Source: Acetobacteraceae bacterium
GTDB taxonomy: Bacteria > Pseudomonadota > Alphaproteobacteria > Acetobacterales > Acetobacteraceae
Length of the DNA: 40,968 nucleotides
Assembly: GCA_025352995.1 (NCBI GenBank)
Contig: JANXRN010000405.1
Location: forward strand, 1-40,968
Reading direction: 5' to 3'
The notes below the pieces were generated by a model that did no database searches, was not told the DNA's origin, and saw nothing but the letters and a program-made list of their open reading frames with translations. Position 1 is the stretch's first letter; every line of letters begins with the position of its first letter. Below are positions 1-40,968 of the stretch, one piece after another. Made by a program: the position numbers and the translations under genes.

Positions 1-685
1 GATGGCCCGAGCGATGCCGCGCCGGCAATTCGCCAGTGTTGAGGTAGGTGTCAATCTTTTGCCCGCTCCACATCAGCGCGGTTTCCAACAACGAACCCTG
101 CACGATACCGCCCAGCCCGGTGTCGCGCCGGCGGTGCAGCAACGATAGCGCCCCGATCACCAGCCACATCGCGGTGCCCTGGTCGCACAGGCTCGCCGCC
201 GCCCGCATCGGCGGATCGTCGGGTCCGCCATTGATGCTCGACAGCCCGCTATAGGCTTGCAGCAAAGGTTCATATCCCGGCCGCTGCGCCATTGGCCCGA
301 GATGCCCGAAGGCAGAAATCTCGCAATAAATCAGATGCTTGTGACGCTCGGTGAGCGTCGGGCCGTCGATCCCCAGCGCCTCGGCGACGCCGGGACGTAG
401 ATTATGCACCATGATGTCGGCGTCGGCGAGCAGCGCATCAAGTTCGGCAAGTCCAGCAGCCGCGCGCAAATCAATCGTCCGCGACTGCTTGCCGCGGTTC
501 ATCACATGAAACGTCATCGCATCGCCATGGCGAAAGGCCGGCCCCATCCGGCGGGCATCGTCGCCACCTTCCGGGCGTTCGACTTTGATCACCTCGGCGC
601 CGAGATCGGCAAAGATCGCGCCAAAGAACGGCCCGGCCAGCACCTGGCCAAGTTCCACCACCCGCAATCCCTGCAAAACGCCCAT
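1..685 (-). CDS. CaiB/BaiF family CoA-transferase, 5' part (runs off the window)
   Basis: Reads leftwards from ATG at 685 and is still open at base 1, giving the first 228 residues of a family that is usually about 380-420 long. The N-terminus (LRVVELGQVLAGPF, then FADLGAEVIKVERPEGGD) is typical of type III CoA-transferases, which move CoA between carboxylic acids through a covalent aspartyl-CoA intermediate. Asp168 in SLCDQG sits where formyl-CoA transferase has its catalytic Asp169. The NRGKQSRTIDLR stretch around residues 63-74 is also characteristic. The gene is divergent from the amidase at 784, with 98 bp between the starts, so the two may share a control region. The substrate cannot be told from sequence: formyl-/oxalyl-CoA, carnitine, succinyl or racemase-type enzymes are all possible. 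Confidence 0.9.
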   Translation of the reverse strand, partial: MGVLQGLRVVELGQVLAGPFFGAIFADLGAEVIKVERPEGGDDARRMGPAFRHGDAMTFHVMNRGKQSRTIDLRAAAGLAELDALLADADIMVHNLRPGVAEALGIDGPTLTERHKHLIYCEISAFGHLGPMAQRPGYEPLLQAYSGLSSINGGPDDPPMRAAASLCDQGTAMWLVIGALSLLHRRRDTGLGGIVQGSLLETALMWSGQKIDTYLNTGELPARHRSGH

Positions 686-783
686 GCCGCCACCCCTGCT
701 TCGCCGCCAATCCAGCACTGCCGCCCCTGGCTTGCAACCTGCCACGCGCCGGCTAGGCTGGGTGCGAAACCGGGAGAGACGGA

Positions 784-2211
784 ATGAGCCAGATTGTCGA
801 AATGACCGCCCTTGCGCTCGCCGCCGCGATCCGCGCCAAATCCGTCTCGTGCGTTGAGGTCGCCACCGCGTTCCTCGACCAGATCGACCGGCATAACAGC
901 ACCATCAACGCCATCGTTTCCCGCCGAGACCGCGCCGATGTGTTGGCCGACGCCGCCGACAAGGACGCCATGCTGGCGCGTGGCCACATCATGGGGCCGC
1001 TGCACGGCTTGCCACAGGCGATCAAGGATCTCGACAACGTTGCCGGGATGATCACCTCCAAAGGCTCCCCGCTGTACAAGGATTTCGTCGCGCCCTCCGA
1101 CTCGATCATGACCGAGCGCATGCGCGCTGCCGGCGCGGTGTTTGTCGGGCGCAGCAACGTGCCGGAATTTGGCCTCGGGTCGCATACCAAGAACCCGGTG
1201 CATGGCCCGACCCGCAATCCATACGACCATGGCCGCACCCCGGGCGGATCGTCCGGCGGGGCTGCCGCAGCATTGGCCATGCGCATGCTGCCAGTCGCCG
1301 ATGGCAGCGATTATGGCGGGTCGCTGCGCAATCCGGCCGGCTGGTGCAACGTCTTCGGCTTCCGCCCAAGCTATGGCCGTGTGCCGACCGCCGAGCGTGA
1401 TTTATGGCTGCCCTCGATGGGGGTGAACGGGCCGATGGCGCGCAACGTGCCCGATCTTGCCATGCTGTTGGCAGTGCAATCCGGCTACGATGCGCGCATG
1501 CCGCTGTCGATCCATCAGGACCCGGCGCAGTTTACCCAGCCACTCGGCCGCGACTTCAATGGCACCCGGATCGCTTTCCTCGGCGATTTCAACGGTGCGC
1601 TGCCGTATGAGGCCGGGGTGCTGGAAACCTGCCGCACCGCACTCAAGCATTTCGAAACCCTGGGCTGCGTGGTCGAGGACGCCATTCCCGACATGCCGCT
1701 CGACGCGATGTGGCGGGCCTTCCTCAAGCTGCGGTCCTGGCAGTCCGCCGGCGGCGGGCGCCCGCATTACGACAAGCCGGCCGAGCGCGCGCTGCTCAAT
1801 GCGCAGATGATCTTCGAAGTTGAATCGGCGATGAAACTCACGGCACTCGATATCTCGGCGGCATCTGCTGTGCGCAGCGACTGGTATCGGTCGATTGCCC
1901 GCATGTTTGAACGATACGACTTCCTGGTGCTGCCAACCGCCCAGGTCTGGCCGTTCCCGGTGGAAACGCGCTGGCCGGAAGTGATCGGCAATACGGCGAT
2001 GACCACCTATCACGAATGGATGAAAGTGGTGCTGCCCTTCACCATGGCCGGCATCCCCGCGCTCGCCATGCCGGCGGGCTTTGGCGAAGCCGGGCTGCCG
2101 ATCGGCATCCAGATCGCCGGGCCGAACCATTCCGAGTTCGCCTGTTTGCAACTGGCCGACGCCTATGATCGGGAGACGCAATGGGTAGAACGGCGGCGGC
2201 CGGTGATGTGA
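784..2211 (+). CDS. Amidase-signature family hydrolase
   Basis: A 475-residue serine hydrolase that cleaves amide bonds with a Ser-cisSer-Lys triad. The triad is visible as Lys81 (LPQAIKDLDN), cis-Ser156 (RTPGGSSGGA) and nucleophile Ser180 (DYGGSLRNPA). The spacings of 99 and 24 residues equal those of fatty acid amide hydrolase (Lys142, Ser217, Ser241). There is no signal peptide, so it is cytoplasmic. ATG at 784 follows a good ribosome site (GGGAGAGACGG). The length is normal for stand-alone amidases. No gatC or gatB lies near, so a GatA role in tRNA amidation is unlikely. The divergent CoA-transferase suggests a catabolic setting in which a released acid is activated with CoA, but that is inference. 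Substrate unknown. Confidence 0.93.
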   Translation: MSQIVEMTALALAAAIRAKSVSCVEVATAFLDQIDRHNSTINAIVSRRDRADVLADAADKDAMLARGHIMGPLHGLPQAIKDLDNVAGMITSKGSPLYKDFVAPSDSIMTERMRAAGAVFVGRSNVPEFGLGSHTKNPVHGPTRNPYDHGRTPGGSSGGAAAALAMRMLPVADGSDYGGSLRNPAGWCNVFGFRPSYGRVPTAERDLWLPSMGVNGPMARNVPDLAMLLAVQSGYDARMPLSIHQDPAQFTQPLGRDFNGTRIAFLGDFNGALPYEAGVLETCRTALKHFETLGCVVEDAIPDMPLDAMWRAFLKLRSWQSAGGGRPHYDKPAERALLNAQMIFEVESAMKLTALDISAASAVRSDWYRSIARMFERYDFLVLPTAQVWPFPVETRWPEVIGNTAMTTYHEWMKVVLPFTMAGIPALAMPAGFGEAGLPIGIQIAGPNHSEFACLQLADAYDRETQWVERRRPVM

Positions 2212-2237
2212 GCGCACGATCTTCGGCGCGGAAACAT

Positions 2238-2268
2238 GGTGGAATGCGAAGCCGCATTCCACCCTACG
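2238..2268. repeat. REP-like palindrome at the mutY 3' end
   Basis: A perfect 11-bp stem, GGTGGAATGCG (2238-2248) and CGCATTCCACC (2253-2263), closes on AAGC and is followed by CTACG. It lies between the convergent amidase and mutY genes, and the mutY stop codon (complement of 2264-2266) falls in its tail. The CCACCCTAC end is shared with the REPs that flank the RAYT gene near 40 kb. It could serve as a shared mRNA 3'-end hairpin, but there is no U-tract. Confidence 0.75.
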
Positions 2269-3301
2269 ACGGCAAAATTCTCGTCGCCACGGCCACGCAT
2301 TTGCGCATCACTGACGGCAACGCTGCATCCGCCAATCCCGCCGCATCGACCCGAAACCCGTCCGCCACAATGACCTCGACCTGCGCCGCATAAACCTCGA
2401 GCCGCAGTTCGAAATGGGTGAAAACATGCACCACCTGCCCGGCCGCGCGCCACGGCGCCGCCATTGGGGCTTCGGCGAGCGCATTCCAGGGATCGCCGCG
2501 CCATTCAGTGCCGGGCAATTCCGTCATCCCCCCCAGCAAGCCGCTAGGCTTGCGCTTGCGTAACAGCGCCTGTCCGTTCGCATCGATCAGCCAGAACACC
2601 GCCCCGTACCGCACCGGCCGTTTCGCCTTCGCCAGCTTGCGCGGCAACTCAGCGGCGATACCCAAGCGGTGGGCAACGCAATCGCCTTGCCACGGGCATA
2701 GCAGACAATTCGGCTTGGTTGGCGTGCAGATGCCGGCGCCAAGATCGAACAACGCCTGGGCGAAGTCGGATGGTCGGGCCTGGGCCGCCGGATCGATGCC
2801 CGCCTGACGTGCGGCCGCGGCAATCGCTGGCTTGAACACGGGCAACGGGTCGGTGATACCGCAAACCCGTGACATCACGCGCTCAACATTGCCATCGACC
2901 GGGACCGCCGGCACACCGAACGCAATCGCCGCGATCGCGGCCGCAGTATAGGGCCCGATACCGGGCAGGCTGCGCAGGCCATCAATATCGCGCGGAAACC
3001 CGCCGCGCGCCACCACCGCCTGGGCGCAGGCGTGCAAATTGCGCGCTCGGGCATAATAGCCAAGCCCCGCCCAGGCCTGCATCACCGCCTCGACCGAGGC
3101 CGCCGCCAGCGCCGCGACATCGGGAAACCGGATGAGGAATTTTTCATAATACGGTACCACCGCGACCACGGTGGTTTGCTGCAACATGATCTCACTGAGC
3201 CAGATGTGGTAAGGATCGCCCGCCTGCCCCGGCAGCGCCCGCCATGGCAGGCGGCGGCGGTTGCGGTCATACCAATCGAGGAGTTGTGAGGCGTGCGGCA
3301 C
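2264..3301 (-). CDS. mutY: A/G-specific adenine DNA glycosylase MutY
   Basis: A 345-residue base-excision repair enzyme that removes adenine mispaired with 8-oxoguanine. Glu37 in WLSEIMLQQT matches the catalytic Glu37 of E. coli MutY. The helix-hairpin-helix LPGIGPYTA (112-120) leads to the catalytic Asp136 in VPVDGNV. The [4Fe-4S] cysteines are C192, C199, C202 and C208 (C-x6-C-x2-C-x5-C). The C-terminal third (from about residue 235) is the NUDIX-like 8-oxoG recognition domain, with LLRKRKPSGLLGGMTELPG. The start is GTG at 3301; no other start keeps the conserved LLDWYDRNRRRLPWR segment. It overlaps head-to-head by 9 bp with the DUF721 gene, so each gene's start signals lie inside the other's coding sequence. 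Its 3' end abuts a REP-like palindrome. Confidence 0.96.
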   Translation of the reverse strand: MPHASQLLDWYDRNRRRLPWRALPGQAGDPYHIWLSEIMLQQTTVVAVVPYYEKFLIRFPDVAALAAASVEAVMQAWAGLGYYARARNLHACAQAVVARGGFPRDIDGLRSLPGIGPYTAAAIAAIAFGVPAVPVDGNVERVMSRVCGITDPLPVFKPAIAAAARQAGIDPAAQARPSDFAQALFDLGAGICTPTKPNCLLCPWQGDCVAHRLGIAAELPRKLAKAKRPVRYGAVFWLIDANGQALLRKRKPSGLLGGMTELPGTEWRGDPWNALAEAPMAAPWRAAGQVVHVFTHFELRLEVYAAQVEVIVADGFRVDAAGLADAALPSVMRKCVAVATRILPS

Positions 3302-3790
3302 AAGCCTGTTCTGACAAGCCCAGCCAAGCCGGTCGAGTCCCCCCGATCATTCGGGCCACGCGGCATTGCCGGGCTGCTTCCGGCGATTACCCGTCCAGCC
3401 TTCCGCAAACGCGCGCCGGCAACCGCCCAGCTGCTGGCCGATTGGGCAATGATCGTCGGTCCGGCGATCGCCGCCGTCAGCGCGCCCAAAAAATTGCTCG
3501 CCGGCAGCCTCGCGATCGCCTGCACCGGCCCTATCGCCATGGAATTGCAGCATTTGGCGCCGGAACTGCTGCAACGCATTAACAGCCATTTCGGCCAGGT
3601 GATCGTCACCAGGCTGCGCTTTGTGCAGGATTTCCAGGTCGCGCCCGCAACCGTGCCGAGGGTCCGCAAGCTCGCAGTCAGCGCCGCGCGGCAGGCGGTT
3701 GCCGATTTGCCCGAGGGCGCCCTACGCGACGCGCTGCAAGGACTCGGGCAACATGTTCTCGCAAAACCCTCGACTCGGTCGGGGAATTAG
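3293..3790 (+). CDS. DUF721 (DciA-like) family protein
   Basis: A 165-residue protein with the DUF721 core LLADWAMIVGPAIAAVSAPKKL at about residues 47-68, the usual tryptophan/IVGP signature. DUF721 includes DciA, the ancestral loader of the replicative helicase DnaB, and proteins of unknown role, so the function here is not settled. The start is GTG at 3293 behind a clear Shine-Dalgarno sequence (GAGGAG); no other in-frame start occurs before the conserved domain. The gene order DUF721, DsbA-like, smc on one strand, divergent from mutY, is one I recall as common in alphaproteobacteria. The DsbA-like gene follows after a short gap, so the three are probably co-transcribed. Confidence 0.85.
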   Translation: MRHKPVLTSPAKPVESPRSFGPRGIAGLLPAITRPAFRKRAPATAQLLADWAMIVGPAIAAVSAPKKLLAGSLAIACTGPIAMELQHLAPELLQRINSHFGQVIVTRLRFVQDFQVAPATVPRVRKLAVSAARQAVADLPEGALRDALQGLGQHVLAKPSTRSGN

Positions 3791-3817
3791 GCTTCAATAC
3801 CAGATATGGGGGTTACC

Positions 3818-4489
3818 ATGGCTGTTTCGCGGCGTGTCATACTAGGGGTTGGGGCGGTTCTCGTGGTCGGCGGCGGCGCCGGGGCGTGGCTGTTGCGGCC
3901 GGCCGCGCCGCCGGTGGCACCGGCCGTACCGGTGGCCAACGGCGATCCGCGCCTGGCCGAACGCGCGGTGGGACGCGCCGACGCCCGCGTCACCGTGCAT
4001 GAATTCTTCTCCCTCACCTGCCCGCATTGCGCTGCGTTCCACAAGGAAAGCATGCCGGAGATCCGCAAGGAGCTGATCGACACTGGTCGTATTCGCATGG
4101 TTTTCCATGATTTTCCGCTCGATAAATTGGCGCTGACCGCGTCGGTGATCGCACGCTACTTGCCGGCCGAGCGCTATGAGCCGTTCACCGCGGCCCTGCT
4201 GTCATCGCAGGAACGCTGGATTTATGCCCGCGCGCCGAGCACCCCGACCGATGAAATCTGGAAGCTCGCCTCGCTTGCTGGCCTGTCACGCGCCAATTTC
4301 GATGCCGCGATCGCCGATCAGGCGACCGGCACCGCGCTGCTGACGATGCAGGATAGCGACGCGAAAACCTACGCGATCGATTCGACGCCGAGCTTCGTCT
4401 TCCAAGGACCAAAAGTCGCCAACCGCCGCGAGTCCGGGGCGCGTAGCTATGCGGACTTCGCCAAACTGGTCGTTGACGCCGGCGGATAA
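3818..4489 (+). CDS. DsbA-family thiol:disulfide oxidoreductase (membrane-anchored)
   Basis: A thioredoxin-fold protein of 223 residues from ATG 3818. The N-terminus carries twin arginines (AVSRRVILG) and a hydrophobic Gly/Ala-rich segment (about residues 7-27), so it is a Tat-like signal or an uncleaved anchor placing the domain in the periplasm. The active site is CPHC (FFSLTCPHCAAFH), as in DsbA, and the cis-proline loop is STPSF. It probably oxidises cysteine pairs in exported proteins. I prefer ATG 3818 because GGGGG (3808-3812) sits 5 nt upstream; the in-frame ATG at 3806 has no such site and would add four residues. It lies between DUF721 and smc, 18 bp before the latter. Confidence 0.9.
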   Translation: MAVSRRVILGVGAVLVVGGGAGAWLLRPAAPPVAPAVPVANGDPRLAERAVGRADARVTVHEFFSLTCPHCAAFHKESMPEIRKELIDTGRIRMVFHDFPLDKLALTASVIARYLPAERYEPFTAALLSSQERWIYARAPSTPTDEIWKLASLAGLSRANFDAAIADQATGTALLTMQDSDAKTYAIDSTPSFVFQGPKVANRRESGARSYADFAKLVVDAGG

Positions 4490-4507
4490 ACAACAGGAAC
4501 AAGCATT

Positions 4508-7500
4508 TTGCCCGTTCAGTTCAGCCGCATCCGGATCGCCGGGTTCAAATCCTTCGCCGAACCCGCGGTGGTCGAAATCCTGCCCGGCCTGACCGGCATT
4601 GTCGGCCCCAATGGCTGTGGCAAGTCGAACGTGGTTGAGGCACTGCGCTGGGCGATGGGCGAAACCTCTGCGAAATCGCTGCGCGGCGGCGAAATGGATG
4701 ATGTGATCTTCGCCGGCACCTCGGCCCGCGCCGCCCGCAACATCGCCGAAGTGACGTTGAAACTCGATGACACCAATGGCACGGCGCCGGCGCCGTTCCA
4801 CGAAGCGTCGGAGCTTGAAATCAGCCGCCGCATCGAACGCGGCAATGGCTCGGTCTACCGCATCAACGGGCGCGAAACTCGCGCGCGCGACGTGCAGACC
4901 TTATTTAACGATCTGGCCACCGGCGCGCATTCGTCCGGCCTGGTGAGCCAGGGGCGGGTCGGCGCCCTGGTCAACGCCAAGCCCGATGAACGACGGCAAT
5001 TGCTGGAAGAAGCCGCCGGCATCACCGGCCTGCACGCCCGCCGCCACGAAGCCGAACTCAAACTGCGCGCCGCCGAAGCCAACCTCGAACGCGCCGAGGA
5101 TTTGCGCGGTCAGCTCGATGTGCAGCTCGAAAGCCTCAAGCGCCAGGCGCGCCAGGCCAATCGCTACCGGGCGATTTCCGGGCTGGTGCGGGCGGCGGAC
5201 GCCGAACTGATGTCGTTGCAGCGCGCCCGGGCGGAGGCATTGCGCGTCGCCGCCGCGACCGCCCTGCACGCGGCCCAGGCTGCGATCAGCGACTTCACCA
5301 TCCGCGCCACCGGAACCGCCACCGAAGCGACCGAGGCCGCCGCCGCCCTGCCCGCCTTGCGCGAAGCCGAAGGTGAGGCCCGCACGGCGCTCGAGCGCCA
5401 CCGCATCGCCGGCGAAGCCCTTGCCGCCGAAGAAGCCCGCGCCCGCGCGGCACTGGACTCTATCGAGGCCCGGCTGCGACAGTTGCGTGCCGATCTGGCC
5501 CATGCCGAGCAGTTATTGCGCGAAGCCGACGGCGCCAATGCGCGGCTGGGCGAAGAAGATGCCGGACTTGCCGCCGAACAGGACGCGCAACCGGCGCGGC
5601 TTAGTGCCGCCGAAACCGCCATGATCGAGACCGCCGAAGCCGCGACCGACGCCGATGCGCACGCCAATCGCGCCACCGAACACGCCGCCGACATCACCGC
5701 CCGTCATCGCGCGCTAACCGAAGCGCTCGGTCAGGCGGAAACCCGCGCCCGTCGGCTGGCCGAACAGCTTTCCCGCATCGAAGCCGATCAGCAAACTGTT
5801 GCCGCACGGCTGGTCGCGCCAGCCGCGCTGGCGGCTTGCCTCGCTGCCCGTGACGATGCCGAAGCGGCGGTTGCCGCCGCCCAGGCGACCCTCGCCGAGA
5901 CGGAAAAATCACGCCAGATCATCGTGCAAACCGCCAACGCGACCCGTGCGGCTGCCCTCGATGCCGCCGCGATCGCCCGCAAAGCGGCGATCGAGGACGC
6001 TGCCGGCTTGCGCCGCACCGCCACCGAGGCCGCTGCCGCCCAACGCGCCGAAGCCCGCCAGTCGCTCACCATCGCGCGCGACGCGTTTGCCACCGCTGAA
6101 CAGGCCCGCGTCAAACTGGCAGCCGAAACCTCAGCGCTGGCCGAAGTGCTGGCGGTCAAAGATGGCGAGCGCTGGCCGCCTTTGGTCGATCAGATCACCG
6201 TGCCGGCTGGGCTGGAGGCCGCGTTGGCGGTGGCGCTCGCCGAGGGGCTCGATTCGGCGATTGATTCGGACGCTGCCCGATTCTGGCACGCTTTGCCTGC
6301 CTTCGCCCCTGCCCCTGCCTTGCCCGCCGGCGCCGAACCCCTGCTCGCGCTGGTGCAGGCCCCAGCCGCGCTGGCCCGTGCCTTGTCGCAAATCGGCTTG
6401 GTCGAAGACGGCAGCGCAGCGCAGGCAAGCCTCGCCCCTGGACAAATACTGGTCAGCCGCGCCGGCGGGCTATGGCGCTGGGATGGCTACACGGTCCGGT
6501 CGGGCACGCCATCGGAAGCCGCCATTCGCCTGCAACAGCGCAACCGCCTCGCCGGATTGCGCGTCCGGCTGGCCGAAGCAACCGGGCTTGCCACCGCCGC
6601 GCAAGCCGCGCGCGTCGCCGCTGAACAGTCCAGCATTCTGGCGCTCGCCACCGCCGACCGTGCCGAACGTGTCGCCGCCGCTGCGGCCGATGCCCAGGAT
6701 CGCGCCGCCCGCAGCACCGCCGAAGCCGCCGAAAATCATGCCCGTGCCAACGCCGAAGCCCAGGAACGCGCGGCGACGGCGGCCGAACAAGCCGCGCGGC
6801 TCACCCGCCGCGGCGCCGAACTTACCCAGGACGCCGCCCGCAGTGCCGCCAACCGGATGTCCACCCAGGCCGCCGAGGCCAGTGCGCGAATGGATGCGCT
6901 GACAGCCCAGGCCGCCGAAATCACCCAATCACGCCAGGAAGCCGATGCGGTGCTGGCCACCGCCCGTGCCGCGATGGCCGATCTACCCGATCCGGCCGCC
7001 GCGCGCGCTGCCTTGGACCAGGCGCGGGCGGCACTAACCACCGCACGTGCGGCCGAAGCCACCGCGCGCGCCGAACGCGACGGCATGGCCCGCCGCATCG
7101 ACAGCACGGCCCAGCGCCGCGCCGCCATTGCCCGCGAGCGCGCCGACTGGCAGCAGCGCGCCGCCGACGCACGCGGGCGGGTCGCCGATCTGTCCCGCCG
7201 CAACGATGACGCCGCCGCCGAATTGCTCGCCGTGCAAGCCGCCCCCGCCGAAATCGCCGCCCGACGCGCCGCCGCGATTGACGCGCTGGATGCCGCCGAA
7301 GCCACCCATCGCCAGGCCGCCGATACGGTCAGCGCCGCCGACGCACGGGCGCTTGCCGCCGATCGTGCCACCCGCGCCGCCGAGGCCGCCCTCGTCCAGG
7401 CCCGCGAAGCCGCCATCCGCGCCGAAGCCGAAGCCCGCGCCGCCAACGCCGCCTGGGGCGTGGTTGCCGAACGCATTCTGGAAAAGCTCGGCGCCACCCC

Positions 7501-8233
7501 GGACCTCCCCGAACCGCCCGCCGATTGCGGCACCGACGCCGAAGACAAAGCCCGCCGCAAGCTCGAACGCCTGACCCGCGAGCGGGAAGAAATGGGCCCG
7601 GTCAATTTGCGCGCCGAGGTCGAAGCCGACGAAATCGCTGCCCAGATCGCCAATATTGTTAGCGAAACTGCCGAACTGAATTCGGCCATCGCCAAGCTGC
7701 GCGGCTCAATCGGGCATCTCAACCGCGAAGGCCGCGAACGCCTGTCGGCCAGTTTCGCGGCCATCGATGCACATTTCCAGACCTTGTTCGCCCGCATGTT
7801 CGGCGGCGGTCGCGCCCATCTGGCACTCGTCGGGTCGGACGATCCGCTGCAAGCGGGCCTCGAAATCTACGCCCAGCCACCGGGCAAGAAACTCGCAACC
7901 CTGTCGCTGCTGTCGGGCGGCGAACAGGCGCTGACCGCGCTGTCGCTGATCTTCGCCGTCTTCCGCTGCAACCCGGCGCCAGTCTGCGTGCTGGACGAGG
8001 TCGATGCGCCGCTTGATGACGCCAACGTCGATCGCTTCTGCACCCTGCTCGAAGACATGGTGCGCGAAACCACCACCCGTTTCCTGGTGGTCACCCATCA
8101 TCCGATGACGATGGCGCGGATGGATCGGCTTTATGGGGTAACGATGCAGGAGCGCGGGATTTCGCGGTTGCTGTCGGTTGACCTTGCCGCAGCAACCGAC
8201 ATGGTTGAGCCGCCTCGGATGGCAGCCGAGTAA
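4508..8233 (+). CDS. smc: Chromosome segregation protein SMC
   Basis: A 1241-residue condensin ATPase that compacts and segregates the chromosome with ScpA/ScpB (neither is in the window). Walker A is GPNGCGKS (33-40). The ABC signature LSLLSGGEQ is at about 1132-1140 and Walker B VCVLDEVDAP begins at about 1159. The hinge lies at about residues 556-666 and interrupts two long coiled-coil arms (about 170-550 and 670-1060). The arms are unusually rich in Ala, Arg and Glu, with long A-A-x-x-A-E-A runs. The start is TTG at 4508, with AGGA about 10 nt upstream; no ATG fits before the conserved FSRIRIAGFKSFAEP. Many long antisense reading frames over this gene are composition artefacts. A palindromic repeat lies 12 bp after the stop. 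Confidence 0.97.
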   Translation: MPVQFSRIRIAGFKSFAEPAVVEILPGLTGIVGPNGCGKSNVVEALRWAMGETSAKSLRGGEMDDVIFAGTSARAARNIAEVTLKLDDTNGTAPAPFHEASELEISRRIERGNGSVYRINGRETRARDVQTLFNDLATGAHSSGLVSQGRVGALVNAKPDERRQLLEEAAGITGLHARRHEAELKLRAAEANLERAEDLRGQLDVQLESLKRQARQANRYRAISGLVRAADAELMSLQRARAEALRVAAATALHAAQAAISDFTIRATGTATEATEAAAALPALREAEGEARTALERHRIAGEALAAEEARARAALDSIEARLRQLRADLAHAEQLLREADGANARLGEEDAGLAAEQDAQPARLSAAETAMIETAEAATDADAHANRATEHAADITARHRALTEALGQAETRARRLAEQLSRIEADQQTVAARLVAPAALAACLAARDDAEAAVAAAQATLAETEKSRQIIVQTANATRAAALDAAAIARKAAIEDAAGLRRTATEAAAAQRAEARQSLTIARDAFATAEQARVKLAAETSALAEVLAVKDGERWPPLVDQITVPAGLEAALAVALAEGLDSAIDSDAARFWHALPAFAPAPALPAGAEPLLALVQAPAALARALSQIGLVEDGSAAQASLAPGQILVSRAGGLWRWDGYTVRSGTPSEAAIRLQQRNRLAGLRVRLAEATGLATAAQAARVAAEQSSILALATADRAERVAAAAADAQDRAARSTAEAAENHARANAEAQERAATAAEQAARLTRRGAELTQDAARSAANRMSTQAAEASARMDALTAQAAEITQSRQEADAVLATARAAMADLPDPAAARAALDQARAALTTARAAEATARAERDGMARRIDSTAQRRAAIARERADWQQRAADARGRVADLSRRNDDAAAELLAVQAAPAEIAARRAAAIDALDAAEATHRQAADTVSAADARALAADRATRAAEAALVQAREAAIRAEAEARAANAAWGVVAERILEKLGATPDLPEPPADCGTDAEDKARRKLERLTREREEMGPVNLRAEVEADEIAAQIANIVSETAELNSAIAKLRGSIGHLNREGRERLSASFAAIDAHFQTLFARMFGGGRAHLALVGSDDPLQAGLEIYAQPPGKKLATLSLLSGGEQALTALSLIFAVFRCNPAPVCVLDEVDAPLDDANVDRFCTLLEDMVRETTTRFLVVTHHPMTMARMDRLYGVTMQERGISRLLSVDLAAATDMVEPPRMAAE

Positions 8234-8245
8234 GGCGAGGAAGGT

Positions 8246-8269
8246 CTTCTTTTCTTGGAAGAAAAGAAG
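8246..8269 (+). repeat. Palindromic intergenic repeat, copy 1 (after smc)
   Basis: Arms CTTCTTTTCTT and AAGAAAAGAAG (perfect 11 bp) around GG, then CAAAAGAACTTCC. The A-tract side points away from smc. The core starts 12 bp after the smc stop and ends 31 bp before the MFS start. Compared with other copies, the inner pair TT/AA replaces GT/AC on both arms. Member of a nine-copy family in this window. Confidence 0.85.
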
Positions 8270-8300
8270 CAAAAGAACTTCCGACTTAAGGGAACGCCCA

Positions 8301-9524
8301 ATGACCACGCCGACACAAAGCAACGCTGTCGGCTGGTATCTGGGCAGTGTCGGCACCTTCATGATCCCGGCTGGCATTCAGATGGTGCTGCTGCCCTATC
8401 TGCTGGCGATTGAACTGCACCAGCCCGCGGCACGTCTTGGCATTACCCAGATGTTCGGGCAGTTGCCCACCCTGATGTTCCTGCTGTTCGGCGGCTGGCT
8501 GGCCGACAAAATCGATCCGCGCCGCCTGCTGATGGGCCTGCACGCAGCCGCGGCCTTGATGCCGCTGATCCTGGCGTATTTTCTCTGGCGCCGCGAAGTG
8601 ACCGAGGGCGTGTTGATGCTCTATGCCCTCGCCTGGGGGCTTGTGACCGCGTTTGCCATGCCCGCCCGCGACGGCATGCTGCGGCGCGTCGCGGGGACCA
8701 ATATTCAGCGCATGGTGACCTTGGCGCTCGGCATCCAGTTTGGCACCCAATTGCTCGGCCAGGCGTTCGGCGGGCGCGCGGCGCAGTTCGGGGCGGAAAG
8801 CATCGTGCTGGTGCAAAGCCTGGTGCTGGCGATCGGGATCATCGCCGCCAGCCGCTTGCCCGCCGGTCGGACGGCGCCAGCGGCCGCCCAAGCCGGGCGC
8901 CAGTCATTACTTGATGTGCTGGGTGCTGGCATGTCGATGATCTTCACCGATGCGCCGATGCGGGCTGCTTTCCTGATCATGCTCGGCGTTGGGATCTTTT
9001 TCAGCGGCGTGATCGTGGTGGTGATCCCCCTGTCGGTGCGCGACATTTACGCTGGCGGTGCGCCGGATATCGCCGCCGCCTTCATGATGTTCGGCCTTGG
9101 GACGCTGGCCAGTATCGCGCTGCTGACCCGGCATGGCGGCCTCGCGCTGCCGGGGCGGGCGATGGTGCTGTCGATGGTATCAGGCTGTAGCGCGTTGCTG
9201 CCGCTCGCTTTCGCCCCGCCCTTCTGGCTGTTCAATGCCTGCATTTTCGTCTGGGGCATGAGCGGGGGAATCGCCATGTCCATGTCACGCACCATCCTGC
9301 AGGAACGCGCGCCGCCAACCCATCAGTCGCGAGTGATGGCCGCCCATGCCCTGTCCACCGCCGGCGGCGGGCCGCTCGGCTCCTTGCTGATGGGATTTAC
9401 CGTGACCGTTCTCGGGGTGCGCTGGGCGGTGCTGGTGCCGGTGGCAGGCGTGGCCATCACCACCATCCTGGTCGTCGCCACCCATACGATCTGGCGTCTG
9501 CGGTCACCGAGCTTGCTGGCTTGA
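8301..9524 (+). CDS. Major facilitator superfamily transporter
   Basis: A 407-residue protein with about 10-12 hydrophobic segments. The loop GGWLADKIDPRRLLM (from about residue 67) is the MFS motif A between helices 2 and 3. Overall it resembles proton-driven drug or enterobactin-type exporters with one short central loop (about residues 190-205, ending the first half). Start ATG 8301 is preceded by AAGGGA; a longer frame reaching back to 8178 would overlap the smc end and the repeat and is rejected. The substrate is unknown. Its last codons and stop (9471-9526) are repeated at 82 % identity 2.2 kb downstream, beyond the LysR/SbtA pair. Confidence 0.9.
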   Translation: MTTPTQSNAVGWYLGSVGTFMIPAGIQMVLLPYLLAIELHQPAARLGITQMFGQLPTLMFLLFGGWLADKIDPRRLLMGLHAAAALMPLILAYFLWRREVTEGVLMLYALAWGLVTAFAMPARDGMLRRVAGTNIQRMVTLALGIQFGTQLLGQAFGGRAAQFGAESIVLVQSLVLAIGIIAASRLPAGRTAPAAAQAGRQSLLDVLGAGMSMIFTDAPMRAAFLIMLGVGIFFSGVIVVVIPLSVRDIYAGGAPDIAAAFMMFGLGTLASIALLTRHGGLALPGRAMVLSMVSGCSALLPLAFAPPFWLFNACIFVWGMSGGIAMSMSRTILQERAPPTHQSRVMAAHALSTAGGGPLGSLLMGFTVTVLGVRWAVLVPVAGVAITTILVVATHTIWRLRSPSLLA

Positions 9525-9526
9525 TG
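9471..9526 (+). repeat. Direct repeat, left copy (MFS gene 3' end)
   Basis: 56 bp covering the last codons and stop of the MFS gene. It aligns without gaps to 11656-11711 with 46 of 56 identical bases by hand count, including the exact 20-mer GATCTGGCGTCTGCGGTCAC. The two copies bracket the LysR regulator and SbtA-like permease. Confidence 0.8.
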
Positions 9527-9626
9527 CAGCGGGCGTAGAGCGAAATTATGATTGGGTGCATCCTCGGATGCCTCTAAACCCCTGTTTTCAAAATCATCTT
9601 GAACCGTCCAAACGAAGCCGTTTTGC

Positions 9627-9643
9627 CGGAACATGCTGTTCCG
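9627..9643. other. Small hairpin between convergent genes
   Basis: A perfect 7-bp stem, CGGAACA/TGTTCCG with a TGC loop, in the 163-bp gap between the stops of the convergent MFS and LysR genes. No T-tract follows it in either direction, so it is at best a weak transcript-end hairpin. Nothing else recognisable was seen in this gap. Confidence 0.3.
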
Positions 9644-9687
9644 CGTGATCGAGGCCCGAAGCTGACGCAACCCCAAACAATCAGGCT

Positions 9688-10548
9688 CTAACGGGCAATT
9701 TCGAGCGCCCGCACGATTTGCAGCGCCAGCACGCGGGCCGGCGCTGAAAGTGCGTGCGCCGATATCAAGGCAATTTCGGTATGGGCCAATTGCGGCAACC
9801 CGTGCTGCGACATGGCAAGATCGGGTGGCACCATGCCGCGCGGCAAGGCGGTGAAGCCAAGCCCGGCACGCACCGCCGCCAATGTCCCGGACAGCGCCGC
9901 ACAACTATATGCGACCCGAAATTCCCGCCCCACCCGTGCCAACGCGCCGGTGATCCGTTTGCGATAAACGCAGGGCTCGGGCGATACCACCAGCGGCAGC
10001 ACGGCATCAGCCGCGGGCAGCGGCCGGGCGCCGACCCAGACCAGATCCTCCCCCCAAACCCGCACCCCGCCGGCCACCCGGCTCTGAGGCTCGCGCTTTA
10101 CCAGCAGCAGGTCGAACGGCGCCACGCGATGCTGGTCGAGCAGGTTGAGGGTCAGGTCGCAGGTCACTTCGAGCAGCACCGCCGGGTGATCGGTGGCAAA
10201 GCCGGCGAGCACGGTGGGAAGGTGAACAGTCGCGAAATCCTCAGGCGTGCCCAGGCGAATCCGTCCGGCGAGTTGGGGTTCGGTTGCACGCCGGAGTACA
10301 TCATCGTTCATCGTCAGGAGCCGCCTTGCGTCGTCGAGAAAAATCTGGCCGTACGACGATAGCCGCACTGCCCGAGATGAACGGAGCAGCAAACGGTGGC
10401 CCAGCATGCTTTCAAGCCGCTGAATTTGCAATGAAATGGTCGATTGGTTGCGCAACAGCTCCACCGCCGCACGCGAAAAGCTGCCGGTCCGCGCGACCGT
10501 TTCAAAGCTGCGCAGCAGGTCCAGATCGAGGGAGCGGGCCAAGGCCAT
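9688..10548 (-). CDS. LysR-family transcriptional regulator
   Basis: A 286-residue LTTR. The N-terminal winged helix-turn-helix runs over about residues 7-65 (LDLLRSFETVARTGSFSRAA, then LLRNQSTISLQIQRLE), followed by a linker helix and a periplasmic-binding-like effector domain (about 92-285). I chose ATG 10548; a TTG one codon upstream is possible. It is divergent from the SbtA-like permease across a short A/T-rich gap with an inverted repeat, so it most likely controls that gene and itself. LysR relatives (CcmR, CmpR, CbbR) control inorganic-carbon genes in other bacteria, but nothing in this protein proves that link. The effector is unknown. Confidence 0.92.
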   Translation of the reverse strand: MALARSLDLDLLRSFETVARTGSFSRAAVELLRNQSTISLQIQRLESMLGHRLLLRSSRAVRLSSYGQIFLDDARRLLTMNDDVLRRATEPQLAGRIRLGTPEDFATVHLPTVLAGFATDHPAVLLEVTCDLTLNLLDQHRVAPFDLLLVKREPQSRVAGGVRVWGEDLVWVGARPLPAADAVLPLVVSPEPCVYRKRITGALARVGREFRVAYSCAALSGTLAAVRAGLGFTALPRGMVPPDLAMSQHGLPQLAHTEIALISAHALSAPARVLALQIVRALEIAR

Positions 10549-10585
10549 CAATCATTGTCTTTCACAATACAACGCACCTAAATTA

Positions 10586-10602
10586 TCAATTTTTCTCATT
10601 GA
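10586..10602. promoter_or_regulatory. Candidate LysR operator between divergent genes
   Basis: Inverted repeat TCAAT-N7-ATTGA (10586-10590 and 10598-10602), extended on both sides by AATT with a one-base offset. It lies in the A/T-rich gap between the LysR start (10548) and the permease start (10617). It fits the loose T-N11-A dyad seen at many LTTR sites. Binding is inferred from position and symmetry only. Confidence 0.5.
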
Positions 10603-10616
10603 ATTGCCACTGCTAA

Positions 10617-11594
10617 ATGAACGTCATGTCAATTTTCGATCTGGCTCGCGTCAACCTGCTATCCGCCCAACCATTGTGCTTCGCGGTCGGTGCCCTTGCC
10701 GTGGCACTCCGCGGCGACCTCAAGCTGCCGCGCCAGGCGTTTGATACGCTTGCCATATATCTTATGCTCTCCATCGGTTTGCGCGGCGGCACCGAACTTG
10801 CCGAAATCCGGGCGGCCAGCATTGCCGGGCCTGCCCTGGTGGCGTTCGGTCTTGGGGTTGCCATACCGGTCTGGTGCTTTTTCGGGTTGCGCTGGAGGGG
10901 GCGGCTTTCGGTTGCCGACGCCGCGTCGCTCGCGGCCCACTACGGATCCGTGTCGGCAGTGACCTTCGCAGCGTCGCTGGCCTATGTCGAGGCGATCGGC
11001 GCCAAACCGGAAAGCTTCATGCCCGCCTTGCTGACCATGATGGAGGCCCCGGCGATCGTTGTGGCCCTGGTTTTGGCGCGTCGCAGCGGGGCGGGTCATG
11101 GTGGGTTCGGGGCCGTGCTTGGCGAAGTACTGGGCGGCAAGAGCGTCCTGCTGCTAGTCGGCGGGCTTGTCATTGGCAGTGCGATTGGACCGGTCGGGTA
11201 TGGCAAAATCAAACCCTTTTTTGGTGATCTTTTTCCAGGCGCGCTTTGCCTGTTCATGCTGGAACTCGGCTCACTGGCCGCGAGCAGACTGGATGACCTT
11301 CGCAAAACCGGTTGGTTTATCGTTGGATTTGCGACTTTTATGCCCCTTCTGCATGGCCTGATCGGCGTGTTTCTCGGGCATCAAGCGGGGCTGTCGATGG
11401 GCGGCGCGACAGTGATTGGAACCTTGGCGGCGAGCGCAAGCTACATTGCCGCACCGGCGGCGATCCGGGTCGGGTTGCCGCAGGCCAATCTTGCGCTCAG
11501 CCTCGCAGCCTCGCTCGCGGTGACCTTCCCGTTCAACCTTGTGGTCGGTTTGCCGGTCTATGCCGGATTTGCCCGCTGGCTGGGCGGCAATTGA
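10617..11594 (+). CDS. SbtA-type sodium-dependent bicarbonate permease
   Basis: A 325-residue membrane protein with about 10 hydrophobic segments. Family-typical segments are AAHYGSVSAVTFAAS (about residues 106-120) and, near the C-terminus, ASASYIAAPAAIRVGLPQAN followed by ALSLAASLAVTFPFNLVVG. These mark the SbtA (formerly DUF897) family, which imports bicarbonate with sodium in cyanobacteria. The gene is divergent from a LysR regulator. No PII-like sbtB partner, carbonic anhydrase or RuBisCO gene is visible nearby. ATG 10617 has no strong Shine-Dalgarno site; ATG 10626 is an alternative. Transport of another anion is possible, since many non-cyanobacterial members are untested. Confidence 0.85.
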   Translation: MNVMSIFDLARVNLLSAQPLCFAVGALAVALRGDLKLPRQAFDTLAIYLMLSIGLRGGTELAEIRAASIAGPALVAFGLGVAIPVWCFFGLRWRGRLSVADAASLAAHYGSVSAVTFAASLAYVEAIGAKPESFMPALLTMMEAPAIVVALVLARRSGAGHGGFGAVLGEVLGGKSVLLLVGGLVIGSAIGPVGYGKIKPFFGDLFPGALCLFMLELGSLAASRLDDLRKTGWFIVGFATFMPLLHGLIGVFLGHQAGLSMGGATVIGTLAASASYIAAPAAIRVGLPQANLALSLAASLAVTFPFNLVVGLPVYAGFARWLGGN

Positions 11595-11655
11595 GGCCGG
11601 CTTATCGATTGCACCGCCTATTTCACCACGCGCGCAGTGACCAGCGGCAAGCCCG

Positions 11656-11711
11656 GTGGTCAGCACCCATGCGATCTGGCGTCTGCGGTCACGCAGCCTT
11701 CTTGCCTGATG
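11656..11711 (+). pseudogene. Remnant of an MFS gene 3' end (direct repeat, right copy)
   Basis: Translates on the + strand as VVSTHAIWRLRSRSLLA-stop, against VVATHTIWRLRSPSLLA-stop at the true MFS end. No longer MFS-like frame continues upstream, so only the tail survives. It overlaps the last codons of the antisense DUF2442 gene. Together with 9471-9526 it brackets the LysR/SbtA pair, either as a scar of an insertion or as the relic of a tandem duplication. Confidence 0.7.
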
Positions 11712-12123
11712 GCCGCCCACCCTTTTTGCCGTTTTCCCGCGCACTCTGCGCCTTGGCTCCGGATTTCACCGCCCCGCCGCGCGCGGCAAACATGCTGGCC
11801 AGGACCGGTGCCGGCACCATCGCCGGCAAAGCGGCCTTGATCATGCCATCGACTAGAATGTGAATGTCGAGCGCTTCGATTTCGATAATCGAACCATCCG
11901 GCCACAGCACCATGGCGCCAAGATCATCGGGCATCGCATCGTGCAAATCCGCAATCAATGCCCGTGGGATGACAAATCCCGCGCCATTGAGCGTGATGAT
12001 CTCGATCGCGTCCCGCGCGACGGCATAGCTCGCCGACCGCGCGCGAAACTCGGACGCTGCCTGGCTTTTACCCACATCGCGCGCCCGGGTAATTTCGCCA
12101 TCGGTCACCACAAATCCGCTCAT
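11689..12123 (-). CDS. DUF2442 domain protein with basic GRP tail
   Basis: A 144-residue protein. The middle (about 45-85: AIEIITLNGAGFVIPRALI, then LWPDGSIIEIEALDIHILVDGM) matches my memory of DUF2442, a small family often coded beside DUF4160 in toxin-antitoxin-like pairs. The tail ends in a basic ENGKKGGRPSGKK segment that resembles an AT-hook-type DNA contact. Its ATG overlaps the stop of the DUF4160 gene (ATGA), so translation is probably coupled. Its final codons read antisense through the MFS remnant, so the 3' end may have been acquired. Function unknown; antitoxin or DNA-binding partner is a guess. Confidence 0.7.
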   Translation of the reverse strand: MSGFVVTDGEITRARDVGKSQAASEFRARSASYAVARDAIEIITLNGAGFVIPRALIADLHDAMPDDLGAMVLWPDGSIIEIEALDIHILVDGMIKAALPAMVPAPVLASMFAARGGAVKSGAKAQSARENGKKGGRPSGKKAA

Positions 12124-12515
12124 GATATGTCTCCCGCAACCACGCGATCCATCTTGCCGTCCTCGAAAACCAAAGTCACAAACCCATCTTCCGGATCATA
12201 GTTTGCCGACTTGATCATGCCTACGCCGGTTCGCCGATTTTCCAGGCATGTTGTGCGCTGGATCGCCCACCATGCCGCCCGACACGCGCCGATTGCATCT
12301 GCCACCTCGCCCATTAGCAACTTGATCTGCGGTCGCGTGACCATGCGTTCGGTCGGCGCAATGCTCATCACCACAACCTCATCCGTCAAATAGTCGAATG
12401 CCAACCGCACCACCCAGCCCTCGCCACGATGCCGCGCATGGACATGCGATGGACAATGATCATTGCTGGCAATAATCACCTGGGCGCCACAGGCAGAGTC
12501 GAACAGCTTCACCAT
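12120..12515 (-). CDS. DUF4160 domain protein
   Basis: A 131-residue protein from ATG 12515. The motif ASNDHCPSHVHARH (about 16-29) is the DUF4160 signature. The end (DGFVTLVFEDGKMDRVVAGD) looks like the start of a DUF2442 domain, so this may be a small fusion. A longer version from GTG 12593 would overlap the leuA stop (GTGA) but would translate through a hairpin, so I prefer the ATG. It lies 75 bp downstream of leuA on the same strand and is coupled to the DUF2442 gene. Pairs of these two families are common on mobile DNA and are suspected toxin-antitoxin modules; their activity is not established. Confidence 0.72.
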   Translation of the reverse strand: MVKLFDSACGAQVIIASNDHCPSHVHARHRGEGWVVRLAFDYLTDEVVVMSIAPTERMVTRPQIKLLMGEVADAIGACRAAWWAIQRTTCLENRRTGVGMIKSANYDPEDGFVTLVFEDGKMDRVVAGDIS

Positions 12516-12555
12516 CGCGGATATAAACCCATCAGCTTGGGTTTTCAACCACGCA

Positions 12556-12581
12556 CCCGCCAGCCTTTTTCGACTGGCGGG
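12556..12581 (-). terminator. Hairpin just after leuA
   Basis: An 8-bp perfect stem, CCCGCCAG (12556-12563) and CTGGCGGG (12574-12581), beginning nine bases past the leuA stop in the direction of transcription. No U-tract follows, so it is either a weak terminator or an mRNA 3' stabiliser that lowers expression of the DUF4160/DUF2442 pair downstream. Confidence 0.5.
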
Positions 12582-12589
12582 CCGCCGGT

Positions 12590-14176
<1,587 letters not shown>

Positions 14177-14280
14177 GGTGGCGATCCTCGGGGAGAAATT
14201 GACGTGTACGGCGTCAGGCGCTTGCAGCGCCTTTTGACCCCTGAGTGCCGCCGCACCAAAGCGGCAAGACGCTCAGGGGC
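14177..14280 (-). promoter_or_regulatory. leuA attenuator hairpins
   Basis: On the leuA strand, CCCCTGAG (complement of 14272-14279) can pair with CTCAGGGG (complement of 14238-14245). The first arm contains the leader-peptide stop codon. A second stem, GGCGCT/AGCGCC (14217-14222 and 14226-14231), is flanked by complementary GTCA and TGAC. An overlapping TGACG/CGTCA pairing is also possible nearer leuA. Mutually exclusive stems behind a leucine-rich leader fit attenuation. No clean U-tract is seen after a stem on this strand, so the block could act on leuA translation rather than on termination. Confidence 0.6.
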
Positions 14281-14368
14281 AGATAAGAAGGAGGGGAAGC
14301 AGCGCGCAGGCCGGCCGCCGCGCAAACGCGCGAAAATTTGGCTCGGGGCTGTGGGCGCCGGATTGCAT
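14273..14368 (-). CDS. leuA leader peptide
   Basis: A 31-codon reading frame, ATG 14368 to TGA 14273, ending ALLPLLLICP. Five of its last nine residues are leucine, encoded by CTG, CTT, CTC, CTT and CTT, and the stop lies inside the arm of a stable hairpin. This is the arrangement of a leucine attenuation leader: ribosomes stalling on the Leu codons would change which hairpin forms ahead of leuA. I see no good Shine-Dalgarno site for the ATG, so the true start may be another codon. The leucine run and its position are the strong evidence. Confidence 0.65.
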   Translation of the reverse strand: MQSGAHSPEPNFRAFARRPACALLPLLLICP

Positions 14369-14437
14369 GGCAAGCAGGCTAGCGGCGCGGACGCGTCGAT
14401 GCAAGCATAAGGCCCGCAAGACCTATCGGGGAAACAC

Positions 14438-15442
14438 ATGTCCGCCATCCGCCACCGCCTTGTGCTCTGCCGCGCGCTCCACCCGACCGCGATGGAAATG
14501 ATCGCCGGCCGCCGCGATATCGATCTGCGGGTGCTGACCGATCAGTTTCGCGGCCCGCCATTGCAGGCCGAGCTCACCGAAGCCATGAAAACCGCCGACG
14601 GCGTTATGATCGGGCTGGAGAAAATCACCGATGCCATGCTCGCCGGCGCGCCCGATCTGCGGGTGATCAGCCGTTTCGGCGTCGGGTTCGATAATCTCGA
14701 CATCCCGGCCTGCACCCAACGCCGAGTTCTGGTCGGTGTGGTCAACGGCGCCAACGATTTGTCGGTCGCCGAGCACGCCATGATGCTGATGCTGACGACG
14801 GCGCGGCGCACCCTTGAAATGGATGCCAGCGTGCGCGCCGGCACCTGGATGGTGCAGTCCGGCCGTCGCATGCATGAACTCGCCGGCCGCCGCGTGCTCG
14901 TCGTCGGATATGGCCGCATCGGCACCCGCGTCGCCCGGCTCTGCGCCGCCTTCGGCATGGACGTCGCCGTGCACGACCCGAATTTCCCCACCCCCCGCAT
15001 CGCCGCCGATGGCCATATCCCGGCGCCTGATCTGATGGCAGCCGTCGCCGAAGCCGATATCGTCACCCTCCACTGCCCGCTCGAAGCCGCCACACGCGGC
15101 ATGGTCAACACCGCCTTCCTTGCCGCGATGCAACCCCACGCCTGGTTGATCAACACCGCCCGCGGCGGCCTGGTCGATGAAGCCGCCCTCGCCCACGCGC
15201 TCTCCAACGGTATCATCGAGGCCGCCGGCGTCGACGTGCTGGTCACCGAACCGCCTAATCCGGAAAACCCGCTGTTCAAGCTGCCCAATGTCGTGCTCAG
15301 CCCCCACAACGCCGCCGCGCCGCTTGAATGCTACGCCAAAATGTCGCGCCGGGCGGTGAGCAATTTGCTCGATTACTTTGATGGGGTGATCGATCCTGGC
15401 TATACGGTTAATCCTGAGGTGCTCGGGCGGAACCAAGGGTAA
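14438..15442 (+). CDS. D-2-hydroxyacid dehydrogenase (NAD(P)-dependent)
   Basis: A 334-residue enzyme of the family that includes phosphoglycerate and glyoxylate/hydroxypyruvate dehydrogenases; it interconverts 2-oxoacids and D-2-hydroxyacids. The Rossmann fingerprint is GYGRIG (157-162) with Asp180 ending the second strand, which favours NAD. The catalytic set is Arg242 (NTARGGLVDE), Glu271 (TEPP) and His290 (LSPHNAA). It lacks the ACT domain of long SerA proteins. ATG 14438 follows CGGGGA. It is divergent from leuA. Because a glycerate kinase lies elsewhere in the window, hydroxypyruvate/glyoxylate reduction is possible but unproven. Confidence 0.93.
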   Translation: MSAIRHRLVLCRALHPTAMEMIAGRRDIDLRVLTDQFRGPPLQAELTEAMKTADGVMIGLEKITDAMLAGAPDLRVISRFGVGFDNLDIPACTQRRVLVGVVNGANDLSVAEHAMMLMLTTARRTLEMDASVRAGTWMVQSGRRMHELAGRRVLVVGYGRIGTRVARLCAAFGMDVAVHDPNFPTPRIAADGHIPAPDLMAAVAEADIVTLHCPLEAATRGMVNTAFLAAMQPHAWLINTARGGLVDEAALAHALSNGIIEAAGVDVLVTEPPNPENPLFKLPNVVLSPHNAAAPLECYAKMSRRAVSNLLDYFDGVIDPGYTVNPEVLGRNQG

Positions 15443-15448
15443 GGTATT

Positions 15449-15472
15449 CTTCTTTTTATGAACAAAAAGAAG
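15449..15472 (+). repeat. Palindromic intergenic repeat, copy 2 (after the dehydrogenase)
   Basis: Arms CTTCTTTTT and AAAAAGAAG around ATGAAC, then CAAAAAAACTT. The core starts 6 bp after the dehydrogenase stop. Its outer flank, read on the other strand, includes GCCAACGGCAAGG, related to flanks of other copies. It is in inverted orientation to copy 3, and the two enclose the 172-residue hypothetical gene. Confidence 0.85.
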
Positions 15473-15567
15473 CAAAAAAACTTCATCCGTTCCTTGCCGT
15501 TGGCGCACCTACTCTCGCAATTAATTTTGATATCGTAACAAAATAAGCGTGCCTATCCTATGTCGCC

Positions 15568-16086
15568 CTATAGCCATTCTAAGCGTCCGGTGGGGCCGAC
15601 CACCATCTGCGCGCCCCGACCGGCCTCGACCCAGGCCGGCGGCGGCCAAGCCACGTCGCGCTTCACCTTCGCCACCGTCTTCCCAGGCGGCACAAACAGC
15701 ATCCTCTCCAGCGCCGCCACGATCTTCCGCGCCTGCGGGACCTCGGCCAGAAACCGCGCACACTCCTCCTGACTGACCATCAACTGCCAATCACCAATCT
15801 TCTGATGAACATCCGGCATCCGCGCGACCAGCCAACCATGGCCGGTGGGAAAGCTGATCTTGGGATTGCGCACCCGATCCGGGGTGTTCCCGGCTTGCGA
15901 CGGGCGCGCCCGTGGCACAGGCAGCGTCCCAGCCCGCCACTGCGTCAGCAGTCTTTCCAAGCGCCGCCCCATGGCGCCCACCCGGTTCCACAGCATCCGG
16001 ATGAACTCCGGCTTGCGTTGGTCGCGCCGACCCAGCACGCCAATGGCGGCTTGCAGCAGCGTGAAGAAGCAGGTGAACGAAACCAT
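15568..16086 (-). CDS. Hypothetical protein inside an inverted repeat pair
   Basis: A 172-residue protein that I do not recognise as a named family. It begins with a short hydrophobic stretch (SFTCFFTLLQAAIGVLG), then a basic helix-rich region, a Pro/Arg segment (PVPRARPSQAG), a compact middle (PTGHGWLVARMPDVHQKIGDWQ) and a Trp/Pro-rich end. I have a vague impression of similar lineage-restricted proteins in Acetobacteraceae. ATG 16086 has AGGG 7-8 nt upstream. It is antisense to both neighbours and lies between two inverted copies of the palindromic repeat, so it may be the cargo of a small mobile unit. No transposase motif is visible. Confidence 0.65.
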   Translation of the reverse strand: MVSFTCFFTLLQAAIGVLGRRDQRKPEFIRMLWNRVGAMGRRLERLLTQWRAGTLPVPRARPSQAGNTPDRVRNPKISFPTGHGWLVARMPDVHQKIGDWQLMVSQEECARFLAEVPQARKIVAALERMLFVPPGKTVAKVKRDVAWPPPAWVEAGRGAQMVVGPTGRLEWL

Positions 16087-16184
16087 ATCGCAACCCTACA
16101 AGTTCATGATATGTTCCGTCAAGCCTATTCTCTCCAATTTCCCAACCCAACGGGCAGGGAGTAACGTCAGAGAAAGTTTTTTTG

Positions 16185-16208
16185 GTTCTTTTTGTTCACA
16201 AAAAGAAC
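16185..16208 (-). repeat. Palindromic intergenic repeat, copy 3 (before the decarboxylase)
   Basis: Perfect arms GTTCTTTTTGT and ACAAAAAGAAC around TC, preceded by AAAGTTTTTTTG. The outer flank CAGGGAGTAACGTC (16155-16168) recurs in the flank of copy 7. The core ends 22 bp before the decarboxylase start. Inverted relative to copy 2. Confidence 0.88.
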
Positions 16209-16230
16209 AATCTTTCTCAAAGGACCCAAA

Positions 16231-17478
16231 ATGCGCACCAGTCTTCCATCCACCGGTAGAAGTCCCGAAGCCCTCCTCACCGAAATGCGCGCGATGAAAT
16301 CGGGCGATGCCGACTGGCAAGGCGGCAAGGTGCCGCTTTACGTCTTCAAGGCCGAGGACAGCGTGACCGAAATCGGCAAGGCTGCATTCTTCGAGTATTT
16401 TTCCGAGAACGCACTCGGCGCCGGGCGGGCATTTCCATCCGTCAAGCGCCTGGAGGATGAGGTTGTCGGCATGGCGCTCGGCCTGTTCAACGCGCCGGAC
16501 GGGGCACGCGGCTTCATGTCCACCGGCGGCACCGAAAGCATTGTGCTGGCGGTGCAGGCGTGCCGGGACTGGTCGCGCAAGCACCGTAAGGACCCCACCC
16601 ATCGCGGAAATATCGTGGCGTCGGAGACCGTGCATCCCGCGTTCAACAAGGGCGCCAAGCTGATGGACCTTGATGTGCGGCGGGCGCCGGTCGGGGCCGA
16701 TCTGCGGATGGATCTGGCAGCGATTGAGGCGCTGATTGATGAAAACACCATCATGCTGGTCGGCTCGGCGCCGAATTTTCCTTATGGGATGATCGACCCG
16801 ATTGCCGCCCTGGGGGACATCGCGACGCGGCGTGGGGTGTGGCTGCATGTCGATGCCTGTGTCGGTGGCTACCTGGCGCCGTTTGTGCGGATGATCGGGC
16901 GGCCCGTGCCGGATTTCGATTTCGTGGTGCCGGCGGTGAGTTCCCTGTCGGCCGATTTGCACAAGTTCGGCTTCTGTCCGAAGCCGGCATCGACGGTGTT
17001 TTATCGCGATGCTGACAAAGCCCAGCACCATATGTTTGATGCAGATGTGTGGCCGAACGGGCGGTTTGTGACATCCACCATTGTCGGCACGCGGCCGGCC
17101 GGCGGGGCCGCCGGGGCGTGGGCGGTGCTGAACCATCTCGGGGTCGAAGGGTTCAAGCGGATTGCGACGAATTTGATGGGCTTCATCGATGCCTACCAGG
17201 ACGGCATTCGCGCAACGCCGGGCCTGCATATTATCGGTGCGCCCGATTTGTCCATTGTGGCGTATGGATCGAACGAATTTGATATTTTCCGGGTCGCCGA
17301 GGTGATGAGCGCCAAGGGCTGGCTGCCCGGCCTGGTGCAGCGGCCGCGCGGCATCCACCGGATGATGTCGATGTTTCATGCGCCGGTGCTGGACCAGTAT
17401 CTGGATGACATGCGGGCCGCGATCGGGGTGGTGCGGCAGGAAGCGCCGACCGAGGCCAAAATAAAGGCGAACTACTAA
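16231..17478 (+). CDS. PLP-dependent group II decarboxylase / lyase
   Basis: A 415-residue fold-type I PLP enzyme related to glutamate/tyrosine decarboxylases and, more closely by motif, sphingosine-1-phosphate lyase. Lys245 in SADLHKFGFCPK should bind PLP. Asp208 (LHVDACVGGY) contacts the pyridine nitrogen, and STGGTES (97-103) contacts the phosphate. ATG 16231 follows AAAGGA, just beyond a palindromic repeat; a longer frame starting inside the repeat is rejected. The stop overlaps the next start (TAATG), so it is translationally coupled to the M81 gene. The substrate is unknown: an amino acid released by the neighbouring hydrolases is plausible. Confidence 0.9.
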   Translation: MRTSLPSTGRSPEALLTEMRAMKSGDADWQGGKVPLYVFKAEDSVTEIGKAAFFEYFSENALGAGRAFPSVKRLEDEVVGMALGLFNAPDGARGFMSTGGTESIVLAVQACRDWSRKHRKDPTHRGNIVASETVHPAFNKGAKLMDLDVRRAPVGADLRMDLAAIEALIDENTIMLVGSAPNFPYGMIDPIAALGDIATRRGVWLHVDACVGGYLAPFVRMIGRPVPDFDFVVPAVSSLSADLHKFGFCPKPASTVFYRDADKAQHHMFDADVWPNGRFVTSTIVGTRPAGGAAGAWAVLNHLGVEGFKRIATNLMGFIDAYQDGIRATPGLHIIGAPDLSIVAYGSNEFDIFRVAEVMSAKGWLPGLVQRPRGIHRMMSMFHAPVLDQYLDDMRAAIGVVRQEAPTEAKIKANY

Positions 17479-18995
17479 TGCGCGTCATGATTGCGTCGGT
17501 GATGCACGAATCCAATTCATTCGCCGGGAATTTCGTGCCGTTCAGCCATTTTGAACGGCGCGGCGTGCTGCATGGTGCCGCGATCCCGCCGGCCTATGCC
17601 GGAACCCGTACCGAAATGGCGGCCTTCATCACGGCCGGTGCGGAACAGGGCTGGGACATTGTGCCAGCCTTGGTGGCGCGGGGCACGCCGTCCGGGCCAA
17701 TCGATGCGGCAGGATTTGCGCGGATTATTGAGCTGCTGGCGGCGGCAACCCGTGCGGCACTGCCGGTGGACGGGGTGCTGCTGGCGTTGCACGGCGCGTT
17801 TTCATCCGAAGCCGAGGATGATGGCGACGGCGCTTTTGCAGCAACTGTGCGCGCCATCGTCGGGGATGGTGTGCCCATCAGCATCACGCTTGACCCGCAC
17901 GGCAACGTGTCTGATCGGCTGGCGGCGTCGGTCAACGCGATCAGCGCTTATCGCACCCATCCGCACACCGATCATTTCGAAGCCGGGCAGCGCGCGGCCA
18001 AGACGCTGGCGCGGGCCTTGCGCGGCGAGATCAGGCCGGTCGTGCATCTGGCCCGTGCGCCCTTGTTGCGCGGCTTCGATGCCTGTCGCACCACGCCCGC
18101 CGATGGCCCAATGCAGCGCGCGATGGCGCGCGCCAGGGCGCTGGAAGCGGCGGATTCCGGGATTGTCGAAATCTCCGTCCAGGCAGGTTATTCGTCGGCG
18201 GATGTTTTCCAGGCGGGTGCCAGCGTGGCGGTCACCGGCGATGGACATGATCCACGCTTTGCGGCCGCAGCGGCAGAAATGGTCCGGCTTGGCTGGGATG
18301 AACGCCACCGGGAAACCGTGAAGATGCTGACCGCAGCTGAGGCGTTTGCCGAAGCGATGGCGGTGCCGGCCGGACGTGGTCCGGTGGTGATCGCCGATTT
18401 CGGCGACGCGCCGAACGCCGGTGGGCATGGCGACACGACGGCGCTGCTGGCGCTGATCCTGGCCGTCAAACCAACGAATACATTAGTGGCGGCAGTCGCC
18501 GATCCGGCAGCGGTTCGCGCGGCCCAGGGCGCCGGCGTCGGCGGCGAAATCAGCATCGCGCTGGGCGGACATGTCGCCCCAAGCCAAGGCGGCGGGCCGA
18601 TCGATGTGGTCGCGCGGGTCGTGTCGCTGGCCGACGGAATTTACGTGCATGAAGGGCCATACACCACCGGCGTGACTGGCGATCTGGGTGCGTCCGCGCT
18701 GTTGGATTGCGGCGGGGTGCTGGTGATCGTCACGACCTTGGCGCGCAGCATATTCGACCTCGCCCAGGTCCGGATTTTCGGCATCCAGCCGGAAGATTTT
18801 GATCTGATCGCGATCAAGGTGATGGATGCATTCCGCGCCGGGTTCGCGCCGATCATGCGGACGGCGATTTGCTGCGAAACCGGTGGCACCACCAGCCGTT
18901 TCCACGTCACGCTCGCCTTCAACAAACTACGCCGGCCGATCTGGCCGCTCGATCCAGATGATGTGGTGGCGCGCCACGCGGGGTATTTGCCATGA
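17478..18995 (+). CDS. M81 family metallopeptidase (MlrC-like)
   Basis: A 505-residue member of the family named after MlrC, the enzyme that degrades linearised microcystin. Candidate zinc ligands are Asp139 and His141 (TLDPHGN) and the His161/His163 pair (YRTHPHTD). The start MHESNSF (9-15) is a family landmark. The C-terminal MlrC domain begins at about residue 295 and contains DFGDAPNAGGHGDTT. No signal peptide, so it is cytoplasmic. The start overlaps the decarboxylase stop and its own stop overlaps the next start (ATGA). Most members have unknown substrates; the binding protein and M20 hydrolase alongside suggest cleavage of an imported amide or cyclic peptide-like compound. Confidence 0.92.
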   Translation: MRVMIASVMHESNSFAGNFVPFSHFERRGVLHGAAIPPAYAGTRTEMAAFITAGAEQGWDIVPALVARGTPSGPIDAAGFARIIELLAAATRAALPVDGVLLALHGAFSSEAEDDGDGAFAATVRAIVGDGVPISITLDPHGNVSDRLAASVNAISAYRTHPHTDHFEAGQRAAKTLARALRGEIRPVVHLARAPLLRGFDACRTTPADGPMQRAMARARALEAADSGIVEISVQAGYSSADVFQAGASVAVTGDGHDPRFAAAAAEMVRLGWDERHRETVKMLTAAEAFAEAMAVPAGRGPVVIADFGDAPNAGGHGDTTALLALILAVKPTNTLVAAVADPAAVRAAQGAGVGGEISIALGGHVAPSQGGGPIDVVARVVSLADGIYVHEGPYTTGVTGDLGASALLDCGGVLVIVTTLARSIFDLAQVRIFGIQPEDFDLIAIKVMDAFRAGFAPIMRTAICCETGGTTSRFHVTLAFNKLRRPIWPLDPDDVVARHAGYLP

Positions 18996-20554
18996 AGCGC
19001 TTTTTACTGCTGTGCCTGTTGCTCGCCGGCCCCGCCCGCGCGGAAAGCGTGCTGCGCTACGCGCCGTTGGGGGATTTGCGCATTCTTGACCCGATCTGGA
19101 CTTCGGCAGCGATTACGCTGAGCCACGGCCAGATGATTTACGACGCGCTGATCACCACGGACAGCAAGCTCGAACCCAAGCTGCAAATGGCGGAAAGCGT
19201 GCAAACCAGCGCGGACGGGTTGCGCTGGACATTCCGCCTGCGCCCGGGCCTGGTGTTCCATGACGGTCAGAAAGTCACGTCCCGCGATGTGATCGCCTCC
19301 CTCATCCGGTGGGGCAAGCGCGTCACTGCGGGCCAGGCGCTGTTTGCGCGGGTCGCCTCGGTGAATGCGATTGATGACATGACCCTGGAACTGGTGCTCG
19401 CCCGCCCGTTCGGGCCGGTGATGGAAGCTTTGTCTTCCCCGGTGCAAGCGCCGTTCGTGATGCGCGAAGCCGATGCCAGCACCGATGCCTTCAAGCAGGT
19501 CACCACTGCAATTGGCTCCGGGCCGTTCGAGTTCGTGCCCGGCGAATTCCAGGCCGGGCACCGCGTGGTCTATCGCAAATTCCCCGGCTATGTGCCGCGC
19601 ACGGAGCAAGCGGATTTCTATTCCGGCGGCAAGATGGTGAAAATCGATCGGGTCGAATGGATTTACCTGCCCGACCAGGCGACGGCTTTGGGCGCGCTGC
19701 AAACCGGGGAGATCGACATGCTGGCGTCGGTATCGCCGGATTTCCTGCCGATATTGCGCGCGCGCAAGGATATCGTGGTCCAGGTCATCGACCGCATCGG
19801 CCAAATTGGCACCATCCGGCCCAACGCCGCGCATCTGCCGTTCAGCGACCCGCGCGCCCGCCAGGCGCTGACCTTGTTAATTGACCAGCCCGCGTTCGCG
19901 GCAGCCCTTGCCGGCAGTCCGGAATTTGGCCGCGCCTGCTTTGCGGTGTTCGTCTGCGGGTCGCCGTACGAAACCGATTTCGGTGCCGACAAATGGAAAA
20001 AGCCCGACATCGCGCTGGCCAAGAAGCTGCTGGCCGATGCCGGCTATCGCGGCGAAAAACTGGTGCTGCTCGACCCGATCGACCAGCCGGACATCCATGT
20101 GATGGCGCTGCTGACCGCCGACGCGCTGCGCCGCGCCGGGATTGCGGTGGATGTGCAGACGATGGATTGGAGCACGGTGCTAACAAGGCGCAACAGCCGC
20201 GATCTGCCATCGGCCAACCCTGCCGGCTGGGACATCGCTTTCACCTTCTGGGGCGGGTTGGCATTGGCCAGCCCGATGACCAATGCGCCGCTGGTGGCAA
20301 GCTGCGATGGCAAGAATTTGTACGGCTGGCCGTGCGATCCGGAAATCGAACGGCTGCGCGCGGCTTTCACCGACGCGACCGACCCCATTGTGCGGAAATC
20401 GGTGATCGAGGCGTTGCAAATGCGGTTCTACGAGGCCGCGCCCTATATCAGCACCGGGCTATTTTTCCGCCCGATGGCGTATCGTGCGAATTTGCGCGGG
20501 CTCCTGACGACGCCTTACCCGGTGATGTGGAATATCGAGAAAGCCGGTCCATAA
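18992..20554 (+). CDS. ABC transporter substrate-binding protein, family 5
   Basis: A 520-residue periplasmic solute-binding protein of the dipeptide/oligopeptide (SBP_bac_5) type. It has a clear signal peptide (MKRFLLLCLLLAGPARA, cleavage near residue 17). Family features include WTFRLRPGLVFHDGQKVT (about 74-91) and GSGPFEFVPGE, and repeated DPIDQPDIHV-like lobes towards the C-terminus. The ATG overlaps the M81 stop (ATGA). No permease or ATPase gene of the transporter is in the window, so it either uses a remote transporter or is an orphan. It is convergent with the M20 gene 15 bp away. Substrate unknown. Confidence 0.93.
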   Translation: MKRFLLLCLLLAGPARAESVLRYAPLGDLRILDPIWTSAAITLSHGQMIYDALITTDSKLEPKLQMAESVQTSADGLRWTFRLRPGLVFHDGQKVTSRDVIASLIRWGKRVTAGQALFARVASVNAIDDMTLELVLARPFGPVMEALSSPVQAPFVMREADASTDAFKQVTTAIGSGPFEFVPGEFQAGHRVVYRKFPGYVPRTEQADFYSGGKMVKIDRVEWIYLPDQATALGALQTGEIDMLASVSPDFLPILRARKDIVVQVIDRIGQIGTIRPNAAHLPFSDPRARQALTLLIDQPAFAAALAGSPEFGRACFAVFVCGSPYETDFGADKWKKPDIALAKKLLADAGYRGEKLVLLDPIDQPDIHVMALLTADALRRAGIAVDVQTMDWSTVLTRRNSRDLPSANPAGWDIAFTFWGGLALASPMTNAPLVASCDGKNLYGWPCDPEIERLRAAFTDATDPIVRKSVIEALQMRFYEAAPYISTGLFFRPMAYRANLRGLLTTPYPVMWNIEKAGP

Positions 20555-20569
20555 GCGCGGCTAAGTTGG

Positions 20570-21997
20570 TCAGGGCGCAGGCGGCCGTGGCGGCTGGGGC
20601 GGCTTCACCTCATCCGGGATAGGACACACATAAGCCTGCCCCCCGGTCCGTTCGACCAGTTCCGCCTTCGCCGCCGCGATCAGCGCCGGGTTCTGCAAGA
20701 CATCCAACGCGGTGGCTGCCATCACCTTGGCGACATGCACCATGCCCTTCTTGGCGTGCGGCGATTTGCCTTGCGCGGTGAACTGCCAGGAATGGAACGG
20801 CGAACCGATTGCCGCCGTCGCCCCTTCCGCCTGCACCAGCGGCACCACCCAGGACACGTCGCCCACGTCGGTGCTGCCCATCATCAATGTGCGCTGGCTG
20901 TCGAGTGGGGTGATCCGCTGGGCCAGCGCTTCCCCATCCCGCGCGCCCATCCCGACATGCTGGTAGTGCGCGTTGATATCGTCGGGCCGCAACGTCGCGC
21001 GGATATCGTCGGCAAATTTGCGGTCGGCATCGTCCCAGTCCGGCAGGCCAAGCCGCTCGATGTTGGCCTGCATCGCTTCTTCCAGCGGCCGGTTGGGCAC
21101 CAGATCGGACATGCCGGCAACCGGCTGCACTGTTACGGCGGTTTCGGTCATCAAGGCCGCCCCGTCAGCAATTTTGCGCACCCGTGCCGCCAGCGCCCGC
21201 ACGTCGGCAGAGGTTTCACCACGGATCATGTAGCGCACCTTGGCCGCCGCCTGCACCACGTTGGGCGCCACACCGCCACCATCCAACAGCGCGTAATGAA
21301 TGCGCGCGCTCGATGGCATGTGTTCCCGCATATAATTCACCCCGACATTCATCAGTTCGACCGCATCGAGCGCGGATCGGCCAAGATGCGGCGCGGCAGC
21401 GGCATGGCTCGCCCGCCCGGCAAAGCTGTAATCAACCATGACATTGGCCAGCGACCGCGCTGGCATCACTCCGGGGAAGGTCATCGGATGCCAGGAAATC
21501 GCGATATCGACGTCTGCAAACACCCCTGCCCTTGTCATGAACGCTTTGCCGGACCCGCCCTCTTCCGCTGGGCAGCCGTAGTACCGCACCCGCCCCTTGA
21601 TGCCGTTGGCCGCGAGCCAATCCTTGACCGCCGTCGCCGCCAGCATCGCCCCCGCGCCCAACAAATTATGCCCGCAGCCATGCCCCGCACCATCGCCGGG
21701 CAATGGCGTATGGGTTGCCATCCCGGCTTCCTGCGCCAGGCCCGGTAGCGCATCAAACTCCCCGAGGATCGCAATCACCGGGCCTTCATCCCCGGCCTCC
21801 CCCATCACCGCGGTCGGCATGCCGGCGACGTTCTCCGTCACCCGGAACCCCTGCTCCCGCAGCATCGCGGTGTGTTCGGCGACCGAGCGATATTCGTGGA
21901 AATTGACCTCTGGCGTGTCGAACACCCGGTCGCTGAGCCCCTCGAAGGCTTCGCGGTGCTGGTCAACGATGGTCCAGATTTCGTCCGAATTGCGCAT
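20570..21997 (-). CDS. M20 family amidohydrolase (AbgB-like)
   Basis: A 475-residue di-zinc hydrolase resembling p-aminobenzoyl-glutamate hydrolase subunit B and related amidohydrolases. Likely metal residues are Cys108 and His110 in GHGCGHN, Glu145/Glu146 in CPAEEGGSG and His170 (ISWHP), with a further His near the C-terminus (SPFHSW). The dimerisation domain interrupts the catalytic domain at about 185-300. It ends in a Pro-rich tail (EVKPPQPPRPPAP). ATG 21997 follows AGGAGA. It points at the decarboxylase/M81/binding-protein trio and probably acts in the same breakdown route; its own start region is divergent from dnaE2. Substrate unproven. Confidence 0.92.
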   Translation of the reverse strand: MRNSDEIWTIVDQHREAFEGLSDRVFDTPEVNFHEYRSVAEHTAMLREQGFRVTENVAGMPTAVMGEAGDEGPVIAILGEFDALPGLAQEAGMATHTPLPGDGAGHGCGHNLLGAGAMLAATAVKDWLAANGIKGRVRYYGCPAEEGGSGKAFMTRAGVFADVDIAISWHPMTFPGVMPARSLANVMVDYSFAGRASHAAAAPHLGRSALDAVELMNVGVNYMREHMPSSARIHYALLDGGGVAPNVVQAAAKVRYMIRGETSADVRALAARVRKIADGAALMTETAVTVQPVAGMSDLVPNRPLEEAMQANIERLGLPDWDDADRKFADDIRATLRPDDINAHYQHVGMGARDGEALAQRITPLDSQRTLMMGSTDVGDVSWVVPLVQAEGATAAIGSPFHSWQFTAQGKSPHAKKGMVHVAKVMAATALDVLQNPALIAAAKAELVERTGGQAYVCPIPDEVKPPQPPRPPAP

Positions 21998-22102
21998 GGG
22001 TGGTCTCCTGTTGGGCGCGACGATAAGGGGACACGCACGTTCTAGGAAGGTCTTGTTTCTGCGTCGCCATCCAGGGCGTTTTCATGTGTCGCACCCCTCT
22101 CC

Positions 22103-22130
22103 TTGCTATCGGCGGCAACATGCTTATGTT
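22103..22130 (+). promoter_or_regulatory. Predicted dnaE2 promoter
   Basis: TTGCTA (22103-22108) and TATGTT (22125-22130) are separated by 16 bp. The -10 hexamer overlaps the SOS box, so bound LexA would block it. Assigned by eye from consensus and position. Confidence 0.45.
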
Positions 22131-22142
22131 CGCTTTTTGTTC
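22128..22142 (+). promoter_or_regulatory. LexA (SOS) box of dnaE2
   Basis: A perfect GTTC-N7-GTTC (22128-22131 and 22139-22142), the alphaproteobacterial LexA operator. It lies 17 bp before the dnaE2 ATG and overlaps the predicted -10 element. Damage-induced LexA cleavage should therefore switch on dnaE2. Confidence 0.85.
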
Positions 22143-22159
22143 ACGGACAATACCCCAAA

Positions 22160-25100
22160 ATGATCCCGGCCTATGCCGAACTCCAGGCCGCCTCGCATTT
22201 CTCCTTCCTGCGCGGCGCATCGAGTTGCGATGAGCTGTTTGCCGAAGCGGCAGCCCTTGGCCTGCACGCGCTGGCGATCACCGACCGTGCGTCGCTCGCG
22301 GGCAGCGTGCGGGCGCATGTCGCCGCAGAGGCCGCTGGCATTCGTGCCATTATCGGGTGCCGGCTTGATCTGCTGTGCGGGGCGGTTCTACTGGTCTATC
22401 CGACCGATCGGGCCAGCTACGCGCGCTTGTGCCGGCTGCTGTCGCTGGGAAAATCGCGTGCCGGCAAGGGCGCGTGCAAATTGGCTTGGGACGATTTGGC
22501 GGACTACAGCGCCGGATTATGGGCGATTCTGGTGCCGGATGATGCGTGTGCCAGCAACTTGCAGCGCGTGCGCAGTATTTTCGGCGACCGCGCATCCCTG
22601 GCTTTGACGCTCGCCCGCCGCCCGGGCGACGCAATACGGTTGCATGATTTGGCAAATCTGGCAGCCCAGGCGCGGGTGGCCGTGGTCGCCACTAACGACG
22701 TGCTGTTCCATGCCCCCGACCGCCGCATCTTGCAGGATGTGGTGACCTGCATCCGCGAAGGCTGCACCATCGATGCGGTGGGGTTTCGCCGCGAACGCAA
22801 CGCCGATCGGCATCTGAAAGCGCCGGCGGAAATGGCGCGGCTGTTCGCGCGCTGGCCGGACGCGGTCGCACGCTCGGTCGAAATCGCCGATCGCTGCCGG
22901 TTTTCACTGTCGGAGTTGCGCTACCAATATCCCAATGAAGTTGCAGCCCCTGGCGTTACCCCGATCGCGGAACTCACCCGTCGCACCTGGCTGGGTGCCG
23001 CCTGGCGCTATCCGGGCGGCGTTCCCGACAAGGTCACTGCGGCCTTGCGGCATGAGCTGACCTTGATCGACCGCCTCGACTACGCGCCTTACTTCCTCAC
23101 CGTGGACGCCATTGTTCGTTTCGCCCGCAGCCAGGATATTTTATGCCAGGGCCGCGGCTCGGCGGCTAATTCGGCGGTGTGTTATGTGCTTGGCATCACC
23201 TCGATCGACCCGGAACGCCATGATCTGCTGTTCGAGCGCTTCGTGTCGCAGGAACGCCGCGAACCGCCGGATATCGATGTCGATTTCGAGCATGAACGGC
23301 GCGAGGACGTCATCCAGTGGATTTATAAAACCTACGGACGGAACCGGGCCGCGTTGTGCGCGACGGTCATTCGCTATCGCGGGCGGGCGGCGATCCGCGA
23401 TGTCGGCAAGGCGATGGGGCTGACCGAAGATGTGATCAGCGTCCTGGCCAAGCAGATCCGGCATTGGGACGAGGAAGGGGTGCATGAAAGCCATGCCGCC
23501 GAGCTTAACCTCAACCTTGACGACCCGCGTTTGCGGCTGACGCTCGATCTGGCGCGGCAATTGATGGGCACCCCGCGGCATTTGTCGCAGCATCCGGGCG
23601 GGTTCGTGCTGACCCAGGATCGGCTCGACGAGCTGGTGCCGATCGAGCCGGCGGCGATGAAAGATCGCGCCATTATCGAGTGGGACAAAGACGATATCGA
23701 CGTGGTAAAATTCATGAAAGTCGACGTGCTGGGCCTGGGCATGCTGGGCTGCATGCGGCGGGCGTTCGATCTGCTGGCCGAGCACAAGGGCATGAAGCTC
23801 AACCTCGCCACCATCCCGGCCGAAGACAAGACGACCTACAAGATGATCCAGAAGGCCGACACGGTGGGTGTGTTCCAGATTGAATCCCGCGCCCAGATGG
23901 CGATGCTGCCGCGGCTGAAGCCGGCCTGCTTTTACGATCTGGTGATCGAGGTCGCAATCGTGCGGCCCGGCCCGATCCAGGGCGATATGGTGCATCCCTA
24001 TTTACGCCGGCGCGAGGGCAAGGAAAAAGTAGAATTTCCCAGCGCCGAGCTGAAGGACGTGCTCGGCAAAACGCTCGGCGTGCCGCTGTTTCAGGAGCAG
24101 GCGATGCGGGTGGCGATCGCGTGCGCCGGCTTCACCCCAACCGAAGCCGATCAATTGCGTCGGTCCATGGCAACTTTCAAAATGACCGGTGGGGTAAGCC
24201 ATTTTCGACAAAAGATGGTGGGCGGCATGGTGGCGCGCGGCTATAGCGAGGCCTTCGCCGTGCGCACCTTCACCCAGATTGAAGGCTTCGGGTCTTACGG
24301 CTTCCCGGAAAGCCACGCGGCGTCCTTTGCCTTGATCGTCTATGCCAGTTGCTGGATGAAATGCTGGCATCCGGACGTTTTCCTCGCCGCCATCCTCAAT
24401 GCCCAGCCGATGGGGTTTTACGCGCCGGCGCAGTTGGTGATCGACGCGCGGGCGCATGGGGTGGAGGTGCGGCCGATTGATGTGAATGCCTCGCGCTGGG
24501 ATTGCAGTTTGGAGCCGCGTGGCGCGGGCCATGCGGTGCGGCTGGGCTTTCGTCTGGTGAACGGCCTGGCCAATCTTGATGGCGCGGACATCATCGAAGC
24601 GCGGGCCGATACAGGTTTCACCAGCATTGACGATCTATGGCACCGCGCCGGGGTGAAGCGCGCGGCGTTGGAGCATCTTGCTAATGCCGATGCGTTTGCC
24701 GGCCTGGGCCTGTCGCGACGCGACGCGATCTGGGCGATCCGGGTGCTGGAAGACCAGGACCTGCCTTTGTTCGCGCCGCAGATCGAACCCGAAACCAGGC
24801 TGCGCCCAATGGGGCCAGGGCGGGAAGTGACCGAAGACTACGCCGCGATCGGCTTCAGCCTGCGTGCCCATCCGGTGAGCTTCATCCGCACTGACCTTGC
24901 CAGTCAGAAAATCGCCCCTTGCAGCCAAGCCGCGCTCGCCCGCGACGGCGCCCGGCTAACCATTGCCGGCATAGTGCTGATGCGCCAGCGGCCGGGTTCG
25001 GCGCGGGGGGTGCTGTTCATCACCATCGAAGACGAAACCGGCATCGCCAATCTGGTTGTCTGGCCGGACCTGTTCGACCGTCAACGGCGGCTGATCCTGG

Positions 25101-25258
25101 CAAGTTCAATGATCGCCGTGCGCGGCCGGGTGCAGCGCGAGGGCGAGGTGGTGCATGTCGTGGCGCAGGAATTTTTCGACCTGACCGACCTGTTGCATAG
25201 CGTGGGCGATCGGGGGGACGGGCCGGCGATCAAGCCGGTCAGCCGGAATTTTCATTAA
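22160..25258 (+). CDS. dnaE2: Error-prone DNA polymerase DnaE2
   Basis: A 1032-residue C-family polymerase used in damage-induced mutagenesis. The PHP domain opens at once ([17 protein letters not shown], then [14 protein letters not shown]). Catalytic aspartates are Asp373 and Asp375 ([12 protein letters not shown]) and Asp522 (KVDVLGLG). Helix-hairpin-helix and OB domains follow, the latter at about residues 930-1020 ([16 protein letters not shown] to FFDLTDLL). The short PHP-first layout without an extended C-terminus separates it from replicative DnaE. ATG 22160 starts just after the SOS box; a frame reaching back to 22103 would place that operator inside the gene and is rejected. The usual imuA and imuB partners are not adjacent here. 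Confidence 0.95.
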
Positions 25259-25265
25259 CCATCTG

Positions 25266-25934
25266 CTACAAGATGCCAGTCCGCGGCACCGGATGCGGGA
25301 ACAGCGCGATCTGGTCATCATAAAGCCGTTCGGCATCCGGGGCGCTGCAATAAGCGATCGCCCACAGGCTGAAGCTTGATGCACTGCGCTGCACCACCGC
25401 ATCGGCAAAGCCTGCCGCCATCAGCGCGATCAGCAATGATCGGTCGGAAAACCCGGTGCGGTGCCCCATGAAATCATTGCCCTGCGCCAACGCCGGTCCA
25501 AAGCCGTAAAGGATATCAAGCGGGGTGATCGGCCCCAGCGGCGACACATAGGCGGGATCGGTCAGCTTGCCCGCCGCGACCAACTCGGCGACCGATTGCA
25601 AATCCGGCAAGGTGATCAGCGCGATGCCGTCTGGCGCCAGCGCGCGGCGGAACTCAGCGAGCGCCACCGGGACTTCGTGCGCGGCCAAATGTTCAAGGTT
25701 GTGCGACGAATAAAGCGCCTGCATGGAACCCGACGCCACCTCGGTCATGTCGGTGATGCTGGCAATGATGTCGGGGACCACATCCGGATCAATATCAAGC
25801 CGCACTTCATCCCACCCAGCCCCCGCGAAGGCGCCGGGCAGCTTGCCGTGGGCGGCAGCGCCACACCCGACATGCAGCACGCGGCGGGCTTGGCGGGCGG
25901 GTTGGGTGGGGCGTTCGAGGGTCGTTTGCTCCAT
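25266..25934 (-). CDS. Class I SAM-dependent methyltransferase-like protein
   Basis: A 222-residue protein with a Rossmann-type methyltransferase core: VLHVGCGAAAHGKLP (19-33) as the glycine-rich SAM loop, LDIDPDVVPDI as the acidic second strand, and YSSHNLEHL (about 75-83) as the post-strand-4 motif seen in many Methyltransf_11 proteins. The C-terminal half carries a lid region rich in Ala and Phe. Substrate unknown. It is tail-to-tail with dnaE2 (7 bp apart). A palindromic repeat lies about 100 bp before its start. The glycine loop is slightly atypical, so SAM binding is likely but not certain. Confidence 0.8.
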   Translation of the reverse strand: MEQTTLERPTQPARQARRVLHVGCGAAAHGKLPGAFAGAGWDEVRLDIDPDVVPDIIASITDMTEVASGSMQALYSSHNLEHLAAHEVPVALAEFRRALAPDGIALITLPDLQSVAELVAAGKLTDPAYVSPLGPITPLDILYGFGPALAQGNDFMGHRTGFSDRSLLIALMAAGFADAVVQRSASSFSLWAIAYCSAPDAERLYDDQIALFPHPVPRTGIL

Positions 25935-26037
25935 GGGACGGTCCTTTTGACTGACCGGCCCAGCTTTCGCCCAGAACCATTAACAAATCGTGGCTTCTCT
26001 TTGGCCCCAACGCAGGAAGATTACAGCGAAGAAAGCA

Positions 26038-26059
26038 CTCCTTTTTTAAAAAAAAGGAG
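26038..26059 (-). repeat. Palindromic intergenic repeat, copy 4
   Basis: Arms CTCCTTTTTT and AAAAAAGGAG around AA, then CAAAAAAACTTTTCC. The CTCC/GGAG ends replace GTTC/GAAC of other copies on both arms, which keeps pairing. It lies 103 bp upstream of the methyltransferase start, inverted relative to copy 5 with 88 bp between cores. Confidence 0.8.
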
Positions 26060-26147
26060 CAAAAAAACTTTTCCACTTTGGTTCCGAGCGCTTCGCTGTT
26101 TCGCGGGGAGGCACGCCAACGGCCAGAATGGATAAAAAGTTTTTTTG

Positions 26148-26171
26148 GTTCTTTTTGTTCACAAAAAGAAC
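26148..26171 (-). repeat. Palindromic intergenic repeat, copy 5 (after pyk)
   Basis: Core identical to copies 3 and 8: arms GTTCTTTTTGT and ACAAAAAGAAC around TC. The outer flank has GCCAACGGCCAG (26115-26126), also found beside copy 7. The core ends 6 bp from the pyruvate kinase stop. Confidence 0.88.
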
Positions 26172-26177
26172 TGCTTG

Positions 26178-27611
26178 CTACTTCACCCGCGCCACCCGCA
26201 GCGCGTTCGTCGTCCCCGCCTGGCCAAACGGCACCCCGGCAATCACGATGATTTCCTGTCCGCTGCTCGCAAACCCCTCCGTGCGGGCAATGCGGGTGGC
26301 GGTATTGACCGTTTCGGTCATCGATCCCACCTCCCCCACCGTCACCGCATGTGCGCCCCAGACCACGGCAAGGCGCCGTGCGGTGGTGATCGAAGGGGTT
26401 AATCCCAGAATTGGCGCTTCCGGCCGTTCGCGGGCCGCCCGCAAGGCGGTGCTGCCCGACGCAGTGAAGGCGCAAATGGCCGACGCCGAAATCGTGTGCG
26501 CCACCTGCCGCGCGGCGGCGGCGATGGCATCGGCCGCACTCGCTTCCGGGGCCGCGCGCGATGCCTCAATCATCGCGCGCCAGCCATCATCCTGTTCCAC
26601 CCGGGCGATGATCCGGTCCATGATGTTGACCGCTTCATACGGATATTGCCCGGCCGCGGTTTCACCCGACAGCATCACCGCATCCGCGCCATCGAAGACC
26701 GCGGTGGCCACGTCGGACGCTTCCGCCCGGGTTGGTGCCGGCGCGCTGATCATGCTTTCCAGCATTTGCGTCGCCACCACCACCGGCAGCCCACGGGCGC
26801 GGGCAGCGCGGACGATGCGCTTTTGCGCCAGCGGCACTTCTTCCGGCGGCAATTCCACCCCGAGATCGCCACGCGCCACCATCACCGCGTCTGACAGCGC
26901 CAGGATCGCATCGAGATTATCCAGCGCCTGCGGCTTTTCGATCTTGGTCATCACCCAGGCGCGCCCGGCAACAATGTCCCGCGCTTCGGCCACGTCTTCC
27001 GGGCGCTGCACGAATGACAGGCCGATGAAATCGACCCCGTGATCAAGCGCGAAGGCGAGATCCTCACGGTCCTTCACCGTCAGCGCCGGAATCGGCAGCA
27101 CCATGTCGGGCACATTCACGCCCTTGCGGTCCGACAGCGGGCCACCGACCAACACTTCGGTCAGCAGATGATCGTCGCGCACCCGCGTCACCCGCAGCCG
27201 CAGCTTTCCGTCATCGAGCAGCAAATTGGTGCCGATCGCCGCTGCCGCGATGATCTCCCGGTGCGGCAGTTCGACCCGGGTGACATCGCCGGGCGTCGGG
27301 TTGAGGTCGAGCCGAAAGGTCGCCCCGGTTTGCAACGATATGCGCCCGCCGCCAAAGCGGCCCACCCGCAATTTCGGCCCCTGCACGTCAGCCAGGATGC
27401 CGATCGGGCGGGCAAATTTCTTCTCCAGATCGCGGATCATCGCAATCCGCGCGGCATGATCGTCATGGCTGCCATGGGAGAAATTGAGCCGGAACACATC
27501 CGCCCCGGCCTGGAACAGCCGCGCCAACACCTCTGGCGTTGAACTTGACGGGCCGAGCGTGGCGATAATTTTGGTGCGCCGGCGCCGGCGCAGCTTGGGA
27601 CGAAGGGTCAT
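26178..27611 (-). CDS. pyk: Pyruvate kinase
   Basis: A 477-residue enzyme that converts phosphoenolpyruvate and ADP to pyruvate and ATP. Visible hallmarks are TKIIATLGPSS (13-23), RLNFSHG, the magnesium/phosphoryl site VMTKIEKPQALDN (about 217-229), ARGDLGVELP and MLSGETAAGQYP. The C-terminal regulatory domain runs from about residue 350. Its ATG overlaps the stop of the glycerate kinase gene (ATGA), so the two are made together: the kinase yields a phosphoglycerate, enolase (elsewhere) would give phosphoenolpyruvate, and this enzyme gives pyruvate. A similar pair (ttuD-ttuE) occurs in tartrate utilisation of Agrobacterium. Confidence 0.96.
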   Translation of the reverse strand: MTLRPKLRRRRRTKIIATLGPSSSTPEVLARLFQAGADVFRLNFSHGSHDDHAARIAMIRDLEKKFARPIGILADVQGPKLRVGRFGGGRISLQTGATFRLDLNPTPGDVTRVELPHREIIAAAAIGTNLLLDDGKLRLRVTRVRDDHLLTEVLVGGPLSDRKGVNVPDMVLPIPALTVKDREDLAFALDHGVDFIGLSFVQRPEDVAEARDIVAGRAWVMTKIEKPQALDNLDAILALSDAVMVARGDLGVELPPEEVPLAQKRIVRAARARGLPVVVATQMLESMISAPAPTRAEASDVATAVFDGADAVMLSGETAAGQYPYEAVNIMDRIIARVEQDDGWRAMIEASRAAPEASAADAIAAAARQVAHTISASAICAFTASGSTALRAARERPEAPILGLTPSITTARRLAVVWGAHAVTVGEVGSMTETVNTATRIARTEGFASSGQEIIVIAGVPFGQAGTTNALRVARVK

Positions 27612-28912
27612 TTGGGTTCCCGTGGCACGATCAATATTGCCCTGATATCGTTGACGTTGGTCAGCGTCGGCCCAGTGCGGATCAGATCGCCGATGCCATT
27701 GAACAGTTGATAGCTATCATGCGCATCAAGCAGGGCGCGCGGGTTGAGGCCGGCTTTTTCCGCCCGTGCCAGCGTGTCCGGCCCCACCAGCGCACCCGCC
27801 GCGTCCTGGTTGCCGTCAATCCCGTCAGTATCGCCGGCCAACGCCCAGACGCCGCGTTGGCCCTTGAGCTGCACCGCAAGCGCCAGCAGGAATTCCGTAT
27901 TGCGGCCGCCCTGGGTGGTGGGCTTGGCGGGGTCGAGGGTCACCGTGGTTTCCCCACCCGACAGCATCACCGCCGGCGGCTTGGCCGGAAAGCCGTTCTT
28001 TTCGATGAACGTCGCCATGCCGGCCATGATGATGCCCATGTCCCGGCTTTCGCCTTCTAGCGCGTCGCCCAGGATCATCGGTTCGATCCCCATGGCGCGC
28101 GCGGCGGCGGCGGCGGCGTCCAACGCCATCGCCGGCGTCGCGATCAGGCGATAATCGGCGGGCGGCAAGCTGCCCGGCTTGGGGGTTTCATCGTGATCTT
28201 GCGCCAGGCGTGCCATCGCGGCCGGTGGCAGTTTCATCCGGTAGCGGGCAACGATGGCGCGCGCATCGGCGAACAGGCTGGCATCGGGCACCGTGGGGCC
28301 GGACGCGATAACCGCCGGGCTGTCGCCGGGCACGTCGCTGATTGCCAAGGTCACCAACCGCGCCGGGGCCGCCGCCGCCGCCAGCCTGCCACCTTTGATG
28401 CCCGACAGATGCTTGCGGATGACGTTCATTTCGCCAATCGTCGCGCCGCATTCCAGCAATACCCGGTTGACTGCGATCTTGTCGGCCAGTTCCAACCCCG
28501 GCGCCGGCAGCGCCATCAGCGCTGACCCACCGCCGGAAATCAGCGCGATCACCAGATCGTCCTTGGTCAGCCCGTGCACGGCGGCAAGGATTTTCGTGGC
28601 CGAAGCTGCGCTGTTGGCATCGGGGCGCGGATGGGACGCTTGCAGGACCTCAATATGCCGGGTCGGCACCGCATGCTCGTATCGTGTCACCACGACACCC
28701 GACAGCGCCATATCGGGCCAGGCATCTTCCAGCGCCGCCGCCATCACCGCCGCCGCCTTGCCCGCGCCGACCACGACCACCCGTCCGGATTTCGGCCGAT
28801 CCGGCAAGTGCCGCGCGAGCACCACCCGCGGGTCCGCCGCCGCCACCGCCGCATCGAAAATCCCGCGCAAAGCCGCCCGCGCCGCGGCGTCTGTCCAAGT
28901 CAGGTTGGCCAT
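27608..28912 (-). CDS. Glycerate 2-kinase (GckA/TtuD, MOFRL family)
   Basis: A 434-residue protein of the DUF4147 plus MOFRL type, which phosphorylates D-glycerate to 2-phosphoglycerate. Older annotation calls many of these hydroxypyruvate reductases. Markers are VVVVGAGKAAAVMA (about 45-58), LISGGGSALMALP (about 118-130), MNVIRKHLSGIKGGRLA, and the MOFRL part with LSGGETTVTL and GRNTEFLLALA near the C-terminus, followed by AGDTDGIDG. ATG 28912 is the first start before the conserved WTDAAARAALRGIFDAAV; the much longer open frame upstream has no family similarity. It overlaps pyk by four bases and is divergent from the DUF1244 gene. Confidence 0.92.
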   Translation of the reverse strand: MANLTWTDAAARAALRGIFDAAVAAADPRVVLARHLPDRPKSGRVVVVGAGKAAAVMAAALEDAWPDMALSGVVVTRYEHAVPTRHIEVLQASHPRPDANSAASATKILAAVHGLTKDDLVIALISGGGSALMALPAPGLELADKIAVNRVLLECGATIGEMNVIRKHLSGIKGGRLAAAAAPARLVTLAISDVPGDSPAVIASGPTVPDASLFADARAIVARYRMKLPPAAMARLAQDHDETPKPGSLPPADYRLIATPAMALDAAAAAARAMGIEPMILGDALEGESRDMGIIMAGMATFIEKNGFPAKPPAVMLSGGETTVTLDPAKPTTQGGRNTEFLLALAVQLKGQRGVWALAGDTDGIDGNQDAAGALVGPDTLARAEKAGLNPRALLDAHDSYQLFNGIGDLIRTGPTLTNVNDIRAILIVPREPK

Positions 28913-29000
28913 CCCATGTTTGGTTCCGCTATCATTTTGGCAGACTATGGCAAAATCTTGCCGCCCGCACCATCTTTGCTGTCTGATCAGGAGTGCCCCA

Positions 29001-29312
29001 ATGCCTGTCCCCGACCTCGCCCCCACCACCACCGAAGCCCTTGAAGCCGCCGCCTTCCGTCGTCTGGTGGCGCATTTGCGCGACCGCAGCGATGTGCAGA
29101 ATATTGACCTGATGAACCTCGCCGGCTTCTGCCGCAATTGCCTGAGCCGGTGGTACCGCGAGGAAGCCGCGATCCAAGGCATCACCATCGCCGATCCCGA
29201 TGCGCGCGAAATCGTCTATGGCATGCCCTACAAGGACTGGCAGGCGAAAAACCAGGCGCCCGCGACCGCCGAACAACAGGCCGCCTTCGGCAAATCGCAC
29301 GCAGGTCATTGA
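29001..29312 (+). CDS. DUF1244 family protein
   Basis: A 103-residue protein almost entirely made of the DUF1244 domain: FRRLVAHLRDRSDVQNIDLM, then NLAGFCRNCLSRWYREE and REIVYGMPYKDWQAK. The CxxC (FCRNCL) could bind metal. The family is common and conserved in alphaproteobacteria and has no agreed function that I know of. ATG 29001 follows CAGGAG. It is followed 57 bp later by the GapR gene, so the two may be co-transcribed. Divergent from the glycerate kinase gene; the 88-bp gap holds a small inverted repeat (GGCAA-AATC-TTGCC) of unknown meaning. Confidence 0.88.
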   Translation: MPVPDLAPTTTEALEAAAFRRLVAHLRDRSDVQNIDLMNLAGFCRNCLSRWYREEAAIQGITIADPDAREIVYGMPYKDWQAKNQAPATAEQQAAFGKSHAGH

Positions 29313-29369
29313 CCCACGCCCGCGCCACGGCTACTTCCGCCGCCCCACGCAGCTAGAAGGATTTTGGCC

Positions 29370-29645
29370 ATGGCGCTCCCCGCACAAGAAGCTACCGAAG
29401 AAGGCGCGCAGTGGGGCAATATCGGCGCCGACCGGCTGCGCAGCCTCGTCGAACGCATCGAACGGCTGGAAGAAGAGCGCAAATCGCTCGGCTCCGATAT
29501 CAAGGACATCTACGCCGAGGCAAAATCTGCCGGTTACGACGTGAAAGTGATCCGCCAGCTGATCCGGATCAGGAAGCAGGAGCCCGCCGATGTTGAGGAG
29601 CAGGAGACGCTGCTCGATGTGTATCGCCGCGCCTTGGGGATGTAG
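29370..29645 (+). CDS. GapR family DNA-binding protein (DUF2312)
   Basis: A 91-residue, mostly helical protein. GapR of Caulobacter binds overtwisted, A/T-rich DNA ahead of replication and transcription and stimulates topoisomerases. The conserved core LRSLVERIERLEEERKSLGS, then DIKDIYAEAKSAGYDVKVIR and QLIRIRK, is present. ATG 29370 has AGAAGGA 8 nt upstream; a TTG two codons earlier is less likely. The stop is followed within 20 bp by repeat copy 6. GapR prefers A/T-rich DNA, and the A/T-rich palindromic repeats in this otherwise GC-rich window are obvious places to ask about binding, though nothing here shows it. Confidence 0.92.
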   Translation: MALPAQEATEEGAQWGNIGADRLRSLVERIERLEEERKSLGSDIKDIYAEAKSAGYDVKVIRQLIRIRKQEPADVEEQETLLDVYRRALGM

Positions 29646-29665
29646 CTGCGACATAAGGCTTTTCT

Positions 29666-29690
29666 GGTCTTTTTGGTCCTAAAAAGAACC
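29666..29690 (-). repeat. Palindromic intergenic repeat, copy 6 (degenerate)
   Basis: Arms GGTCTTTTT and AAAAAGAACC around GGTCCT, with one unpaired base. The preceding CTTTTCT replaces the usual T-tract. It lies between gapR and dusB, with the family's gene-facing side towards dusB. The most decayed copy in the window. Confidence 0.65.
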
Positions 29691-29763
29691 GGCTTCCTCG
29701 CCGAATTCGGGTGTGACAACGCGATTGCGCATCCGAGTGACATCCCCTAATTATGCTCAAATC

Positions 29764-30834
29764 ATGGGCAATATCTCCGACATGCTGCATCATCCGCAGC
29801 CACAGGCGCTGAAACCGATCATTCTCGGCGGGGTGGTGATCGACGTGCCGGTCATCCTGGCGCCGATGTCCGGGGTGACCGATTTGCCGTTCCGACGGCT
29901 GGCGCGGGAGCTTGGGGCCGGCTTGGTGGTATCGGAGATGATCGCGTCCTGGGCGATGATCCGGGAAAACGCGGCGACCTTGCGGATGGCAACCCTCGAA
30001 GGGCGGCCATCGTCAATCCAGTTAGCCGGCTGCGATCCGGCGGCGATGGCCGAGGCTGCCAAAATTGCGGTCGGCCGCGGGGCCGATATCGTCGACATTA
30101 ATTTCGGCTGTCCGGTGAAAAAGGTCGCCGTCGGGCAGGCTGCCGGCAGCGCGCTGATGCGTGATGAACTCGGCGCGGCGCGGATTCTGGAAGCCACCGT
30201 CAAGGCAGTGAATGTGCCGGTAACCTTGAAGATGCGGATGGGCTGGGACCACACCACGCTCAACGCACCGAAGCTTGCACGGATCGCCGAAGACCTTGGC
30301 ATTCGCATGGTAACGGTGCATGGCCGCACACGGCAGCAATTTTACACCGGCATCGCGAACTGGGATTTCATTGCCGAGGTCAAGAACGCGGTGCGCATCC
30401 CGGTGATTGCCAATGGCGATATCATCACCTCGGCGGATGCGCGGGAGGCACTGGCGCGATCCGGGGCGGATGGCGTGATGATCGGGCGCGGCTGCTATGG
30501 CCGGCCATGGTTCCCGGCGCAGGTGGCAGAATTTCTGCAAACAGGGAGCGAGCCGGTGGAGCCCGATCTGGCAACCCAGAAATCCATCCTGCTACGCCAC
30601 TATGATTTGATGTTGCAGTATTTCGGCGTTGAGCCGGGGCTGCGGATGGCGCGCAAGCATCTCGCTTGGTACTCACGCGGCCTGGCGGGTTCGGCCGAAT
30701 TCCGTGCGACCGTAACCCGGGTGGCCGACGTGCCTTCGGTGCTGGCGCTGATCGACCGGTTCTACGATCCGCTGATCGAACGGGGCGCAACCCGCATTGT
30801 CCCCCGCGACGACGCGCTGGCGGAGGCAGCATGA
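29764..30834 (+). CDS. dusB: tRNA-dihydrouridine synthase DusB (NifR3-like)
   Basis: A 356-residue flavoenzyme that reduces uridine to dihydrouridine in tRNA. The TIM barrel opens with VILAPMSGVTDLPFRRLA. The catalytic cysteine is in NFGCPVKK. VTVHGRTRQQFYTG, PVIANGDI and VMIGRGCYGRPW mark the FMN phosphate region. The C-terminal helical domain follows from about 255. Several starts are possible (GTG 29713, ATG 29764, ATG 29782) and none has a clear Shine-Dalgarno site; I chose 29764. Its stop overlaps the ntrB start (ATGA). Placement ahead of ntrBC is classical for nifR3/dusB in alphaproteobacteria. Confidence 0.95.
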   Translation: MGNISDMLHHPQPQALKPIILGGVVIDVPVILAPMSGVTDLPFRRLARELGAGLVVSEMIASWAMIRENAATLRMATLEGRPSSIQLAGCDPAAMAEAAKIAVGRGADIVDINFGCPVKKVAVGQAAGSALMRDELGAARILEATVKAVNVPVTLKMRMGWDHTTLNAPKLARIAEDLGIRMVTVHGRTRQQFYTGIANWDFIAEVKNAVRIPVIANGDIITSADAREALARSGADGVMIGRGCYGRPWFPAQVAEFLQTGSEPVEPDLATQKSILLRHYDLMLQYFGVEPGLRMARKHLAWYSRGLAGSAEFRATVTRVADVPSVLALIDRFYDPLIERGATRIVPRDDALAEAA

Positions 30835-31964
30835 CCAGCCTGGCCCAACGCGCGTTGCGGGTGGTGCGCGGCGGTGCCCTCGCGCCGAAACCGATTGACG
30901 CCACAGCACTGATTGCCGCCTTGCCGATGCCGGTCGTGGTGCTGGACAGCGATAATCGCTTCCGCTTTGCCAATCACGACGCCGAGCAGTTTTTCGGCAT
31001 TTCCGCCGGCAGCCTGGCGCAGATGACGCTTGGCGATCTGGTGCCCCTAGATAATCCGATTTTTCTGCTGATCGATCAGGTCCGCCGGGTAGGCGCCACC
31101 GTCGCCGATCACGACATGACGCTTGAAAGCCCAAGACTGAATAAACGAGGGCTTACCGTGCAGGGTTCGCCGCTTTTGGGCGAAGCCGGGTCGGTGATCC
31201 TGGTGTTGCAGGATGCGTCTGCGGCGCGCAGCCTCGATCGGCAATTGGGGTTTCGCAGCGCCGCCCGCAGCGTTGCCGGCATGGCGGCGATTTTGGCGCA
31301 CGAAGTTAAGAACCCGCTCTCCGGCATTCGCGGCGCAGCCCAATTGCTGGAAGCCAGCGTCCATCCCGATGATCGGGAATTGACGGTGCTGATCCGCGAC
31401 GAAGCCGATCGCATCCGGGCACTGGTCGATCGGATGGAAGTGTTCGGCGAAAAGCCGGTGACGTTTGCGCCGGTCAACATCCACCGGGTGCTCGAACATG
31501 TCCGGCGCCTGTCGCAGTCCGGTTTCGCCGAGCAAATCCGTTTCGTTGAAATCTACGACCCGAGCCTGCCGCCGGTGCTCGGCAACCGTGATCAACTGGT
31601 GCAGGTGCTGCTAAATCTTGTCAAAAATGCCTCGGAAGCGGTTGGTGGAACAGGGGAAATCACCCTCACAACCGCCTATCAGCAAGGGGTGCGTCTGGCC
31701 ATTCATGGCTCCAACGCACGGGTCGATCTGCCGCTGGTGGTGGCGGTGCGCGATAACGGGCCGGGGATTTCCGACGATATCAGGCCACATTTGTTCGACC
31801 CTTTCGTGACCAGCAAGCCGAGCGGCAGCGGGCTGGGCCTCGCGCTGGTGGCCAAGATTGTCGCCGACCATGGTGGGCTGATCGAAGTGGATAGCCGGCC
31901 GGGGCGGACAGAGTTCCGCTTGCACCTGGCGATGCATCCGGATGATGGGGTGGGGCAGGTATGA
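30831..31964 (+). CDS. ntrB: Nitrogen regulation sensor histidine kinase NtrB
   Basis: A 377-residue cytoplasmic kinase/phosphatase that senses nitrogen status through PII and phosphorylates NtrC. It has an N-terminal PAS domain (about 26-130, LPMPVVVLDSDNRFRFANH). The H-box ILAHEVKNPLSGIRG carries the phospho-accepting His157. ATP-binding boxes follow: LLNLVKNASEAV (N), VRDNGPGI (G1) and GSGLGLALV (G2). There are no membrane segments. It is coupled to dusB by ATGA. Unlike the tight ntrB-ntrC spacing usual in these operons, 183 bp with two inverted palindromic repeats separate it from ntrC. Confidence 0.96.
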   Translation: MTSLAQRALRVVRGGALAPKPIDATALIAALPMPVVVLDSDNRFRFANHDAEQFFGISAGSLAQMTLGDLVPLDNPIFLLIDQVRRVGATVADHDMTLESPRLNKRGLTVQGSPLLGEAGSVILVLQDASAARSLDRQLGFRSAARSVAGMAAILAHEVKNPLSGIRGAAQLLEASVHPDDRELTVLIRDEADRIRALVDRMEVFGEKPVTFAPVNIHRVLEHVRRLSQSGFAEQIRFVEIYDPSLPPVLGNRDQLVQVLLNLVKNASEAVGGTGEITLTTAYQQGVRLAIHGSNARVDLPLVVAVRDNGPGISDDIRPHLFDPFVTSKPSGSGLGLALVAKIVADHGGLIEVDSRPGRTEFRLHLAMHPDDGVGQV

Positions 31965-31979
31965 GAGGGGAGGGAAGTT

Positions 31980-32003
31980 CTTCTTTTTGTGAACAAAAAG
32001 AAG
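31980..32003 (+). repeat. Palindromic intergenic repeat, copy 7 (after ntrB)
   Basis: Perfect arms CTTCTTTTTGT and ACAAAAAGAAG around GA, then CAAAAAAAACTTTCC. Its outer flank (32017-32039), read on the other strand, contains GCCAACGGCCAGGGAGTAAC, shared in part with copies 3 and 5. It begins 15 bp after ntrB and is inverted relative to copy 8. Confidence 0.88.
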
Positions 32004-32096
32004 CAAAAAAAACTTTCCGACGTTACTCCCTGGCCGTTGGCTTGGGTCCTACCGCCGTCCCTCGGCAACCGTACAAAGTAAGAAAAAGTTTTTTTG

Positions 32097-32120
32097 GTTC
32101 TTTTTGTTCACAAAAAGAAC
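32097..32120 (-). repeat. Palindromic intergenic repeat, copy 8 (before ntrC)
   Basis: Core identical to copies 3 and 5, with AAAAAGTTTTTTTG before it. It ends 27 bp upstream of the ntrC ATG. With copy 7 it forms an inverted pair with 93 bp between cores, filling the ntrB-ntrC gap. Confidence 0.88.
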
Positions 32121-32147
32121 TGCTTCCTTCCTTCAACCAGGCACAAA

Positions 32148-33614
<1,467 letters not shown>

Positions 33615-33615
33615 C

Positions 33616-35829
33616 ATGGCGGTAGCGCCCACCCGGCGGGCGGCGCGAACCGGCTGGCGGCAGGCCCTCGCCCGGATTTTATTGAGCAACGCCACGACGT
33701 TGCTGCTCGCAGCGGCGGCACTCGCGCTGGGTTCCAGCGCCTTTGCCATTTTCAACGGCGAAGTGCCCTCCCCCACCGTTGTGTTCGGCCTGGTGCTGGC
33801 GACGGTGGTGGTGCTGCTGCCCCTGCTGGCGCTGATGGCGGCACGGGTCACCGGGGTATGGTTCGAACGACGGCGCGGGGTCGCCGGCGCCAGGTTGCAT
33901 GTCCGCCTGGTGCTGCTGTTCGGCGGCGTGGCGGTAGTGCCGACCATCGTGATGGCGATTTTCGCCAGCGTGTTCTTCAACATGGTGGTGCAGAACTGGT
34001 TCAACGACAATGTCCGCACCGCGCTGAGCGAAAGCCTGCAAGTCGCCCGCGGCTACGCTGATGAGCATCGCAACAAAATCCGCGCCGACGCCATCGAAAT
34101 GGGCAATGACCTCGACCGTGCCCGGGTGCTGTATGCCAACGATCCCGACCAGTTTGCCGCCGTGCTGGCCGAACAGACCGCATTGCGCGGGCTGACCGAG
34201 GCGACGATTTTTGAGCCTTTGACCGGCCAGATACTGGCGCATTATCCCGACACGGTTGAGCCATCGCTGCCGCCGGACGCGGTGGTGGCACGAGGCGTCG
34301 CCGGCGAAATTCCGGTTTTCGGCAGCCCCGATGGCACCCAGGTGCAGGCGCTGGTCAACCTCAATTTCGGCGCCATCCGCTTGCTGGCAATCGGCCGGCC
34401 GGTCGATACTGCGATCCTTGACCATATCAGCCGCACCGAGCAGGTGGTCGCCGAATATCAGCGCCAGGACGCCAATAGCACCGGCTTGCAGGTGACATTC
34501 GCGCTGGTGTTTACCCTGATCGCGCTGGTCGTGCTGGTAGCCGCCGTGCTGACCGGGCTGCTGCTCGCCAACCAGATCGCCCGCCCGGTTGGCCGCTTGA
34601 TCGCCGCCGTCGAACGGGTGCGGGGCGGCGATTTGACCGTGCGCGTGCCGGAACGCGACACCGGGGACGAAATTTCCTGGCTCGGCCGCGCCTTCAACCG
34701 TATGACCGGCCAACTGGCCGCCCAGCGCGGCGAATTGATGGATGCCTACGGCCAGATCGACAAACGCCGGCGCTTCATCGAGGCCGTGCTGTCCGGCGTT
34801 TCGGCCGGGGTGATCGGGCTTGATCAGGATGGCCGGATCGAACTGCCCAACCGGATCGCCGGGCTGTTGCTCGACATCGATCTGCTCGCGGTGATCGGCC
34901 AGAAGCTTGCCGATGTGGTGCCGGAATTTGCCCCACTGCTGGACCGCGCGCTCGCGGCGCCAGGCCAGCCGCATACCGCCGAGGTCGCGATTGGCCCGCC
35001 GAGCCATCGCCGGGTGCTGCTGCTACGGATCGGCGCCGACCATCACGGGCTGGCAATGGCCGAGGATGATGTCGCGCGGATTTTCCATTTTGTTGCGACC
35101 TTTGATGACATCACCGAACTCCAGTCCGCCCAGCGCAAGGCCGCCTGGTCCGATGTCGCCCGCCGCATCGCCCATGAAATCAAGAACCCGCTAACCCCGA
35201 TCCAGCTTTCCGCCGAGCGGCTGAAACGCCGTTTCGCGCGGGAAATCACCTCGGACCCGGAAACCTTTATCCAATGCGCCGATACGATCGTGCGCCATGT
35301 CGGTGATATCGGGCGGATGGTGGATGAATTCTCGTCCTTCGCGCGCATGCCGCAACCGGTCATCCGGCCGGAACCGATTGGCCGGGTGGTGCGCGATGCG
35401 CTGGTGCTGCAGCAGACCGGGCACCCGGAAATTGCCTGGGAGGTGACCCTGCCCGATCAGGACATCGTCGCCCCGTGTGACCGGCGGCTACTCGGCCAGG
35501 CGCTGACCAATTTGCTGCAAAACGCCGCCGATGCGGTCGCCGCGGTCGGCGATGCCCGCATTGCGGTGACCTTGGTGGCGGCCGACGGCAAGGTTTGCAT
35601 CACCGTCGCCGATAACGGCGCGGGTCTGCCCGATCAAGATCGCGACCGGTTGACCGAACCCTATGTCACCCACAAGCCGAAAGGCACCGGGCTGGGCCTG
35701 GCGATCGTGAAGAAGATCATGGAAGACCTCGGCGGCAGCTTGCTGCTCGAAGATCGGGTACCCGGTGCTGGCTGGCCCGGCACGGGCGCGTCGGTCAGTT
35801 TGTGCTGGCCGGTTTCGGGGGTAGGATAG
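33616..35829 (+). CDS. ntrY: Membrane sensor histidine kinase NtrY
   Basis: A 737-residue kinase partner of NtrX. Membrane segments lie at about 19-47, 57-76, 96-118 and 294-320. The periplasmic part is between the last two, and a HAMP domain follows (about 320-375, NQIARPVGRLIAAVERVRGG). Next come a PAS domain, the H-box VARRIAHEIKNPLTPI with His520, an N-box LLQNAADAV and a G2-box GTGLGLAIV. It is thought to sense nitrogen or redox cues in alphaproteobacteria. ATG 33616 lies one base after the ntrC stop with no good ribosome site, so translation probably depends on ntrC; a TTG three codons upstream is possible. Confidence 0.95.
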   Translation: MAVAPTRRAARTGWRQALARILLSNATTLLLAAAALALGSSAFAIFNGEVPSPTVVFGLVLATVVVLLPLLALMAARVTGVWFERRRGVAGARLHVRLVLLFGGVAVVPTIVMAIFASVFFNMVVQNWFNDNVRTALSESLQVARGYADEHRNKIRADAIEMGNDLDRARVLYANDPDQFAAVLAEQTALRGLTEATIFEPLTGQILAHYPDTVEPSLPPDAVVARGVAGEIPVFGSPDGTQVQALVNLNFGAIRLLAIGRPVDTAILDHISRTEQVVAEYQRQDANSTGLQVTFALVFTLIALVVLVAAVLTGLLLANQIARPVGRLIAAVERVRGGDLTVRVPERDTGDEISWLGRAFNRMTGQLAAQRGELMDAYGQIDKRRRFIEAVLSGVSAGVIGLDQDGRIELPNRIAGLLLDIDLLAVIGQKLADVVPEFAPLLDRALAAPGQPHTAEVAIGPPSHRRVLLLRIGADHHGLAMAEDDVARIFHFVATFDDITELQSAQRKAAWSDVARRIAHEIKNPLTPIQLSAERLKRRFAREITSDPETFIQCADTIVRHVGDIGRMVDEFSSFARMPQPVIRPEPIGRVVRDALVLQQTGHPEIAWEVTLPDQDIVAPCDRRLLGQALTNLLQNAADAVAAVGDARIAVTLVAADGKVCITVADNGAGLPDQDRDRLTEPYVTHKPKGTGLGLAIVKKIMEDLGGSLLLEDRVPGAGWPGTGASVSLCWPVSGVG

Positions 35830-35835
35830 CGCCCC

Positions 35836-37215
35836 ATGGCGCATGAAATCCTGCTGATCGACGATGAGCCCGACATCCGCCTGGCGGTAGACGGCATCTT
35901 GCGCGACGAGGGTTACGAAACCCGACAAGCGGCCGATTCGGACGCCGCCCTTGCCTTGTTCCGCGCCCGCCGGCCCGCTTTGGTGATGCTCGATATCTGG
36001 TTGCAGGGCTCAAAGCTTGACGGGATCGGCATCCTTGAAGCCATGCACGCCGAGGACCCGTCGGTCCCGGTGGTAATGATGTCGGGCCACGGCACCATCG
36101 AAATGGCGGTCTCGGCGATCCAGCTCGGTGCCTACGAATTCCTCGAAAAGCCCTTCAACACCGACCGGCTGCTGCTGGTGATCCGCCGTGCGCTGGAAGC
36201 AGCGATGCTTGCCCGTGAAAACGCCGAACTGCGCCTCCGCGCGGGTCCGGAAACCGAGTTGACCGGTGACAGCCCGGCGATTTCGCTGTTGCGCGCCGCG
36301 ATCGAAAAAGTGTCCCCCACCGGATCGCGGGTGCTGATCAGCGGCGCGGCCGGTGCGGGCAAGGAAGTCGTCGCGCGGATGATCCACGCCCAGTCGCGCC
36401 GCGCCGATGGCCCGTTTGTGGTGCTCAACTGCGCCACGCTCAATCCAGCCCGTTTCGAAGAAGAATTGTTCGGCACCGAAGCCACCGCCGACATTCCGCG
36501 CCGCGCGGGCGTGCTCGAACGCGCCCATAGCGGCACCTTGCTGTTGGACGAAGTGTCCGACATGCCGTTGGAAACCCAGGGCAAGATCGTCCGCGCCTTG
36601 CAGGACAGTTCCTTCGAACGGCTCGGCGGCGCCACGCGGGTCAAGGTCGATGTGCGGGTGATTTCCACCACCAACCGTGACCTGCAAGCCGAAATCAGCG
36701 CCGGGCGCTTCCGCGAAGATTTGTTCTACCGCCTCGCCGTGGTGCCGCTACGCTTGCCGGCGCTGCGCGAGCGGCGCGAAGATGTGCCCATCCTCGCCCG
36801 CCTGTTCCTGGCGCGGGCCGCAGAAACCTCGGGCGCGCCAGGGCGGGAATTATCCACTGACACGCTCGCGGCGCTGCAAGCCTATGACTGGCCGGGCAAT
36901 GTCCGCCAGTTGCGCAACCTGATGGACTGGCTGCAAATCATGGCGCCGGGCGGTGCTGCTGACCCGATCCGTGCCGACATGCTGCCGCCGGAAATCTCCG
37001 GTGCCGCCCCGGTGCTGTTCAACGCCGATCCGTCCGCCGATGTCATGGCCCTGCCGTTGCGCGAAGCACGGGATGTGTTCGAAACCCAGTATTTGCAGGC
37101 CCAGCTGATGCGGTTCGGCGGCAATATCAGCCGGACGTCACAGTTTGTCGGGATGGAGCGGAGCGCTCTGCATCGCAAGCTGAAGCAGCTCGGGGTGGGG
37201 GACGAGAAGGGTTAA
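35836..37215 (+). CDS. ntrX: Response regulator NtrX
   Basis: A 459-residue NtrC-family regulator paired with NtrY. The receiver domain has IDDEPD and the phospho-acceptor Asp53 (VMLDIWLQGSKLDG). The AAA+ domain keeps Walker A (GAAGAGKE) and Walker B (GTLLLDEVSD), but the sigma-54 loop is replaced: after EEELFG the sequence reads TEATADIPRRAGVLE, with no GAFTGA. The C-terminal Fis-like helix-turn-helix (FGGNISRTSQFVGMERSALH) is present. It should therefore bind DNA and ATP but not activate sigma-54 polymerase in the normal way, which fits NtrX proteins of other alphaproteobacteria. It starts 6 bp after ntrY and ends the cluster. Confidence 0.95.
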   Translation: MAHEILLIDDEPDIRLAVDGILRDEGYETRQAADSDAALALFRARRPALVMLDIWLQGSKLDGIGILEAMHAEDPSVPVVMMSGHGTIEMAVSAIQLGAYEFLEKPFNTDRLLLVIRRALEAAMLARENAELRLRAGPETELTGDSPAISLLRAAIEKVSPTGSRVLISGAAGAGKEVVARMIHAQSRRADGPFVVLNCATLNPARFEEELFGTEATADIPRRAGVLERAHSGTLLLDEVSDMPLETQGKIVRALQDSSFERLGGATRVKVDVRVISTTNRDLQAEISAGRFREDLFYRLAVVPLRLPALRERREDVPILARLFLARAAETSGAPGRELSTDTLAALQAYDWPGNVRQLRNLMDWLQIMAPGGAADPIRADMLPPEISGAAPVLFNADPSADVMALPLREARDVFETQYLQAQLMRFGGNISRTSQFVGMERSALHRKLKQLGVGDEKG

Positions 37216-37227
37216 GGCAGGTTCTGC

Positions 37228-38964
37228 TCACTCCGCCACTTCCCCCATCACGGCTGCAAACTGTGCGGCATGCAGCCGGCGATAAATCCCGTCCGCCGCC
37301 AGCAACGCGCCATGGCTGCCTTGTTCGGCAATCCCGTCCTCGGTTACCACCACGATGCGATCGGCACTTTGAATGGTCGCCAACCGATGGGCAATCACCA
37401 AAGTGGTGCGCCCCACCGCCAATTCGGCGAGCGAGCGCTGGATCGCCTGTTCGGTTTCGGTATCGAGGGCGGACGTCGCCTCATCCAGGATCAAGATCGG
37501 TGGATTTTTCAGGAACATCCGCGCGATCGCCAGCCGCTGCTTTTGCCCACCGGACAATTTCACCCCGCGCTCACCGACCAGCGTATCCAGCCCGTCAGGC
37601 AGGTTGGCAATCAGTTCATCAAGCCGCGCGCGATTGGCGGCGACCAGAATGTCGGCTTCCGGCGCGTCCAGCCGGCCATAGGCGATATTTTCCCGCAACG
37701 TGCCGCCGAACAAGAAGACATCCTGTTGCACAATGCCGATCTGGCCGCGCAAAGATGCCATCGTCATGTCGCGGATGTCGATGCCATCGATGGCGATGCG
37801 CCCGCCGGTAACCTCGTAAAAGCGCGGCAGCAACGAACAGATCGTGGTTTTGCCCGCCCCGGACGGTCCGACAAAGGCGATGGTTTCGCCGGCCGTGATC
37901 CGCAAATCGATATTGGTCAGCACCGGGCGCCCGGCCGTGTAGCCGAAACTTACGCCTTCGTAGCTGATATCGCCGCGCAGCTTGCCGACTTTGCGCGCCG
38001 CCGGCCGATCGATGATATCGGGCGCAGTGTCGAGCAATTCGCTATAGCGGCGAAACCCAGCAATGCCCTTGGGGTATGATTCCAACACGTTATTGATTTT
38101 TTCCACCGGCCGGAAGAACACCCCGACCAGCAGCAGAAACCCGACAAAATCGCCGTTCGACAAAGTGCCTTGCAGCACCAAATAGCTGCCGGCCAGCATC
38201 ACCACCAATTGCGTCAGCCGCATGCTGAGGTAATTCAACGACGATGACGCCGCCATCAGCCGGTAGGCTTGCAGCTTGGTGCGGCGGTAATTGGCATTGT
38301 CCTCGGCAAAGCGCGCCCGCTCATGCGCTTCATTGGCAAAAGCCTGCACCACCCGCATGCCGCCGACATTTTCTTCCACCCGCACGTTGAACTGCCCGAC
38401 CCTGTTGAACAACGCCCGGAAATTCCACGTCATCCGCGTGCCGTAGCGCGTCGCCAGCAGCACCGTTGCCGGCACGATGGCCGCCGTGATCAGCGCGAGA
38501 TCAAGATTGACCGTCATCATCAACGCAAACGCGCCAATGAACGTCATCACCGCAATGAACAAATCCTCCGGCCCGTGATGGGCAACCTCACCAATTTCTT
38601 CGAGGTCCTTGGTCACTCGCGCCACCAAATGGCCGGTTTTCTGATTGTCGTAAAACCGGAATGACAGCTTCTGCAAATGATCGAAACTGCGCCGCCGCAT
38701 TTCGGTTTCGATATTAATGCCCAGCATGTGGCCCCAATAGGTCACGATGCCGTTAAGCGCAGTGTTGGCAATGTAAGCGATCAGCAACGCCCCGGAGGCG
38801 AGCAAAATCAGCCCCCAGCTATGGGTCGGCAGCAAATGATCGACAAAGCCGCGCACCGCCATCGGAAAGCCGAGTTCGAGCAGCCCAGACAGCAGCGCGC
38901 AGCCAAAATCGAGCATGAACAACCCGCGCCAGGGGGCGTAGTAGGAGAAAAAGGATTTGATCAT
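37228..38964 (-). CDS. ABC exporter, fused permease and ATPase
   Basis: A 578-residue half-transporter of the MsbA/LmrA (ABCB-like) type. The first about 310 residues hold six membrane helices, with the coupling segment RRRSFDHLQKLSFRFYDN. The nucleotide-binding domain has Walker A GPSGAGKTT, a Q-loop (GIVQQDVFLF), signature LSGGQKQR, Walker B ILILDEATSALD and the switch His in VIAHRLAT. It should work as a homodimer exporting a lipid or drug-like molecule. It is convergent with ntrX, 12 bp apart, and has no partner gene, so its substrate cannot be guessed. ATG 38964; repeat copy 9 lies 40 bp upstream. Confidence 0.95.
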   Translation of the reverse strand: MIKSFFSYYAPWRGLFMLDFGCALLSGLLELGFPMAVRGFVDHLLPTHSWGLILLASGALLIAYIANTALNGIVTYWGHMLGINIETEMRRRSFDHLQKLSFRFYDNQKTGHLVARVTKDLEEIGEVAHHGPEDLFIAVMTFIGAFALMMTVNLDLALITAAIVPATVLLATRYGTRMTWNFRALFNRVGQFNVRVEENVGGMRVVQAFANEAHERARFAEDNANYRRTKLQAYRLMAASSSLNYLSMRLTQLVVMLAGSYLVLQGTLSNGDFVGFLLLVGVFFRPVEKINNVLESYPKGIAGFRRYSELLDTAPDIIDRPAARKVGKLRGDISYEGVSFGYTAGRPVLTNIDLRITAGETIAFVGPSGAGKTTICSLLPRFYEVTGGRIAIDGIDIRDMTMASLRGQIGIVQQDVFLFGGTLRENIAYGRLDAPEADILVAANRARLDELIANLPDGLDTLVGERGVKLSGGQKQRLAIARMFLKNPPILILDEATSALDTETEQAIQRSLAELAVGRTTLVIAHRLATIQSADRIVVVTEDGIAEQGSHGALLAADGIYRRLHAAQFAAVMGEVAE

Positions 38965-39004
38965 GGGCGTGAGCGTAAGGGAGAACGGAGGGGAGGAAAA
39001 GCGT

Positions 39005-39026
39005 GTTCTTTTCTGAAGAAAAGAAC
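39005..39026 (+). repeat. Palindromic intergenic repeat, copy 9
   Basis: Perfect arms GTTCTTTTCT and AGAAAAGAAC around GA, then CAAAAGACTTTTTG. The inner TCT/AGA differs from TGT/ACA of copies 3, 5 and 8 on both arms. It lies 40 bp before the ABC exporter start, with the family's gene-facing side towards it. Confidence 0.82.
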
Positions 39027-39133
39027 CAAAAGACTTTTTGCCCGTTTGCTGGCACAGGCTTGGGTGTGTGGTCTCGGAGGGTTCGGGCGTGGCATATATG
39101 CCCTTGGAACTGGACTTTAGGGGTCCCTCTCCC

Positions 39134-39164
39134 TACAATAGGCTAGTTGGTAGTCTAGTCTATT
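39134..39164 (+). promoter_or_regulatory. Candidate vapBC promoter and operator
   Basis: TACAAT (39134-39139) could be a -10 box. The near-perfect inverted repeat AATAGGCTAG (39137-39146) / CTAGTCTATT (39155-39164), with one mismatch and an 8-bp spacer, overlaps it and stops just before the GGAGG ribosome site. This is where an autoregulating VapB/VapC complex would bind. Inferred from symmetry and position. Confidence 0.6.
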
Positions 39165-39173
39165 GGAGGTTCC

Positions 39174-39416
39174 ATGAAGGAAGTCGGCGCGTTTGAAGCC
39201 AAAACCAGGCTCGGCCAGCTCCTCGACTGGGTCCAAGCCGGGGAGCAAGTGGTGATCACCCGCCGCGGCAAAGTCGTGGCACATATGGTGCCGCCCACGA
39301 CGACGTTCGATCGCGCGCACGCGCGGGAAGCCGTGGCGCGCATGCGGGAAATGCGCAAGGGTGTGACCTTGGGTGGGCTTAAGATCAAAGACTTGATCAG
39401 TGAGGGCCGCCGTTGA
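39174..39416 (+). CDS. vapB: VapB-type antitoxin (Phd/YefM family)
   Basis: An 80-residue antitoxin. The N-terminal Phd/YefM fold is clear: GAFEAKTRLGQLLDWVQAGE (6-25), then VVITRRGKVVAHMVP. The C-terminal part (from about residue 45) would wrap around and block the toxin. GGAGG lies 5-9 nt before the ATG. The stop overlaps the toxin's TTG start, the usual coupled layout that makes antitoxin first. A near-perfect inverted repeat just upstream is a likely self-operator. The name follows the PIN-domain partner; relatives with other toxins exist. Confidence 0.92.
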   Translation: MKEVGAFEAKTRLGQLLDWVQAGEQVVITRRGKVVAHMVPPTTTFDRAHAREAVARMREMRKGVTLGGLKIKDLISEGRR

Positions 39417-39829
39417 GTTTTGTGCTCGATGCTTCGGTGACGTTGGCCTGGTATTTCGAGGATGAACGCACCAAAGCGACGGAAGCATTGTTTGATCTTG
39501 TCGCCGAAACCGGCGCCGTGGTTCCTGCGCTTTGGCGCATTGAGGTTGCCAATGTTTTTCAGTCCGCGGTGCGACATAAGCGCATAACGCCCCAAGCCCG
39601 CGACGGCTGGCTTGCGCAACTTGCGACACTGCCGATCGCCATCGATGGCGATACTGACCGCTATGTTTGGACCACCACGGTGCGGCTTGCCGATCGCTTC
39701 AGCCTCACAATCTACGATGCAACCTACCTCGAAGTCGCCCAACGCAGCAGCCTGCCGCTTGCCACGCTCGATAAGGAACTGCGCCGCGCCGCCCAGGCGC
39801 TCGACATTGCCCTGTTAGGCGTCGAATAA
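39413..39829 (+). CDS. vapC: VapC-type PIN-domain ribonuclease toxin
   Basis: A 138-residue PIN-domain RNase. Acidic active-site residues are visible: Asp6 (FVLDASVTLAWY), Glu44 (WRIEVANVF), and a later acidic group with Asp101 in TIYDATYLEVA. VapC toxins cut tRNA or rRNA and are held by VapB. The start is TTG at 39413, overlapping the vapB stop by three bases; this weak start should keep toxin output low. Its end lies 41 bp before the REP palindrome of the RAYT gene, so the toxin-antitoxin pair and the RAYT unit form one small accessory block. Confidence 0.92.
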   Translation: MSFVLDASVTLAWYFEDERTKATEALFDLVAETGAVVPALWRIEVANVFQSAVRHKRITPQARDGWLAQLATLPIAIDGDTDRYVWTTTVRLADRFSLTIYDATYLEVAQRSSLPLATLDKELRRAAQALDIALLGVE

Positions 39830-39870
39830 ACACACCGAACACGACGGACCCTATGCACCTATCAGCAAGC

Positions 39871-39892
39871 GTAGGGTGGGCTTCAGCCCACC
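39871..39892 (+). repeat. REP palindrome at the RAYT 3' end
   Basis: GTAGGGTGGGCTTCAGCCCACC: stem GGTGGGCT/AGCCCACC-like, with TTTTTT just after (39894-39899). It is the exact reverse complement of 40454-40475, so two identical REPs face each other across the RAYT gene. The transposase stop codon lies inside it. A related palindrome is at 2238-2268. Confidence 0.85.
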
Positions 39893-40434
39893 ATTTTTTC
39901 ACTCTGCCGCTCGCCGGCTTCCGTCAAGGCGACATCCACCACCGTCCAATCCTCAGCGTAAACGCCATGCGCCACACAATGACGAAAGCTGGAATACGGC
40001 CATGCGGCGGGATGTGCGGCCAAGCCGTGCTTCACGGGATTGAAATGGATGTAGTCCATATGCGCCGCAAAGTCGGCGTTGTCGCGGATCGTATGTTCCC
40101 AGTATCGGCGCTGCCAAATACCGGCTTCGCGCTTTCGGACAAGCGACGCACGCCGATTTCGCGCTGGCGCAACACGATGTGAAAAACGTGCCTTGATCAT
40201 CTGCCAGCGGATCGGGAAGTCGGCATCACCGTCAGGCAACGTCCATAGACAATGCAGATGGTCCGGCAGGACCACCCAGGCATTGATATGAAAGGGCCGG
40301 AGCAGCCGCGTTTCTCGCACCGCCGCGCGCAACGCGTCGATCTCGGCCACCAGCAGGTCGGCGCGCCTGTCGAGCAGGTTCACCGTGAAGAAATACGATC
40401 CCCCAGCTACGCGGTTGCGGCGATAGTCCGGCAT
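39883..40434 (-). CDS. REP-associated tyrosine transposase (RAYT)
   Basis: A 183-residue Y1/HUH transposase from ATG 40434. The metal-binding HxH is in PDHLHCLW and the nucleophilic tyrosine is probably in DYIHFNPVKHGL. The N-terminus (DYRRNRVAGGSYFFTVNLLDRR) is the standard RAYT/IS200-like start. RAYTs are single-copy domesticated relatives of IS200/IS605 enzymes that cut and move REP palindromes. Two identical inverted REPs flank this gene (39871-39892 and 40454-40475), the expected REPtron layout. A longer frame from 40470 would begin inside the REP and is rejected. The reading frame is intact, so it may still be active. Confidence 0.92.
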   Translation of the reverse strand: MPDYRRNRVAGGSYFFTVNLLDRRADLLVAEIDALRAAVRETRLLRPFHINAWVVLPDHLHCLWTLPDGDADFPIRWQMIKARFSHRVAPARNRRASLVRKREAGIWQRRYWEHTIRDNADFAAHMDYIHFNPVKHGLAAHPAAWPYSSFRHCVAHGVYAEDWTVVDVALTEAGERQSEKMVG

Positions 40435-40453
40435 TGTTCCTGACTGGCTAATC

Positions 40454-40475
40454 GGTGGGCTGAAGCCCACCCTAC
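40454..40475 (-). repeat. REP palindrome at the RAYT 5' end
   Basis: Exact reverse complement of the REP at 39871-39892, located 20 bp before the RAYT start. The pair forms the inverted REPs expected around a RAYT gene. Confidence 0.85.
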
Positions 40476-40535
40476 CTCATCGAAAGGCCGCTGTAGCAAC
40501 ATCCCGCTCCAACACCGGACCAGCGCCTCCCCCCC

Positions 40536-40916
40536 CTATCGCTGCGGCCCAGCGGCAAGCGCCCGTTCCACCGCCGGCGCATCGCCGGCAATTGCGGTCA
40601 GATAGGCGCGCGCAGTCTGGTCCGGTTCGGTGCGGCCTTGTTCCCAATCGCGCAAAGTGCCGATCGGGATATGGAACTTTGTCGCAAATTCTTCCTGGGT
40701 CAGCCCCAGCGCGCGGCGCAGGGTTTTGGCGCGTGGCACCCGCTTCATGCGGGCGTCATCTGAAATCGGCAGCGCATCCGGATCGGATAGGGCTGCTTCG
40801 TGGATTTCCGCCTCGGTCATTGGGGGAAAAGCTACGGGCACGATTGCGCCGTCCGGTAAAACCCGACGCAGCTGGCCGCTACGGTCCATTTTCACGATAA
40901 TATCTGTCACGCTCAT
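40536..40916 (-). CDS. HTH-type antitoxin partner of BrnT
   Basis: A 126-residue protein. The C-terminal half is a Cro/C1-type helix-turn-helix (TLRRALGLTQEEFATKF, then HIPIGTLRDWEQGRTEPDQT), and the first half is an acidic extension with AEIHEAALSDPDA. Proteins of this form are often coded behind BrnT toxins as antitoxin and autorepressor. Its ATG overlaps the end of the BrnT frame by 38 bp, and AAAGG sits just upstream. It differs from ribbon-helix-helix BrnA, so I leave the symbol empty. About 60 bp separate its stop from the RAYT REP; nothing else was seen there. Confidence 0.85.
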   Translation of the reverse strand: MSVTDIIVKMDRSGQLRRVLPDGAIVPVAFPPMTEAEIHEAALSDPDALPISDDARMKRVPRAKTLRRALGLTQEEFATKFHIPIGTLRDWEQGRTEPDQTARAYLTAIAGDAPAVERALAAGPQR

Positions 40917-40968
40917 GCCTTTCTGCCCGTCGGGCCGAAATAATCCGAATATTGTCGCCGCGTTCGCT
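40879..40968 (-). CDS. BrnT family toxin, C-terminal end (partial)
   Basis: Only the last 29 codons are inside the window, frame from 40968 to TAG at 40879. They read SERGDNIRIISARRAERHER and on to RYYRENGP. RGD-x-IRIISAR-RA-x-R-x-ER is the standard end of BrnT, an RNase toxin with a RelE-like fold. It overlaps the downstream HTH antitoxin by 38 bp, so the two are coupled. The N-terminal catalytic part lies beyond the window, so activity cannot be judged. Confidence 0.8.
   Translation of the reverse strand, partial: SERGDNIRIISARRAERHERDRYYRENGP

Follow-up and report, generated by a model that had tools for sequence, protein, structure and literature searches.

The 172-residue gene that we describe here probably rides in a composite cassette of the mobile-insertion-cassette type, in which REP- or MITE-like repeats enclosed a gene that was already dispersed; we put the probability of this reading at about 0.58. 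An older unit, made up of a probably leaderless promoter, the gene and a 3′ palindrome, would first have become dispersed in many Acetobacteraceae. In the lineage of the present genome, two facing AT-rich hairpin repeats resembling REPs or MITEs would then have enclosed that unit, and the enclosed form would have multiplied with the repeats as its ends, much as mobile insertion cassettes do. What we observe is a repeat–gene–repeat structure of near-constant spacing, a single clade that holds every copy in the tree with an upstream arm within 150 nt, presence and absence of the element at orthologous sites, and purifying selection on the gene.

A gene between facing repeat arms

The window, meaning the whole stretch of 40,968 nucleotides that was analysed, is contig C48 of a 4.53-Mb draft genome in 558 contigs (G000); four relatives, sister species of this one (G001–G004), were used in the site comparisons. 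An earlier note, made from the sequence of the window, had described two facing repeats around a complete 172-residue gene on the opposite strand, two gene-less pairs elsewhere and a protein without a visible transposase motif. The enclosed gene and both gene-less pairs are indeed present (Table 1), and no transposase profile matched the protein. The gene is antisense to both neighbours, which are ordinary metabolic genes on the plus strand, and none of its four nearest genes looks like a known transposase, the lack of a profile match not being proof. Each arm is a hairpin, TTCTTTTTG...CAAAAAGAA, with an A-tract adjoining it on the inner side, and the arms are AT-rich and REP/MITE-like; the two around the gene stand 690 nt apart and show 92% complementarity over 38 nt. 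As the −10 box lies so close to the start codon, the transcript of the window copy is probably leaderless. No Rfam family matched in the window. Elsewhere in it, positions 22103–25258 hold a DNA polymerase III alpha (DnaE-type) gene, and 4508–8233 a long open frame of 1241 aa with degenerate internal GC-rich repeats (families D1, D5 and D7).

Table 1. Features of the gene, its arms and the related repeats in the window
Feature	Position	Strand	Basis
Left neighbour, D-isomer 2-hydroxyacid dehydrogenase	14438..15442	+	
3′-side repeat arm, hairpin and A-tract; R-arm in gene orientation	15446..15483	+	arm comparison
18-bp palindrome, consensus TGTTACGATATCGTAACA, 4 mismatches in the window copy; begins 27 nt past the stop	15523..15540	-	
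172-aa gene, uncharacterised multicopy Acetobacteraceae family	15568..16086	-	ORF listing, family searches
Sigma70-like promoter TTGACG-N18-TAGGGT; -10 box 6 nt before the ATG	16093..16122	-	direct sequence reading
Inner (subterminal) part of the 5′ arm; common to the empty pair at 32005-32046	16141..16182	+	
5′-side repeat arm; L-arm in gene orientation	16174..16211	+	arm comparison
Right neighbour, pyridoxal-dependent decarboxylase	16231..17478	+	
Single degenerate arm	8244..8280	+	
Empty inverted pair, ~168 bp; facing arms at about 26034-26179	26011..26178	+	
Single degenerate arm	29652..29697	+	
Empty inverted pair, MITE/REPIN-like; arms 85% complementary over 48 nt	31969..32131	+	

The repeats exceed chance. 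With up to three mismatches allowed, the forward hairpin core is matched 512 times in G000 and the reversed control pattern not at all; the relatives carry 112 (G001), 142 (G002), 87 (G003) and 142 (G004) forward matches, again with none for the reversed pattern. We counted facing pairs of neighbouring arms in 343 kb of G000, in stretches selected for carrying family copies and with an arm pattern that misses the left arm of the 26-kb pair. The spacing of the 22 pairs is bimodal: 14 are gene-less, with arms 47–71 nt apart, and the other 8, with arms 690–722 nt apart, hold a family gene in every case (8/8), no other sizes being seen. A ninth gene-bearing composite was found outside this set, at L278. 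The empty pairs would be the gene-less form of the same repeat.

Folded as single-stranded DNA, the segment 31960–32140 around the 32.0-kb empty pair gave z = −7.9, which none of 200 shuffles equalled; single hairpins of the repeat gave z of about −3. The 26-kb pair has a left arm of a different hairpin type (CTCC); most of its 168 bp recur in many places in G000, the long matches among those listed being about 88–95% identical. Its left and right flanks lie on different contigs in G001, G003 and G004, and the match to the right flank in G001 and G003 begins directly after the element end. A second short repeat, of the GGTGCAGTTCCAAGCGGAACTGCACCCTACGG and GGCGGATGGCGCAAGTGCTTATCCGCCCTACG types, adjoins family copies L050, L053, L055 and L058–L060, and another inverted repeat, TAGTGGTGCGATCCTAACGC...GACGGTTTTTTCCGTCAGATTC, seems to replace the arm upstream in L032 and downstream in L046. 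We found no literature on such repeats or on this gene family in Acetobacteraceae among open-access papers, which does not imply absence in print.

A dispersed and selected gene family

The 172-residue gene is real: a search of G000 with its protein gave 41 matches at E ≤ 1e-3, and the family genes are kept by purifying selection, with dN/dS of 0.21 to 0.56 in ten copy pairs taken as corresponding sites and a median of 0.31 over 136 paralogue pairs. The 46 family loci of G000 comprise 33 fetched copies, 12 open reading frames at palindrome sites and the composite at L278; the 12 come from 15 further palindrome sites in G000, of which two others are next to contig ends and one has no gene. Several of the 46 are contig-end fragments, and as two of these are 5′ parts (L190 and L194), up to two loci may be halves of others. 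We consider some 45 selected copies of one small gene unusual for a 4.5-Mb bacterial genome.

Matches to the window protein occurred in 11 of 60 genomes searched, G000 included, and a 27-row profile matched 51 of 200 Acetobacteraceae genomes in 30 of 102 genera; eight of the 51 have a single match, at E 4.5e-5 to 8e-4, that could be a chance hit, and without them 43 remain. A draw of 385 genomes across the class yielded only G000 and one weak hit (E 5e-4, with a stop). Bar that hit, the family appears confined to Acetobacteraceae in the genomes searched. Across the 200 genomes the gene occurs in 51, the exact repeat pattern, which misses diverged repeats, in 31, and both in 22; the gene and repeat surveys, of 200 genomes each, were taken as the same set, their handles agreeing. 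Among Acetobacteraceae genomes with at least 10 repeat matches (both strands), 17 of 18 carry the gene family, an association inflated by shared ancestry. Gene and repeat are separable, each occurring without the other: several genomes, among them G022, G118, G119 and G177, have at least 18 gene matches and none to the exact repeat pattern, and G109, with 47 matches to the repeat, has none to the gene.

The protein is basic, with a pI of 11.4 (family median 11.7). Helices are predicted at residues 4–21, 26–52, 85–89, 91–105, 107–115, 117–130 and 151–156, with two short strands near the end, and the structure model (mean pLDDT 83, pTM 0.65) is mostly helical. Nine residues are invariant in a 64-row alignment: R35, L46, P80, W85, A114, P117, A119, L126 and L130. 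None of them is an Asp, Glu, His or Tyr. No known transposase profile was matched in searches with five family proteins or, against Pfam, with 65 members. No Pfam profile was matched by more than one of the 65, and weak hits to seven families, by one member each (best E 0.029), were taken as chance, as were an NCBIfam hit at E 0.18, far below the family cut-off, and a PHROGs hit at E 0.081 by one member. There was no significant match in NCBIfam for the window protein or in PHROGs for five proteins, and no PADLOC match for five family members. A profile search of PDB sequences gave nothing significant (two matches, E 0.37 and 0.57), plasmid records had no match to the window protein, and phage records none to the L093 protein. 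Foldseek returned no PDB or viral match at E ≤ 0.001 for the predicted structure. A second structure comparison gave Z scores of up to 6.1 with ferritin-like and cobalamin-adenosyltransferase bundles; between helical models, such scores may reflect no more than a common helix arrangement. The protein is probably a nucleic-acid binder that is carried as a passenger. That it binds or acts at its own 3′ palindrome is a guess prompted by the strict linkage of gene and palindrome.

The ordinary unit consists of a promoter with TTGAC about 35 nt before the ATG, the gene, and the 18-bp palindrome about 26 nt past the stop. TTGAC starts at −34 to −36 from the start codon in 57 of 76 copies, which would place the transcript start at or next to the ATG and make the transcript probably leaderless; its position alone is a clearer promoter signal than a strict promoter pattern, which only 38 of 88 copies match (32 of 1,760 shuffles). 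Of 93 copies, 83 have a palindrome within five mismatches of TGTTACGATATCGTAACA in the 120 nt that follow the stop, compared with 13 of 1,860 shuffled sequences. In 1.16 Mb there are 62 palindrome sites with up to three mismatches; 61 of them adjoin a family gene, and the one remaining is also 3′ of a copy (L203). DNA folding at the palindrome gave z of 0.08, so it resembles a dyad binding site more than a folded structure. Related promoters and 3′ motifs were seen by eye in many of 22 loci, mostly from other genera.

The arms are distributed less evenly. An R-arm follows 26 of 30 copies in G000, 9 of 22 in G004, 5 of 17 in G001, 5 of 13 in G003 and 1 of 3 in G002; an L-arm precedes 11 of 31 copies in G000 and 1 of 19 in G004, and none in G001 (0/17), G003 (0/12) or G002 (0/3). 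Some arms were also registered in reversed orientation (in G000, downstream of 7 of 30 copies), partly since the two strands of the hairpin read alike. A tree of 88 proteins contains a 19-row clade with support of 100/100, 18 of its rows from G000 and one from G001, and all 10 rows with an L-arm within 150 nt fall inside it (0 of 69 outside); R-arms occur in 16 rows inside this armed clade and 16 outside. Proteins shorter than 140 or longer than 260 residues were left out of the tree, among them the contig-end fragment L190, which has an L-arm, and a G004 copy in L204 with its L-arm 263 nt upstream enters the flank count and lies beyond the 150 nt used for the tree. The L-arm requires six changes on the tree, fewer than in any of 500 shuffles over all rows (minimum 7) and equalled in 21 of 500 shuffles within the G000 rows; six changes imply frequent losses or independent gains within the clade. 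The repeat-enclosed form belongs to this one clade, with repeated loss or gain inside it.

Units of the armed clade extend further and may take in the repeat arms, the L-arm standing 84–97 nt and the R-arm mostly 82–93 nt from the gene. We measured how far homology reaches beyond the gene in within-genome pairs whose alignment covers the whole gene. For 69 paralogue pairs of the armed clade the medians are 46 nt upstream and 128 nt downstream, values set by the many copies without an L-arm, and the maxima of 142 nt and 152 nt take in both arms; for 40 pairs outside the clade, two of which are one copy held twice, the medians are 13 nt and 46.5 nt. The near-constant arm distance and the homology across the arms indicate that in the armed clade the arms travelled with the gene. 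Its copies have already diverged (median dS about 0.96; highest protein identity to the window copy within the clade, 77%), which suggests that the spread was not very recent.

Corresponding sites in related genomes

The cassette on G000:C201 (L173 9571–10331) stands between two convergent genes and is absent at the same junction in three relatives, where the flanks are 18 bp (G001 and G003) or 36 bp (G004) apart. In G001, 4 bp separate the ends of two open frames here, of 264 and 336 codons, and the right-hand gene in G000 also has 336 codons. Because G002 is rearranged there, the direction of the change, insertion or loss, is not fixed by this site; an insertion in G000 is the likelier event, if not proved. 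The empty pair at 31969–32131 is likewise absent from the same intergenic space in G001–G004, which measures 55 to 77 bp. At another site, an empty pair in G000 (L180) corresponds to the gene with one intact arm in G004 (L144); the flanks align at 83–87%. Eight blocks of near-constant size, one of them absent in three relatives, and a site that holds the gene in one species and an empty pair in another support the suggestion of a possible cassette in the earlier note, in that the repeat–gene–repeat block behaves as one.

Other sites show further states. G001 has an armless unit (L122) where G004 has 71 bp between the flanking genes; at this site in G000 another family member adjoins the same right-hand gene, with the left flank on another contig. 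Where G000 has the cassette on C453, G001 holds 943 bp of other sequence rather than an empty site, including a frame that by eye resembles a dienelactone hydrolase. Closely related copies occupy corresponding positions in L100/L104 (94% protein identity), L102/L105 and L093/L097. What the earlier note named as refuting its reading does hold for the wider family: in sister species, homologues with neither arm occupy conserved syntenic positions (L100/L104 and L129/L130/L133). Strongly different members also stand at corresponding sites with well-aligned flanks: L193 (G000:C402) against L137/L206 (G004:C46), with 57% identity between L193 and L137, and L131 against L132, with 64% protein identity. 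L107 is closer in protein sequence to its own paralogue L106 (90% identity) than to its positional counterpart L109 (80%), a pattern suggestive of replacement or gene conversion. Beside one family copy, a 7.3-kb stretch is inverted between G004 (L094) and G001 (L096). Sister species that hold present, absent and exchanged states at corresponding sites make the origin of a cassette from a short repeat and a dispersed gene directly open to study.

Synteny does not hold across the window's own site in the relatives. G001, G003 and G004 have the dehydrogenase (A) and the decarboxylase (B) on separate contigs, and only A is listed for G002. Another G000 copy, on C538 (L174 1558–2070), stands between genes C and D, and in G001, G003 and G004 A adjoins C and B adjoins D, the genes in between varying. 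This order fits, and may reflect, one inversion between the window copy and L174, which are inverted copies, or else a wrong join in the draft. From 16173 onward the window aligns with G001 and G003 upstream of the decarboxylase, and in both an arm stands beside that gene without the family gene, so the arm was probably there before the cassette. The second short repeat, of the GGTGCAGTTCCAAGCGGAACTGCACCCTACGG/GGCGGATGGCGCAAGTGCTTATCCGCCCTACG type, also occurs at L066 2448–2539, the A|C junction of one relative.

Proposed origin of the cassette and known systems

A transposase or recombinase supplied in trans would move the cassette, and the protein, a probable nucleic-acid-binding passenger, may act at its own 3′ palindrome. 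The common arms would allow cassette and empty pair to replace each other by recombination and could serve as inversion endpoints. No target-site duplication is visible at any of the eight composites; the longest word common to their 60-nt outer flanks is at most 6 nt, and none is positioned like a duplication. A search for Y1_Tnp found no match in G003, G004 or G000, the last of these 97.99% complete, which leaves room for a gap, and one match each in G001 and G002, at or just over the cut-off. With no Y1_Tnp match in G000, we set a RAYT aside as the mover.

One alternative would be that the promoter–gene–palindrome unit spreads alone and that the arms are its passengers, REP-like repeats favouring gene ends. 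The family is multicopy in several genera with related promoters and 3′ motifs by eye, homology outside the armed clade mostly stops just beyond promoter and palindrome, the palindrome adjoins the gene at 61 of 62 sites with the last one also 3′ of a copy, and G001 has an armless unit at a junction that in G004 is 71 bp without it. Even so, we think this rather unlikely, as the arms of the armed clade lie at near-constant distance and inside the homology, which indicates that they travelled with the gene, and the protein has no similarity to recombinases. An extension of the idea, which we regard as unlikely, is a self-spreading unit: a leaderless gene whose small, basic, helical protein would recognise its own 3′ palindrome and direct its own copying or insertion without known transposase chemistry, the unit being captured in one lineage by REP-like repeats and so acquiring a second mode of spreading. 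If the protein does act on its own palindrome, it would define a new kind of dispersed gene unit. Another reading, raised by the earlier note, is an autonomous element in which the 172-residue protein would itself move the arms as a transposase or recombinase, with the empty pairs as its non-autonomous derivatives. A family gene in all eight wide pairs and in 17 of 18 repeat-rich genomes, together with a very basic protein (family median pI 11.7), would suit it, but this we find very doubtful: no transposase profile matched, no Asp, Glu, His or Tyr is invariant in the 64-row alignment, gene and repeat occur apart among the 200 genomes (the gene multicopy without the exact repeat in G022, G118, G119 and G177, among others, 47 repeats without the gene in G109), and about 45 diverged, selected copies exceed what a mobile family would need.

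Transposition might also be dispensed with altogether, if ordinary duplication and homologous recombination between hundreds of repeats, themselves bidirectional hairpins at gene ends, had distributed the copies. The A–copy–B and C–copy–D orders of G000 against A–C and B–D in G001, G003 and G004 fit such exchange, as do the different members at corresponding sites (L193/L137, 57%; L131/L132, 64%) and the closeness of L107 to L106. What makes it distinctly unlikely is that the C201 cassette splits genes only 4 bp apart in G001, where there is no arm, and that four relatives lack any repeat at the site of the 32.0-kb empty pair. Lastly, a draft in 558 contigs, with several copies at contig ends and breaks in synteny at the window copy and the 26-kb pair, invites the suspicion of wrong joins at repeats. 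An artefact of assembly is highly improbable, as eight composites of the same structure lie on different contigs, the genes flanking the C201 cassette and the 32.0-kb pair are collinear with the relatives on both sides, and the coding sequences are under purifying selection. We return to a composite cassette, built from a repeat and a gene that was already dispersed, as the preferred reading.

Several known classes of element share parts of this structure. MITEs are short non-coding repeats with inverted ends, and the repeat of about 168 bp described here is likewise non-coding with inverted ends, the long matches listed for it in G000 being about 88–95% identical; it differs in that no parental insertion sequence was identified and no target duplication established. 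REPINs and the REP sequences with RAYTs, as portrayed in PMC3116915, are also short extragenic palindromes that form inverted doublets and long single-stranded hairpins and number hundreds per genome. Here, by contrast, the arms are AT-rich, no RAYT-type (Y1_Tnp) gene was found in G000, and some pairs enclose a gene unlike any transposase. REP palindromes carry a constant GTAG or CGTC tag at one end, according to PMC3733652, whereas no constant tag of either kind was present in 15 elements read by eye here, CGTC adjoining the hairpin in one (L185).

The nearest parallel to our preferred reading is offered by mobile insertion cassettes such as MIC231A1 of Bacillus cereus and mic-qnrD, for which target-site duplication is usual according to PMC3913671. 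Our elements depart from that account in showing no target-site duplication and in having as their ends REP-like hairpin repeats that occur in hundreds of copies, with no matching transposase identified. They share with the cassettes of that account a passenger gene between inverted repeats and the lack of a transposase gene in or near the element, and they differ from them in bringing this arrangement to many dispersed chromosomal copies of one gene family.
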